Shown in pieces: positions 1-64,000 of a DNA stretch of 64,000 nucleotides. How positions within the stretch are numbered: the stretch's first letter is position 1; every line of letters begins with the position of its first letter. Below the pieces are notes generated by a model. That model made no database searches, was not told the origin of the DNA, and saw only the letters and a list, made by a program, of their open reading frames with translations. The translations under genes and the position numbers were made by a program. Source of the stretch: Heterobasidion occidentale (Eukaryota; Basidiomycota; Agaricomycetes; Russulales; Bondarzewiaceae); assembly GCA_039111635.1 (NCBI GenBank), contig JBCAQO010000009.1:2103650-2167649 (forward strand). Reading direction: 5' to 3'.

Positions 1-387
1 ACATGAGAGCCCAGTCGTACCACATGTCGAACTGATCTTATCATGATCATGTTATGATCCAAGTCAGAAAGGTAGACGTGGTGGCAGGCGTTTGGTATCA
101 AAGATTGTGAGAGTGCTGTGATATACCGAATTTGGCAGCATTGATTGCGAATCCAGCTTGTCTTGAGAGCCTGAGGTCGTAGGTTCATCTCCCACGCTGA
201 GCATTTTTGGGGGAACATTTTGTGGATCGCGAAAACGAGCGACTCGACATCTCATCGGTCAATGTAAACGGACGAGCTACGCTTGGTACCACTTACTGCA
301 CCCCCGTCTTTGCCGTGCCAACAAGTTGTTGTCCCCAGTCTAGAGTAAAAGCCCACGCATAGCCGACAAACAAAAACAGCACTACGA
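1..387. other. no gene recognised (3' flank of SSZ1)
   Basis: Nothing here supports a gene. A short reverse-strand open frame (64-255) has no family features. On the plus strand around 170-215 there is a T-arm-like hairpin (5+7+5 with one mismatch), but no matching acceptor stem or anticodon arm was found, so no tRNA is called. Confidence 0.5.
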
Positions 388-2456
388 CTACGGAGAAGAG
401 ACAGAAGCCTTTTCTCCTCTACCTTGCTTGCCCACCTCCCAAATAGAAACCTCTACGCCGCCGTCCGCACTCACCAAGGCCTGGACTTCGACTCTTGTTT
501 TCCACCGACCTTGACTTTGCTGTGCCTGCTTGGCCTCGAAACTTAGCGAGGACAAAAAGACATCCTTCTCGATCGTCTTTTCCTTTATTTCGATCTCCTC
601 CTCTTCCTCTTCCTCGTCCTCTTCCGGCTCACCCTCCTCCTTCGGAGGGTTGATGGTTTCGGTTTTGATGCCCTCCTTGACTTCCCACACCTCGAAACCG
701 ATCTTTTTCTCCCCAACCACTTCGCCCAAATCGACGTCAAATGCGAACGTTCTCCGCGCGGGGACAGCCGTCTCCCGGGAAATGAGGCCGATCCATTGGC
801 CGCCAAGGCCCGGCGCACCCTCTTCGGGGAACAAGATGCCGATAGTCCGCGAAGTCACACTGACGTTGGACCACCTGCTGGTGTGGTCGAAGGACGCCCG
901 CACCTCTTCGTCTTCACCGGAATGACCAACGAGAGACAGCAACCTCGCTTGCAAGGCACAACCGCGTGCGAGCATGGTCGTTGGATCGCCGATGCCGCCG
1001 CCAATGACAGTTCCAGCGGTGAAGGGGGACACTGTCGTATCCGGATAGCTCTGAGCAAGTGTTTCATCGAGGCCAGGGAGACAGGCGGATCCGCCAACGT
1101 ACACGACCTCATCGACGTTCAAGAAGTCAAGGCCAACGCTCGAAAGAAGATCCTGCGCTTTTGTGTGCACGGCATCATAGACAGAGCGCGCTTCCATGTC
1201 GAAGCGCAGCCTGTTGATGTTGCCATTGAAATCGAGCCCGTCTTTGAGCGATTCGACAGAGCAGGTGGCAGCTCCAGGTGAGGCAGCGATGGTGCGCTTT
1301 GTGTGCTCGAGAGCAAGACGCAGACGCGCTTCAGCACGGACATCGGCTTTGTCCGTGGCTGGGGAGACCGTCAACGGCGTCTTTGTTTTTTTGGTAAACT
1401 CCTTGGCGAGATATTTGACAAGCTTGTCGTCGATGCGGTCTCCGCCAATCGTATGATCATAAGAGCTGGCGAGCGAATGGAACAGGCCTTGTCGGACGGC
1501 AAGAACAGTAAGGGAGAGAGACGAGGCGCCGAGGTCAACAATGAGCTGAGTTCGGTCGGGGTACAGGCTCTCTGCTGAAGGCGCGGATGACGCAGTCACA
1601 GCGGCGGCGCCAGCATCCTCCAACAACTGCAAAACTTTGATTCCAGAAGCCTCTGCAACCTTGCGCAGCGCGTTCTGCTGGGTCTCGCCGAACCAACCAG
1701 GAATAGAGATGACGGCACCGTCAACCTTTTTCCCTAGAAAGTCCTCAGCAGACTGCAGGAGGGATTTGAGGAAGATCGATGTAGCGTCAAAAGGAGTGAG
1801 GACTCGTTCTGTGGGGATCGGCTCGGAACGAGGCGTTGCTGTCTGAGACGCGGCGGGGGTATTCGTCTTGGTATTCACCGCAGAGGCAAGGGGTGAAGGG
1901 GAAGCCTGGAGTACCTTGACTTTGTAGGCGGGTTCGTCCGGAAGATCGGGGTGTTGGATGACGGTTGCGGAAATCGTGGGCTGATCCTTGCGTAGCTCTG
2001 AAAATCTGAATGCAGAAGGTCAATGGCCATTAGCAGATATAGAAGGACCCAACAGACTTTTTGCCTAAAAGATTCCGGAAGCCTGTGATTGTGTTTTCTG
2101 AATTCTTGACAAGTTGCTGCTTTGCTTGGTTTCCGACATACTAACGAAAAACGGTGAGATCAGGGTGAAAAGCGAAGAAAGCACGAACTCACGATCTCCT
2201 CGCCATGGAATGATATAACGCATGCTATCTGACGCTCTCCGTCTTCGTTTGCGATACACTCGGCTAGACCTTCCTGGATGATGAGGTCTGTTGAGACGAC
2301 GTCCGAAGACTGAAAGGGAGGACTGGCACATACATTTGTGATTACGGCGATGGAGGCATATGAATTGCCAAAATTGATACCGATGACTGTGGGTAAAGAG
2401 GATACCTCGATGGGTGCTTGTGCGCTGCCGTTGGGTAGGGAATTTTCGACAGCCAT
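388..2456 (-). CDS. SSZ1: SSZ1-type ribosome-associated Hsp70 (RAC subunit)
   Basis: An atypical cytosolic Hsp70. In yeast, Ssz1 pairs with the J-protein zuotin to form the ribosome-associated complex that helps nascent chains fold. Model, minus strand: exons 2456-2193, 2140-2058 and 2005-388, with introns of 52 nt each, giving 654 aa. The N-terminal phosphate-loop region reads GINFGNSYASIAVI, the Ssz1 style rather than the canonical DLGTT. Later come the second ATPase strand IVDLGASSLSLTV (about residue 250) and VYVGGSACLPGL (adenosine region). The C-terminal substrate-binding part is short and carries an Asp/Glu-rich insert (EPEEDEEEEEEE) before the end. The family is usually near 540-620 aa, so this one is slightly long because of that insert. 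Initiation at 2456 gives MAVENSL and is the only Met ahead of the conserved strand in that exon. Its start lies 153 bp from that of the divergent UBP14 gene. Confidence 0.9.
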
Positions 2457-2609
2457 TGCCTGGAGTTGTTTGGGTGGAGAGCGGTAGTGGACAAAACACC
2501 AATCAGAAGTGTCCTCCACAAATTTATGAGGCACGTGATATGCAGATGGGCACGCGTCAGATCGGAGTGGCTGCGACTGCTTGCCGCTTGTCGAATCTTT
2601 GCACCAGCG
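2457..2609. promoter_or_regulatory. divergent promoter, SSZ1 / UBP14
   Basis: Only 153 bp separate the two predicted start codons, which face away from each other, so both promoters must lie in or overlap this stretch. No TATA box is visible. Co-regulation of two proteostasis genes is an inference from position alone. Confidence 0.6.
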
Positions 2610-5600
2610 ATGACCACTACGAACGAGCAACTTGCGGAGATTTCGCGTCTCCAACCCCCAAAGCTCTCTCAGGCAGTTCACCGCGAGGAGTGCACTCAAT
2701 GTTTTGACAATCAGGTTCTTTCCAACGTCGCACTCTTGTTCTGTGCGGCGTCTTATACAGCTTGCGTAATAGGACAGTCCATTGGGCATCGACGTTTGTT
2801 TGATTTGTTTCAACGGGGGATGTCTGAGCGCGGAAAGACACCACGCGAGAACGCACGCCCAAAAGACTGGCCATCTATATACCTTGAATGTCAAGCGCAA
2901 GCGCAAGCCATCTGTCCAGCGTGTCAGTTTCGATGCTCGATGGCGGTACCACGACCTTGCTGATGTGCAGAGCTTTCAGGGAGATGGTCAGGAACCACCG
3001 ACGAAAATGACCAAGCTTGCCATCGTCGAAGATCGTGAAGAAGACATATACGAACATATAACCACTCTGAAGAACTGGAGGACCGATCCTCAGAACGGCG
3101 CCCAGGTTCATGCCGACGTTGTTGCTCTCGCCAAGTCTGTCATTGACGGAGTGATGAAATCAATGTCATCCGCCCGCCAATCTGAAGTCAAAGCCTGGGA
3201 GGAGGAGATCCTCCCTTGCGAGCACACGCTTACCCTCGAACAGCTGGTCACGGGCCCAATCCCTGCCTCCGGTACGTCTTGACCCACACGCGAAGGTAAA
3301 CACGACAAACACTTTCTTAGGTCTGGCACATTGCGCGAAGTGCACCTTGAGCGAGAACCTTTGGCTCTGCCTCACCTGCGGCTCGCTGGGATGCGGTCGG
3401 CAGCAATTCGGCGGCTTTGGCGGTAACGGACATGGCCTCAGCCACTACGAGGAAACCAGACATCCTGTCAGCGTGAAGCTAGGAACCATCACTCCGAGGG
3501 CGAAGCTGGTGATACAATTTCATAAATCGCGCGCAAGGCTTCGCACGCTGATCACAGATCGCGATAGATATATACTGCTACGCGTGTAATGAATCGAGAG
3601 TGGACCCAGCGCTTGCGCATCACCTTTCCAACTTTGGGATCAACGTCCAGGCGCAGACGAAGACGGAAAAATCAATGACCGAACTTGTGAGATCATCCTG
3701 TTCGTCGAGCGTCGCAGTTTCTTAACCGCATTCAGCAAATTGAGCATAACCTGAAGTTTGACTTTTCGCTGACCGACGAGTCTGGGAAGGCGCTCGAGCC
3801 TGTATTTGGTCCAGGGCTCACGGGTCTGGCAAATTTGGGCAACAGGTTTTTCTTTTTGATTCCCTTGCAGAGTACGCCTTCTGACCAATCCACAGCTGCT
3901 ACATGGCATCCGTCCTTCAAACCTTATTCTCGCTATCTCCTTTCCAAGATCGTTATTTCACACGGCGCCGAAACACTGGGACACTTGCTCGGAGCCCCTG
4001 CCCGCCACTTGCCTCGACTGCCAGATGCACAAAATCGCCGACGGACTGCTCTCTGGCCGCTACTCGCACCCTCGCACGTTCTCTTCCCAGGCCCCGCTGC
4101 CCGCGGGAGCCAAAGCCGCCGACGCCGAGTCCCCGACGCCCGTGTTCCAAGAAGGCCTGCGCCCCGCGCTGTTCAAGGCGCTCATCGGTAAGGGCCACGA
4201 GGAGTTCGCGACGATGAGGCAGCAGGACTCGGAGGAGTTCCTCTCGCATCTGCTCTCGACGCTGCGGCGCTACACGCAGAGGACCCGCACGTCTGCGTCC
4301 CCGGAGCCGACTGAGATCTTCTCGTTCGGCATGGAGCAGCGGTTGCAGTGCACCGAGTGCCAGGGCGTGCGGTACAGGGTCGACAGCCAGGACGTGCTGA
4401 GCATCCCTGTGCCACCGAGAGAGAAGGGCAAGGATGCAGACGGGAGAGTACAGTACGAGGATGTCCTCATCGGCGAATGCCTCGATGCTGTGACTGGCCC
4501 AGAGGCCTTGGAGTACAAGTGTCCTCGATGCCAGAAGCAAGTCATCGCGACCAAGTCAGTCGACGCGTAGCCTTCAGCGCAAGAGTCTCGCTCACGTTTA
4601 TCCCAGGCAGTCGAGGTTCTCCACGTTCCCGCAGACTCTGGTCCTGCACGCCAAGAAGTTCCAGCTCGTGAACTGGGTGCCGACTAAACTCGGTAAAGGC
4701 ATCCATGACGCGTCCCTCGCACTCTCTAATTCCGACGTCTTCAGACATCCCCCTCGTGCTCCCCTCCGACGACACCCTCCAGCTCGACCAGTTCCTCGGC
4801 AAGGGCTTGCAGCCCGACGAGAGAGCGCTCCCCGAAGACAAGCCAGGTGCGTGCCCGCTCCTTCATGACCCCGCCCCGGGCGCGCGTGACCCCATCGAGC
4901 CGCAGAGGCGCCCGGGCTGCCCGCCTTCAACGAGGCCGCGCTGTCCCAGCTCGAGGCGATGGGCTTCCCGACCCTCCGCTGCCACAAAGCACTGCTCGCG
5001 ACCGGCAACACCGACGCCGACACCGCCATGGAGTGGCTCTTCGCGCACATGGACGATCCCGGTGCGTACAGCCCCTCTCTCACGCGCGCTCAGATACCAC
5101 CCATGCATGCACGGAATCCCTGACCCGTCGCACGTCCCTACGCAGACATCGACGCGCCGATCGCCATCGGCAGCGTGGGAGGCGCAGGCGCAGGCGCCGC
5201 GCCCGAGCCGAGCGCGGAGCAGATTAGCATGCTCGCCGACATGGGCTTCACGCCCGCTCAAGCGCGCAAGGCCCTGCGCGAGACGGTAAGCGCGCGCTTC
5301 CTGCCCGCGCGCGCGGATCCTCGCTGATCCTGTCGTGTCGCAGAACGCGGACCCCGAGCGCGCCGTCGAGTGGCTCTTCTCGTACCCCGACGACACCGGC
5401 GAAGACGCTGCTCCTACCACCACTGCGGACGGCACCTCGTCCGCGGTAGCGGCGGCCGGGCCTAGCGGCACGCGCGCGCTCCCGGCGCGCTACGTCCTCA
5501 AGGCATTCGTGTCGCACAAGGGCCCGTCGGTGCACTCCGGGCACTACGTCGCGCACGTGCGCGGCGCGGACGGCCGGTGGGTGCTGTTCAACGACGAGAA

Positions 5601-5676
5601 GGTCGTCGCGGCGGACGCGGAGAGCGTACGGGCGCTCAAGGCGCTCGCATACCTGTACGTCTTCGAGCGCGCCTGA
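2610..5676 (+). CDS. UBP14: ubiquitin C-terminal hydrolase UBP14/USP5 (isopeptidase T)
   Basis: Deubiquitinase that trims unanchored polyubiquitin chains to recycle ubiquitin for the proteasome pathway. Exons: 2610-2714, 2773-3271, 3321-3508, 3558-3686, 3736-3845, 3896-4554, 4607-4692, 4745-4846, 4906-5061, 5146-5285, 5344-5676. In order these give a variant UBP zinc finger (ECTQCFDNQ, then CLICFNGGCL), a ZnF-UBP (CAKCTLSENLWLCLTCGSLGCG, free-ubiquitin C-terminus pocket), the USP Cys box (GLANLGNSCYMASVLQTLF, split by an intron inside NS), two UBA domains (MGFPTLRCHKALLATGN and MGFTPAQARKALRETN) and the His box (HSGHYVAHV). About 835 aa, the USP5 length. Odd: near 3958-3968 the frame must slip by one base to join FQDRYF to KHWDTCSEP, and near 3495 the in-frame reading ITPRAKL replaces the family-like ITPEGEA, which one extra base would restore. 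These look like sequence indels; the rest is intact. Confidence 0.92.
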
Positions 5677-6228
5677 AAGCAAGCGCGGGGAAGCACGAGG
5701 CTGACGCGTCATGGGACGTGGGACGCGGGACGCGGGCGTATGGGGAAGGCGAATCAGCGGATCGGGATCGATTGTACGATAGTAGGCTACAGTGTGCGGT
5801 TGGGGATCGATGTTACAGCGTTACGGCGCGCCGCGGCGTCGAAATGTACTACGTGGGGTACCGTCGGGCCCTCGAGGCGAGGCGACTGCAGATGAATGAT
5901 CTGGCGATCGCACTTGATTAACACTAGAGTTCACGATGGTAAGACGAAGCAGGCAGGCAGATCTGCGCCATGGTTGTTGGAAGGATGTATGTAAAGAACA
6001 GATTGTAGACGACAAAAAAACAAATGAAGGGAGGGACAAGCAGCCGGGTCAGGAGGAATTAGCAACCACCACACGCAAACCGAAGAGGAGGGGGGGCGTA
6101 ACCTATGAATGAAGGATTCGGACGGAAGCACGGACAGACGAGTGGGAGAGGGGCAAGGAGGGGCATATGGATGTTTGTCTTTTCAGAATGAATGAAGGAC
6201 GGTCTTTTAGGTCGGGGGAAAGGCAGCA
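5677..6228. other. convergent intergenic region
   Basis: Holds the 3' ends of UBP14 (+) and NAP1 (-). Open frames here are short and without family features. No repeats or RNA genes seen. Confidence 0.6.
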
Positions 6229-7749
6229 TCACTGCTGCTTGCACTCCTCCGGGTTCACGCTCACGGCGGAGGCGGGCGCGCCGCCGCGGCCCTTGGGTCC
6301 GCCACGGCGTCTCGCCGGCACCTCCTCCTCGCTATCCGAGTCCTGTGGGAAACACTGAGTACGAGAGGCGAGGGGATATGGAGCAGCGAGACGCACCTCG
6401 TCCTCAAACCGGTCCTCGTCATCCTCGTCATCATCGAGATCCTCGTAGTCGTCGTCGTCGTCTTCGTCGAGCATGTCGTACTCGAGCGCCTTGCCAGTGA
6501 AGTAATCGATCGCGCGGGGGATGATCTACGGCGATGGGGATGTGGCTGAGGATCTGGGGGCAGTCGACGGGGAGTGGGAGGACGAACGAACCTTTTCTTT
6601 GATGTCTTCGCCGATCTGATAATCCATCTCGAGCTTTTCCTCCAGCTCGTCGAGCTCCTCTTCCTCGATGTCGCCGTTGTCGATGGCATCCTCGTTGGGG
6701 GGCACGGGTGGAGAGAAAAAGTTGAAGAAAGACTCGGTTGGGCGGGCCTTGCGGACCAGACGAGTGCGATTCGTGTCTGGCGGCACGCACAACAAAGAGG
6801 TTAGCCGAGCACGAGGAAAGCAAAGGAGGTAAAGAGAAAAGACGGACTCTTGTTGCGCTGCTTCTTGATCTCAAACTCCTTCGTGAGGTCCTGGTCCTCC
6901 TTCCACTTGATCTCGGTGCCGATGGCGCGATCGTAGACAAAATCGCCCGAGTAGCCGACCTCCTCCTGGTAGACGTAAGTTTTTTCTAGGAGGGAATTCT
7001 CAAAGTAGTCGTTGGGGCCAAAGGAGAAGAGGAGCTTGAAGCCAGGCTTAGGCTCTGTGGGGGGGAGGTACTCGATGCGGATGTCGGTGAGGTGCTTGAG
7101 GGCGACGGCGTCGCGCTCTGTGATGAGCTCTGCGAGGCCGACGTGGTTGCGGAGGGCGGTGAGCCAGAACTCTGGGATTGCGGCGGCTGCGGTGGCGGAG
7201 GAGGGGTCGAGTGGCTTGTGGTCGGGATCGTCCTTGAGGGACTGGGCAGCGCCGGCCTCGAGCTCTTCGGCTGTCGGCTGTGCGATGCCGGAGATGAGGG
7301 CGTGGCGACGGTCGTAGAGAGGTTTTTGGAGGTCGAGGTACTGTGGGAGGGGGATGCGATGAGCGGGGTGGCACGGCGGGGGGGCGTGGCGATGGGAAAA
7401 AACGGAAACAGACTTTTTTCTCGAGCTCGAAGCACTCGCGCTTGTACTGATTTTGGAGCTCGTTCTGCTTGACCTGGACGCCCTTGAGGGCTCGACGGAG
7501 AGCTTTACGTCGTCTGGGAGGCTCTCGATGTAGCCGGAGCTCTTGCCGAGGAGGCCCGCGATCTTGCCGTGGACGAGGCCGAGCATTGCATGATGGGCGG
7601 GGCTGGCGTCCTCTGCGGGCTCGTTGTCTTCCGAGATGTCGGGGACGGTGGGGCGGGAGAGGCCAGCGGTGATGGGTGCATGAGTGAGGGGAGTGTTCTG
7701 GGGTGGGTGCGGTGAGGTCGTTCTGGGAGATGGGCACGGTGGAGGACAT
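6229..7749 (-). CDS. NAP1: nucleosome assembly protein 1 (histone chaperone)
   Basis: Acidic H2A-H2B chaperone used in chromatin assembly and nuclear import. Exons on the minus strand: 7749-7414, 7340-6848, 6776-6592, 6525-6397, 6342-6229; exon total 1257 nt, 418 aa, the length of yeast Nap1. Visible features: N-terminal ISQNDLTAPT; dimerisation helix KGVQVKQNELQNQYKREC; YLDLQKPLYDRR; core FWLTALRNH and GFKLLFSFGPNDYF; ESFFNFFSPP; an acidic tail with a long Asp/Glu run; and the C-terminal box ending CKQQ, the farnesylation-type motif seen on many NAP1 proteins. Odd: the N-terminal third needs two opposite one-base shifts, near 7704 in a C run (one base too many) and near 7485 (GAGCCC where GAGGCCC fits). 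Without them about 67 codons are read out of frame. An alternative start at 7825 with a 50-nt intron ending at the C run would avoid the first shift only. Start is divergent from the CDCA7-like gene. Confidence 0.94.
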
Positions 7750-7953
7750 TCTTGGAGAGCAGCGATTGCAGCGAGGGCGTGGATCGTGAGCGTGAGCGTG
7801 AACGCGGGTCAAGGGTTATATCCACCCACTTATCCCGGCGGAGTCTCGGCCGTCTCCGGAGATAACCCCCTTGTCCGTGACCGAGTCACATCAGCGCGTT
7901 CCTCACATAAGCCAAGCGTCAAGTCGCGTCCCCCCGCGCCCGCGAACGCGCCC
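7750..7953. promoter_or_regulatory. divergent promoter, NAP1 / CDCA7-like
   Basis: 204 bp between opposed start codons of two chromatin-related genes. No TATA box. A shared promoter is inferred from spacing only. Confidence 0.5.
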
Positions 7954-10900
7954 ATGCCAGAATACTCAGAGCTCGCAAACTGGGACGGCGCGCTTTCTAA
8001 TCCTCCAAATGCGCGCACACAGAACAGCCCCTACTATCGCCACCCGCCCCAGAGCAATCCCGCTGGCGCCCTCACTGGCCTCCCGGTGCCCGCCCTGTCC
8101 CAATCCAGCTCTGCTCGCAGCTCACTGCCCCCTCAGCACATCGCCTCTCCTCTGCCGCACCCGTTTGCAACCCCAACTTATCCGTCGTCTTTTAATCGGC
8201 TCGCCCCACGCCCTATATCCACCCTACCTAGTCTCCCCTCTTCCCAGGTCCGTGTCATCTCCTCCCGCTTCATTTGCTCCCGCTTATCCGCTTTCCTAGC
8301 CAACCGCCTCGACCTCTTCCACAGCCCGATTTCTCGATTTACGTCCGCCTCCGCCAGAACCTGCCCCTTGGGAGCGGGGCCCGCGCATCCTCGACGCGCC
8401 CATTATTGACTTGACCGACACGGACCCCGACACGCCCACAAACGTGCATGCCCCAACCTATCTCATCCACCACCATACCACGCGCGATGCCTCGACCTCT
8501 CCCTCGGCCCCCGATCTTCCATGGAGCCCATCCCGAGGCCCAGACGGTCCTTCGCGTCCGTCGGACAGTCCAGCCGGCCCACAGAATGCGCTGACACAGG
8601 CCCTCGCCGTCCCTTCTGAACGTGACCCGACACATACCAGCCCGCCGCACGCGCCCGTCCCCGCCGCGCGCCGATCCGCAAGCCCTGTCGCGCGACCTCT
8701 GCCCAATACCACCTCCGACGACGAGGTCGCCGCGATGCTCGTCGCAAGCCCCTCCGTGCGCGTACGTCTCCCCCCCTCTCTCGTCTTGCGCCTCGCCCCG
8801 AGCCCGTCTCTCACCCTCCGCACCTGCCCCTCCTCTCCTATCAGACATCGCCCCCGCCGTTCGCGTCCCCGCTCACCCCGCTCGCCTCGCTCGACACGTC
8901 CCCGGCATCCACGCACGCTCCCCTCACCCTGGCTTCTCCCCCTCGCCGCAGCCACCGCCGCCGCCCCGCGCGCCAAGTCCTCGCCTACGTCGCGGTCCCG
9001 CCGTTCCCGCAGGGCACGTCCGCCGCGGACTATCACCCGATGCCCAATACGGTCCCCGCGCACGCGCGCGAGTTCTTCCATGCTGCGTCTGTCACCGCGG
9101 CACCCTCGAAAGCCGGCAGACGAAAGCGCTCTCAGATGGATCTGCACGACGGCGACGCGCACGGCAGCCCAAAGAAGATCCGCACGGAAGACTCGCGCGC
9201 CGTTGCCCATCCCCAGCCCAAGCCGAAGCCGCGCCAATCGCGTGCAACAGCGACGCAAGGCCACACTGCGTTCGCCTCGACGTCCACCGCCCCTCCGCCG
9301 CATCCACGCGCCACGCCCGCAGAAGACGTGATCCTAGTCGACATCTTCGACCTCGGCGCGCCGTACGCGCACTCCGTCGCCGCTCTCATGGCCGCGACCC
9401 GCCATATTCGCACGGCCGTGCCGCCCGCGCGACCCCCGACGGCGTCGCCCCGCGCCTCCAGCATCGCGGCGTCCATCAAACACGCGCAGGCGTGTCCTGC
9501 AGACTCTGGCGATGCTGCGCCCACCGCGGGCAGCGAGCACGCGCCCTGTCCGGACGCGGAAGAGCCCGTCGCACCCGCACCCGCCGACGCGTACGCACCC
9601 GCGCTGCCTCCGCCCCTCTCCGACGCGCTGCCCCCGCTCGGCCTGCCGCTTGACCCCACGCACGCGTTCGATGACGGCGGAGACGTCGCGATGGCCGATG
9701 TCTGGTCGTTCGACGCGCCGTACACCGAAATCGAACCCGTCGAACTCGTCGAGCACGTGCAGCCGCGCGCCGCGCGCTCTGACGACGCTGTGCCCGCCAC
9801 GGACACCTGGCCCGCGCCCTGCCCAGACGCGGAAGAGCCCGTCGCACCCGCCACCGCCGACGCGTACACATCCGCGCCTCCTCCGCACCTCTCCGACACG
9901 CTGCCCCCGCTCGGCCTGTCGCTCGACCCCACGCACGCGTTCGACGACGCCGGAGACGTCGCGATGGCCGATCGCTGGTCGCTCGACGCGCCGTACGCCG
10001 GAATCAGCACCATCGACCCGTCGCTGCTCGGCGGAGCACCCGCAGAGCCGCAGCACCGCTCTTCCGCTCCCGCGTCCCCGTCGCCCAGCGCGCCCCGCTC
10101 TCCGGGCTCGCCGCGCTCTTCGCCAGAGGCATCGGATGACGTGCCCTTGGCGCTGTACGTACAGCCCCCCGCGCGCGCGAGAATCAAGAGCGCGGGGCCG
10201 TCGGAGCGCAGCGAGCAGCCCTCGCCCGGCCCGTCCGAGCTGAGGCTCCAGTACCCCCCTTCTTCTCCTGTCCATCAGGACGAGGAGTCTGACGCCGACT
10301 CTGACGAGAGCGAGTTCGAGCCGGGGCCTGCAGCGCAGAAGCGCGCTCATACAACGGAAAGCGCAAAGAACGACAAGGGCAAAGGTAAAGGCAAAGAAAC
10401 CCGCATCGAGGGACAATCATCGAAGCGGGGGCCCCGTACAACGGCCGTGCTATACGCGCAAGACTCCAGCTTCTGCCACCACTGCCGGAGCACGACGCAC
10501 CTCGCCAAGATGGGGTGCGCGAACGGCATGCTGAGCGGCGAGCAGTGCAAGAAGCTGTTCTGCTGCCGCTGCGTCCAGAAAAGGTGTGTGCGTCGCGTGC
10601 GTCGCGTGGGCCCCCTCTCTGGTACTACAACCCGCCGTCGTTTGCAGGTACCCCGACGTCGTGTTCGACGCGAGCAAGTGGTTCGCGAGCTGCCCGTACT
10701 GCCTGGACATCTGCAACTGCTCCGTGTGCTCCATCCGACGCGGGGAGGCCTACATCAGGGAACGCGACGGCGGGTGGAAAAGGTGGGGCCGGGACCGCGA
10801 CGGCGGCGGGTCCATCTCCTACGTCCCAGCGCCCGCCGGCCACGCAAACACGGCAGCGGGGACCACGACTTACACCGCGCCCCCGGCGGTGCCGATCGAG

Positions 10901-11608
10901 AGGCCTTCGATCGCTGCGTACCCGAGCGGGACGTATTTCGGCACGGTCTACGGGCTGACGGGGGAGAAGGTCGGCGCGGCGTTCGTCGGCTCCGACCAAG
11001 AAGAAGTCGTCCTGCGCATCGCCGAGTCGCCTGCGCCCGCGCCCGTGCCCCCGGCGCCCTCGAGCGGCAAGAAGGCGACCACGACGCACGTGTTCGTCGG
11101 GAAGCCGCGCAAGGCGTGGGGGAAGGTCCGCGTCCGCGAGGTGGACGAGCACGGGAACGTCGTCAAGGCGCGGCGCCGGACGACGAAGATGACGGGGACG
11201 CTGTACATCGGGAGCGCCGAACCCCTGCGCGCGCGCTGGGAATGGCGCTCGCTCATGGCGCTGGTGCCGGATCCATTCTCGGACTCTCCTCTGGCATCGC
11301 CGACTAGCAGCGAGCTGTCACTGCCGGGGCCGGACGAGGACGACGGCGACGGCGGCGCGTGGCCGGGGGAGGTCGTGCTCGGGGAGGACGCGGGGTTTGG
11401 AGAGGTGCCGGGCCTGGGGCTCGATTTGGGCTCGGTAGGGTATTCGCTGCCTGTGGTGGTGCCCGAGCCGGTCGTGCCGGGAGTCGCTCAGGAGGCGTTG
11501 GGGACGCAAGGAGGTGCAAATGGACTGGGGGCCATTTTGGGGGGGTTGATGAGCGATCAGGTCACGTTTGCAATCGCCGCAGGCCTTTGTGCCCTTCACG
11601 CAGCTTGA
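7954..11608 (+). CDS. CDCA7-type zinc-finger protein (zf-4CXXC_R1 domain)
   Basis: Large nuclear-looking protein. Exons 7954-8247, 8300-8761, 8845-10583, 10648-11608; 1151 aa. The first ~780 residues are Pro/Ala/Ser-rich and probably disordered. A basic linker (KGKGKGKETR) leads to one cysteine cluster at about residues 790-870: FCHHCR, MGCANG, EQCKKLFCCRCVQKRYPDV, SCPYCLDICNCSVC. That spacing is the zf-4CXXC_R1 domain of CDCA7 and some JmjC proteins. In animals CDCA7 recruits the HELLS/Lsh remodeler to methylated, nucleosomal DNA. The domain call is secure; a role in DNA methylation upkeep here is inference, though the retroelements in this window show CpG-type decay. The disordered part contains a 91-codon direct duplication (units starting at 9541 and 9814, both reading PCPDAEEPVAPA). 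Start ATG at 7954 (MPEYSEL) is chosen because upstream codons lie in the divergent promoter. Confidence 0.84.
9541..10014 (+). repeat. in-frame 273-bp tandem duplication in the CDCA7-like gene
   Basis: Two copies, offset 273 bp (91 codons), each reading PCPDAEEPVAPA ... LPPLG ... DPTHAFDD ... GDVAMAD ... DAPY. Copies differ at scattered bases, so the duplication is not very recent. The offset is a multiple of three and keeps the frame. Confidence 0.85.
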
Positions 11609-11813
11609 TTTTTTGATGCGCCATCTGGCACTATCCAATGACATGTAACATTGAACGCACACAAGAAAGTATCTTACAATCCTAATTTGGTATACAATTA
11701 TGATACAGAACCGGCACACTCAGAATTGACCACGCTTCCTGTACATCCCTCCATCCTTCCTGTAAAATACGCCTCTCGTGAAGAGCAGCACCGAAGCCTT
11801 ATCATTGGATCGC

Positions 11814-13846
11814 TCACCTTGCCTCTCGCTCTACCATCTCCATCTTCTCCTTATACATCTGCTCAGCCTGCGCGTTGATTCTTGATGCCGCCTGTGTATC
11901 CGGGAACCCGATGATCCAAAAGTCAGGCGGCGTATTGCCGCGCTGCCACTGCTGCCGATGCCGCGATATTTCCTGCTTGTGGCTGTCGATAGCGTCCTGA
12001 CGCTCGGCAGGCCGGGCAGGGGTCGGGGACGGGGTCTGCCACATGGGTGCAGAGAGGCGCGGGGGAAGCAGTCCAACCGCTTCGTAGTACTACTTGGACA
12101 TCAGTTTTGACGCGATGCGTACCCCAGAGCATGACTACGCACATCGCGGCAGCAGTCACAGTCGGTTCCATGGAGCCTCTGCCGTGCTTGACGGCCTCTG
12201 ACGACTTCGTCAAATTGATAATGTAGCTTCTCGTTGACGTCTGGATTGATCTCATACTGCGCGTTGATGGTTTTCGACGGCCTGCGGAGAGACGGTGAGT
12301 TAGTGCACGAAGGTAGATGCTCGCGAGAGGGAGAGCCCACCGCTTCACACTGCTACTGGCAACGTCCGGGATAGCATCCTTTTCGACCGACGATCGATCG
12401 ATCTGTTTCGATCGTTTCAAGGCAGTACTGTGCGGCGTTGGGGGATAATGCTCGTCTTTCATGGGATGCGGAGGGTCAATATTCTGCGCTGTTGAACCGA
12501 CACCACGGGGTCGGGCTTCACCGACGCGCGGGAGCGCCTTGACAATACGGGGCGTGCGCGGAGTAGATGGGACGTAAATTGAAGGGGCTATAGGAAATCC
12601 AGCAACTGAAGTTATGCAGATGACAGGGTATCGTACCTTGCGAGTCATCTTCTGTCTGGGACAGGTCTTCTGAGTCACCGCTTTCGTATTTCCTCTTCAA
12701 CGGAGATGGCTGAGACTGGGCTGCCTCTCTCAAAGGGGACTTCCCGGGCGTTGAAAGCCTAGTCAAAGCCAAGTCAATATTGAGGAGTCATATCCGAGGG
12801 GTATTCGGTTTTACCGTTGCTCGTTCAAGATATTACGCGACAAGGGCAGGGAGTTCTGCGAGGTCTGACTGAGAGCGTCTAGAGATGCACCTGGAGCAAG
12901 ACCTGGATTACTCGATGAATTGAACGACGCCGGCGAATTGTTGAGGCCGGAAGGTGAAGGAAAGCGGGACTGTGGTGTACTCAAAGGCGGTTCGGCGGAC
13001 TTTCTCATGAGGTCCTTGATCCTCTTGTAAGCTTTTTGGGTATGAGCCCATTTGTTCAAACTATCATATTTCTTGATGGATTTCATGAGGTCTTTGGTGG
13101 CGCGCTCTTTCGCCTCCAACAGGCTGTCGTAGCGTTTCTGAAGTTCAGAGAGCTCTTCCTGGGTATCCACAAGCCGCTCGACAATCAGAGAGTTCTCAAC
13201 ATTCGTCTGCACGGAGGCATGGACTCGGCTATGGGAGCTATGAACAATTTCGTTTCAAGACACAAAACGATATATATGCGCACATACCTGTCTGCCTGAA
13301 AAGACTCGCGCAGACCTGCATGGTTTACGCGTCTATCTGGATAAATGATCGAATTCTCTCGATTGTTGTTTAGTGACTACATATGTTTCGTTCTCGCTCA
13401 CCTGAGGGATTTACTGGCTGGGATCTAAGCTCTTCGTTCTCTTGAAGAAGAGAGGCGACAACGCGAGATAACTCCTGGTTCTTGTTAAAGTCGTCTTTCC
13501 GAAGCTCCTGCAGTCTATTGAGCTGTTTTTCCAGCAGAGCCACTCGTGTCGAGTTATATTCGATAGTGGCGCGGTTGTAGAGCTGAGGGTATAAAGATAT
13601 ATTTTCTTCTGCCTCTTCAATGTTTCCAAAACCAAATTCCGACGCAAGCTGTTGTCCCCGCTGTGTAGCTTCAAAGCACTTGCGCTCTAGGTCGCGCTTT
13701 GCATTACGGAAGTTTGCAATCTGTCGGACGTGAGCCACCGGACGATATCAGAAGCTTTGAGAAGACGATACCTGCTCCTCGAGACCTTTGAGACGGCGGT
13801 CAAGTCCAGCAGGAGAGTCATTTATGTCGTTTTCGGGGGTGGACAT
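11814..13846 (-). CDS. CtIP/Sae2/Ctp1-like DNA end-resection factor
   Basis: Activator of Mre11-Rad50-Nbs1 endonuclease in double-strand-break resection and meiosis. Exons on the minus strand: 13846-13772, 13720-13402, 13315-13288 (28 nt), 13237-12815, 12758-12637, 12587-12341, 12281-12143, 12089-11814; 542 aa. The N-terminal ~220 residues are a coiled coil (ALLEKQLNRLQELRKDD; LVDTQEELSELQKRYDSLL), as expected for the tetramerising half of CtIP. A Ser/Pro-rich middle with TP sites (VPSTPRTPR) follows. The C-terminal family signature is clear: LHGTDCDCCRDYYEAVG (the CxxC block), then ISRHRQQ and NTPPDFWIIGFPDTQ, where the Thr corresponds to the CDK-type site just before the Pro-Pro-x-x-Trp core. 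The start at 13846 (MSTPENDIND) begins the first coiled-coil exon. Divergent from the membrane-protein gene. Confidence 0.86.
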
Positions 13847-14030
13847 CTACTGTATGTGTCCTGGGATCTGTTCATGTCAAAGGTAAGACCAAACGCGACA
13901 CGTCACTTGCGGTCACAGCACAGGTCTCCGTGTGACACTGAGATGTATACCGTCTTCTTCCGCAGATCGGACAGGTTCGGACGCGAAGCGGAATCGCGAC
14001 TCTGCAACGTCGATACTTTTCGAACATCCT
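13847..14030. promoter_or_regulatory. divergent promoter, CtIP-like / membrane protein
   Basis: 184 bp between opposed start codons. No TATA element was seen. Confidence 0.45.
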
Positions 14031-15247
14031 ATGGATCCACAGCAGACCGTCGGCCTACTTGTGCTCGCATCTTACTTCTTGCTGATATTTGTACTGCTAT
14101 ATATCATCTGCGCTTCTTTTTTACCTCTCAAGGTCTCCCACAATGGCCCCAATCATCGTGCCTACACCTTCACCGTGCTAACGCTGGGCTCTTTCGCCCA
14201 CACTTGGTACTGTAAGTCTCAATTTTGTCAGCAACTTCAAGTTTTAAACGGTTTCGAACGGATCATAGACATGTTTGCGTTCATGGGAGTAAGCTTAGCC
14301 GATCATCACGACAGACACAGTTTGTGACGATCTGCTATCCAGTGGAGTTTTTCCAATTATGAGGAGCTGTACTCTGCAGAAGCAACGCAACCGATGCTGG
14401 AGAGAGTGGGGAACTGGCTAGCAAACACAGGCTTGTTTGAGGAAGCGTGGGCTGTCGTATGTTCAACTCCCCGGAATTGGTGGTGGAGCGAACAGTTATG
14501 CCTATATACTGTGGGTTTCTGGATTGTCTTTCTATTGTCGGAAGGTTCGTGGTTGCTGTCGCTCAGTACATGCATACAACTCATCTCGTTGTTGCAGGCC
14601 GCAGACGCAAGATAAGACACGTCTGGGCTTACATGTTGCTAGGGCAGGTCGTCGCCATTTCCGTCGCAGCGAACTTGTTTTACCTAGCGCTGGCCTTATC
14701 TCCTGACCCAAAACCGGAAGAGAAACTTACTCGGCGTCGAAACACTGTCCCTCTGGTTCTTTGGAGCAGTATCCTGTTTTCCCTTTCCACCGTTTACCTC
14801 GTTCCCACGTCAATCGAACAGGGATACTTCCTCTCCAATCTCCTCACGATGCACGTGCTGTTAGTTATCCCACTCGCCGCTCCAGATACCTTGCTATCCT
14901 CAACCGTGTTTCGGATGCGAGCACGGACTCTAAATGGCTTGATTGCACTGGCTTCCATTCTTCCACGTATTCGTACAGTTTCGACAGCTTTTGCCTCCTT
15001 GCCGATTGAAACTCGACATGTGCCCGGCGCCGTGACAGCCCTTTGGGAAACCTTGCACTCTCATCCCGCTCAGTCCTCCATCGGATGGGATGTGGTGTGG
15101 ACGACCGCCTCATTCTTTATCTGGACATTCTCTCCTCTGCAGATGATCAAGTATCTGATCCCCTGCGTTCTGGGAACCAGCGTGCCATCAGCTGGTTTCA
15201 TCGCTCCATTCATTATGTGGCGAAGAAGTCGTGCCGTTGAGCTCTGA
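14031..15247 (+). CDS. multi-pass membrane protein, function unknown
   Basis: Exons 14031-14211, 14269-14288 (20 nt), 14343-14544, 14598-15247; 350 aa. No catalytic motif was recognised. About seven hydrophobic segments: VGLLVLASYFLLIFVLLYII near the N-terminus; a second around TFTVLTLGSFAHTWY; WSEQLCLYTVGFWIVFLL; WAYMLLGQVVAISVAANLF; LVLWSSILFSLSTVYLV; LSNLLTMHVLLVIPLAAP; and a final one around the YLIPCVLG region. Loops carry conserved-looking aromatic motifs (RVGNWLANTGLFEEAW; PRNWWWSEQ). The layout resembles an uncharacterised fungal integral membrane family, but I cannot name it. ATG 14031 is the first Met before segment 1. The splice phases close perfectly, which supports the model. Confidence 0.75.
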
Positions 15248-15725
15248 TCTCCGCCGTGAGTGCACTTCGATCCGCGACACGAGAAGCCACTTATGCATGT
15301 TTTATTCCTCTGTCAACGCACAATGTCATGATTCCCCGTTTTTAAAGGGCCGGTTGGGTGTTTGTCGTCTTGCTCGTATCGACAGTCGTTGCATCGTAAC
15401 GTTATGAGACTCAATAGAATAGGATCGTCCAGAGGTCCTTTGCAGATGGTCTCGCAAGGCCGAAACACCCACACGTTGTCCAATATTACAGTCTGATGTT
15501 TGTGCTTTGTGTGTCCTAGGATTCTAGTGCAGTGCTAGTAACTTATCAGCGCGTGGCGATCAGTGTCTTGGCGGTTTGATCTTTTTTTTTCAATGATGAA
15601 CAGGACCAATTGCGGGGATCGTAGACCGGTTGTTTCCATTATGTAATGCAATCTGACCTACTTGTTTCCGGTCCACACATGCAGCGACCGCTCTGTAGCC
15701 CAGAGGCGATTGAAGGGCGCAACGG
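15248..15725. other. intergenic region with no gene
   Basis: 3' flank of the membrane-protein gene and upstream region of the GMC gene. Nothing coding was found. Confidence 0.6.
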
Positions 15726-15733
15726 TATAAAAG
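15726..15733 (+). promoter_or_regulatory. TATA box of the GMC oxidoreductase gene
   Basis: TATAAAAG lies 78 bp upstream of the ATG at 15804, followed by a pyrimidine-rich stretch typical of highly expressed fungal genes. Confidence 0.7.
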
Positions 15734-15803
15734 ATGATAGCAGATTGGTCTTTAGCAACTGCCTCTTTTTCTTTCCCTTTCTCTCTTCGTAGACTGACGA
15801 CCA

Positions 15804-18131
15804 ATGCGATCTTTACTTCCTCTCCTTTCCCTTATACATCTGGCTTTGGCCGTCCCAAATCAGCCTCTACAGAGGCGCGCACACGGTGTAGTCTCCGATC
15901 CTTCTGCTGCAGCGGGACACACCTACGATTATATTGTTGTGGGCGCCGGCCTTACTGGCACCACGGTCGCCGCACGTCTAGCAGAGAACTCAAAGATAAA
16001 GGTCCTACTCGTGGAAGCGGGCGATGACAACCGAGATGATTCCCGGGTTTACGACATTTACGCGTACTCGCAAGCCTTCGGAACTGAACTTGACTGGGCT
16101 TGGAGTACCGACCAAGGTAAAACCATGAGAGGGTGCGTTTGTTTTGTAACCAATGTACGTGGGCATGCCTTACCTTCGGTATAGCGGCAAGACTCTTGGT
16201 GGAAGTTCCTCCATCAATGGGGGACACTGGACGAGAGGTATGAGTTCTCAGTACGACGCCTGGTCCACCCTGCTCGAGAGCTCCGAGGCCAGCGTTGGCT
16301 GGAACTGGGACAACCTGTGGGGTTACATGAAGAAGGTCGGTCACGAAGATCGGTCCGAGTCTAGTACTCAGCTCACCATATCTTTTAGGCCGAAGCGTTC
16401 TCTGCTCCCAACGACCAGCAGCGTGCTAAGGGTGCTAATAATGTCGATTCATATCACGGAAGTAATGGCCCCGTCCAGGTCACCTACCCTGACCTCATGT
16501 ATGGCGGTCCTGAGCAACCGAATTTTGCGAAGACTGTCCAAGCTGTGACGGGAATAAAGCTTTTACCTGATATCAATGGCGGCGATTCGAATTGCGTATC
16601 ATTCACCCCAGTGGTACGTTGCACATTCATACCGAATTGTAAGCATACCAGGCCTGAGAATCTGTATGATACAGTCCCTCAACTGGCACGATGGAGACCA
16701 TCGATCGTCTGCTGCGACCGCATACCTCTCTCCCGTAGAAGACCAGCGGAAAAATTGGCTGACCTTAGTCAACAACCAGGTTCATCCATCGTCGCTTGCC
16801 GTCACTTGCCGGCGTTGACGTGCTTTTATAGGTCACGAAGATCCTATTCGCCGACGGTAGCACTGCTCCGCACAGGGCAACCGGTGTCGAATACGGCTCC
16901 TCTGACGGTGCTCGTTACACTGCCTATGCTCTGCGGGAAGTGATTCTTGCTGCGGGTGCTATCCAGACTCCGGCTCTATTGCAATTGTCTGGCATCGGTG
17001 ACTCTGCTCTGCTCAGCAAGCTTGGGATCAACACGCTCATCGATCTCAAGACCGTTGGACGCAACCTCCAGGAACAGGTATGTTCACAAACGATCGCTTT
17101 GATCGATATCTCATCGGACCTGCCAGACAATGAATTCTCTTGGTGCACACGGCAATGGTTTCAATAAAGGTGGAAACGGGCCATCGGGTGTGATTGCATA
17201 CCCGAACCTCAACCAAGTTTTCGGATCCTCCGCGGCCGCTATTGCGCAGAATGTCACGAACTCTTTGAACGAATGGGCGGTGTCTCAGGCATCTTCCGCT
17301 CTTTCTGCAGAGGCGCTGGAAACCATTTACAAGGTACAGGCCGACCAAATCATCAACCACAACGGTGCGTTCTTCCGTTCTCGCGCGAAACGATGAAGCC
17401 AACCGGGACGTTTTCAATAGCCCCTGTAGTCGAGCTGTTCTATGACACTGGATACCCTGAGTAAGCTTCTGCCCGTTGTTTGAGATGTACCAGAATTGAT
17501 ACGTGCTGTAGTGACTTGGGCATCGACATGTGGCAGCTGCTTCCCTTCAGCAGAGGGACTGTCTCCATCACGGTGAGCATATTTTTTGTCAAATCCATAT
17601 GTGAATACTTGCTTAATTTGGGACCAGAACACGAACCCTTTCATGAAGCCAGCGGTTAATGTCAATTACTTCAGCGTCCCTTGGGACCTCGATGTCCAGA
17701 TCGCCGGAGCACGTCTGTCGCGCAAAATCCTCAGCAGCTCACCAACCAGGTGCGTGGTATCACGACTTCCATGCTCTACGGTCTCAATGCTCACCGACAT
17801 CCCTGCACATAGCTCTCTATCCACCGGCGAGACACACCCTGGCTACTCCGTCGTCCCGAACGACGCGATCGGTGGCTCGGACGACGCATGGAAGAAGTGG
17901 ATCCTGGACAGCCAAACTGGCTTCGCAGCCGTTTCACATCCAATCGGCACTGCAAGCATGATGCGGCGTGACCTCGGCGGTGTGGTGGACGCCCACCTCA
18001 TCGTGTACGACACTGCCAACTTGCGGGTCGTCGACGCGTCGGTGCTGCCGCTGCAAGTGAGCGCGCATCTCTCAAGCACGCTGTACGGCGTCGCAGAGAA
18101 GGCGGCCGACCTCATCAAGGCTGCGCAGTGA
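15804..18131 (+). CDS. secreted GMC-family FAD oxidoreductase (AA3)
   Basis: Extracellular flavoenzyme that oxidises an alcohol or sugar, passing electrons to O2 (giving H2O2) or to quinones. Ten exons: 15804-16132, 16185-16335, 16389-16613, 16675-16779, 16832-17077, 17127-17364, 17421-17460, 17512-17572, 17628-17749, 17813-18131; 611 aa. Signal peptide MRSLLPLLSLIHLALA, with a dibasic site (QRR, residues 23-25) behind it. Rossmann ADP loop YDYIVVGAGLTGTTVA at 41-56 and the GMC signature around GKTLGGSSSINGG. A second signature lies at GAIQTPALLQLSGIG. The active-site pair is SHPIGTASMM (first His) and VSAHLSSTLYGVAE (second His). The sequence is closer to glucose-oxidase/aryl-alcohol-oxidase-like AA3_2 members than to methanol oxidases, but the substrate cannot be fixed here. 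No haem domain, so not a cellobiose dehydrogenase. Confidence 0.94.
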
Positions 18132-19068
18132 GGGATGTCTGAGGACGATTTCATGGGCGCCGTCGACGCTTTCCGCTTGTTCGGTGCGCTGCTTTACTCA
18201 TCAATTCTGCTTTCCTAGTTTGGTATGTTGTCCGTGAAAACCGCTATGCTGTGCTTCATATTTGTACCCTACATTCCCTCAAGTTTCAGCTCCATTGAGC
18301 GTCTCGGACCTGCTCGGGCCTCGACACTTGCTACTAATTGACTCGCACATTATTTATCGCACACTCCTTGCCGAATACCCAACTGTCGCTTTCCCCTATA
18401 CCCCATATTCAGCATGTCTGACAAACGAAACACTCCGAGGTTCGCCTCGGCCGACAATCTATTAGTGCTCGCCAGTCGTGCGGGTCGCAGTTCCTGGGAG
18501 GTCCCAGCCAATCTTCCTCAACGGTGTGCGGAACAATAGAGTAGGACGCGCCCCGTGCGCCTGGCTTGCGCGTGATAAACGTGGCTCATCACGGCGACTC
18601 GGCTTATACAGGTCTAATGGAGGTGCCTGGCCTGTTTCCTTTTATGAGCCATGCTTAGACAATGCGGTGGGCGGAATTGCCACTATGACCCGCCCGAGCG
18701 ATATGCTCGACGATCTACAGACGTTCTCATAAGCGCAACCAGTCCGCATGCACTGAGGGGCAATTGCACCCAGGCCGGAAATTTTTCGCCTCGGCTCCAA
18801 CATGGGGTAATCGCTGTCAGCAAAACACCGGGTTGCCATTGAACGCAGGAAAATGATCTGTGTCATTCCGAAAGAGCAGCAAGATGTGCGACGAGTCGTG
18901 TGTATCCAAATGGTCTAATGTCCATATGAGCGGTAGTAAGTCCATCGTGTATGGGACGAATATTGTACGAAAAGCTTGACCCAGAGAGAGAAGAATGATT
19001 GAGGCAGGAATAATAATAAGATGAAGCAGGAATAATAGAAAGCGCAGACAGGATCCTGTTAAATGGCT
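18132..19068. other. intergenic region with no gene
   Basis: Between the 3' ends of the GMC gene (+) and the Zn2Cys6 gene (-). Short open frames only, none with family features. Confidence 0.6.
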
Positions 19069-20747
19069 CTACGCGCCAAAGACGCGCCCATCCTTGAAAT
19101 ACATGTCCGAGATACCTAGAAACTTTTCAAACGGCCTCTCCAAACCATTACTCCCGTGAGCGAAATCCACGAAAGTGCCTTCTTCAGTGCTATGCATCGT
19201 CGTCGGCTGGGTGTCCATAGGCTGAATCATCTCGCGTTCGCCTGGGTATGCAAGCCCCGAAGCTGGGAAGCCGTCCAATAGACTGCACGGCGTAACGGGC
19301 AAGGGATCTGATCTGTTAGAGGTGCCGCTCGAACCCGATCTCGTGTGATTTAACAAAGTTTGGTAGACGGATGATGGGTGGGTCGACATCGGGGAGGGGG
19401 GGAATGACGACACACTACAATTGAAATCATTCAGAATTCGGGTCAACAAAAAGATTGAACTGATTCTCACGAGCTGGCTGAAGCGATGTCGAGTGGCACG
19501 CCTTCGTTAGAGAAAGAAGGCGGCAAGGGAATCTCCATCGAAACAGGCAAAGGCATGTGCATCGCTTCAGAAAACGCGCGAGCCCTACCGTCGGGCAGAT
19601 GAGAAGGATAGTTTTGCCTGTGCGCAACCTCGTTATGATATATGCTCGTGGTATCCATACCCATGAACCCAACATGGTTGCGGCCCAATCTCCACTGCTG
19701 ATCGTCGAGTGCGTGATAAGGATTCGGAAGGGGCTGTATGGGTGCCTGTGGATGCAAGGCAGTATTTCCGAAAACGTTGAACATGGACAGATCTAGTGGC
19801 GGAGGACGGGTACGCCTCTGCATTCCCACTCGCGACCCATAGTCCACTATCTGCGCGCTGCCATCCAGGTTACGGCTGAAAGATACAGGATCATGAGTTT
19901 CGGAGGGATATTCGGTGCGAGGAGCATCTTGCTGCTCGCGGGAGATAGGAGTTCGATGCGAGTCGGCGATAGGGGTATCGATCATCGGCGACTTCGAAGG
20001 CAGTGGCGCTTTGGGGATACACTCCAGTGCGGAGCAGGAAGGAAGAGTCATCGCGCGCTTTCTCGCGGGCTGTTCAGCTTCTTGTGATTTCGGGGAGCCG
20101 CTGCTAGAGGGACGCTTGTTCGAGGTAGGAAGAGAACCAGGCACTTTGGGTTTGTTCGGCCCACGCATCCTCCGCTCTGGAGCATACTCGCAGACGAGGC
20201 CACGGCTGAGGCAGCGTCGACAGACGGGGTGCTCGCCAGAGCACTGAACAAGTCAGTGTCAGCAGCGAAAGCGTGAGTGAGGGGGGAAACGGGGGACAGA
20301 CCTTCGCCTTGCGCGAGCGACACTTCTCACACGCTTGCGCTGTGCGGATGCGGGAGTGTTCGGCAGCGCGCGAGAAGAGACCAGTGGAAGGATCGAGCGA
20401 TCCGGATACGCCAGGGGCATCGGCGGCGCTGTTGTTCGATGAGGGGGCGTGAGCGAGTTGTGGGGAATGATGAATCGAGGGGTCAGGGATGGCAATAGGT
20501 ATTTCGGTGTGTGGATGCGGTTGGAAATGGTTGGGAGCCGAATAGAACTGATGGAAGCCTGTAGAGTGGGTGTCGAAGCCCGAGTTTTGCTGCGGTTGGA
20601 GGGTGCGTATGCCGTCGCAATTTAGATCGAGCGTCCATTGCTCCAGGGCCGAATGTGACTGAAACTGGGGCGCCTGGGGCAAGGAAGACTGCGAGGGGGC
20701 ACGACGGGAAGACAGGGGACGGGAGAGATGATGTGAGAGAATGACAT
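19069..20747 (-). CDS. Zn2Cys6 binuclear-cluster transcription factor
   Basis: DNA-binding regulator. Coding exons on the minus strand: about 20682-20302, 20243-19471, 19414-19069. The zinc cluster is split by a 58-nt intron and reads ACEKCRSRKAK, then CSGEHPVCRRCLSRGLVC, giving the full C-x2-C-x6-C-x5-12-C-x2-C-x6-8-C pattern, followed by the basic linker PERRMRGPNKPK. The rest is Pro/Ser/Gln-rich with no fungal_trans middle-homology domain seen, so it is short for the class (about 520 aa). The 5' end is uncertain: the long first exon has no Met in frame. A start at 20747 (MSFSHIISP) joined by a 47-nt intron (20720-20674) is possible, but its donor is weak. It sits between the GMC and LPMO genes, so a role in their control is conceivable but untested. 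Confidence 0.82.
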
Positions 20748-21003
20748 GGGAGAGGGGAGGAGGACAATGGCGGGGAGGTTGGAGGGTTTAAGAAAGGTTT
20801 GGATGCCGACTTGGATTGAGAGGAGTGCCGAGGCGTTGGCTGTGCAAGTTGCCGATCTGGCGGTGGCTATCGCCGGGGTGGATGACTGCATGCTCCAAAT
20901 GTGTTCAATGGGCCGTCCGTTCCTTTCGAACTCGCCCCTTTCCTCCCGCCAAACCAGGCCAGCCCCTGATAACACGCCAGTCTCCCGCCTCCGTCACGAG
21001 GCA

Positions 21004-21068
21004 TACGTCACCGTCACTTACCGTCACATCCCAGCGCTTACCGTCACACCTGAGCGCTTGCAAGCGCT
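21004..21068. promoter_or_regulatory. repeat and palindrome cluster upstream of the Zn2Cys6 gene
   Basis: Several direct CCGTCAC repeats between 21010 and 21047 are followed at 21053-21068 by a perfect 16-bp palindrome, AGCGCTTGCAAGCGCT. It lies about 300 bp upstream of the factor's start region and 200 bp beyond the LPMO stop. This could be a binding site for a dimeric factor; no function is demonstrated. Confidence 0.45.
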
Positions 21069-21274
21069 GCACTCGGCTCTAAAAATGCATAACAAGTGGC
21101 CTCAAATACATTCGATAATAACCTCGGACAGACCTATAAAGATACATATCCACCTGGCCCAATAATATACGAAAATAAGGCTACACGGGGCCTCCAGGGC
21201 ATGTCCGCTCGTAATATACGTCGCCCATCATGTCAGTGTCGTGTCCCAGCGTACCCAGCGCATCAGTTCCTCGT

Positions 21275-22440
21275 TCACGAATGGTGGATTAAATCCCGCA
21301 TGATCCTGCTCAAGTGCTTCGGTCTGCTTGCGACATTCCTCTTCGTCGCGTTCCCGGCGGCACGCTTCTTGAGATTGCACTGCTTCGACGGCGACGAGTT
21401 TGACGGGGAAGAGGTCGGGTAGCCCGTGGCAGCAGCCGAAGTGGGTGTCGCAGACTGTCCTTTGGCGCTAGTGCTCGCGGGTGCAGGGCTATCGGCAGCA
21501 CTCGATGGGGCTTGGCCTTGTCCAGTGGCAGTGTCAGCAATAGCAGCCAGATTCGACATGGCCGGGCCAGGGAAGGAGTAAACGAGTCCCGGATTGAACA
21601 CCTGGGATAAGCATATCAGCGTTGAGTCCGATTACCAAGCGAGCTAGACGCGCTTACGTCCGGAACAAGGATGCCGGCTTCGGTGTCGGTGTACCCACCA
21701 GGGAATGTCACCGTTTGGTTCGGTTGTCCTGACTGCGAGCCACCAATGTTTACTTGCGTGCAAGAAGGGTAGAACTCGGCACCGCCGGGGGAGACAGCAA
21801 GGTGGAGTGCAATGATCTCGTGCCGTATGAGGTACTGGCCAGGGGCAATATCATTGGAGAGGGTGACGGACACAGGCTGGCCGTTCACTGTGGCATGATC
21901 AGAGAAGAATGGAAGGCTGACAATGAATGCGACGCACTGATGTCCTGCTGGTACCATGTCGACCCGTCGGGCTTCATCCCCAGCTCGTCGACCTTAAACC
22001 ACTGCGCGTCGGTCGAGTTGTACTTGTCGCATGTCCCATCGCACTTAGCCATGTAAGTCATCACAGGCCCGGTGTTATGAGGCCACTGCCACACGAAAGG
22101 GAAAGGTCAGGCGATGAACGGGTGTTCAGCGTGGAAAACCACGCACGTTGGACCCGATGTCGCTCCACAGAAAGTCGATCTTGCTTCCGGGGTTGGCATT
22201 GGCAACCTGGCTGGCGAGCTGAGCATTCTGACCACAGTTGAGGAAAGGATTGTCGGCGCCCTTGACGGGGCTGTTGGTGTCGACCTGACGAATCGGGCTG
22301 GGATCGGTGTTGCCGGCGGGAACGTTTCCCTTGTATGTGGTGCCATCAATAGTGATTGATGCGAGATAACCGTGTGCAGCTGCGCGAGGAAGATATGCAG
22401 CGAGAGCAAGGAGTGCGGGGGCGATGGAGAGAGGATGCAT
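21275..22440 (-). CDS. AA9 lytic polysaccharide monooxygenase
   Basis: Secreted copper enzyme that oxidatively cleaves cellulose or hemicellulose using an electron donor and H2O2 or O2. Exons on the minus strand: 22440-22147, 22085-21938, 21887-21658, 21601-21275; 332 aa. The signal peptide ends ...PRAAA and cleavage leaves His23 (HGYLAS) as the first mature residue, the essential N-terminal ligand of the histidine brace. The second copper His is His101 in WPHNTGPVMTYM. GQYLIRHEIIALH carries the conserved His170. The axial Tyr is Tyr187 in GGAEFYPSC, where Glu stands at the position that is Gln in many AA9 enzymes. After the catalytic domain comes an ~110-residue Ser/Ala/Thr-rich extension ending in a basic tail (NLKKRAAGNATKRN) instead of a CBM1. 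Partner enzymes nearby: GMC oxidase and GH31. Confidence 0.95.
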
Positions 22441-22556
22441 GGTGAACGTGGAAGACGAGGAGACGTAAGATGGATGTCAGTATAAGAAGGGAGGAATGTA
22501 TGGAGGGAGCTCGTCGAGAGCGATGGAAGATACTTTTAGAGGCTAAAGATACCTCG

Positions 22557-22566
22557 ATATTTATAG
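22557..22566 (-). promoter_or_regulatory. TATA box of the AA9 gene
   Basis: On the minus strand the sequence reads CTATAAATAT, about 120 bp ahead of the start codon at 22440. Confidence 0.6.
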
Positions 22567-23763
22567 GAGTGAAGACAAAAAACGAGGTGGGCATGCGGAA
22601 TCCATTGTTCCTTACGGCAGGCCTTGAGGCTAGCGGTCCGCCTTGTTACACCGCCACAAAGCGAAAGCGTGGACATACGGGTTCTGAGAATAAGAGGCCA
22701 CTGTACCAAGCGTTATCGATGCCACCCGAGAACAAGACGCTTGAGCTACAGAACAGAGATAGGTGGCTGTTGTCGATGGTGGCAGTTGCGGTGACGAATC
22801 GACGATGAACAATGCGAGAAGTTCAAAGTCAGTCAATATTTGTCAGCAACTTCCAGCTGGCCACTGCGTTTTGTCCACGGTGCATACATACGCTTCGACG
22901 ACGTTGGACGATGTCCAGTCATCGACAAGCATTACTTCAAAACAGGCAAAGCTGGTACAATGTTGCTGGTTTTCTACGCATCTCTAAGGCGCGGTCCACG
23001 TACGGCCATCATCTCTCTCGATCGATTAGTGACTCCTGGCATCTACCTTGCGCGATGGGTGGGGTTTCGGCCAGCGAAACGGCCCTTTGAAGCTGTCTAA
23101 ACACCCTTTCAAAGATCGCGCTGCCAGTCTTGGATAAGGTGCGTAAGAAGGCAGGCAAGCCTATGTTTCCTGTTGCTTCGGAGATCACAGAAGAGGCCGA
23201 CTAGGGAGGATCACAGTCAAGCTTCAGCACCTTCGCGCCGTGTGGTGGAGGCGAGGACGATAGAGTTTGTGCTGACGCCCTCGAGCCGTTCATGTAACTC
23301 TATCTTTACTGGGCGTTAAGGCAAATGCGGTCGTTTGACCCCAGCGTGGCCTCATCCCGTGCCCTGAACTTGTTAAGCCGCACAACGCCAGCACCCGTGA
23401 TCCTGTTGAGCCGCACAACGCCAGCACTCGGTGAGCCATGCGATCGCGTACATTCCTGCTCTTTCCAAACCTGGGATCTCTCACGACGGTCCCGAGGCGC
23501 CCTGTCGTCATACCAGGGCCTTGTGGTCCCTCACGTCGGTCTTGAGCATCCGCTGCGACTCTCGACACCCCTTCGACTCTCACGTATGCACTTCCCTCGA
23601 AACCCAGGCCATCATTTGTTCGCATATTTGGGCACCGTTGATATATTGCGACTGCTGTAACCTCTGGGCCTGCAACGTCTGATTCGGTCTACTCCACCCG
23701 CTTCTTCTCATGTGCTCTCGTTCCCTTTCTGACACCGCGGATCCGTCGAGGCGCTCGCATACC
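22567..23763. other. intergenic region with no gene
   Basis: Upstream regions of the divergent LPMO and small-secreted-protein genes. It contains a short direct repeat (GAGCCGCACAACGCCAGCA-like, near 23366 and 23402, 36 bp apart). No supported gene. Confidence 0.55.
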
Positions 23764-23770
23764 TATAAAG
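23764..23770 (+). promoter_or_regulatory. TATA box of the small secreted protein gene
   Basis: TATAAAG 68 bp upstream of the ATG at 23832. Confidence 0.65.
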
Positions 23771-23831
23771 TCATAATTCTTTGAACTGTGTAATGCACAC
23801 CTGCTTTTCTACTTTTCAGACCAGTACAGTC

Positions 23832-24718
23832 ATGCAGCTCCTGTCCATCCTTGCTCTCGCCCTTTCCTTCTCTGGAGCCGCACTCGCCGTCCAATGCGAC
23901 GACAAGAAGACGCTCTCGCAGAGCGTCATCGGCGTCAACAAGGACGTCAGCGTCGAAGTCGTTCAGTGCTCCAACACCATCACGCCCGTCGTCGACACCA
24001 TCGCTGTGCGCGATGTCCCCGTCCTAGAGAAGCGCCAGGCGAACGTCTGCGGAGCAACCTGTGCGTCCCTTGGCCGTCCAGCCAAAGCTATGTTCTGCAT
24101 GCGCTTCGAGGACTGACCGTTGATGGCTAGGCACCACTAACTGCTTCACTCCGTCGGGAGGAGGTCCTGATCCGAACGAGTGCAACGTCATCGCAGACGC
24201 GCTGCTCTACGACAGCCAGAACATCGGTGCGCGCGCCCCTTGGAGTGTCCTCGTTCGAACTCAACAGCTGACATCTTTGCGCGCAAAGGACCGCTCTTCA
24301 CGATGGACCCCGCTGTGAGTGCTGCCTATCTCAGAAGACCTCAGTCAATCTAACCCCCTTCCGCGGGTGCTCTCTCCCCCTCACACAGCAAAACTCGTCC
24401 CTGATCGTCATGACGTATCGCAGCTGCGAGACTTTTATTCTCAACCAGGCCAACACATCGCTGCAGTACTGTCGCAGTGACTGGGTGTGACACCTTGTCG
24501 CCTTTCTTACCGCTCATTTACCTGACATCCTTTTTTCATCTCTAGTCTTCCCTTGTCGACTACATCGCGTTCAACTGTCAGTCAACCCAGAACGCGCATG
24601 GCGGAAACTGCGTCGCGACCGACCAGCGGTGGTTCGTGCAGTACGTCAGATTTTGTCCTTCCACCTGCCAGTCTTCGTCGCTGAAATTCGAGAACGCCAC
24701 AGGGTGCAGCACTCGTAA
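23832..24718 (+). CDS. small cysteine-containing secreted protein, Kex2-type processing
   Basis: Exons 23832-24060, 24131-24226, 24289-24314 (26 nt), 24389-24484, 24546-24640, 24703-24718; 185 aa. Signal peptide MQLLSILALALSFSGAALA, then a ~47-residue pro-segment ending in a dibasic site VLEKR (residues 64-68). The mature part has a regular cysteine pattern: NVCGATC, TNCFTPSGGGPDPNEC, SCETF, QYCRSDW, FNCQSTQNAHGGNCV. This matches a type of small secreted protein common in Agaricomycetes; no enzyme motif is visible and the role is unknown. The last intron is chosen because it gives a short end reading WFVQVQHS; reading through instead would add a low-complexity tail ending at 24740. Confidence 0.75.
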
Positions 24719-24990
24719 ATCGGGCCGAGCTCACAGATGAACCAGTCTTTACCATTTTTCGTTGTGAAGTTACATAGCAATTCAAACCTTCTTGGACACT
24801 GCATCGCTCGAGTGTTGAACCCCGTATCATGATCAACGGGGACTATGTTCATTTACTTGTGAATATAATACATTGTCAGTAACAGCGTCAGTAAATGAAC
24901 TATTTTTGTGACCAGTGCCTGTGGCGAGAGGTCGATGTAGAGAGCAAGCAAGGAAAAGAACCGACTCAAAAATCAAGACCCGCGATGCAG

Positions 24991-27900
24991 TCACAGCCAA
25001 GACAGACGCGTCCCGTTGTTTAAATCGACTGCCAACCCGTCCATCACGAGCCGCTCCACGTCTGCGTTGTACGTCCACCCAGCCCGCGCTGCCTCCCGCC
25101 CGCCGACGAATACGCTCCCGGGCGCGCTCGGCACCCCGAGCACCGTGACGCGCGCCAGCGGCTGTTCCACGCGGAACGTACCTGTGCTCTCGATTGTGAG
25201 CGCGCCTGCGTGTGCGATGAACCGCACCGTCCGGTTCGCGATTGGTGAGTCCGGTAGCGGGAGCGAGATCCCGTCGTCGAGATACGCCGTGCCGTATGCG
25301 GCACCGTCGGCACCGAGTGCGACGAGCAGGGCGTACGGCCCCGCGCGCGTCTCGCGCGTTGTGTATGCCGGCTGCGCGTGCGTGAGGAGCGCGGCGCCCG
25401 CACGGATGTGCACGTTGATGTGCCCGAGGGGCGCGCCAAGTGTAGTCGGCGCGCCCACGGTCGCGTTCACTGCAGCGTGGGTGTACCAGTCGCGCCAAGT
25501 CACCTGCCCGCGGCCAGGAAAGATGCCTAACAAGACACAATGGGGATGAGCAATCGAGCGGGTATGGATTTCATGTCGACCTACCGTCGACAGTAGACAC
25601 ATTGGGCTCGAGCACAGGCGTGACGAGAATGTCGCTCCCGACCATGAACTGGCGGTCGACCGCGAACAGCTCCGGCTCGTCGGGAAACTCAAAGAAGAGC
25701 GCGCGCACAGGAGGTGTGCCGTTTGTCGAGGCATTGGCGAACAGCGTGTACTGCCCGATCCCGTCCGCGGTCAACGATGAATCGCGGATTTGAATCTCTA
25801 GTATACGAAGAGGCTCACCCAGTATGGCAGGAGCGCATAGCGAATCGAAATCGCGGTCTTGCTCGCGTTGGCGACGCTATCCCATCTGTAAGGCTCCTGC
25901 GACAGCGCGCCGCGCTGGTTGTGATTTCTGTAGAACGGTGTGAACGCGGATAGCTGCATCCAGCGATTGCACAGCTCCTCGTCCGTGTTGCCGACTGCTC
26001 CGCGCATGCATGACACAACCCGCGATCAGGCTCGAGAACAAGCAGGTGAATCGACGGCAAGGACCACGCACTGAAGCCGCACGTGTCGGCACCGACCATC
26101 GGGATTTGGAACAGCTGGAACTGGAGCACGCCTGCGATGCTGTGCGCCATGTACGCCCACTTGCTGTAATTATCCCCGAGCTGGCACATACATCCGCGAA
26201 TAAGTACCGCTTGGCGAAACGCCGGCACTGAGGAAGGAGAGACGACAATGACGCACCCAGTGTCCCGTCCAGTGCCCCGAGCCCGGGAACGTTGAGCGCG
26301 CAATGATGAAAGGTCGCTCGCCGGGGTGCACCGCGCGCAGTGCGAGGTTCGTCGCGCGGCCCTCCATGTACCCAAATATGTTGTGCGTGTCGAGCTCAAC
26401 GTACCCACCCGCGTGTGTTGCATTCGGTGCGAGCGTGCGAGTCAGCAGCGGGCCGAACCCTGTGACGCGTCAGCCGAGAGCCTATGATGCGCAGGCGGCG
26501 GGCATACCGTTGTGGATGGCGTAGGGTGGTGCGCTTAGGTCTACATTCGACTCGTTTGCAGCGCCTAGGCCGCGCTTGACAAGGGTATGTCGCCTCGAAG
26601 CTGCCGACGCCGTGCCGGCACCGCCAGCACCGAATGTGAGCGTGCCGTTCACAGTAATGTTCCCGCTCGGTCCCGACACAGTAGAGTTGTATCTGCCGCA
26701 CACGGAGACGCGTCAGGTGAGGAACGAGGAGACGATGACGGGATGGTGAGCTCACCCTTCGGGGTAGTCTACGACAAGGTTATCAGGATCGCCGGGCAAC
26801 GACACGGGGACGGACGTATTCGACAGGTCCGCGCCCGTTCCGCTTCATCGACAAACAAACAAAGCGTGAACATGAGCACAGACGCCGACGCAGGCCGACA
26901 CAGTGAGGTTCATATGCGCGGGTAAAAGAACATAAAAAAAGGACGGACCAGGACCCGTCGCAAAACGAGCTCGCCTCGTTCATGTCGAGCCAGATACCGG
27001 AATACTCGACGCCCGCCGCGCTCCAGTTACGGAGCGCATCGGCCCACCACGCCTCTGTGCCGTTCGCGAACCAGTCTGGGAAGACCTGCGCACGCAAAAT
27101 GGGTCAGATGAGCGAGCAAGCAGCCCTGGTGGTCAACATGCAGTGAGGGCTGGGGCCTTGAGGATCACGCACGGTGTACCCTGGCCAGACTTGCCCGATG
27201 TATATCGACCCGTCTGGGTTCTTGATGAACACGTCCCTGAGAACACCGCGCATCAGCCCCGCACACACACATCCATACGACAGATCGACACGCACTGCTC
27301 AATTCCTCGCGTGTACGGGTCGTACTGCACACGCATGCGGGCGGCACGTTGGTATCAGGTATAAGATAAGTACAAAAGGGAAAACGCACGACATCGGTGG
27401 CGTTCGCGACATGTCCGATGGCAGCGTCTACGATCGGGATGTCTGTAGGGTCGGCATTGGCATCATGAGCGCACGGTGCACGATGGCAAAGAGAGAAGGG
27501 CAAAGACACTGTACGTACAGTGCTGTCCGTTCGCGGCCTGTGCGTGGTCGAGGGCAGACAAGCGAGAGTGCACACAAGTGTGTTGATCAGTACCAGAGCA
27601 AGGTCAAGCTGCAGGACGTACCAACTCGCGCGTGAACGCACGCATCTCCTCAGGGGGATAGCTCACAGGGTCAGATGTGAAATCACGCAGCGAATGGTAG
27701 AGATCTATATCGTTCCACATAACTGTGCGCCCCCAATCAACCGACCAACCACAAAAATAAGCCACACATTGCACGTCGTCACATCAGCACCTATTACGAG
27801 CATAAGGCACCGCGGACGCACCTTCGAGAGGCACCCCCGCCCTGCGCATCGCGCTCACCTGCTCTCGCACCTCTGACAAGTTCGTGTAGCCCCACCGACA

Positions 27901-29173
27901 AAGGTGGAACCCAAATGCCCACATCGGCTGCCACGCGGGTGCGCCGACCGCGCCCGCGTACTGCGCCACGACGGCCTTCGGGTCCGGGCCAGAGAAGAAG
28001 GAGAGGTCGAGGGTGCCACCGAGAAGGCGGTATTGAATGAGGGACGCATTAGAGGAGGAAGGGGTGGAGAGGATGATGTCGGCGCCGGCAGTACTAGGGC
28101 GGGTGGTTAGGGACACAATAAAGATGATAGCTAAGCAGAGAGGCGACGGGGACATACTTGGACAGAAAGACGCCGTGCGACTGGGAAGTGTTGGTAGACG
28201 CGTTGAAGCGATGTTCGAGGTAGAATGCGTGTGAGCCGTATCTACACGCACGCGGTCATCGGGACGCGGCCGGAGGAAGAGAGGAATCGTGCGTGCACGC
28301 ACATGTTCTCGTCGAGCGGGTCCGCGGCATCGCGCGCCCATAGCGTCTGCAGTGTACCGTTCTGCGCGACGTCGCGCCTGAAGCCCGCGCTCGCAACGAC
28401 CTCGCCGAGGCCGTAAACGTTCGCATCGCGCGGGAGTGCCGAAGTGAGCTTCACCCGAGGCGCGTCGCACCATTAGCAGCGTGATGGATGAAAGGGAATA
28501 CTCACGTACCTGTATATACTGCTTCTCGAACACGAGCGGGAACGCGTCGAGCGCCACGGGAGTGTGCGAGGGACCCACATTCGCGTTGGAGTGCGACGGG
28601 GTGGGGAGTGAGACAAGGCGGGTATCAAAGAGCGGGCGCGCGCCTAAATCCTGGCGGCGCGAGATCCAGAACGCAAATGGGGCTTGTTCGTAGTTGAACA
28701 CGAGGTCTGAAGAGTTGAGAAGTGAGGCTGGACCGGAGGCAGACGGGGTACGAGGCGGGAAATATTCGCGCGGAGGCGTGAACTGCTGATCGTCGGCGTC
28801 AAAGATGTGGACGCGGAGCCTGTCCTCAAAGACATAGAGCATGAATATGTGATGAAGAATAGCAGAGAAGAATCAAAAGAAGAGAGGCACGGACCTAGAC
28901 TGCGACTCGTAGGAGACTTCAAGGGTGAGCAGGGGGAAATCATCGCTGAAGGTGTTGCAAGCGGGACCAGCGAGGGCGAGGGAAGCGGTGAGTCCATACG
29001 GAGTGTCCTGGAGCGTTTTGAGCGTGTACCCTGGGCACGGGGCGTGAGCGGGAGCCCGGGCACGTCCGAGCTTGCTCACCTGGGCAGGAGGATACATTGC
29101 CCGACCACGTAGGATTGGCAGCAGCGGCGACGATAGAGCCGAGCAGCAATGATGCCTGTGTGGGGGGCGTCAT
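24991..29173 (-). CDS. secreted GH31 alpha-glucosidase
   Basis: Extracellular exo-acting enzyme releasing glucose from maltose- or starch-type oligosaccharides. Minus-strand model with 19 exons: 29173-29080, 29030-28895, 28819-28510, 28448-28303, 28241-28158, 28093-27822, 27722-27622, 27537-27519 (19 nt), 27442-27390, 27324-27296, 27236-27173, 27085-26949, 26842-26756, 26692-26508, 26459-26257, 26180-26072, 25994-25819, 25750-25585, 25526-24991. All phases close, giving 968 aa. Signal peptide [20 protein letters not shown]-terminal beta domain with VYGLGE; catalytic barrel with [12 protein letters not shown] and [16 protein letters not shown]. The nucleophile is Asp470 in [11 protein letters not shown], and the acid/base Asp643 lies in [23 protein letters not shown] and MVGADTCGF are further GH31 blocks. 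A Ser/Gly/Thr insert ([14 protein letters not shown]) sits between nucleophile and acid/base, as in fungal enzymes. Confidence 0.95.
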
Positions 29174-29763
29174 GGCGTGCCGTGGACAAGGGTAACTGTG
29201 TGGAGGGCGAGATTTATATGTCTCGCGGACAACGTAATGGCCGCGTCTGCTGACCGGCGGCGTGCACAAGTAGGTGTTCTGGTTTCCCCTTTCAGTCCTC
29301 GCCCCGCTCCGGTCCTTTGGGTCCTTGCAGGTCCTTGCTAAAGCTCGCAATCATGAATACGCGCCTGTGTCCAACAACACCTACTCCTTGTCTCCAGCAT
29401 TTCACCACAAGTATGCCGATACCCGCCCGCGGCTGCAACGCCAGTGCCATCTGGTGGGTGAAGGTGGAGTAGGGTAGGCACTGCAGGGTGCGTCGGGGTG
29501 TCTGAAAGAGCGCGACGTCGCCCAACAGCCACGACAGAGCCAAATGTTGGAAGGGTCTCCTGCACGCGTCGGGATCACCCGCTGCGCGGGATGGTCATGT
29601 GACGAGCGGGGCTGATAGAAATTTTGTGTGCGAAAAGGAAAGAAAGAACGGAAATCTAAGCGGAAAAGGAAAGTATGAGGGACCATGCTGGGCAAAAATC
29701 AATCAAAACTGCTATTCTTGATGATAAATCAGTGATTTTCGAGCCAAAGGCAGCTATCTTGAA
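29174..29763. other. intergenic region with no gene
   Basis: Upstream of the GH31 gene; marks the end of the gene-rich part. No coding support. Confidence 0.55.
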
Positions 29764-30113
29764 CAATTGTTAGAAATTGTCAGAAATTGTCAGAAATTGT
29801 TGTCATAAGTCAACAAATTCCAGCCAACATGAACATCTCTCACCATATATTCCCTCAAATTGTTGGCAATTGTTGGCATTTCTAAAGAATGCTGTATTTC
29901 CTCTGTGTCATTTTCAATTGTTCAGAGTTCAATTATTCTTAATTGTTGGCATTTGTCCACAATTGCCAGCAATCCACACATAAAAATAGATTGCCAGCAA
30001 TTGTTGTTAATTGACAGCTTGAATGAGGACAGGAATTGTCAACAATTGCTAACAATTGCCAACAAATCACAGCAATTGCCGACAAATCACAACAATTGCC
30101 AACAATTGCCAGC
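29764..30113. repeat. CAATTG-rich degenerate repeat block
   Basis: AT-rich stretch with about ten CAATTG hexamers (for example at 29764, 29867, 29915, 29960, 29999, 30043, 30053, 30073, 30093, 30103) and many AATTGT half-sites, often as TTGGCAATTG or CAATTGCCAA. Because CAATTG is its own reverse complement, the block is rich in small inverted repeats. It ends just before the first LTR fragment. Confidence 0.7.
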
Positions 30114-30119
30114 TATAGC

Positions 30120-30203
30120 TGTTACAAACTGCTCGTTTAGTAACCCAAGAGTAACAGGTTCTTCCTTAGATCGCACGATGGACTGAGTGGTGGACGAAGT
30201 CTC
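30120..30203 (-). repeat. reverse-oriented family A LTR fragment
   Basis: 84 bp matching the reverse complement of the last part of the family A LTR (compare 30755-30841). It begins TGTTACAAACTGCTCG and stops where the 5' LTR of element A begins. This is a remnant of an older, oppositely oriented copy. Confidence 0.8.
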
Positions 30204-30841
30204 TGTTATGACTTGACCGATCGGGGCCCTTCGCGGCCGGTCTAACCGATGGATCAAGCATCACATGCTTAGGCGTGCTCACACACTACGGAGCGTGTAC
30301 ACCAAGGTATTCGGCATGTCCTTAGGAGCCGACAAGACCGATGGTTCTTCAAGACATCGGTAAAGGCTATATTGGAGGGACACGAGGCTCACAGAGTTCA
30401 CACAGTAATGAGAGGCGTTATTCACATGCCATGGGCTTAGGGCTTACGGGTAAGCACCTCGTCGCACCATGATGGATCAGTGCGACTGGAGAAGTACAAG
30501 AGTAGAGCGCCGGCTGAGAGAGACGGCGGCCACAGCTCTCCTAGGATGGAAACCTGGAGAAGCACACGGACTCTTACCTATACCCTATACAGTATATAAG
30601 GCCCATAGAATAGGCTGATAGGATCTTCAGTCTATTCTCTTCGTTCATTCGTCTATATTTGAATACGAACCTCTTCGTTCCCCTGTATCTACGCATTAAC
30701 AGGATTCTTAGAGCCAATCACTATTTCCCTCCTGTATCATCGCATGATACAGTCGAGACTTCGCCCACCACTAAGTCCATTTGTGCGACCTAGGGGAAGA
30801 ACCTGTTACTCTTGGGTTACTGAACGAGCAGTTCATAAACA
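30204..30841 (+). repeat. 5' LTR of element A
   Basis: Begins TGTTATGACTTGACC and ends TTCATAAACA (TG..CA). Promoter-like TATATAAG at 30593. Compared with the 3' LTR it has about 16 extra bases as small insertions. Confidence 0.92.
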
Positions 30842-31312
30842 CTAGAATAGACTCGCTTTTGCCCCTACCTTGCACCACACTCTGCTTGCTGCCACACTCT
30901 TTCTCACAACCCTCATCGGTGGCATAGACCCCACCGAAGAGAGTTACTTCACACACCCTGGAGCAAGACCTAGGCCTAGGATTTCCACCAGGCACTAGAC
31001 GAACCCATAACACCAACTTCGACAGAACAATCGTCCTATCCATCAAAGAGGAAACCGCTGGTATTACTCCGACACCAATCGACCAGCACCCCCAACTTTG
31101 ATAACTGCTAATCCGAGAAGGACGATACTTCTTCACAAAGAGAAGACGGAACAGAAAGCTGAGGTCGGCTTGGGACGAAACAGCAGAAGACTGGGTAGAG
31201 CCACCCCAATACAGGAACCCCAAACGGAAATCCCGGACACATCGGAGGAAGAAGAAGGAACATCCGAGTCCGAATCCTCGGATATTCAACACCGATCAAC
31301 ACCCGAAACATT

Positions 31313-32529
31313 ATGTCAAATCCTACAGACCCCCGTCTCGTCGGGAAGGGCAAGCTCAAACTCCCTGATAACTTCGAAGGGGACCGAACACAATCACAGA
31401 AATTCATCATGAATTGCCTCATCCTTTTTACAACAGAATCGGACCGATACAAGACGGACACAGATAAAGTTTCCCTCGCTCTCTCGTGTGCAAGATACGG
31501 GACGGGCGGCGTTCTATGGGCAGAGAGCTTCCTAAAGAAGACAGTAGGGGCGACCTGCCCAAAGACCGTAGGAACTTGGGACGACTTCCTTGTCAGGTTT
31601 AAACTCCAGTTCAAAAGAAACGAACCTCACGGACCAAGGCCCGAAGCGCCCTCATGTCTTTCTCTCAGGGGAAGATGACGGTGGATGAATATTCAAATCA
31701 ATTCATCCTTATCGCCGCCGACGCCGACATCACCGATAAAGAACAGGTTCCTATTTCCAGAGAGGGCTTGACCCGAGGGTCATGGACAAAATCTATGACA
31801 AGGAAACTCCGCCGAAGGACACGATCCAAGACTGGGTCAACACTGCCTGTGAAATAGAATAGACGCCTAAGAGCCCGAAGTGCTCAAAAGGCGATCCTCG
31901 CCAACTCCACCTCATTCCGAAGCGACTTCCTCAATCGCTTCCACCTCCAACCCGCTCGTCGTTATAACTCTACCACCGCTCCTCGCAGAATGAACAACCA
32001 GGTGGTTGACATGGATATTGATGCCTCTCGCAAAAGAAACGCCGATCAGAACAAGCGTGTATACGATAGCAAGAGACCCGCTCCCTTTTCCTGCTACAAT
32101 TGCGGAAAACCAGGGCACGGGATAGCTGATTGTCGTTCCCCTCGTAGAGGCGTTCCCCCGTCTCGAGGAAATTCGCGCAAGTCGGTGGGCAGAGGAGGTA
32201 GACGAACTCGCGCTGCAGACATGGAGGATGAAGATGAGCAAGAACCCCCGGTGGAAGACGATGCGCGACTACATCGAGGACTGGAGGAGGGGAGTTCTCA
32301 TGGCCACCACCGTCGGGTACCACAACCTGGTAATTCGGTGGAATGTGAGGACCCTTCCGCGAGAAGGGGAGGATCACGCCAGAGCAATGGAGAGCGCTAC
32401 GTACCGCCTAACGGACGACGAGGAAATAGACCCGTCAGTGATACTAATGGCGTCCGAGCGCTCTTCCAAGAAGTAGGGAAGGCGGAGGCAAAGAAGATGT
32501 TGGTGGATCTGGCAGAGGATTTTTCCTGA
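31313..32529 (+). pseudogene. element A gag remnant with CCHC zinc knuckle
   Basis: Capsid-type protein in at least three frames. MSNPTDPRLVGKGKLKLPDN opens at 31313; the frame changes near 31630 (continuing as ALMSFSQGKMTVDEYSNQF) and again near 31752 (FQRGLDPRVMDKIYD). A later frame (31990-32529) holds the nucleic-acid-binding knuckle CYNCGKPGHGIADC. The frame changes make this copy non-functional as read. Confidence 0.8.
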
Positions 32530-32606
32530 CCTCTCCTTCACCAGCCAAAGAGAGAGGGTCGAGGAAACTCGAGTATGATTCCCCGTCATATATTCGAATC
32601 GGAGCA

Positions 32607-35101
32607 ATGAACAGTCACATTATTACCCCCATTCGACTTGACGTGCGGTTGACAACTCGAGGAAGAAGCGCTGGAGCCAGAGCCGCCATCGACTCAGCAT
32701 GTGAAGGGATCCTGGTAAATGAAGAGTGGGTACGGAAGCACAATCTCCCCACCTATCCTTTAAACCGCCCCATCCACGTTCGCAACGTCGATGACACCAT
32801 CAACAAAGCGGGCCTCATTCGACGAGGCCTAGACGCGAATCTCACCGTCAAGGATAGACGAGGGAGAACTCACACTGAACGCGTCCAGATGTTCATCACC
32901 AATCTAGGGAAAGACGACATGCTCCTAGGAACGGATTGGTTGAAATACCACGACCCCTCCATCGGGTGGAGGCGCCGTGAAGTACACTTTGATCGTTGCC
33001 CCAGAGATTGCCAACAACCATATGGGTTTACCAAGGCAAGGGAAGAGCCTACCAAGAAGGCATGGCTAGCGAAACTACGAGGTGACAAGGTTTCTCAGCG
33101 GACGAAACCGCATCTTGTCTCAGAACCGGTAGGACCTTCGTGGACTTGGACTAAAGAACAATGGAGCCAAGTACCCGCGAAGGAATGGAAAACTCGGTTC
33201 ATGGAACTACTCGAGCACAAATCCCGACAACGTAAGGCTCGGAAGTGGCTCGAAGAGCAAGTAGCCGAAAGGAAGGAACACCGGCAAGCCCAACAAGAGG
33301 CAGCCCAGGGCGAAGCTTCAGGAAAAGTCGCTGAAAAAGCGCAAACACAGTTTGACCCCTCCGCAATGGATAGCGCAGGGGAACCCGTCATCAGGAAGGT
33401 GGCTCCAGAACCCTTGGGGTTTGCAAGCTTTGACGAAGATCTAGAGGAAGAAATCGACACCACCGACTTGAAGAGTCGGGTGCCGACAGAGTACCATTCC
33501 TACCTCGACATCTTTAGCGAACAACGATCGCAAAGGCTTCCCCAACATACAATATGGGACCACGCGATAAATCTTAAACCATCCTTTGTACCCCAGGCCC
33601 CGCGGATATTTCCTCTAAGCCCGGAAAAGCATGATGAGTTAGGGAAGTTCGTCAAGGAGCACCTTTCCAAAGGAACAATACGTCGGTCAACAGCACACAG
33701 CGCGGCCTCTTCTTTTTTGTAAGCAAGAAAGATGGGAAGCTCCGTCCGGTACAAGACTATCGCCACCTTAACGAACACACCATTCGAGATGTCACCCCCC
33801 TGCCATTAATCCAAGAACTATTGGATATTATTAAAGGCGCAACCGTGTTCTCGAAACTCGATGTTCGGTGGGGATATAACAACGTGCGCATCAAAAAGGG
33901 AGACGAATCCAAAGCGGCCTTCGTCACACCCTTAGGGCTTTTCGAACCTACCGTAATGTTCTTCGGACTTTGCAATTCTCCGGGAACCTTCCAAGCCATG
34001 ATGAACATGATCTTCCAGGAACTCATCTTGGCCCGGAAAATAGCGGTATATATGGACGACATCCTCATCTTCACGAAAACCACAGCAGAACATATTGTGA
34101 TTCTTCGACGAGTCCTCCAAATCCTACGCGACAACGATCTTTACCTCAAACCAGAGAAGTGCGAATTTCACAAAGAGAAGTTAAACTACCTCGGATACAC
34201 GATCTCAAAAGACCACGTCGCTATGGAAGACTCGAAGGTTGAAGCTATCCAGGAATGGCCCATCCCGCGCACAGTGCGCGACATCCGCTCTTTCTTAGGT
34301 TTAGGGAACTTCTACCGACGATTCATTGACAAGTTCTCCTTGATCGCTCGGCCCCTACACGACCTCACGAAGAAAGATACGAAATGGGACTGGACCATGG
34401 AGTGCCAACAAGCATTTGATCGATTGAAGAAGGCCTTCATCAGTCAACCCGTCCTGTTATACCCTGACCCGATGCGCCCCTACCGGCTTGTTACCGACGC
34501 TTCACTCGCAGCATACGGTGCAGTTCTCTTACAGGAAGGACCTGATAACGACTGGCACCCTGTTGCATACCTCTCCGGATCGTTTGCACCGGCCGAACGA
34601 AATTACGACGTACATGATCGCGAACTCCTCGCCATCATCAAGGTGCTGGAACACTGGAAGCATTACCTCAAAGGCGCTCGACACCCCTTTGAGGTCTGGA
34701 CGGACCATAAGAACCTAGAACACTTTCAAACGGCGCGCGACCTGTCAAGGCGACAAGCACGCTGGAGTCTGTTCTTGTCTCGATTTGATTTCCGGCTCAG
34801 CTACAAAGCTGGAACTACTAATCACGCCGATGCTCTGTCCAGGCGTCCAGACCTTAGTAAGGGGGTGGAATCTGATAACAAGGCACAGACTCTACTCCCA
34901 TCCAGACTTTTCACCGAGTCCAGCGAAACTCTGGTAGAGCCAAGCGAAGGCATACACGTCAAAGCAACGGAACTCGTATCCTCGGACATCCTCTCCCTTA
35001 TTCGACACTCGCGCTCGGAACACGATTTACTAGTTGACGTCGCTCTCAAGAAATTGCTGGAAAAAGGACCAAACGCAATGAAGGGCGACCTAGGAAAATA
35101 G
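32607..35101 (+). pseudogene. element A pol: protease, reverse transcriptase, RNase H
   Basis: Retropepsin-like AAIDSACEGIL (Asp codon at 32691) and LLGTDWLKYHD; RT with DYRHLNEHTIRD, FCGLCNSPGTFQAM-type block, catalytic YMDDILIFTK near 34050 and FLGLGNFYRRFI; RNase H with VTDASLAAYGAVL, NYDVHDRELLAI and WTDHKNL; end of RNase H at HADALSRRPD. One base is missing from a T run near 33716, shifting the frame between SSF and VSKKDGKLRPV. A TAG at 35099 replaces the Trp kept in the sister fragment at 41096-43165. Otherwise open. Confidence 0.93.
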
Positions 35102-36460
35102 ACACATGAAGAGGGCATCACAAGACGCGACGGTTACATATGTGTTCCAAAGGACAACCTCCTCCGACGAACAATTGTCAAAACACACCATGACACTATG
35201 GCTACAGGACACCCAGGCCGAGCAAAGACCTTGGAATTGGTACAGCGCCATTACTGGTGGTCAAGCATGACCAAATTTGTACACGCATATGTGGATGGAT
35301 GTGCAGTCTGCCAATCTACCAAGAACCTTCCTCATAGGACCCACCCACCTATCCAACCGCTGGAAACCACAAACATCCCTTGGCGCTTTATCTCCACCGA
35401 CTTCGTGACAGACCTCCCGGAAAGCAGAGGCTATGACTCGATCAACGTGGTGGTCGATCAAGGCCTGTCAAAAGGAATAGTCATAACCCCGTGCAAAAAG
35501 ACAATTACGGCCGAAGAAACCACGACGCTCTTCCAAGACAATGTGTTCAAACGATACGGACTACCAACCAAGGTGGTGTCCGACAGAGGTCCTCAATTTG
35601 CGGCAAAGTTCACAAGGGAACTATGGAAAGGAATGGGAATTACCCCTGCCCTCAGCACGGCTTACCACCCCCAAACGGACGGAGAAACAGAACGGGTAAA
35701 CCAAGAGATCGAGCAATTCCTGCAAGTATTCTGCAACTACCATCAAGATAACTGGGTAGACTTGATCCCCTTCGCAGAATTCTCCCACAATACCCGAAGA
35801 CACTCCGCCACTGGGAAGTCGCCCTTTGAAGTCCTTTATGGGTTCAATCCACCATATTCGGTCGACTCGGCTCTGGAGACCAAAGTGCCCGCAGTAACTG
35901 AACATTTGCAGCTAATCAAAGAAGTCCAAGAAGATGCGGCCGCAAGTCTACAAATAGCAGCGCAGCACGCCAAGGACCGGGACCTGAACAGGAAACTCCC
36001 ACAGTGGGAAGTAGGAACCCAAGTTTGGTTAGAAGGGACCCACATTCGGACGACTCACCCGAAATTCAAGTTGGCACCTCGACGCTATGGCCCCTTTTCA
36101 GTGACCGAAAGAATCGGTCCACTAGCTTATCGGTTGGAAATACCCGAAACGTGGAAGATACACCCGGTGTTTCATGCCTCCATCCTCACAGAATATCATG
36201 AGACAGAGGCCCACGGAAGGAACTTCCCCAGACCTGCCCCAGAGATCTTGAATGAAGAAGAGCACTACGAAGTGGAGGCCATTCTAGATTCAAGACGCCA
36301 GGGACGAGGAACCAAATATCTTGTCAAGTGGGTCGGATACTCCGAGGCCGATAACACTTGGGAACCCTTTGCCCTCCTCAAAGACACGGCCGACGAGGCG
36401 CTTCGTGAGTTCCACGAAAGCTACCCAGACAAACCCCGACCTGCGGCGATTAAGCTTTAG
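35102..36460 (+). CDS. element A integrase with chromodomain
   Basis: Follows the TAG at 35099 in the same frame. Zinc-binding HHCC region (HHDTMATGHPG, then DGCAVCQSTK), catalytic DDE core (ISTDFVTDLPES; VVSDRGPQF; DGETERVNQE), GPF-type block RRYGPFSV, and a C-terminal chromodomain YEVEAILDSR .. YLVKWVGYSEADNTWEP around 36270-36370. The chromodomain is known to steer integration to marked chromatin in chromoviruses. The frame ends shortly after it (AAIKL). Confidence 0.93.
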   Translation, partial: THEEGITRRDGYICVPKDNLLRRTIVKTHHDTMATGHPGRAKTLELVQRHYWWSSMTKFVHAYVDGCAVCQSTKNLPHRTHPPIQPLETTNIPWRFISTDFVTDLPESRGYDSINVVVDQGLSKGIVITPCKKTITAEETTTLFQDNVFKRYGLPTKVVSDRGPQFAAKFTRELWKGMGITPALSTAYHPQTDGETERVNQEIEQFLQVFCNYHQDNWVDLIPFAEFSHNTRRHSATGKSPFEVLYGFNPPYSVDSALETKVPAVTEHLQLIKEVQEDAAASLQIAAQHAKDRDLNRKLPQWEVGTQVWLEGTHIRTTHPKFKLAPRRYGPFSVTERIGPLAYRLEIPETWKIHPVFHASILTEYHETEAHGRNFPRPAPEILNEEEHYEVEAILDSRRQGRGTKYLVKWVGYSEADNTWEPFALLKDTADEALREFHESYPDKPRPAAIKL

Positions 36461-36520
36461 GAAGATATAAAAAGGAGAGAGACCCCCCTCCTTTCGGAAA
36501 GCAAGAATCCTCTCCAGTAC

Positions 36521-37897
36521 ATGTCCGACCACTCCTCCCTTGATTACTCCCCTGGACGTGCCATGCTCATCGATGATGGAACCACCTCCTCCCCTTCAAG
36601 AAACCCCTCGCCAGACATCATTCTGGCCATGGCCAACCCCGACACTGGACGCCCTAGCCGAAGCAGCCGCCCAACGACTCCAGGGGGAGTCCCCGTACAA
36701 ATCAGTGTCCACCAAACCGCGCTCACCGTCGAAGATCGAACGGGTTCCCGAGCCTCACCACGGTTTGAGAGAGCTCATGACGAGCACGATGAAGGACGTC
36801 AAGCGGAAGGAAGGCATGCTCCGTCAACGCCTCCGCGACCGACGTCAGCGTTGGCTCAAGGAGACGCAAGGCAGGAAACGAGAGGCGGAAGAAGACCAGG
36901 AAACCCTTCGGACCTGGCATCGCCTACAACTGTTGAGGCAGGTGTACAAGAACCAGCAACGGCTGGTACATCAGCTGCCAGGACCAGAGGGCCCCCTACC
37001 AGTAGTCGAGATCTGCACCCCGGAGAGTTGGAAGGACTAGGAGACGCTCTACTCCAGCGCACCACCATCTCCGCGGTAATTCAGATGGCCACAGCGCTGG
37101 CCTTACAAAGGCTCGCTAACTTCTTCGCAGGGCAACCAGGAAGCGAGAGCGACGACATACCCCGACACCTCGCTGACGCAAGCGACCAGGTCAGGCTTCT
37201 GGCCTATGCAGATGATCATAGGGCCGCCTCCTGGTACGCCCGAGGAAATAATGGGGCTTACGCCCTACTCATTCATCCGGACGAGTTCTCCTCCTTCATC
37301 AATCTGGAGCTCCTACCCGCCCTCATCTCGCGCACCGACGCAAGATACTCCTCCCACGCCCATCCCGTTCGGACTGACCCATTCCGCGTCCAGCCATGGA
37401 GCGAAGCTAGCAGAGCGATACCGGCTACAAGTAGTCGAGACGCATCCACCCAGACCGAATACGTCTGGGCTACGGTCCGACGACAGGCACACAGGGACCG
37501 AGAGGCCCTTCCTCCCATATCGGCAGGACAATCCACCGGGCAGGACGCAGGAGGCAGCAATGAGGAGCACCCTCCAAGGTACAGGAGGAATGAGGGACGA
37601 GGGAGCCAGAGAACAAGGGCAACCCTTCAACCCAGGCGAAGCAGTCCTAGAAGAACTCGACCAAGAGATTTGCCGACTCCAAACCGTCCTCGAGATAATC
37701 GAGTTGAAGGAGCGCATCCTCACATTGGTAGAAGAACTCCAGTCCGCCAGCGCCCGACTCAGCGGACTACTTCCTGGACTCGAGCGGAACTAGACGCCTG
37801 GGACGAGGTCGAAGGCGATAATTACGACGACATCGACCCCTACTACAGACCAGACGAAGGGTACGGAGACTACGGAGACATTGGTGGAGGATATTAG
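36521..37897 (+). CDS. element A extra ORF downstream of integrase
   Basis: 458 codons, unrecognised. Begins MSDHSSLDYSPG, is Pro/Arg/Ser-rich, has a more ordered middle (ISAVIQMATALALQRLANFF; LIHPDEFSSFINLELLPALI) and an acidic tyrosine-rich end (DDIDPYYRPDEGYGDYGD). It lies in the same frame as the integrase, 60 bp after its stop. Element B has an ORF at the same place that also starts MS and contains LDYSP, so this is a shared accessory gene rather than chance. Function unknown. Confidence 0.6.
   Translation: MSDHSSLDYSPGRAMLIDDGTTSSPSRNPSPDIILAMANPDTGRPSRSSRPTTPGGVPVQISVHQTALTVEDRTGSRASPRFERAHDEHDEGRQAEGRHAPSTPPRPTSALAQGDARQETRGGRRPGNPSDLASPTTVEAGVQEPATAGTSAARTRGPPTSSRDLHPGELEGLGDALLQRTTISAVIQMATALALQRLANFFAGQPGSESDDIPRHLADASDQVRLLAYADDHRAASWYARGNNGAYALLIHPDEFSSFINLELLPALISRTDARYSSHAHPVRTDPFRVQPWSEASRAIPATSSRDASTQTEYVWATVRRQAHRDREALPPISAGQSTGQDAGGSNEEHPPRYRRNEGRGSQRTRATLQPRRSSPRRTRPRDLPTPNRPRDNRVEGAHPHIGRRTPVRQRPTQRTTSWTRAELDAWDEVEGDNYDDIDPYYRPDEGYGDYGDIGGGY
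36540..37793 (+). other. second, overlapping reading frame inside the extra ORF
   Basis: A different frame of the same stretch is open at 36540-37040 (166 codons, with a charged helical part around MKDVKRKEGMLRQRLRDRR) and at 37206-37793 (195 codons, ending in a helical EELDQEICRLQTVLEI region). Both parts look more protein-like locally than the overlying frame. Either the region is dual-coding or paired indels have moved segments between frames. Confidence 0.45.
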
Positions 37898-37970
37898 ACA
37901 AGGTGACGGAGAGGAAAGGACCCTCCGCACCACAGATACCGGTTTCACGCACAGGACACCGGAACGAACG

Positions 37971-39652
37971 TCCTGCATGACGTTAAACTGTGAAAAGATA
38001 AGAAGGCAGGGGAAGTACCTGACCATTTCGCATTGCAGCCCTCCGGTCTCAAGATGAAGGACAAGCATTCAACACTCTCGTTATCAAGAGGTATTCTAAC
38101 AAGCGAATCGGGCGTCCCGCTTGGATCCCCAGTTTTACAGGGCCCTTTCCGCATTAGGAGGCCCTTAGGATTCACAACATAACTGATACGTGAATGATGC
38201 ATGAATATTGGTGGGAAATCGTGATGCATACCCGCCGCTGGGGAACGGTGGATAAACCTCGCTGTCAAGGTCTGACAGGTGTCTTGGACGTCCCACTTTG
38301 GATCTCCGGTTTTACAGGGTCGTTTCCGCATTAGGGGACCCTATCTGCGATGCAGGAACTGATGGCCGCACTCCATTAGTACCCAAAACGGAGAAATTAC
38401 ATCCGCAACGATGTAAAACTACGAAAGGCTTGGTCCGCAATGACGATAAACTAGTTACCGTCCGGAACGACGCTAAAGCTACCAAGACCCTCGGAGCGTG
38501 GTTGCATTCTGGCAGACGGTGGAAGTGAGGGCCTCCACCGTTGCAAAACCCTGCCGACTAGGTCGAGGCGCTTCCATATTCCATACGCCCTACAGTAAAA
38601 GAATATGGGGTCGACACGGTTCAATTCCGTGCGAGGGGTTTGGGGACGTGGAGCGGGTTGTCACCCTTCCGACAAGGCCACGACTACTCCATGGCGCGCC
38701 CACTCTACCCTTGAAGTCCGAAGCAAGGATTCCACTTCAAGGGCCAGTCGAGAGGCAACTGGGATCGTGCCTCGTGTTTGCGATCATCCGCAACGATGTA
38801 AAACTACGCCCTCCATGGCGTTAAACTGGGACTACCCTTTCATTACAGGGTCATGAGCAGTGTTCAAACATGAGATATGTTTTGTCATTGCTGCGTCCGC
38901 AAAGACGTTAAACTACCACTCCTTTCAGCATAGGAGATGTCGATCGACATCGTTGTTGACGCCACGATGTTGATCTAGTCCGCAATGACGATAAACTATT
39001 ATCCCTCGTCCTAGGGATCGTATTGGAGCTGGAATTACCGCTTCCAGCTGCAATAGTCCGCAATGACGGTAAACTACTTACTCCTTCAAGTATAGGAGTC
39101 GTGGTTGATGGTCACGACCTTGACCATCAACTAGTCCGAAATGACCTTAAACTACCCTCACCCCGGAGGATTAGAATCTATCGAGGCTCGGGAGGTTCAA
39201 GCCAGGCGATAGCGGACGTCCGCAATGACTATAAACTAGTTGCCGTCCTTCATGACGATAAACTGAGCTGCCCTTCTGTCTACAGGGCCATGTGAGTTGT
39301 GTCAAAATAGGCTTAAGGTCTATTCTCGCAACTCTATAAGTTATCTGGTTTGATATAGTATAAACCGTCACCATCTTGCCTCAATGGGAACCCTGTCAAG
39401 AAGGAGGAACTGGTCTACGGCCCTATGCGCATCACCGATGAATGTTCCGGCGCGCAGAAACGCCTGCTGTCTTGTTTACAGGTACTCCTACGTTGGGAGA
39501 TGGATAGGTCCGCAACGACCTTGGCATAAACTAGTAGGGCAGTCCGCAACGACTTATGTATAAACTAGCCTCAGTCCGCAACGACTTAAGGATAAACTAG
39601 CGGACGTCCGCAAAGACGTAAAACTACGGACGTCCGGCACGACGTTAAAACT
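37971..39652 (+). repeat. array of about 17 dispersed TCCGCAAYGAC..TAAACTA motifs
   Basis: A 20-25 nt motif recurs through the non-coding tail of element A, always on the plus strand. Copies start at about 37971, 38402, 38434, 38461, 38787, 38896, 38979, 39057, 39135, 39219, 39246, 39509, 39543, 39574, 39607 and 39632, plus a partial one near 38812. The fixed parts are TCCGCAA, GAC and TAAACTA; the centre varies by 0-5 nt. Spacing is irregular (about 25-300 nt), so it is not a simple tandem repeat. Position in the long 3' untranslated part of the element suggests an RNA or packaging role, but none is known to me. Confidence 0.8.
38111..38340 (+). repeat. direct duplication of about 50 bp in the element A tail
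   Basis: Two similar copies, near 38111-38165 and 38287-38340, share GTTTTACAGGG and TTTCCGCATTAGG. Non-coding. Confidence 0.65.
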
Positions 39653-40473
39653 ACCAGGACATACCTTACGCTGACCCCGCATAATTACCGTCAAGGTGGA
39701 TACCATGGTCTATCCAAGAGACCATGGGGTTCAAAGTCTATTCTTCAAAGTCCTTACCTCGTGTCCAATACCCTTAGTGAAAAACAAACTCTGGACGAAC
39801 ACTCAATCTCTAACCTGACAAGGCCACCGTATGGGGCTGACAGAGTTAGGGATCTTCAAAGGGGTCTTGCCGGACTCAAAACAAGTCAAGAAAATGTCGT
39901 ATTCTTGATAGGTTGGTGGGCCTAAGCCTTAGTAAAGCGATCAACCCACACACCTGGAGTCCCCCTCGATACCGGAGATCAAGGAGATGAAGATCTATCC
40001 TGGAAACACTGAGACATGGCCTTCGGCACTTTGGAAGAAGAACGACACACACCTTCTATCCACAGACGAGTTTCTATTTCATCCTATAATCATTCGCACA
40101 ACACCTTTCTGCATCGTTGCCAGATGACACTGGCTCATCAAACCTACCAGGGAGCCCTGGTCGAGTAGCTGCCTATTGACTCTAGGAGTGTACTCACACA
40201 AAACGTGCGGTGAAGGAAGAACACCGGGAGAAGGGACAGGGTATTGTGGCTATGCCCCGAACTTCAAATCAAACAGCTCAACGGAGAAGGAAAACTCCTA
40301 GGCGTTGTAAACGACGTAGGTCGGTCTCCGCCCCAGAAAACGAAGTGATATTGGGAAGACGCATCCCAATCTATTTTGACGACCACAAAGCAATTGTCCG
40401 TGGAATGACGATGAAGCTCGTTTCTGCTCAAGCGAGTAGTCCCCTCAGGAGTTGGGACCTAGAAAGGGGGTAA

Positions 40474-41095
40474 TGTTATGACTTGACCGATCGGGGCCCT
40501 TCGCGGCCGGTCTAACCGATGGATCAAGCATCACATGCTAGGCGGCTCCACTACGGAGCGTACATCAAGGTATTCGGCATGTCCTTAGGAGCCGACAAGA
40601 CCGATGGTTCTTCAAGACATCGGTAAAGGCTATATTGGAGGGACACGAGGCTCACAGAGTTCACACAGTAATGAGAGGCGTATTCACATGCCATGGGCTT
40701 AGGGCTTACGGGTAAGCACCTCGTCGCACCATGATGGATCAGTGCGACTGGAGAAGTACAAGAGTAGGCGCCGGCTGAGAGAGACGGCGACCACAGCTCT
40801 CCTAGGATGGAAACCTGGAGAAGCACACGGACTCTTACCCTATACCCTATACAGTATATAAGGCCCATAGAATAGGCTGAGGATCTTCAGTCTATTCTCT
40901 TCGTTCATTCGTATCTTCGAATACGAACCTCTTCGTTCCCCTGTATCTACGCATACAGGATTCTTAGAGCCAATCATTATTTCCCTCCTGTATCATCGCC
41001 TGATACAGTCGAGACTTCGCCCACCACTCAGTCCATTTGTGCGACCTAGGGAAGAACCTGTTACTCTTGGGTTACTGAACGAGCAGTTCATAACA
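40474..41095 (+). repeat. 3' LTR of element A
   Basis: 622 bp, TGTTATGACTTGACC to TTCATAACA. Preceded by the polypurine tract AGAAAGGGGG at about 40461-40470. Directly followed by reverse-strand integrase sequence. Confidence 0.92.
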
Positions 41096-43165
41096 TGCAT
41101 CTTCTTGGACTTCCTTGATTAGCTGTAAATGTTTGGTCACTGTGGGCACCTTGGTCTCTAGTGCTGAGTCGACCAAATATGGCGGATTGAACCCATAAAG
41201 GACTTCAAACAGTGATTTCCCTGTGGCGGAGTGTCTTCGGGTGTTATGGGCAAATTCCGCGAAGGGAATCAAGTCTACCCAGTTATCTTGGTGGTAGTTG
41301 CAAAATACCCACAGAAATTGATCGATTTCCTGGTTAACCCGTTCCATTTCTCCGTCCATCTGGGGATGATAAGCCGTGCTGAGGGCAGGAGTGATTCCCC
41401 ATCCTTTCCATAGTTCTCACGTGAACTTTGCCACAAATTGGGGGCCTCTATCGGATGCCACCTTGGTCGGCAGACCATATCATTTAAAGATGTTGTCCTG
41501 GAAGAGCGTCGTAGTTTCTTCGGCCGTGATTGTCTTCTTACATGGAGTTATGACTATCCCTTTAGACAGGCCCTGGTCAACCACCACGTTTATCAAGTCG
41601 TATCCTCTGCTTTCCGGGAGGTCTGTTATGAAGTTGGTGGAGATGAAACATGAAGGGGCGTTCATGGTTTCCAATGGTTGAATCAGTGGATGGGTCCTGT
41701 GGGGTAGGTTCTTGGTGGACTGGCAAATTGCGCATCCATCCACGTATTGATGGACGAATTTGGTCATGCTCGACCACCAATAATGGTGTTGTACCAATTC
41801 CAAGGTCTTTCCTCAACCTTGGTGTCCTGTAGCCATGGTGTCGTGGTGTGTCCTGACAATCATTTGCCGGAGGAGGTCATCTTTTAGGATGCATACGTAG
41901 CCATCGCGTCTTGTGATGCCATCTTCATGTGTCCACTTTCCTAGGTCACCCTTCATTGCTTTTGGTCCTTTTTCTAGCAATTTCTTGAGGGCGACATCGA
42001 CTAGCAAATCGTGTTCTGAACACGAGTGTTGAATGAGGGTAAGGATGTCCGAGGATATGAGTTCTGTTGCTTTGACGTGTATGCCTTCGCTTGATTCCAC
42101 AAATGATTTGCTTTCTTGTCCACGTTTGACTGGATTTGAATCTACCAGAGTTTCACTGGACTCAGTGAAAAGTTTGGACGGGAGCAGAGTCTGTGCCTTG
42201 TTATCAGATTCCACCCCCCCACTAAGGTCTGGACGCCTGGACAGAGCATCAGCATGGTTGGTTGTTCCTGCTTTGTAACTGAGCTGGAAGTCAAACTTGA
42301 ACAAAAGCAGACTCTAGCGCGCTTGTCGCCTTGATAGGTCCCGCGCAGTTTGAAAGTAAACCAGGTTCTTGTGGTCCGTCCAGACCTCAAAGGGGTGTCT
42401 AGTGCCTTCAAGGTAGTGTTTCCAGTGTTCTAGTGCCTTGATGATTGCAAGGAGTTCGTAATCGTGTACGTCGTAATTCCGTTCGGGGGATGAAAACAAT
42501 CCTGAGAGGTAGGCAACTAGGTGCCAGTCGTTATCAGGTCCTTCCTGTAAGAGGACTGCACCATATGCAGAGAGGGAGGTGTTGGTGACAAGCCGGTAGG
42601 GACATATCGGATCAGGGTATAGTAGGACGGGTTGACTGATGAAGGCTTTCTTCAATCGGTCAAAGGCCTGTTGGCAGTCCGCGGTCCAGTCCCATTTCAT
42701 GTCTTTCTTAGTGAGATTGTGCAGGGGATGAGCAATTAAGGAAAACTTGTCAATGAATCACCAATAAAAGTTCCCTAGACCTAAGAAAGAGCGGATGTCA
42801 TGGACTGTGCAAGGAATTGGCCATTTCTGAATGGCTTCAATCTTCAAATCCTCCATAGCGACGTGGTCTTTTGAAATTGTGTATCCCAAGTAGTTTAGCT
42901 TGTCCTTATGGAACTCGCATTTCTCTGGTTGAGGTAGAGATCGTTGTCGCGTAGAATTTGGAGGACTTGTTGAACAACCACAATATGTTCTGCTGCGGTT
43001 TTCGTGAAGATGAGGATGTTGTCCATGTATACTGTGATTTTCTAGGCGAGGATGAGATCTTGGAAGATCATGTTCATCATGGCCTGGAAAGTTGCTGGGG
43101 AGTTAGTGAGCCCAAAGAACATTACTGTAGGTTCAAAGAGCCCCAAGGGCGTTACAAAGGCTGCC
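41096..43165 (-). pseudogene. reverse-strand family A pol fragment (IN, RNase H, part of RT)
   Basis: Reads on the minus strand in one frame: partial RT (YMDNILIFT, with the second catalytic Asp changed to Asn), RNase H (LVTNTSLSAYGAVL) and integrase (HHYWWSSMTKFVHQYVDGC; AYHPQMDGEMERVNQE) with several in-frame stops but no frame shift. Compared with element A, the changes are mostly of the kind C to T or G to A (T to M, S to L, R to H, V to I, D to N, R to stop). It breaks exactly at the element A 3' LTR on one side and at the element B 5' LTR on the other. Confidence 0.9.
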
Positions 43166-43990
43166 TGTTAAGAGCCGACTCATAACACATGATATATGAC
43201 CACCTGATCATATGACACGTGGTCTATGACCAACGGATATGACCTATACCCGGTGACCGACCCCTTGACTTCACCAACAGACATTGAGTTATCTTATCTT
43301 ATCTTCTACCCCTGATCAGCGATCATGTCATCACAGTTACCTGAACGGTTCCTGTTCCTGGTTCCTGTCCCTGCCCCAACGGTTTGTTCGTTGATTCTTC
43401 GATCGTTGATCGTTTGCTTCTATTTACCTCGGTACCTTAAGAAGCACGGACCTTCTGTCGATCTTGCCCTAAAGTAGTTTACGTATATATAGAACGAGCC
43501 AGACACCTGTCTTGCCAGCTCGTTCACCTTTGTTACTCCCCCACCTGTTCTTACTCTTGACCTTTGGTACTAGCCATACCTCTGCTACATCATAGTCTTT
43601 GCCATTAGGCCAGACCTTTGATTGTCAATAGAACCTCTGATTAAACATTGGTTTAACTTGTCTTCGCACTTCTCTCTATCATCATCCTCAACCACTCAGT
43701 TGTCATATCAATACTGGCTGAGTTCTACACAGGACTAGCAGTGTTCTATCTCAACTTTAGTGGGCAGCATATCTACTGCCATCCAGGTCCACATCAGGTC
43801 GTACCCTCACATCTGTGGGAAATCCTTTGTGCCTTCTTGGAGACACGGTACCATCACGAATCCCTTATACATTCCGAATTACGCACCTAGTTAGCCGCTG
43901 GTGCTTTCATTAGACGCACTTGGATTTGGCACGTCCCTTAGTGACTCAGGAGCCCCCTGGCACATTATGTGCGAAGACTAGGTCTTAACA
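43166..43990 (+). repeat. 5' LTR of element B
   Basis: 825 bp, TGTTAAGAGCC to GTCTTAACA, with TATATATAG at 43484 as a likely promoter. Matches 51920-52749 almost throughout. Confidence 0.92.
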
Positions 43991-44239
43991 CTTGAACGAG
44001 CTCACCTGCCCCTGCCTCACTCTGGACAGCCTACCCTCCCCGAATACTGAAATCATTGGTGTCATTACCTTCCAACTACACGAAGGCAATTTACACCGAA
44101 CACACACCTCTCCATCACCCTTGTAGCAGAACCACCCGAGGTCATTAGCAGTGCGCTTAACCAAATCACCAACGGTTTGTTCAGACCGCTACTTCACTAA
44201 CCCCCGTACCGATACCTGCTCGAAAGAGACGGATATGTT

Positions 44240-44746
44240 ATGTTCCCCATCTCTATCTGGATCACACCCCACTACTCCAACCTTCGCCCAGCCAGCAAAG
44301 ATGAGTACCGCCAAGACCCGGAACCGGAACCCCCAGACAAAACCTTTCAGCTGCCCAGCATACCGGACCGACTATTGAGAGTCACCCAAGGAAACAGAAA
44401 CTGGGTCCAGTACACGCAGATGTTCGGGGTGGTCGCCCTCCTAGCCAGAGCAGACGACCAACTCAAAAAGAAATACTACCTGAGAGGACTCAAGAAAGAA
44501 CTCGCCATGCGAGTCCTTCAGGACAAAGTACCAGATCGCTTTGAAGATCTAATAGCTCAAACAGGGAAGCACACAGAGTCAATGGAAACAGAGGCTTTTC
44601 AAGAAGCCTACAGACCAATCTTATTGCCATACCGAGGAAGAAAAAGGAAGCGTGAAGGTGCTGACAACTATATTTGTTTTAGTTGCAGTGAACCAGGACA
44701 CTGGGCAAGGAACTGCCCAAACCGAAGGAATAAGAAGACCCTATAG
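44240..44746 (+). pseudogene. element B gag remnant with CCHC zinc knuckle
   Basis: Short gag-like frame with WVQYTQMFGVVALLARADDQ, KKYYLRGLKKELAMRV and the knuckle CFSCSEPGHWARNC. The first part of a normal capsid gene is missing or unrecognisable. Ends at TAG (44744), after which the same frame continues into the protease. Confidence 0.78.
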
Positions 44747-47620
44747 GAAAGAATGCAAGGAACCCCAGAGCGGAACCAATACCAGGAAAAGAAGCTCACA
44801 GAAGCTTCGGAGATCCAGCATCTCTTGGAACAGATCTTGGATAGACGCCAGCCAACGCCTATTCCGACAAGCAATCGGTTCTCGCCAATCACACACCTGT
44901 ACAAAGAAGTCGAAGTCGAAGAAGATCCCAAACCAGCTATCTTAATCTCTTCGATCTTCCAGATCGTGAAAACGGGCGCACCATCACTTCAGATCAAAGT
45001 AGACCTCATGGAATCCAACAGGACGGCAAGAACCTCCGCATTAATCAACAGTGGAGCAACCGGCAATTTTATTAATCGCCGGTTCATAGAGGAACATCAA
45101 GTCGCAACCATCCCCACTCGACCCATCCCCATAAATCATGTGGGAGGAGAACCACTAGGAAGCAAGCCCATTACCGCATGGGCAGATCTAGGCATCCACA
45201 TTCATGGAGAAAATCGCGGAACGCACTAGGAACGAACCTTGTTATTTGTCACAAACATAGGGAAAGAGGACATCATTTTAGGAACCGACTGGTTGTTGAA
45301 GCACAACCCAGAAGTTGACTGGCACGCCTATGGGCTACACCTCACGAGATGCCCACCCTCCTGCCTAATACAAGGAGGACCGGTCAAGGCCAAAAGAGCC
45401 TTTAAAAAGAAGACAATATTCCCCACCCTCAAGGAGAACAGGATAGAGGCCGAGGGCTATCAGCACCGGGACTACAGCATCCCATCACAAAAGGTGGGAA
45501 TACCTAGGACAGGCCGGAAAGTGGAAAACACCACAGTACCACATCCGTGGACAATACCTAAAAGTCCAGGGTTCACAACCCAAAGGTTAAATGCACATCT
45601 TCGCGCTCGGGCTAAATGAATGGATGCCCCCACATGGGCCGAAGAAGATGCAATGGAAGATGGTGGCGGCAATCCCGCACTTTCCTCCACGAACCTAGAC
45701 AAAGATGGAGTATACCTCGTCAGGTACCTAGAAACGGGAGCTCTAGAAGCACTGGAACTATACAATGACTCCAAGGAAGGAGTAGACATCCACAGAGCCG
45801 AAACCCAGGAAAAGTCGCAGCCTTGGGGCATGCGCGAAGAAAAGTCGCGACCTTGGGGAACGCACAAAGACAAATCGCAGCCTAGGGGCATGCGTGAAGA
45901 CAAGGAAAATCAGTCACGGCCTTGGGGTGTGTGCGAAGAATTTAGGAACAAGTCACGACCTAGGGGAAAGCGCGAAGACCCACTCGGGCCGGAACCAAAG
46001 AAACAGACCAAGCATACTAACTCACAGCGCTTAGTGGAGGAAGCCGCAAAAGGAAAGCCGGAGTTATCATTTGAGGAAATTGTGCCAAAGGAGTACTAGG
46101 ACTACAAAGAAGTATTCACTGGATGACCCAAAGGACGGCTCCTACTGGAAAGACCATGGGACCATTACATTGACATCAAGGAGGGCATGGAGCACTCGCT
46201 ACACCCTAAACTCTACAGTCTAAGTCCTGTCGAACAGGCTGAGCTCAAGAAATTTATAGAGGAAAATCTGGCCAAGGGATTCATTAGGGAATCCAAGTTG
46301 CATATAGCATCACCCTTCTTTTTCGTCAAAAAGAAGAACGGAAAACTGTGACCAGTCATGGATTATCGACAGTTAAATGAAATAACCGTGAAGAACAAAT
46401 ACCCCCTGCTGATAATTCAGGAACTTTTAGATCTACTCAAGGATGCAGAATACCTCTCGCTCATAGACATTGATACAGGATTCAACAACATAAAGATGTT
46501 CAAGAAGGATATTCACAAGGCGGCATTCCTAACAAACCTAGGGATGTACGAACCTCTCGTCATGTACTTCAGATTAACAAACTCGCCGGCCACCTTCCAA
46601 ACCATAATGAACTCGCTCTTCAAGGACCTCATCTACTTAGGGAAGGTCGCAATCTACATGGATGACATCTTGGTATTCACCAAGACCATGGTAGAACACA
46701 TCTGAATCGTACAACAGGTCCTACAGATATTAAAGGACAACAATCTCTACCTACAATCATCGAAATGCCATTTCCACAAGAACAAATTGACGTACTTGGG
46801 GTACGTCATCTCGCACGGACACCTGGAAATAGACCCAGTCAAGGTAGAAGGAATCGCGCAGTGGCCAACACCCACTCGTGTCAAGGAAGTACAATCCTTC
46901 CTTGGATTCTGCAACTTTTATTGCAGATTTATAAAGGATTACTCGAAGGTAGCGCGACCGCTATTTGAGCTAACACAAAAAGAACACGCCTGGGTTTGGA
47001 CCCTAGGATGTAAGCAGGCCTTCCAACAACTTAGGAAGGCATTCACTGAGTCACCTGTACTAATCATGCTGGATACGGAACAGCCATTCCACATTGAATG
47101 TGATGCCTCTGATTTTGCTACAGGTGCAGTACTCTTGCAACAGGCCAAGGACGGCAAGTGGCACCCATGTGCCTATATATCAAAATCCCTCACACCCGCA
47201 GAACAAAACTACCCAATATATGACAAGGAACTTCTGGCGGTAGTACGGTCGTTCAAAGCATGGAGACATTACTTGGAAGGCGCCACACACCAGGTCGACG
47301 TTTGGACCGATCACAAGAATCTGGAATGGTTCAGGACATCACAGAAACTAAATTGTCGACAAGCCCGGTGGTCGCTTTATTTGTCATGCTTCGACTACAA
47401 ACTCACACATAAGGCAGGGACCACAAATAAATTGGACGGTCTGTCTCGGAGGCCAGACCATAAAGAGGGGGTGGAATTAGACAATTCGGGAGAAGTTTTT
47501 CTAGGGCCGGAAATTTTTGATAAGACAGCCCAACCAAACTCCCAGACCCCCTTCACAGAAGCAATGAACATCCAATCTGTCCATCTTAGCACAACAGATC
47601 TGATAGAACCTCTCAATCCA
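44747..47620 (+). pseudogene. element B pol: protease, RT, RNase H (in-frame stops)
   Basis: Same frame as gag. Protease ALINSGATGNFI, where Asn (AAC at 45047) stands in place of the catalytic Asp, and ILGTDWLLKHNP. RT block DYRQLNEITVKNKYP, YMDDILVFTKT near 46651, FLGFCNFYCRFI. RNase H ECDASDFATGAVL and VDVWTDHKNLEW. Stops: TAG 45227, TGA 45617, TAG 46097, TGA 46124, TGA 46349 and TGA 46703; each reads as CGA to TGA or CAG to TAG. A low-complexity linker (repeats of SRPWG and SQPWG with Glu/Lys between them, about 45810-45970) lies between PR and RT. Confidence 0.88.
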
Positions 47621-49624
47621 TGAAAGATCTTCCACCTTAGGGCAACGGGAAGAACGGCGGTTACCATGATCGAGACGGAGCTTAGGGACCACATCATAGC
47701 AGGAAACAAAAAAGACCCCTGGCTATTGGAAATACTAAAACAGGTCAATGAACCCGGACCCAGATCCCTCAAGAAAGGCTTGCAGGAATGGAACAAAGAG
47801 GACGGCCTCGTACTACATCGTGGAAAGCTTTACGTACCGTCAAACGGAGAACTATGAAGGGACATAATCAAACGGCATCATGACAATCGAACAGCGGGAC
47901 ATCCAGGAGTTAGAGGTACCCTGGCGTCAGTCGGTCAAGACTATACTTGGCCCGGAATGTCTAACACGGTACAACAATACGTGGAAGGATGCGCAATATG
48001 TCAATCAACGAAGAACGACACACACCCGACAATGGTGCCATTACAATCAACAGAGATACCAGACCAACCATTCGGAACAATCACTATGGATTTCATTACA
48101 GATCTCCCGGAGTCAAATAGATACAACTCAATACACGTGGTCACGGATCGGTTAACAAAGACAACGATCATCACCCCTTTCAAGAAGACAATTGATTCCA
48201 ACGGTATGGAGAAATTACTCTTAGATCACACATGGTGACGGTACGGATTACTGGACAAGATAATTTCGGACCATGGAACACAATTTGCATCTAAAGTAGC
48301 ACAGGCGCTACTAGAAGAATTAGGAATCAAGTCATTCCTCAGCACGGCTTACCACCCACAGACAGATGGAGCAACGGAGGAGATGAACCAGGAACTGGAG
48401 CAATACCTCAGGGCATTTTGTAGCTCCACACAGGACGACTGGGCAGAACTTATTCCCTATGCGGAATACACCCACAACTCACACCAGCACTTGGCGACAA
48501 AGATCTCGCCGTTCGAGCTCCTTCATGGATACCAACCAAGAGCTTACCCTGCAATCGTCGGAAACACAAACGTACCCACTGCCGACAAGCGCCTAGAACT
48601 ATTAAAGAAAGCACAGCAAGAAGCACAGGCCAGTCTGGAAATTGCAGCAGAATCCATGAAGACTCAGCACGACAGGTTTGGGGTAGAACTTCCCCCATTC
48701 AAGACAGGAGATCAAGTATGGCTCGACGGAAAGAACATACACACAAATCACCCCTCGGAGAAGTTAAAGCCAAAGAGATTTGGGCCATTCAAATTTTGGA
48801 CCATAAGAACGGTTAACTATCGGCTGGAGTTGCCTAAGAATAGAAGGAAGATACACAACGTCTTCCATGCCTCGTGGTTAACCATGTACAAGGAGAACAC
48901 CACTCATGGTCCAAATTATAGGAAACCTCCACCCGACCTCATCGAAGGACAGGAAGAATTTGAGGTCGAAAGAATTATAGCATCCCGCTGCTTTGGATGT
49001 TGGAAGACCCTACAATACCTAGTCAAATGGAAAGGGTACCCAGAATCCAACAACTTATGGGAATCAGCGGACGTGGTCAAGAACGCAAAAGAGGAAGTTA
49101 GCGACTTCCACAGGAAATACCCACTGGCAGTCCGAGGCATGGGGCTGTCTACTCGGAAATTACAACTTGCACTCGATAGAAACCAGATAGTGGAACTGTG
49201 CGACAGACAAATTCGGCTGATGAAGACCTTGGCAGGGAAGAAACTACTCGACACAGGTTTAACAGTCAAACAGGCAAAGACCACAATACAGGAAGAAACC
49301 TCAAGACGGAAGCTGACACAGACATCAGCAGGAAAGAAACTACTAGGCGCAGGACTAATGGTTAAACAGGCAGAAACCGCTATACAGGAAGAATCCATAA
49401 GGTGCAAGTTACTTGTTTACCCAATAGGGAAGAAACTACTAGCCACGGGAGCCATGGTTGCACACATACAAGCATCCATAGCGGATGAAGAATACAGGCA
49501 AAAGCTCAGGAAGACAAAACTAGGAAGACGGTTCCTGGCTACCGGTACGACACCGACGGAAATCAGGTTGGGAATCAAGAAGGTCCAACCATTGTTACCC
49601 AGTGGACAGATACTTATGCATTGA
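47621..49624 (+). pseudogene. element B integrase, chromodomain and repeated C-terminal extension
   Basis: Integrase with VEGCAICQSTK, TMDFITDLPES, IISDHGTQF and DGATEEMNQE, then the chromodomain FEVERIIASR .. LQYLVKWKGYPESNNLWE (about 48958-49065). Stops TGA 47621, 47855 and 48236 interrupt the N-terminal half; 48239-49621 is open. After the chromodomain there is an extension of about 160 residues containing four units of 32 residues beginning GKKLLDTG, GKKLLGAG, GKKLLATG and GRRFLATG (96 bp apart, from about 49231). Element A lacks this extension. Confidence 0.88.
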
Positions 49625-49963
49625 CAAGGGAAGAACCTCACCTACGACACGGAGAGTCTAGGAAAGAGCACTCGGACAAATAAACATGGACGTGCTCGGG
49701 AAACAAAGGTGGCCCCTTCCCCCTCCTCTCGCACACCAACATATTCCTGTGGAGTCAAACACGAGTCAAGGAAATCCCAGAAATCAACATGGGCCAGGAA
49801 GAATGCGGACGAACAAGTATCAAATTGGAGATACCGTGCAGTGAAAGACCTGGAGAGACAAATGACCAAGGGACTTGCTTAGAAGAAGGATTCACTTTGT
49901 TAAAACGCCAATGAAGACGACAGATCAAAAGAAGGCTCAGTCCACACACCGGAACCAGAAGAT
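49625..49963 (+). other. linker between element B pol and its extra ORF
   Basis: 339 bp with no recognisable domain; part of element B. Confidence 0.5.
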
Positions 49964-50602
49964 ATGTCTTATCAAAATACCGATGAAGACTACATGGACG
50001 AAGGCTTGGATTACTCGCCGGATGAAGAAGTATACGAAGACGCTATGGACCTAGATAGCGTCAACAGAGAATGGAGGAAAGGACCCCTCTCCCCAATCTT
50101 TGAAGAAGATGAAGAGGAAGAAGAAGAAACGGACTCAGGAATGTCCTATTCACTAACAGGACTCACCTCTTCCTCCGCGCCGATGGAACAAACACCCCCC
50201 ACACCATACACACCATATGGAAGTGGTGCTTGGCGCATCTCAGCAAAAGAACCCTTTGCACAATATGGAAGCAGCGCTTGGCACATCTCGGCAAAGGACA
50301 TCGACTCAGACGAGGACACACCTCCTCATACCCCTAGTACCCCCAACTCTGATGAAGACATACAGGTAAACTCCAAAGACGAGCAACATGAATTTGATGC
50401 GGCCGAAGAAATAGGAGACCTATCAATCAAGGACACCCCTGGACGGCTACCAGGTGGCATGGATATTGACAGTCTAAATACACACAGAACGGCTAGTGCT
50501 ATCTATCACGATACCACAGGAAACAAATTACCCACACCCCCGCTCAAGCACTACGAGCAGTGCTTCAACGGACGAAGCCCCTTGGAGAACCACCCCAACT
50601 AG
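49964..50602 (+). CDS. element B extra ORF, acidic protein
   Basis: 212 codons. MSYQNTDEDYMDEGLDYSPD at the start, very acidic (EEDEEEEEE), and a duplicated SGAWRISAKE / SSAWHISAKD segment. Placed after the integrase like the extra ORF of element A, and shares the MS..LDYSP beginning, so it is the probable counterpart. Function unknown. Confidence 0.6.
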   Translation: MSYQNTDEDYMDEGLDYSPDEEVYEDAMDLDSVNREWRKGPLSPIFEEDEEEEEETDSGMSYSLTGLTSSSAPMEQTPPTPYTPYGSGAWRISAKEPFAQYGSSAWHISAKDIDSDEDTPPHTPSTPNSDEDIQVNSKDEQHEFDAAEEIGDLSIKDTPGRLPGGMDIDSLNTHRTASAIYHDTTGNKLPTPPLKHYEQCFNGRSPLENHPN

Positions 50603-50705
50603 CGAACTGCTATAGAAGGACACCGAAAGTAATCTTGGTTGATTAACTATCAACTCCAACGCCATGGACACCAAAGACGATCTTGGCTGATCACCTATCA
50701 CGGAG

Positions 50706-51164
50706 TTGGAACCAGAAATATCCAAAGAGGAACAGCGATGGCAAAAGATTCAAACCCAGCAGATTGGCCAAGCAGGACCAAATGAAGCAGGGCCTATATT
50801 AGAGAGCCCGATGCCTGGAATCTCTCCACTCTCCCTTGACCACCCTCTACTCGCACCCCCTCCTCTGCTAGACAGCAAGTGGTACAATAACCCAGAGCTG
50901 TACAAACCACTAGATCTCTCCTACCAACCCCCAAGGAGAATGCCTAATGAGCGGGACCCGCGCGTTGCCATATACAATGCAGTCAAGGTCATGCTCAAGC
51001 TCGCGCTCTGCGCTCTGCACGACATCGACATATACACACACATGCCACCATCTGAGCCATCCCCTCAGATATTCCCTACCACTCCTGACTCCTCGTCATC
51101 ACCGTCTTTACCCTTGCTCCCTGTTCCACCCATGCCACGCCCACCGACACCAGCTAGACACTAG
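50706..51164 (+). CDS. element B second extra ORF, proline-rich
   Basis: 152 codons starting MEPEISKEEQRWQ, Pro-rich at both ends, with a short ordered part (AIYNAVKVMLKLALCALHDI). Same frame class as no known domain. It ends at the insertion point of the nested solo LTR. May be the continuation of the preceding ORF in a decayed copy. Confidence 0.4.
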   Translation: MEPEISKEEQRWQKIQTQQIGQAGPNEAGPILESPMPGISPLSLDHPLLAPPPLLDSKWYNNPELYKPLDLSYQPPRRMPNERDPRVAIYNAVKVMLKLALCALHDIDIYTHMPPSEPSPQIFPTTPDSSSSPSLPLLPVPPMPRPPTPARH

Positions 51165-51165
51165 T

Positions 51166-51735
51166 TGTTACGAACTGCTTGTTCAGTAACCCAAGAATAA
51201 CAGGTTCTTCTCTAGGTCACGCGATGGACTGAGTGGTGGACAAAGTCTCGACTGTATCAGGCAATGATACAGAAGGGAATAATGATTATTCTACTGTAAG
51301 AAGACAGTAGTGAATGAAGAGAATAGACTGAAGATCCTCAGCCTATTCTATGGGCCTTATATACTGTATAGGGTATAGGGTAAGAGTCCGTATGCTTCTC
51401 CGGGTTCCCATCCCAGGAGAGCTATGGTCGCCATCTCTCTCAGCCGGTGCCTACTCTTGTACTTCTCTAGTCGCACCAATCCATCCTGGTGCGACAAGGT
51501 GCTTACCCATAAGCCCTAAGCCTATGGCATGTGAGTGCCTATCTTATCAATCCGCTATTCCCATGACCCTGTCATATAACCTCTACCGATGTCTTGAAGA
51601 ACCATTGGTCCAGTTGGCTCCTAAGGACATGCCGAATACCTTGATGTACGCTCCGTAGTGGAGCCGCCTAGCATGTGATGCTTGAACCATCAGATAGACC
51701 GGCCCTGAAGAGCCCCGATCAGTCAAGTCATAACA
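51166..51735 (-). repeat. nested solo LTR, family A, with target duplication CTAGT
   Basis: 570 bp, reverse orientation, TGTTACGAACTGC to AAGTCATAACA. The 5 bp on each side are identical: CTAGT at 51161-51165 and 51736-51740. A perfect target-site duplication, so this is a true insertion into element B followed by LTR-LTR recombination. Confidence 0.93.
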
Positions 51736-51919
51736 CTAGTCAAACCAACGTCCCGGACCATGCACCATTATGCTTCCACTTCGCCTGACTCACACCTAGT
51801 CGATCCCACTCTATCATTGCAAAGCACTACCCAACTTTTGCCTTGGCCTACATATCGCACAACCCAACCAACCATTACCCATTGTGCTATATGTGAGGCC
51901 GAGGTTAGAAAGGGGGTGG

Positions 51920-52749
51920 TGTTAAGAGCCAACTCATAACACATGATATATGATCATCTGATCATATGACACGTGGTCTATGACCAACGGATATGACCTA
52001 TACCCGGTGACCGACCCCTTGACTTCACCAACAGACATTGAGTTATCTTATCTTATCTTCTACCCCTGATCAGTGATCATGTCATCACAGTTACCTGAAC
52101 GGTTCCTAACCCTGTTCCTGTTCCTGGTTCCTGTTCCTGCCCCAACAGATTGTTCGTTGATTGTTTGCTTCTGTTAGATCGTTTACCTCGGTACCTTAAG
52201 AAGCACGGACCTTCTGTAGATCATGCCCTAAACTAGACTACGTATATATAGAACGAGCCAGACACCTGTCTTGCCAGCTCGTTCATCTTTGTTACTCCCC
52301 CACCTGTTCTTACTCTTGACCTTTGGTACTAGCCATACCTCTGCCACATCATAGTCTTTGCCATCAGGCCAGACCTTTGATTGTCAATAGAACCTCTGAT
52401 TAAACATTGGTTGAACTTGTCTCCGCACTTCTCTCTATCACCATCCTCAACCACTCAGTCGTCATCTCAATACTGGCTGAGTTCTACACAGGACTAGCAG
52501 TGTTCTATCTCAACTTTAGTGGGCAGCATATCTACTGCCATCTAGGCCCGCATCAGGTTGTACCTTCACATCTGTGGGAAAACCTTTGTGCATTCTTGGA
52601 GACGCGATACCATCACGAATCCCTCATGCATTCTGAATTACACATACAGTTAGCCGCTAGTGCTTTCATTGGACGCACTTGGATTTGGCACATCCCTTAG
52701 TGACGCAGGAGCCCCCTAGCACATCACATGCAAAGACCAGGTCTTAACA
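51920..52749 (+). repeat. 3' LTR of element B
   Basis: 830 bp copy of the 5' LTR, preceded by the purine tract AGAAAGGGGG. Confidence 0.92.
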
Positions 52750-52941
52750 AATGCCTATAGGATAGGCTGAGGATCTTCAGTCTATTATTCCTGTTCATTC
52801 ATATCTTCGAATACAGATACCCTTGTTATTCCTCCTGTATTATCTTCTAATATAGTGGAGACCTTGCCCACCACTCTGTCCACTGTGCGACCTAGGGAAG
52901 AACCTGGTACTCTTGGGTTACTGAACGAGCAGTTCATAACA
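52750..52941 (+). repeat. truncated family A LTR, forward orientation
   Basis: Matches the last ~190 bp of the element A LTR (GGCTGAGGATCTTCAGTCTA to GTTCATAACA) with scattered changes. Its outer end touches the 25S rDNA fragment. Confidence 0.85.
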
Positions 52942-52952
52942 GAAGTCGGAAT

Positions 52953-52986
<34 letters not shown>

Positions 52987-53241
52987 TGAACTAGCCCTGA
53001 AAATGGATGGCGCTCAAGCGTGTTACCCATACCTTGCCGTCAGCGTTGAAGTGACGCGCTGATGAGTAGGCAGGCATGGAGGTCAGTGAAGAAGCCTTAG
53101 CAGTGATGCTGGGTGAAACGGCCTCTAGTGTAGATCTTGGTGGTAGTAACTATTCAAGTGAGAACCTTGAAGACTGAAGTGGAGAAAGGTTCCATGGTAA
53201 CAGCAGTTGGACATGGGTTAGTTGATCCTAAGAGATTGCTT
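52942..53241 (+). pseudogene. fragment of a 25S (LSU) rRNA gene
   Basis: About 300 bp that read as eukaryotic large-subunit rRNA: GAAGTCGGAATCCGCTAAGG, AACAACTCACCTGCCGAATG, ATGGATGGCGCTCAAGCGTG, ACGGCCTCTAGTG, CAGCAGTTGGACATGGGTTA and GATCCTAAGAGA are conserved LSU segments in the correct order. Small losses (for example around GTAGTAACTATTC) and the abrupt ends show a dead fragment, not an rDNA unit. Probably carried along with a family A LTR that once sat in rDNA. Confidence 0.92.
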
Positions 53242-53400
53242 GTGGCACGGGTGTGGCGGGTGTGGCAACAAGCCTACTACTAGCCCACTACTAGTCTTGC
53301 CACAACAGATCGCTTGTGGCCCAGGTGTGGCAACAAGCACCAGTGGCCACAAGCACTAGTGGGCTTGCCACAGCAGATTGGGTGTGGAATGGGTGCCACC
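53242..53400 (+). repeat. short degenerate repeat of GTGTGGCAACAAGC type
   Basis: Several imperfect copies of GTGTGGCAACAAG and GCTTGTGGC within 160 bp, leading into the minisatellite. Confidence 0.6.
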
Positions 53401-53815
53401 ACAGGTGTGGCAACAAACATTGTAGTGTCATAAGAAAACTCTGTAATGTCATCAGGAGCCGGTCTACAAACGCTCTGTAGTCGGTTGTAGTACCGTAAGA
53501 AACACTTCGTAGTGTCATAAGAAACGGTCTACAAGCGTTGAAGCATCATAAGGAACACTCTGTAGTGCCGTCAGAAGCTGGTCTACAAACACTCTGTAGT
53601 GTGATAGGAAACCAGCCTACAAGTGTTGTAGTACCGTAATAAGCACTCTGTAGTGTCATTAGAAACGGTCTACAAATGTTCTGTAGTCGGTTGTAGTGTC
53701 GTAAGAAACGCTCCGTAGTGTTGTCAGAGGCCAGTCTACAAATGCTCTGCAGTCGGTTGTAGTACCATAGAAACGCCCGTAGCATCATAAGAAACCAGTC
53801 TACAAGGGAGGGGAT
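53401..53815 (-). repeat. 54-bp minisatellite, array 1
   Basis: Imperfect units containing TCTACAA, CTCTGTAGTGTCATAAGAAA and related strings, the same unit as at 55311-56342 and, reversed, at 62768-63560. Ends next to the solo LTR at 53816. Confidence 0.8.
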
Positions 53816-54433
53816 TGTTACGAACTGCTCGTTCGGTAACCCAAGAGTAACAGGTTCTTCCTAGGTCGCACGATAGACTGAGTGGTGGACGAAGTCTTGA
53901 CTGTACCAGGCAATGATACAGGAGGGAATAATGATTGGCTCTAGAGGATAGGTATGCGGGGATACCTAAGAACAAAGAGGTTCATATTCGAGGATACGAA
54001 TGAACGAAGAGAATAGACTGAAGATCCTCAGCCTATTCTATGGGCCTTATATACTATATAGGGTATAGGGTAAGAGGTCCGTGTGCTTCTCCGGGTTTCC
54101 ATCCCGAAGAGCTTGTGGTCGCTGTCTTTCTCAGCCGGTGCCTACTTGTACTTCTTCAGTCGCACTGATCCATCATGGTGCGACGAGGTGCTTACCCTTA
54201 AGCCCTAAGCCCATGGCATGTGAATGCCTCTCTTATCTGTGTACCTATCTTCTGAGCCCCGTGTCCCTCTTATATAGCCTCTACCGATGTCTTGAAGAGC
54301 CATCGGTCTTGTCGGCTCCTAAGGACATGCCGAATACCTTGGTGTACGCTCCGTAGTGGAGCCACCTAGCATGTGATGCTTCATCCATCGGTTAGACCGG
54401 CCGCGAAGGGCCCCGATCGGTCAAGTCATAACA
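53816..54433 (-). repeat. solo LTR, family A, with target duplication GGGAT
   Basis: 618 bp, reverse orientation, TGTTACGAACTGC to GTCATAACA. GGGAT occurs at 53811-53815 and again at 54434-54438, a perfect 5-bp target duplication. Confidence 0.93.
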
Positions 54434-54880
54434 GGGATGTTTCAGGGCAGGGCACGAGTCACCTTGTGCGAAAGCACCGAGCATGGAACAAAATAGGATG
54501 AAAAAACCACAGCACCCAGGATTCCCGCGTGGTCCCCCACCATGGTACTAACTAGGCGGCACTCTGGTTAACTGCGCAGATCGGACGGGATGCGGTGCTT
54601 TCAGAGTCCTATGGCCGTGGATAACATACCTAGAGGCTGACTCCCTATATGCAGCTGCTGGAGGCCAATGCCTAGGGGTGAAGGAAAGGTGAGAACGTGC
54701 AAAAATGGACTTCGCCAAGGAAAAACGCGATATAGTGACACCTTTACTCACGCCTGAAGCGAACACACAACATAATAGGACCAAAACAGGTGCCCTTTCC
54801 TACTGTATGAGGCGCATCAGCAATGGAAAATGGGACGCTCGACCGTGGTTGCTGGCCGGGCCTGCTGATGATCCAAGGGC
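54434..54880. other. non-coding stretch left of the inverted duplication
   Basis: No gene. A block at about 54700-54790 (ATGGACTTCGCCAAGGAAAA, then CTTTACTCACGCCTGAAGCG) recurs in reverse at about 62515-62610. Confidence 0.6.
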
Positions 54881-56345
54881 AATCGGGGCAAAAGGATGCA
54901 CTGCATGATGGATGGGCAAGGGCAGCTCCTGCCTTATACCGAAAGACTGAGATCATTGAGGAGCGGCATGATAGGGATGAGTGCGATGGTAATGGGACAG
55001 GGTGGCTCTCTTACAAAACATCGAGAGAGTCATCCAAGACCAGGGACCGAGACCGTCAAAGGTCTCTGTCTTTGGTTGATGGGGAAAGAGAGAGGGCGCA
55101 CAGGAGAGAGGGGAAGAGGAGGAGGAGCGAGGATGATTAGGATGAGGTGAGTTGGGCAAGAGGTATAGAGATTGATGGATGAGAAGTGGAGCCTGCTTGA
55201 AGGTGAGAAGGTGTTGTTCAGGGCAGGGTTGAGAGAAGATGCTGCTTTGTGATGTATGAGGAGGGCCTGGCTTGTTTACTTTAGGGCAGGCATGAGATGG
55301 GCCTCTGTTAGTTGAGTTGTAGTGTCCAGTGTAGTGTTGTAAGAAATTGGTCTACAAATGCTGTAGTGTCGTAAGAAACGCTCTTTAGCGTCATAAGAAA
55401 CCGGCCTACACATGTTGTAGTGTCGTAAGAAACACTCTGTAGTATCATCAGAAACTGGTCTACAAATGTTGTAGTGCCGTAAGAAACGCTCTGTAGTGTC
55501 ATCAGAACCAGTCTACAAATGTTGTAGTGCCATAAGAAACGCTCTGTAGTGTGATAAGGACCAGGTCTACAAGCGCTGTAGTATCATAAGAAGCACTCTG
55601 TAGTGTTGTCAGAAACCGGTCTACAAATGTTCTGTAGTTGGTTGTAGTACCGTAAAAAATGCTCTGCAGTGCCATTAGAAACCGGTCTACAAACATTGTA
55701 GTGTCGCAAGAAACACTCTGTAATGTCATCAGAGACCGGTCTACAAGTGCTGTAGTGTCACAAGAAATGCTCTGTAGTGTCATCAGAGACCGGCCTACAA
55801 ACGTTCTGTAGTCGGTTGTAGTGTTGTAAGAAACGCTCTGTAGCGTGATCAGAAACGGTCTACAAGCATTGTAGAGTCACAAGAAACGCTCTGTAGTGTC
55901 ATCAGAGACCGGCCTACAGATGTTGTAGCATTGTAAGAAATGCTCTGTAGTGTCATCAGAAAGCGGTCTACAAATGTTGTAGCATTGTCAGAAACACTCT
56001 GTAGTGACATAAGAAACCGGTCTACAAATACTGTAGTGTCATCAGAAATGCTCTATAGTGTCGCAAGAAACTGGTCTACGAGCGTTGTAGCATTGTAAGA
56101 AACACTCTGTAGTGTCATCAGAAACCAGTCTACAAGTCTGCAAATGTTGTAGTGTCGTCAGAAACGCTCTGTAGTGTCACAAGAAATCGGTCTACAAGTG
56201 TTGTAGCGTTGTAAGAAACACTCTGTAGTGTCACAAGAAACCGGTCTACAAGTGTTGTAGTATTGTAAGAAATGCTCTGCAGTGTCACGAGAAACCGGTC
56301 TACAAATGTTGTGGTGTCTCTGTGGTTGAATTGTAGTGTCAGTGT
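54881..56345. repeat. left arm of a large inverted duplication
   Basis: Its reverse complement occurs at 62767-64000 and continues beyond the window. Order: a unique part (54881-55310, with GGATGCACTGCATGATGG) followed by the minisatellite. The left array is longer than the right one, so unit number differs between arms. Confidence 0.88.
55311..56342 (-). repeat. 54-bp minisatellite, array 2
   Basis: About 19 imperfect units (CGGTCTACAAATGTTGTAG .. AAGAAACGCTCTGTAGTGTC). On the minus strand the units read in one frame as an 18-residue repeat (VDRFLMTLQSVSYDTTT-like), open over long stretches. No start-to-stop gene is proposed. Confidence 0.85.
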
Positions 56346-58380
56346 GAAGAAAGTGTTAAAATTTGGCATACAACTACTTCCGATGGGGGTCGGTCTTTCT
56401 CACAGGAGAGCAAAGTGTCATAGTATGTGAGTGAGTTGGTTATGCACGTTATCCATGTACGTGCACTATAGCAACAACAGTAGACAGGGAAGTGTATAGG
56501 GTTAGCATCAGTGAGAAGACAAACAAATTCTTTGTGCTCGATGTGAGAGATGGAGTGCCCACAGTGATATTACCGAGAGCTGGTCTCACTGTCAGGGACT
56601 ACATTGGAAAAGGTTTTGAGGGAGAGGTTGTATGTGCTAATTCAATTCTTTACAATTTCCTTTCACTAATGGCTTGTAATAGATAACGTGGATTAGGCCG
56701 CATAGAGAAAAGATCACGTTGGCCCCACTGCCAACTCCCCCTGTCCAAATCCCCTTCCCATTTCCTCCCCCCCCCCGTCTCCTCCCCCTCCTTATCCTCC
56801 TCCCTCTTTGTCTTCTGCCGGATCCCCATCCCCTGCCTAAGCCCCCGACCCTTCATCCCCTTCCTCCCCCTCCTACTCTGCTGTCTCCTCCGAATTGCCG
56901 CTGCCACACCCCTCTACAGATGGGACTACCCATTCAACGTATCACCCTATTCATGATCTTCTCAGTAGAATCGTGCTCTAACAGGTACCTGAGGTGACTC
57001 GTGGCTTTTTTGTGCAAAGACAAAGGCTACTGTCCCATCGCTAGTTATCTGGCTCAATTTCTGCGATCTAATATTAAAAGCATATGGCGTAGTAAGCATT
57101 GAATTATTGTTTCATCTGTTGAAATCTCAATTAGTAGTACAACACGATCATGAGGGCATCATGGAGACAACCTTCATGGCAGACGCTCTTGACGAAACCC
57201 TTTACGAGAGGTAGGTGCTGTTAAAGACAGTCTCTATGGCATCAAGTTTGACAGGCACCAGGGCGTTGAGTTTGACAGACACCAGGGCAACAAGTTCGAC
57301 CCCCTCCAGGACGTTGCATTTGACCAGCAGAAGGGCTTACCTATGGAATAGAACCACCCTTATTAGACTTAGGCCGATACTTTATACACCAGCTCTCATT
57401 TTGGAGCTCAAACCCTTCTCTGCCTTTATGGAATGGGCCTTGGGGGTGGCAATACCAAAAGGGGAGAATTGATGGATGTTGATGGATGATGATTGCATTT
57501 TTGTCGGTAGTTTGCTTTTTGTGAAGGTTTGGATCGGTATACGTGTCATGGCTCTTTTTTGTTTGTTCTGCTCTACTTTGTACTACCATGATGTAAAGAA
57601 AAATGCCATGAGGAACAGGCGGCCGATGATGGAGAAGAACCCAGTGTTCAACAATGGCAAAGCTCAACACTGCCCATCCGCACACATGCACGCACATATG
57701 CTCAAGCCCTCGACATGTCCCCCTTGTCCACTCGACCCTGCATACACTCGGCCCCGCATACACTCAGTCCCGCACATGTTCAACCTCTCAACCTCTCTTG
57801 ACCCATACCCACCCCACCCCATCTCTGTCCATGCTCACTGCCCTCTCTTTCTCCAGCACCATCCATAGTATTCACCGCTGAGGTGTTCTGCTCCACCAAC
57901 GCCCCCACGCCCACGCCGCCCGATGACGAACCAAGTGTCGCAACTGTCCAAGTGTTAACAACAACAACTTAGAGGAAGGGCGGTGGTGGAGAGACAGGCT
58001 GGGAAGTGAGAGGGCACTGACAACAAGGATATCCACAAGGTACGTCGTCTCTCTTCGAGCCAGCTCCTCCCTGCACATGCGCCCCTCCCACTCTTGTCCT
58101 GTCTATCTGGCCCTCCCTCAACACCCTCATGCTCTCCTGCACGACTTGTTTGACACCATAGCCGCTCACCAACAATCTGTTAGGTCAGAGACCTATCACG
58201 TGCACCGATGCACAAAAGGGGATCTCTAGGCTAAAATGTCCACAGCATCATAGAGTTGAAGGCTCCAATGAATGAAGATGATCAATCGTCTTTAGGCTCT
58301 TTCAAGAAACTCGGAGTTGTTCTCTGCCTTGTCCTCAAAGAGGTTAAGGAGATGATGGATACTATTTTAAAGAGATTACC
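56346..58380. other. gene-poor core of the inverted duplication, left part
   Basis: A 64-codon frame at 56492-56686 (VSISEKTNKFFVLDVRDG) looks protein-like but has no recognised family; it could be a gene remnant. Near 57235-57330 there is a short 24-bp repeat (TTTGACAGGCACCAGGGC type). The rest is low-complexity C/T-rich DNA without support for genes. Confidence 0.45.
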
Positions 58381-60712
58381 TTTACACAAGAAAATTTACC
58401 TTTACTTCATAAAGAGGAGCAAATATAACTTATTTATATATTTGTTTGTACATTTTTTTAAATAATTTAAATGAAAAAGTGAAATTATTCACATTGTTTA
58501 TTTATATTCAATTTGATTTTTAATTAAGTTTTAAGTTTTACCCCGGAGTTTATTATTCGAGAATTATAAAATCAAAAATCTGTATCTTTGAAAAAGAGTT
58601 ATTTAAATACATAACAATTTAAATTTTATTGATTTACTGCATAAATTAAATCTAATAAGACTTTTATGATATAAATCTATCCGAGAAGATAAACCTAAAC
58701 CAGAATTTAAATTAAAAACTACTAGTTTAAAGGGAAATTTAGTAAAACTTTTAATTTAAATCGCTAAGGCGAATACTGAATTAAATTTAAAAAAGTGTTA
58801 AATATTTTATATTATATTATAAATTTAGATTTATTAAAATTAGACTATTTAAAGTTGCTAAAGTTAAAAATCCAAAAAGAATGACTAGAAAAATTTGATT
58901 TAATTTAATTTAATATACACAAAATACAAAATTAAGTAAAAACAAATAATAAAAATAAAACTAAAAAAATTATGTCTTTTTTTTTAATTTTATTTGCGTT
59001 TGTTTTGACAAATAAACTATTAGCAAACAATAAAAGTGATACTTCTTAATACGTTTTATAAACAAATAATAAATGAAATAAAAAGTAACAGTGTTATAAT
59101 TATTTGCAATGTATAAAAATTAAACACATTTAAACGGTTTTAAATAATCAAATCTCTTATAGATATTTCGAAACAAACTATATGCAGCGAACTAAGAAAT
59201 TTAAATAAAAAAAATACTATACAATTAGTCATATTTATTATTAAAAAAGTACTTGTTTTCAAGAGTGCCATAAACCAAACTTGACCAAGTACCCTGTAAT
59301 TTTATTATTAAAACCAGTAGTTACAGTAATACTGAAGGCTCCTCTTTTATTTTTAAAATTCTATTTGAATAATACTTGCTTTAATTTTTACCAAAGCTTA
59401 AATTTTATTATAACATTCAATTATTTTAGAGGTGTAGCACGGTAAATAAAAATATTTTTAATTAAGGTTTTTTTATTAATGCTGATGGAGTATTTAAATT
59501 TTTCTTTAGAATTAAATTACATAAAGAGAACATTAAAGTTTTAGAACTAATATAAAATATAAAAAAAATAAATTTAAGATTATAAAAATTTGTTATATAC
59601 ATTATTATTATGCTAATAAAATATGATATTTACCAATACCAATGTAGAAAATAGAAAAACAATATAAAAATAAAATAAACCATTATAAGGTTAATAATAA
59701 AACTATAATTCAATAATTCTATTATCTAATTTTGTAACACATATAAATCACCATGTTCTAATGGTGAATTAATTATATTATTTTGGATTTCTGAAAATGA
59801 GATTGGATTATCTACAGTGCTATTGTTTTTACTATTAGAAAATATTTTATTAAATTTATTTATGGTATATTAAAATTAAAACTGTTTTTCAAACCGGAAA
59901 ATTTAAAATAAAAATTTTAAAGGAGATCTAACTCCAACTATTAAATTAAGTCCCAGTTCTTTTGTTGATAGTTATGGTTCCGTCTTTATATTAAGAGATT
60001 AAAATTTAAACTCTAAAAGTGGTAACCCTTTAAATTTCATAATGGCTCTGCCTTATTAGCCTAGTAAACATATGTTTATTTAAATTTAATTATTGTATAG
60101 CTGTGTGCATTGCTTCGCGCCAAAATTAAACAAAACAAAACAACAAACAAAATAAAATTATTTAATAAAGATTTATAAACAGTTAGCTGTAATTTTAAAT
60201 TATAATTTATAAAAATGTAACTGTTAAAATTTAATAAATAATTTACTTTAAACAATTGAAACTTTTATATGAATAATTTTAGTTATAAACTTTTATTTTA
60301 GCTTTATTTAATGCGTTAAGTAATGCAACAGAATCTTGTATAGAATAATCTGTAAATCTTTTAAGTAACTCAGGTTTATCAAATAAATCAATTGAATTAA
60401 AAATACACACAAATTAAATATTAATACAAATTATAATCAGAAAAAATGTTGTAATATTTAAATAAAATTTTATTAAAAAATAAAATTAAAACTATTTTTC
60501 AAACCGGAAAATTTAAAATAACAGATAAATTGCAAGAACAATTAAATAAAGCTAATAATAGAAATGAATTATGACATGCAAAAATTTCGGATTTACAAGA
60601 CAATAGTATTCAATCTTTATTAGAAAATAGTAAAATTAATTTAATAAAATTATGAATTTGTATTTTTAAAAACAGTTGTTTTAAAGTTAAATTTTTATTA
60701 ATTTGTTTCGAG
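58381..60712. other. AT-rich island of mitochondrial or mitochondrial-plasmid type
   Basis: About 2.3 kb of very AT-rich DNA with sharp edges against normal-GC flanks. At about 60455-60712 a plus-strand frame stays open only if TGA is read as Trp (TGACAT after GAATTA, and TGAATT after AAATTA), giving LQEQLNKANNRNELWHAKIS; this is the fungal mitochondrial code. The string CAAACCGGAAAATTTAAAAT occurs twice (about 59893 and 60500), each time reading FQTGKFKI. A short frame at 58972 reads MSFFLILFAFVLTNKLL. All other frames are broken. Best read as a nuclear insertion of mitochondrial or linear-plasmid DNA; the gene of origin is not identified. Confidence 0.65.
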
Positions 60713-60914
60713 GTCTTCTCGATGATGAGGAAGAACAGGATGATCTTCTCTTGTCCAACAGATGACACAAGAAGGTGTCCAACTGAGAACGCGGAAGGCG
60801 GCAAGCCCGGTGTAGTAGTGCGTGAAGAGGGTGTAAGAAGAGAAGGGAGACAAGGCCAGTGCTTTGTCAGACTGTGTAAAGGAGTTTCAGATCTGACAAA
60901 GATCACGAAGTGTG

Positions 60915-61376
60915 GGCTAGGAAGTTAGCCAGACACCGGGTGCAGTGCAAAGATCGAATGTATTGCAAATGAACGAGCTGAGCTTCTTAGAAGCTCATCT
61001 TGGCTAAATATACAAAGAAGTATCTAGGGCAGGATCGCGATCTGGTCTATGCGCTTCTCAGGTACCAAAGTCAACGATCGAGATTTGTAAGCTAAGATGC
61101 GTCATCAATCTGAGTATAGTACCGGATCACTAATGTCTGTCCACATCTATATCAAATACCGAGGCACATCAAGATCAATCAGGAACCAGGAACAGGGCCA
61201 GGAACCAAAGTCTATTCACATCAAGAACCAGGAATCATAAGTAAGCGTTCATGCAGCGAGCACGTAAATAGTAATGAGACAAAAGGGAACGGTCCGAGTC
61301 TGTAGCACGTCCGAAGCACTTGACTAGCCCATCTATTCACGTGCGAAGCATGTGTTAGGACGCGGTCCTAATACAA
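60915..61376 (-). repeat. possible solo LTR distantly related to the element B LTR
   Basis: In reverse orientation the order of motifs resembles the element B LTR: GAACGAGCTG, an AT-rich TATA-like part (CTAAATATAC), TAGGGCAGGATCG, GGTACC, AACGATCGA, CAGGAACCAGGAACAGG, and an end with the inverted repeat TTAGGACGCGGTCCTAA. No target duplication was confirmed. Confidence 0.4.
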
Positions 61377-62096
61377 TCCTGCTCTTTCCACTCAATCCTC
61401 TCTTGATGCCACACCCACTCAACCCACTTCCAAGCTTTAATTGTCAACCCTCAGCCCTACACACTCCCGCCATCCACACGACACAGGCCCGCTTGATGCC
61501 ACGCCCAATCTCATGCTCTCCCCGCTCAACGCCATACATGCTCGACACCATGTTCTCATTCTCCCTGACAACCAGACCCATAACCTCGTCAGCCCTTGGC
61601 CCTTGACCTTCTATGGCATTCAACTAGACAAGGTTTACATTGATGGTTCTGGATAGCACAGAATGAAAGCTTGGATGTCTCTCTTTAATCGCGGGCGATC
61701 TCCTATCTAACAGCTTATGGTATTGATTGGGGGAATTATCCACCAGCTATCTAGCCACTACCGGTGAGGGTATAACTGCATGCAATGGCTCGCCCGAAGG
61801 TGATAGAGCGAAAGGCACCAGCTACTGTCAGCCAGGGATCTAGCCAGGGATCTAGCCATCAAGCCACTACTGGTGTGGGTGCAACTACGTGCGATGGCTC
61901 GCCCAAGGAAGATGAGGCGAAGAACCAATGAGCCTTTATATTTTTTTGTGGCTGACAATGTGGCACTCAGTCTTGGCAATTGTCTGCTGTCAACATCTGG
62001 TTTGCCAGGATGAAACACCTCGGGATCCCTTTCAGCCCCTGACCTATTTTCTTTTTGTACTTGCCTTGAAAGACACTACTCGGATTAGTGCGAGCC
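61377..62096. other. core of the inverted duplication, right part
   Basis: No supported gene. Contains an imperfect repeat (ATCTAGCCACTAC .. ATGGCTCGCCC) near 61750 and 61850. Confidence 0.5.
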
Positions 62097-62129
62097 CGCC
62101 CCTTTCGCCAGTCTCCTTTGTCGGCTTTC

Positions 62130-62380
62130 CAGAGTGGTTGTACTTCCCTACTCAGAGACGGTACTCGGTTCAGCGCAAGGCCGCCCCTTTTCCAGAGCTC
62201 ATTCGGCTTTCACTGCTTTCCAGTGGTTGTACTCCCCTACTCAGAGACGGTACTCGGTTCGGCGCAAGGCCGCCCCTTTTCCAGAGCTCATTCGGCTTTC
62301 CAGTAGTCGTACTCCCCTACTCAGAGACGGTACTCGGTTCGGCGCAAGGCCGCCCCTTTTCCAGAGCTCATTCGGCTTTC
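62130..62380 (+). repeat. 80-bp tandem repeat, three units
   Basis: Units at 62130-62220 (longer), 62221-62300 and 62301-62380, each with CTACTCAGAGACGGTACTCG and CCTTTTCCAGAGCTCATTCG. The last two are nearly identical. Confidence 0.9.
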
Positions 62381-62766
62381 CACAGAAGTACACACCTACT
62401 CGGCAACATCACCAGACAAGCCTTCAAGACAATCCCAACCTATGTCAGGCATCTCAGAGTCCGTCCGTTTCAGTTCCCTTTTGGCTTTCCCCTCATGTAG
62501 TAGGAAAAGCCATCTGTTTGGTCCTGTTATGTCGCGTTTCGCTTCAGGCGTGAGTAAAGGTGTCCACTATATCGCGTTTTTCCTTTGGCGAAGTCCATTT
62601 TCGCACTTTCTCACTTGTCTTGGTTTTTTCTCACCCAGCATTGGTCCCTGACACTGTCTGACCCATCAGAGGGTGTTCCGGGCATTTCTGGGTTCATGCC
62701 TGGGCGTGATCACAGCCATTCTCCAATGACACTACATCCAAAAACAGACTGTTTGTAGCCTGGTTT
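62381..62766. other. non-coding stretch before the right arm
   Basis: Contains the reversed copy (about 62515-62610) of the block at 54700-54790. No gene. Confidence 0.6.
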
Positions 62767-64000
62767 CCCATGACACTGACACTACAATTCAACCACAGAG
62801 ACACCACAACATTTGTAGACCGGTTTCTCGTGACGCTGCAGAGCGTTTCTTACAACACTACAACACTTGTAGACCGGTTTCTTGTGACACTACAGAGCGT
62901 TTCTTACAACACTACAGCATTTGTAGACCGCTTTCTTATGTCACTACAGAGCGTTTCTTACAACGCTACAACACTTGTAGACCGGTTTCTTGTGACACTA
63001 CAGAGCGTTTCTGACAACGCTACAACACTTATTACGGTACCACAACACTTGTAGACCGGTTCTTGTGACACTACAGAGCGTTTCTGACAACGCTACAACA
63101 TTTGTAGACCGGCTACAGAACGTTTGTAGACCGGTTTCTGATGACACTACAGAGCGTTTCTTACAACGCTACAACATCTGTAGGCCGGTCTCTGATGACA
63201 CTACAGAGCGTTTCTTGTGACTCTACAACGCTTGTAGACCGGTTTCTGATCACGCTACAGAGCGTTTCTTACAACACTACAACCGACTACAGAACGTTTG
63301 TAGGCCGGTCTCTGATGACACTACAGAGCGTTTCTTGCGACACTACAACGTTCGTAGACCGGTTTCTGATGGCACTGCAGAGCGTTTCTTACGGTACTAC
63401 AACCGACTACAGAACATTTGTAGACCGGTTTCTGATGACACTACAGAGCGTTTCTTACGACACTACAACATGTGTAGACCGGTTTCTTATGACGCTAAAG
63501 AGCGTTTCTTACGACACTACAGCATTTGTAGACCAATTTCTTACAACACTACACTGGACACTACAACTCAACTAACAGAGGCCCATCTCATGCCTGCCCT
63601 AAAGTAAACAAGCCAGGCCCTCCTCATACATCACAAAGCAGCATCTTCTCTCAACCCTGCCTGAACAACACCTTCTCACCTTCAAGCAGGCTCCACTTCT
63701 CATCCCTCAATCTCTATACCTCTTGCCCAACTCACCTCATCCTAATCATCCTCGCTCCTCCTCCTCTTCCCCTCTCTCCTGTGCGCCCTCCTCTCTCCCC
63801 ATCAACCAAAGACAGAGACCTTTGATGGTCTCGGTCCCTGGTCTTGGATGACTCTCTCGATGTTTTGTACGAGAGCCACCCTGTCCCATTCCCACCGCAC
63901 TCATCCCTATCATGCCGCTCCTCAATGATCTCAGTCTTTCGGTATAAGGCAGGAGCTGCCCTTGCCCATCCATCATGCAGTGCATCCTTTTGCCCCGATT
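62767..64000. repeat. right arm of the inverted duplication (continues past the window)
   Basis: Reverse complement of 54881-56345: first the minisatellite, then the unique part (63561-64000). The last bases of the window pair with 54881, so the arm extends further. Confidence 0.88.
62768..63560 (+). repeat. 54-bp minisatellite, array 3
   Basis: Units such as TTGTAGACCGGTTTCTTGTG plus ACACTACAGAGCGTTTCTTA and a CAACACTACAACAC end, 54 bp in all. Read on the plus strand as VDRFLVTLQSVSYNTTTL repeats; a frame of 144 codons (63141-63575) is open across the second half. Confidence 0.88.

Follow-up and report, generated by a model that had tools for sequence, protein, structure and literature searches.

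A putative array of coremin-type Xrn1-resistant RNAs in the non-coding tail of a Heterobasidion chromovirus

Element A, an LTR retrotransposon in the 64,000-nucleotide stretch of Heterobasidion occidentale DNA analysed here ("the window"), carries 17 same-strand copies of a motif of 20-25 nt each between its last open reading frame (ORF) and its 3' LTR. The question raised by this locus is what these units are, and what they do in the RNA of the element.

The first-pass annotation of the window had described about 17 copies in the tail of a chromovirus, on one strand only, with fixed ends, a variable centre and irregular spacing. All of this is borne out. A loose regular expression finds 16 sites on the forward strand at 37971-39653 and a second one adds the site at 38809, giving 17; a repeat search also shows both 38460 and the 38806 family. 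Fourteen units have a centre of 2-3 nt and the three starting at 39509, 39543 and 39575 one of 7 nt; the spacing varies from 22 to 431 nt. The loose expression has one reverse-strand match inside the array region, which is taken as chance, and five forward and seven reverse matches scattered over the window outside the array. In 48 tails of the same family it gives 705 sense matches and a single antisense one.

Organization of element A

Element A is a chromovirus, that is, a Ty3/gypsy element with a chromodomain. Reverse transcriptase, RNase H, integrase and chromodomain are all present between its LTRs (Table 1), the Pfam matches of pol being RVT_1, RT_RNaseH, rve, Integrase_H2C2, SH3_Tf2-1 and Chromo. 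The third ORF, ORF3, has no Pfam match. It has nine homologues, six of them named as Heterobasidion, and the named relatives of both the integrase and ORF3 are basidiomycetes, for example Dentipellis, Trametes and Heterobasidion. When 19 other copies are compared with the window, second codon positions are the least changed in the first two of three parts of ORF3 (8% versus 13-19%) and third codon positions the most changed in the last two (19 and 34%). Frame-breaking indels are present in ORF3 in several of these copies. Overlapping it in another frame is a 195-codon ORF (37206-37793) with a Leu-rich, coiled-coil-like end, which is regarded as a candidate only.

The tail extends for 2.6 kb from the stop codon of ORF3 to the 3' LTR and holds the motif array. 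It also contains a further pair of repeats, at 38110-38165 and 38286-38342 (57 columns, 84% identity), distinct from the motif units. The host genome comprises 45 Mb in 159 contigs.

Table 1. Positions of element A and of the units and hairpins in its tail (window coordinates; hp1 and hp2, first and second hairpin; MFE, minimum-free-energy fold)
Feature	Position	Strand	Description
5' LTR, element A	30204..30838	+	96.2% identity with 40474-41093
pol (RT/RNase H, integrase, SH3_Tf2-1, chromodomain)	33821..36460	+	ORFs 33821-35101 and 35198-36460
ORF3, conserved Arg-rich protein, final ORF upstream of tail	36521..37897	+	homologues, codon-position bias
Non-coding tail, ORF3 to 3' LTR	37898..40473	+	no ORF of at least 150 aa
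Unit 1, class B	37971..37990	+	loop CUGCAU, end UAAACUG
Unit 2, degenerate	38402..38421	+	loop CGCAAC, AAAACUA
Putative coremin unit 3	38433..38472	+	hp1 and spacer 38433-38453, loop CGCAAU; hp2 38459-38472 (hp1 of unit 4); consensus match
Unit 4, degenerate	38461..38481	+	loop CGGAAC, UAAAGCUA
Unit 5, degenerate	38787..38806	+	loop CGCAAC, AAAACUA
Unit 6, class B	38809..38828	+	GCC/GGC stem, loop CUCCAU, UAAACUG
Putative coremin unit 7	38895..38936	+	38895-38915, loop CGCAAA; hp2 38919-38936; consensus match; MFE gives both hairpins
Third (long) hairpin, units 7/8 interval	38942..38975	+	
Putative coremin unit 8	38978..39018	+	38978-38998, loop CGCAAU; hp2 39001-39018; consensus match, fold
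Third (long) hairpin, units 8/9 interval	39021..39055	+	
Putative coremin unit 9	39056..39099	+	39056-39076, loop CGCAAU; hp2 39080-39099; consensus match; MFE gives hp2 and a shifted hp1
Third (long) hairpin, units 9/10 interval	39104..39131	+	pairs altered on both sides among copies
Putative coremin unit 10	39134..39169	+	39134-39154, loop CGAAAU; hp2 39156-39169; consensus match, fold
Putative coremin unit 11	39218..39257	+	39218-39238, loop CGCAAU; hp2 39244-39257 (hp1 of unit 12); consensus match; isolated MFE without hp1
Unit 12, class B	39246..39265	+	loop CUUCAU, UAAACUG
Unit 13	39509..39533	+	loop CGCAAC, 7-nt centre
Unit 14	39543..39567	+	loop CGCAAC, 7-nt centre
Unit 15	39575..39599	+	loop CGCAAC, 7-nt centre
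Unit 16	39607..39626	+	loop CGCAAA fits; spacer NNAAAACUA deviates
Unit 17	39633..39653	+	loop CGGCAC, UAAAACUA
3' LTR, element A	40474..41093	+	96.2% identity with 5' LTR

Likeness of the units to coremin

The candidate roles listed in the first-pass annotation did not include the likely one, an Xrn1-resistant RNA. Coremin (also called xrRNA-C) is such an RNA, found in plant, fungal and other RNA viruses, where it stalls the 5'-3' exoribonuclease Xrn1. According to PMC10520033, it is composed of a hairpin, hp1, a conserved spacer NNUAAACUA ending in UAAACUA, and a second hairpin, hp2, which needs structure only. Mutagenesis described there led to the hexaloop rule YGNNAD; the loops CGCAAU and CGAAAU stall yeast Xrn1, and CGCAAU is reported in four viruses. 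For the searches this outside consensus was written as GTCYGNNADGACNNTAAACTA.

The consensus has six sites in the window, all inside the array, compared with none in 100 shuffles, and 1,089 sites in the genome, compared with none for the reversed pattern. Among the 48 family tails there are 226 sense matches and no antisense match. Coremin likewise depends on its orientation, the antisense form failing in yeast (PMC5869530). The loops of five of the six full-match window units are CGCAAU or CGAAAU. Each of the six is followed within 5 nt by an hp2 of 4-6 bp, which in two of them is the hp1 of the next unit.

Taken separately, an hp1 stem of at least 3 bp is present in all 16 units found by the loose expression in the window and in 663 of the 711 units in the 48 tails, a YGNNAD loop in 7 of 16 and 320 of 711 (CGCAAC and CUNCAU being unfit), and the spacer NNUAAACUA in 6 of 16 and 291 of 711. 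Stem, loop and spacer occur together in 228 of the 711 units, and the others fail in this respect. An hp2 of at least 4 bp within 8 nt follows 209 of these 228 units and 323 of the other 483; this test is soft, because the same rule is satisfied at 1,337 (46%) of 2,880 positions drawn at random from sequence downstream of the array.

Six of the 17 window units thus carry the full consensus and 11 are variants. Seven have loops ending in C, three of them combined with a 7-nt centre. The loop CGAAAC failed to stall Xrn1 in the test context of PMC10520033, whose authors also note natural chrysovirus motifs with C. The 7-nt centres of units 13-15 are longer than the published spacer. Folded in isolation, only three of the six full-match units form both hairpins in the MFE structure, and most energy z-scores are unremarkable. 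The hp2 of unit 3 has 4 bp, and the isolated MFE fold of this unit differs from the coremin fold. Two pairs in the hp2 of unit 7 have both partners altered, each pair in a single copy out of 33 distinct ones. The four stretches separating units 6 to 10 contain two additional hairpins each, some pairs of which are altered on both sides among copies.

Units 1, 6 and 12 (37971, 38809 and 39246) constitute a separate class, B, in which a CUNCAU loop goes together with a UAAACUG end. Over the 711 units, the second loop base and the last spacer base are G and A in 558 and U and G in 122, with six exceptions; a further 25 units have A at the second loop position. This covariation hints at a tertiary contact between the loop and the end of the spacer, although the independent events may number one to three, because class B sits at three paralogous positions only. 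Unit 1 was dropped as a coremin, since its bases pair within a larger hairpin in the alignment fold, of which it is probably a part.

A tetraloop form of coremin occurs at one genome site, and its reversed control also has one match. In locus L040 one unit (C1:277944-277962) has the tetraloop form; it appears to be unit 7 minus two loop bases when set beside a sister copy.

Comparison of 30000-42000 with Rfam at gathering scores gave no match, and at relaxed scores the three weak matches in 37850-39700 (E 1.4 to 4.9) were taken as chance. H/ACA-box, integron and preQ1-like readings were dropped in favour of coremin. The identification is based on the sequence match, the covariation in hp1, hp2, the orientation, and the conservation and presence across the examined copies described below. 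The motif is thus judged, with good though not complete confidence, to be a coremin-type Xrn1-resistant RNA with a hexaloop, and the tail to be an array of such RNAs at which host Xrn1 would stall, leaving stable 3' non-coding RNAs (ncRNAs).

Conservation of the array among copies of the family

Two exact patterns of the motif have 453 and 877 matches in the host genome, and the reversed patterns have none, which excludes a chance origin. Forty-eight tails were aligned, 29 chosen by similarity to the tail in the window and 19 by motif matches. Only loci with both a tail start and an LTR entered the alignment, which excluded L013, L040 and L053 among others; a duplicate start in L045 was also omitted. 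The pairwise divergence of the tails has a median of 7% and a maximum of 31%. Every tail has between 8 and 19 units (711 in total), and none of the 48, chosen as they were by tail or motif similarity, lacks a full match to the published consensus. Because of this choice, copies were also picked by their integrase. Of 950 candidates 100 were scored, and for 16 of these the tail would be located on contig C1 or in the listed part of contig C2. Motif matches lie at the expected place in 15 of the 16; the sixteenth copy is cut off within ORF3, where it is joined to the end of a second copy in inverted orientation.

L017 has two opposed tails, the second of which is partial, and L048 and L058 have two opposed tails each. 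L209, an old, decayed relative of the tail, is 69% identical over 219 nt. It carries a run of nine degenerate units spaced 26-43 nt apart, and many G and C have been replaced by A and T, a pattern like that of RIP-like or CpG decay.

The hp1 stem, in which GTC and GAC pair around the six-base loop, shows compensating changes. In the 17 window units 85.7% of the cells are paired and four of the five pairs are altered on both sides. The covariation score was reached by none of 500 shuffles and was far lower in controls with slid partners; the number of additional pair types is unremarkable, 108 of 500 shuffles reaching it. The outer two pairs are not formed in 5 and 7 of the 17 units. The inner four pairs are formed in 87, 98, 90 and 70% of 214 distinct instances. 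Fold scores of the alignment are not extreme throughout the array. A pairing partner for the loop and spacer was sought within the element, where TAGTTTA is absent and TTGCGGA occurs only once. Some 310 nt before the 3' LTR, the segment 40098-40160 has an alignment fold z of -11; its covariation is weak on realignment, and no claim is made for it as a structured element.

The diversity in transversions among tails is 0.016 in the motif columns compared with 0.033 between units, and only 14 of 1,682 shifts of the motif mask give a value as low. Among the positions least variable in transversions are the first two loop bases, C and G, and AAACUA; among the most variable are the two central bases and bases 4-5 upstream. 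The loop C and G show no deficit of transitions (0.056 and 0.068, compared with 0.060 between units), perhaps because these bases form CpG. Gaps are not rarer in the motifs (0.064 versus 0.047 between units), because whole units come and go. The proposal in the first-pass annotation that the units are kept for a purpose is supported by the array in other copies and by the conservation of TCCG...TAAACTA above its surroundings, as judged by transversions. The two outcomes that it had named as counting against this proposal, absence of the array elsewhere and neutral divergence of TCCGCAA and TAAACTA, are not what was found: the array is shared and the motif is conserved.

The same annotation had also argued against simple tandem slippage and had allowed that units might spread individually. 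The irregular spacing is borne out, but the first point was put too strongly, since units also duplicate in tandem. Locus L056 has three units at a spacing of 24 nt, four units at a spacing of 35 nt begin at C2:1809004, and the linker that divides 38979 from 39057 in the window occurs 14 times across the 48 tails. Duplication therefore contributes to the arrays. Individual spread finds no support, because all 50 exact matches on contig C1 fall into 11 same-strand clusters, with several units in each of these stretches and no isolated match; a mobile mini-element was rejected for the same reason.

Proposed role and relation to known systems

By analogy with published work on the same motif, the units of the array would stall Xrn1. 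The transcript of the element would be decapped and then digested in the 5'-3' direction by host Xrn1, which would halt just before hp1 at the first well-folded unit. What would remain are stable 3'-coterminal ncRNAs, very roughly 1.7-2.5 kb long, that start where the enzyme stalled and end in the 3' LTR. Downstream units would act as back-ups where earlier ones are bypassed, so that escape of Xrn1 from so many units would be unlikely. The host genome has two loci with XRN_N matches, as expected for Xrn1 and Rat1. The stable RNAs could hold Xrn1 at the RNA of the element or weaken silencing, as is reported for the ncRNA3 of a beet virus (PMC5086608), and we infer that the element may benefit from them.

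Loop and spacer are both conserved, the copies are many and a conserved Arg-rich protein is encoded just upstream, as might be found if the units were a binding array for Gag, the ORF3 protein or a host RNA-binding protein, serving packaging or export, with the match to coremin a result of convergence or of a shared ligand. For coremin itself a recognition role beyond the stalling of Xrn enzymes is suspected (PMC5869530). A binding array would not, however, predict a match to the consensus for Xrn1 stalling, nor hp2 in 209 of 228 units, and is considered unlikely. A main action of the array on ribosomes, in which it would stop scanning or readthrough past ORF3 or damp translation of the tail RNAs, is more unlikely still. 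Coremin does block scanning ribosomes in vitro (PMC10520033), but the array lies 3' of all ORFs of at least 150 aa in the element, where scanning ribosomes are not expected, and 17 copies seem more than such a function would need. The long hairpins of 11-14 bp between units could suggest substrates or targets of small-RNA silencing; the hp1 and hp2 stems of 3-7 bp are, however, short for Dicer and the spacer, which is unpaired, ranks with the best-conserved parts, which together makes this explanation highly improbable. Plant LTR elements have hypervariable tandem repeats between pol and the 3' LTR, and neutral repeats of that type would agree with the 8 to 19 units per tail, the occasional tandem duplicates and motif columns no poorer in gaps, but the position-specific constraint, the covariation and the agreement with a consensus derived elsewhere leave them hardly any probability. 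A coding explanation for the units was dropped, since no ORF of at least 150 aa covers them and the phage matches described next fall in all three phases of their frames.

In phage contigs the motif occurs as TCCGCAAYGAC-NN-TAAACTA, with exactly two central bases, in 66 of 72 matches, compared with 2 of 43 for the reversed control. Distinct sites lie outside ORFs of at least 80 aa in 48 of 55 cases (3 of 30 control sites), and at 36 of the 55 distinct viral sites a Shine-Dalgarno-like site and a start codon follow within 400 nt. With one genome taken per prokaryote species, all 23 motif stretches are labelled Bacillota (19) or CPR bacteria (4), and 17 of 22 distinct bacterial sites are outside ORFs of at least 80 aa. 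The motif is thus possibly a coremin-like element in bacterial mRNAs. RNase J occurs widely in Bacillota and is not known from E. coli. As a candidate reading, the distribution in Bacillota and phages is what would be expected if the motif resists RNase J. We tentatively suggest, at somewhat less than even confidence, that coremin is an anti-exonuclease RNA used across domains. The fungal family would stack it into arrays that trap Xrn1 and yield a ladder of stable ncRNAs. In phages, Bacillota and CPR bacteria the same 18 fixed bases, with exactly two central nucleotides, would lie in intergenic leaders and tails of mRNAs, and RNase J would there take the place of Xrn1.

The unit patterns of the tail itself, scanned in phages among the viral contigs, gave six weak records and added nothing. 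The tetraloop coremin pattern GTCCGAAGACNNTAAACTA occurs in nine viral contigs, compared with two for its reversed control; in these nine contexts it is followed by repeats of the GAGACAC...AACTG type, possibly another hairpin array.

If the coremin reading is correct, exonuclease-resistant RNAs extend beyond RNA viruses to a reverse-transcribing element, whose kind relies in yeast on the mRNA decay machinery of the host, LTR elements gain a direct molecular handle on Xrn1, and the long non-coding tail is explained. A new class of stable fungal ncRNAs would be predicted, and hundreds of natural variants would be at hand for mapping coremin. To our knowledge this would be the largest coremin array. 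Among the papers listed in a search of mostly open-access literature, none described a natural xrRNA from an LTR element. Coremin was without a solved structure when PMC10520033 was written.

The 3' repeats of plant LTR elements occupy the same place as the array, from pol to the 3' LTR, and we know of no conserved RNA element in them. The LTR elements Ty1 and Ty3 also make use of Xrn1, as is proposed here. Yeast Xrn1 promotes Ty elements and does not restrict them (PMC5053509), and the RNA of Ty3 travels through P-bodies, where assembly requires Xrn1 (PMC4589538); the accessible portions of these two papers mention no xrRNA. Hexaloop coremins with CGCAAU or CGAAAU loops are described in PMC10520033 for umbra-, enamo-, tombus-like, noda-like, hypo- and chrysoviruses, some of them fungal and some with repeats. 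Those are RNA viruses, whereas the present family is one of retrotransposons with 8-19 units in each of 48 tails. The coremin of BNYVV, as presented in PMC10520033, shares with the units of element A the GUC/GAC stem of hp1, the spacer NNUAAACUA, the downstream hp2, the location in a non-coding 3' region and the sense-only orientation. It has a tetraloop and is a single motif in an RNA virus, whereas element A has hexaloops arranged as an array in an LTR retrotransposon.
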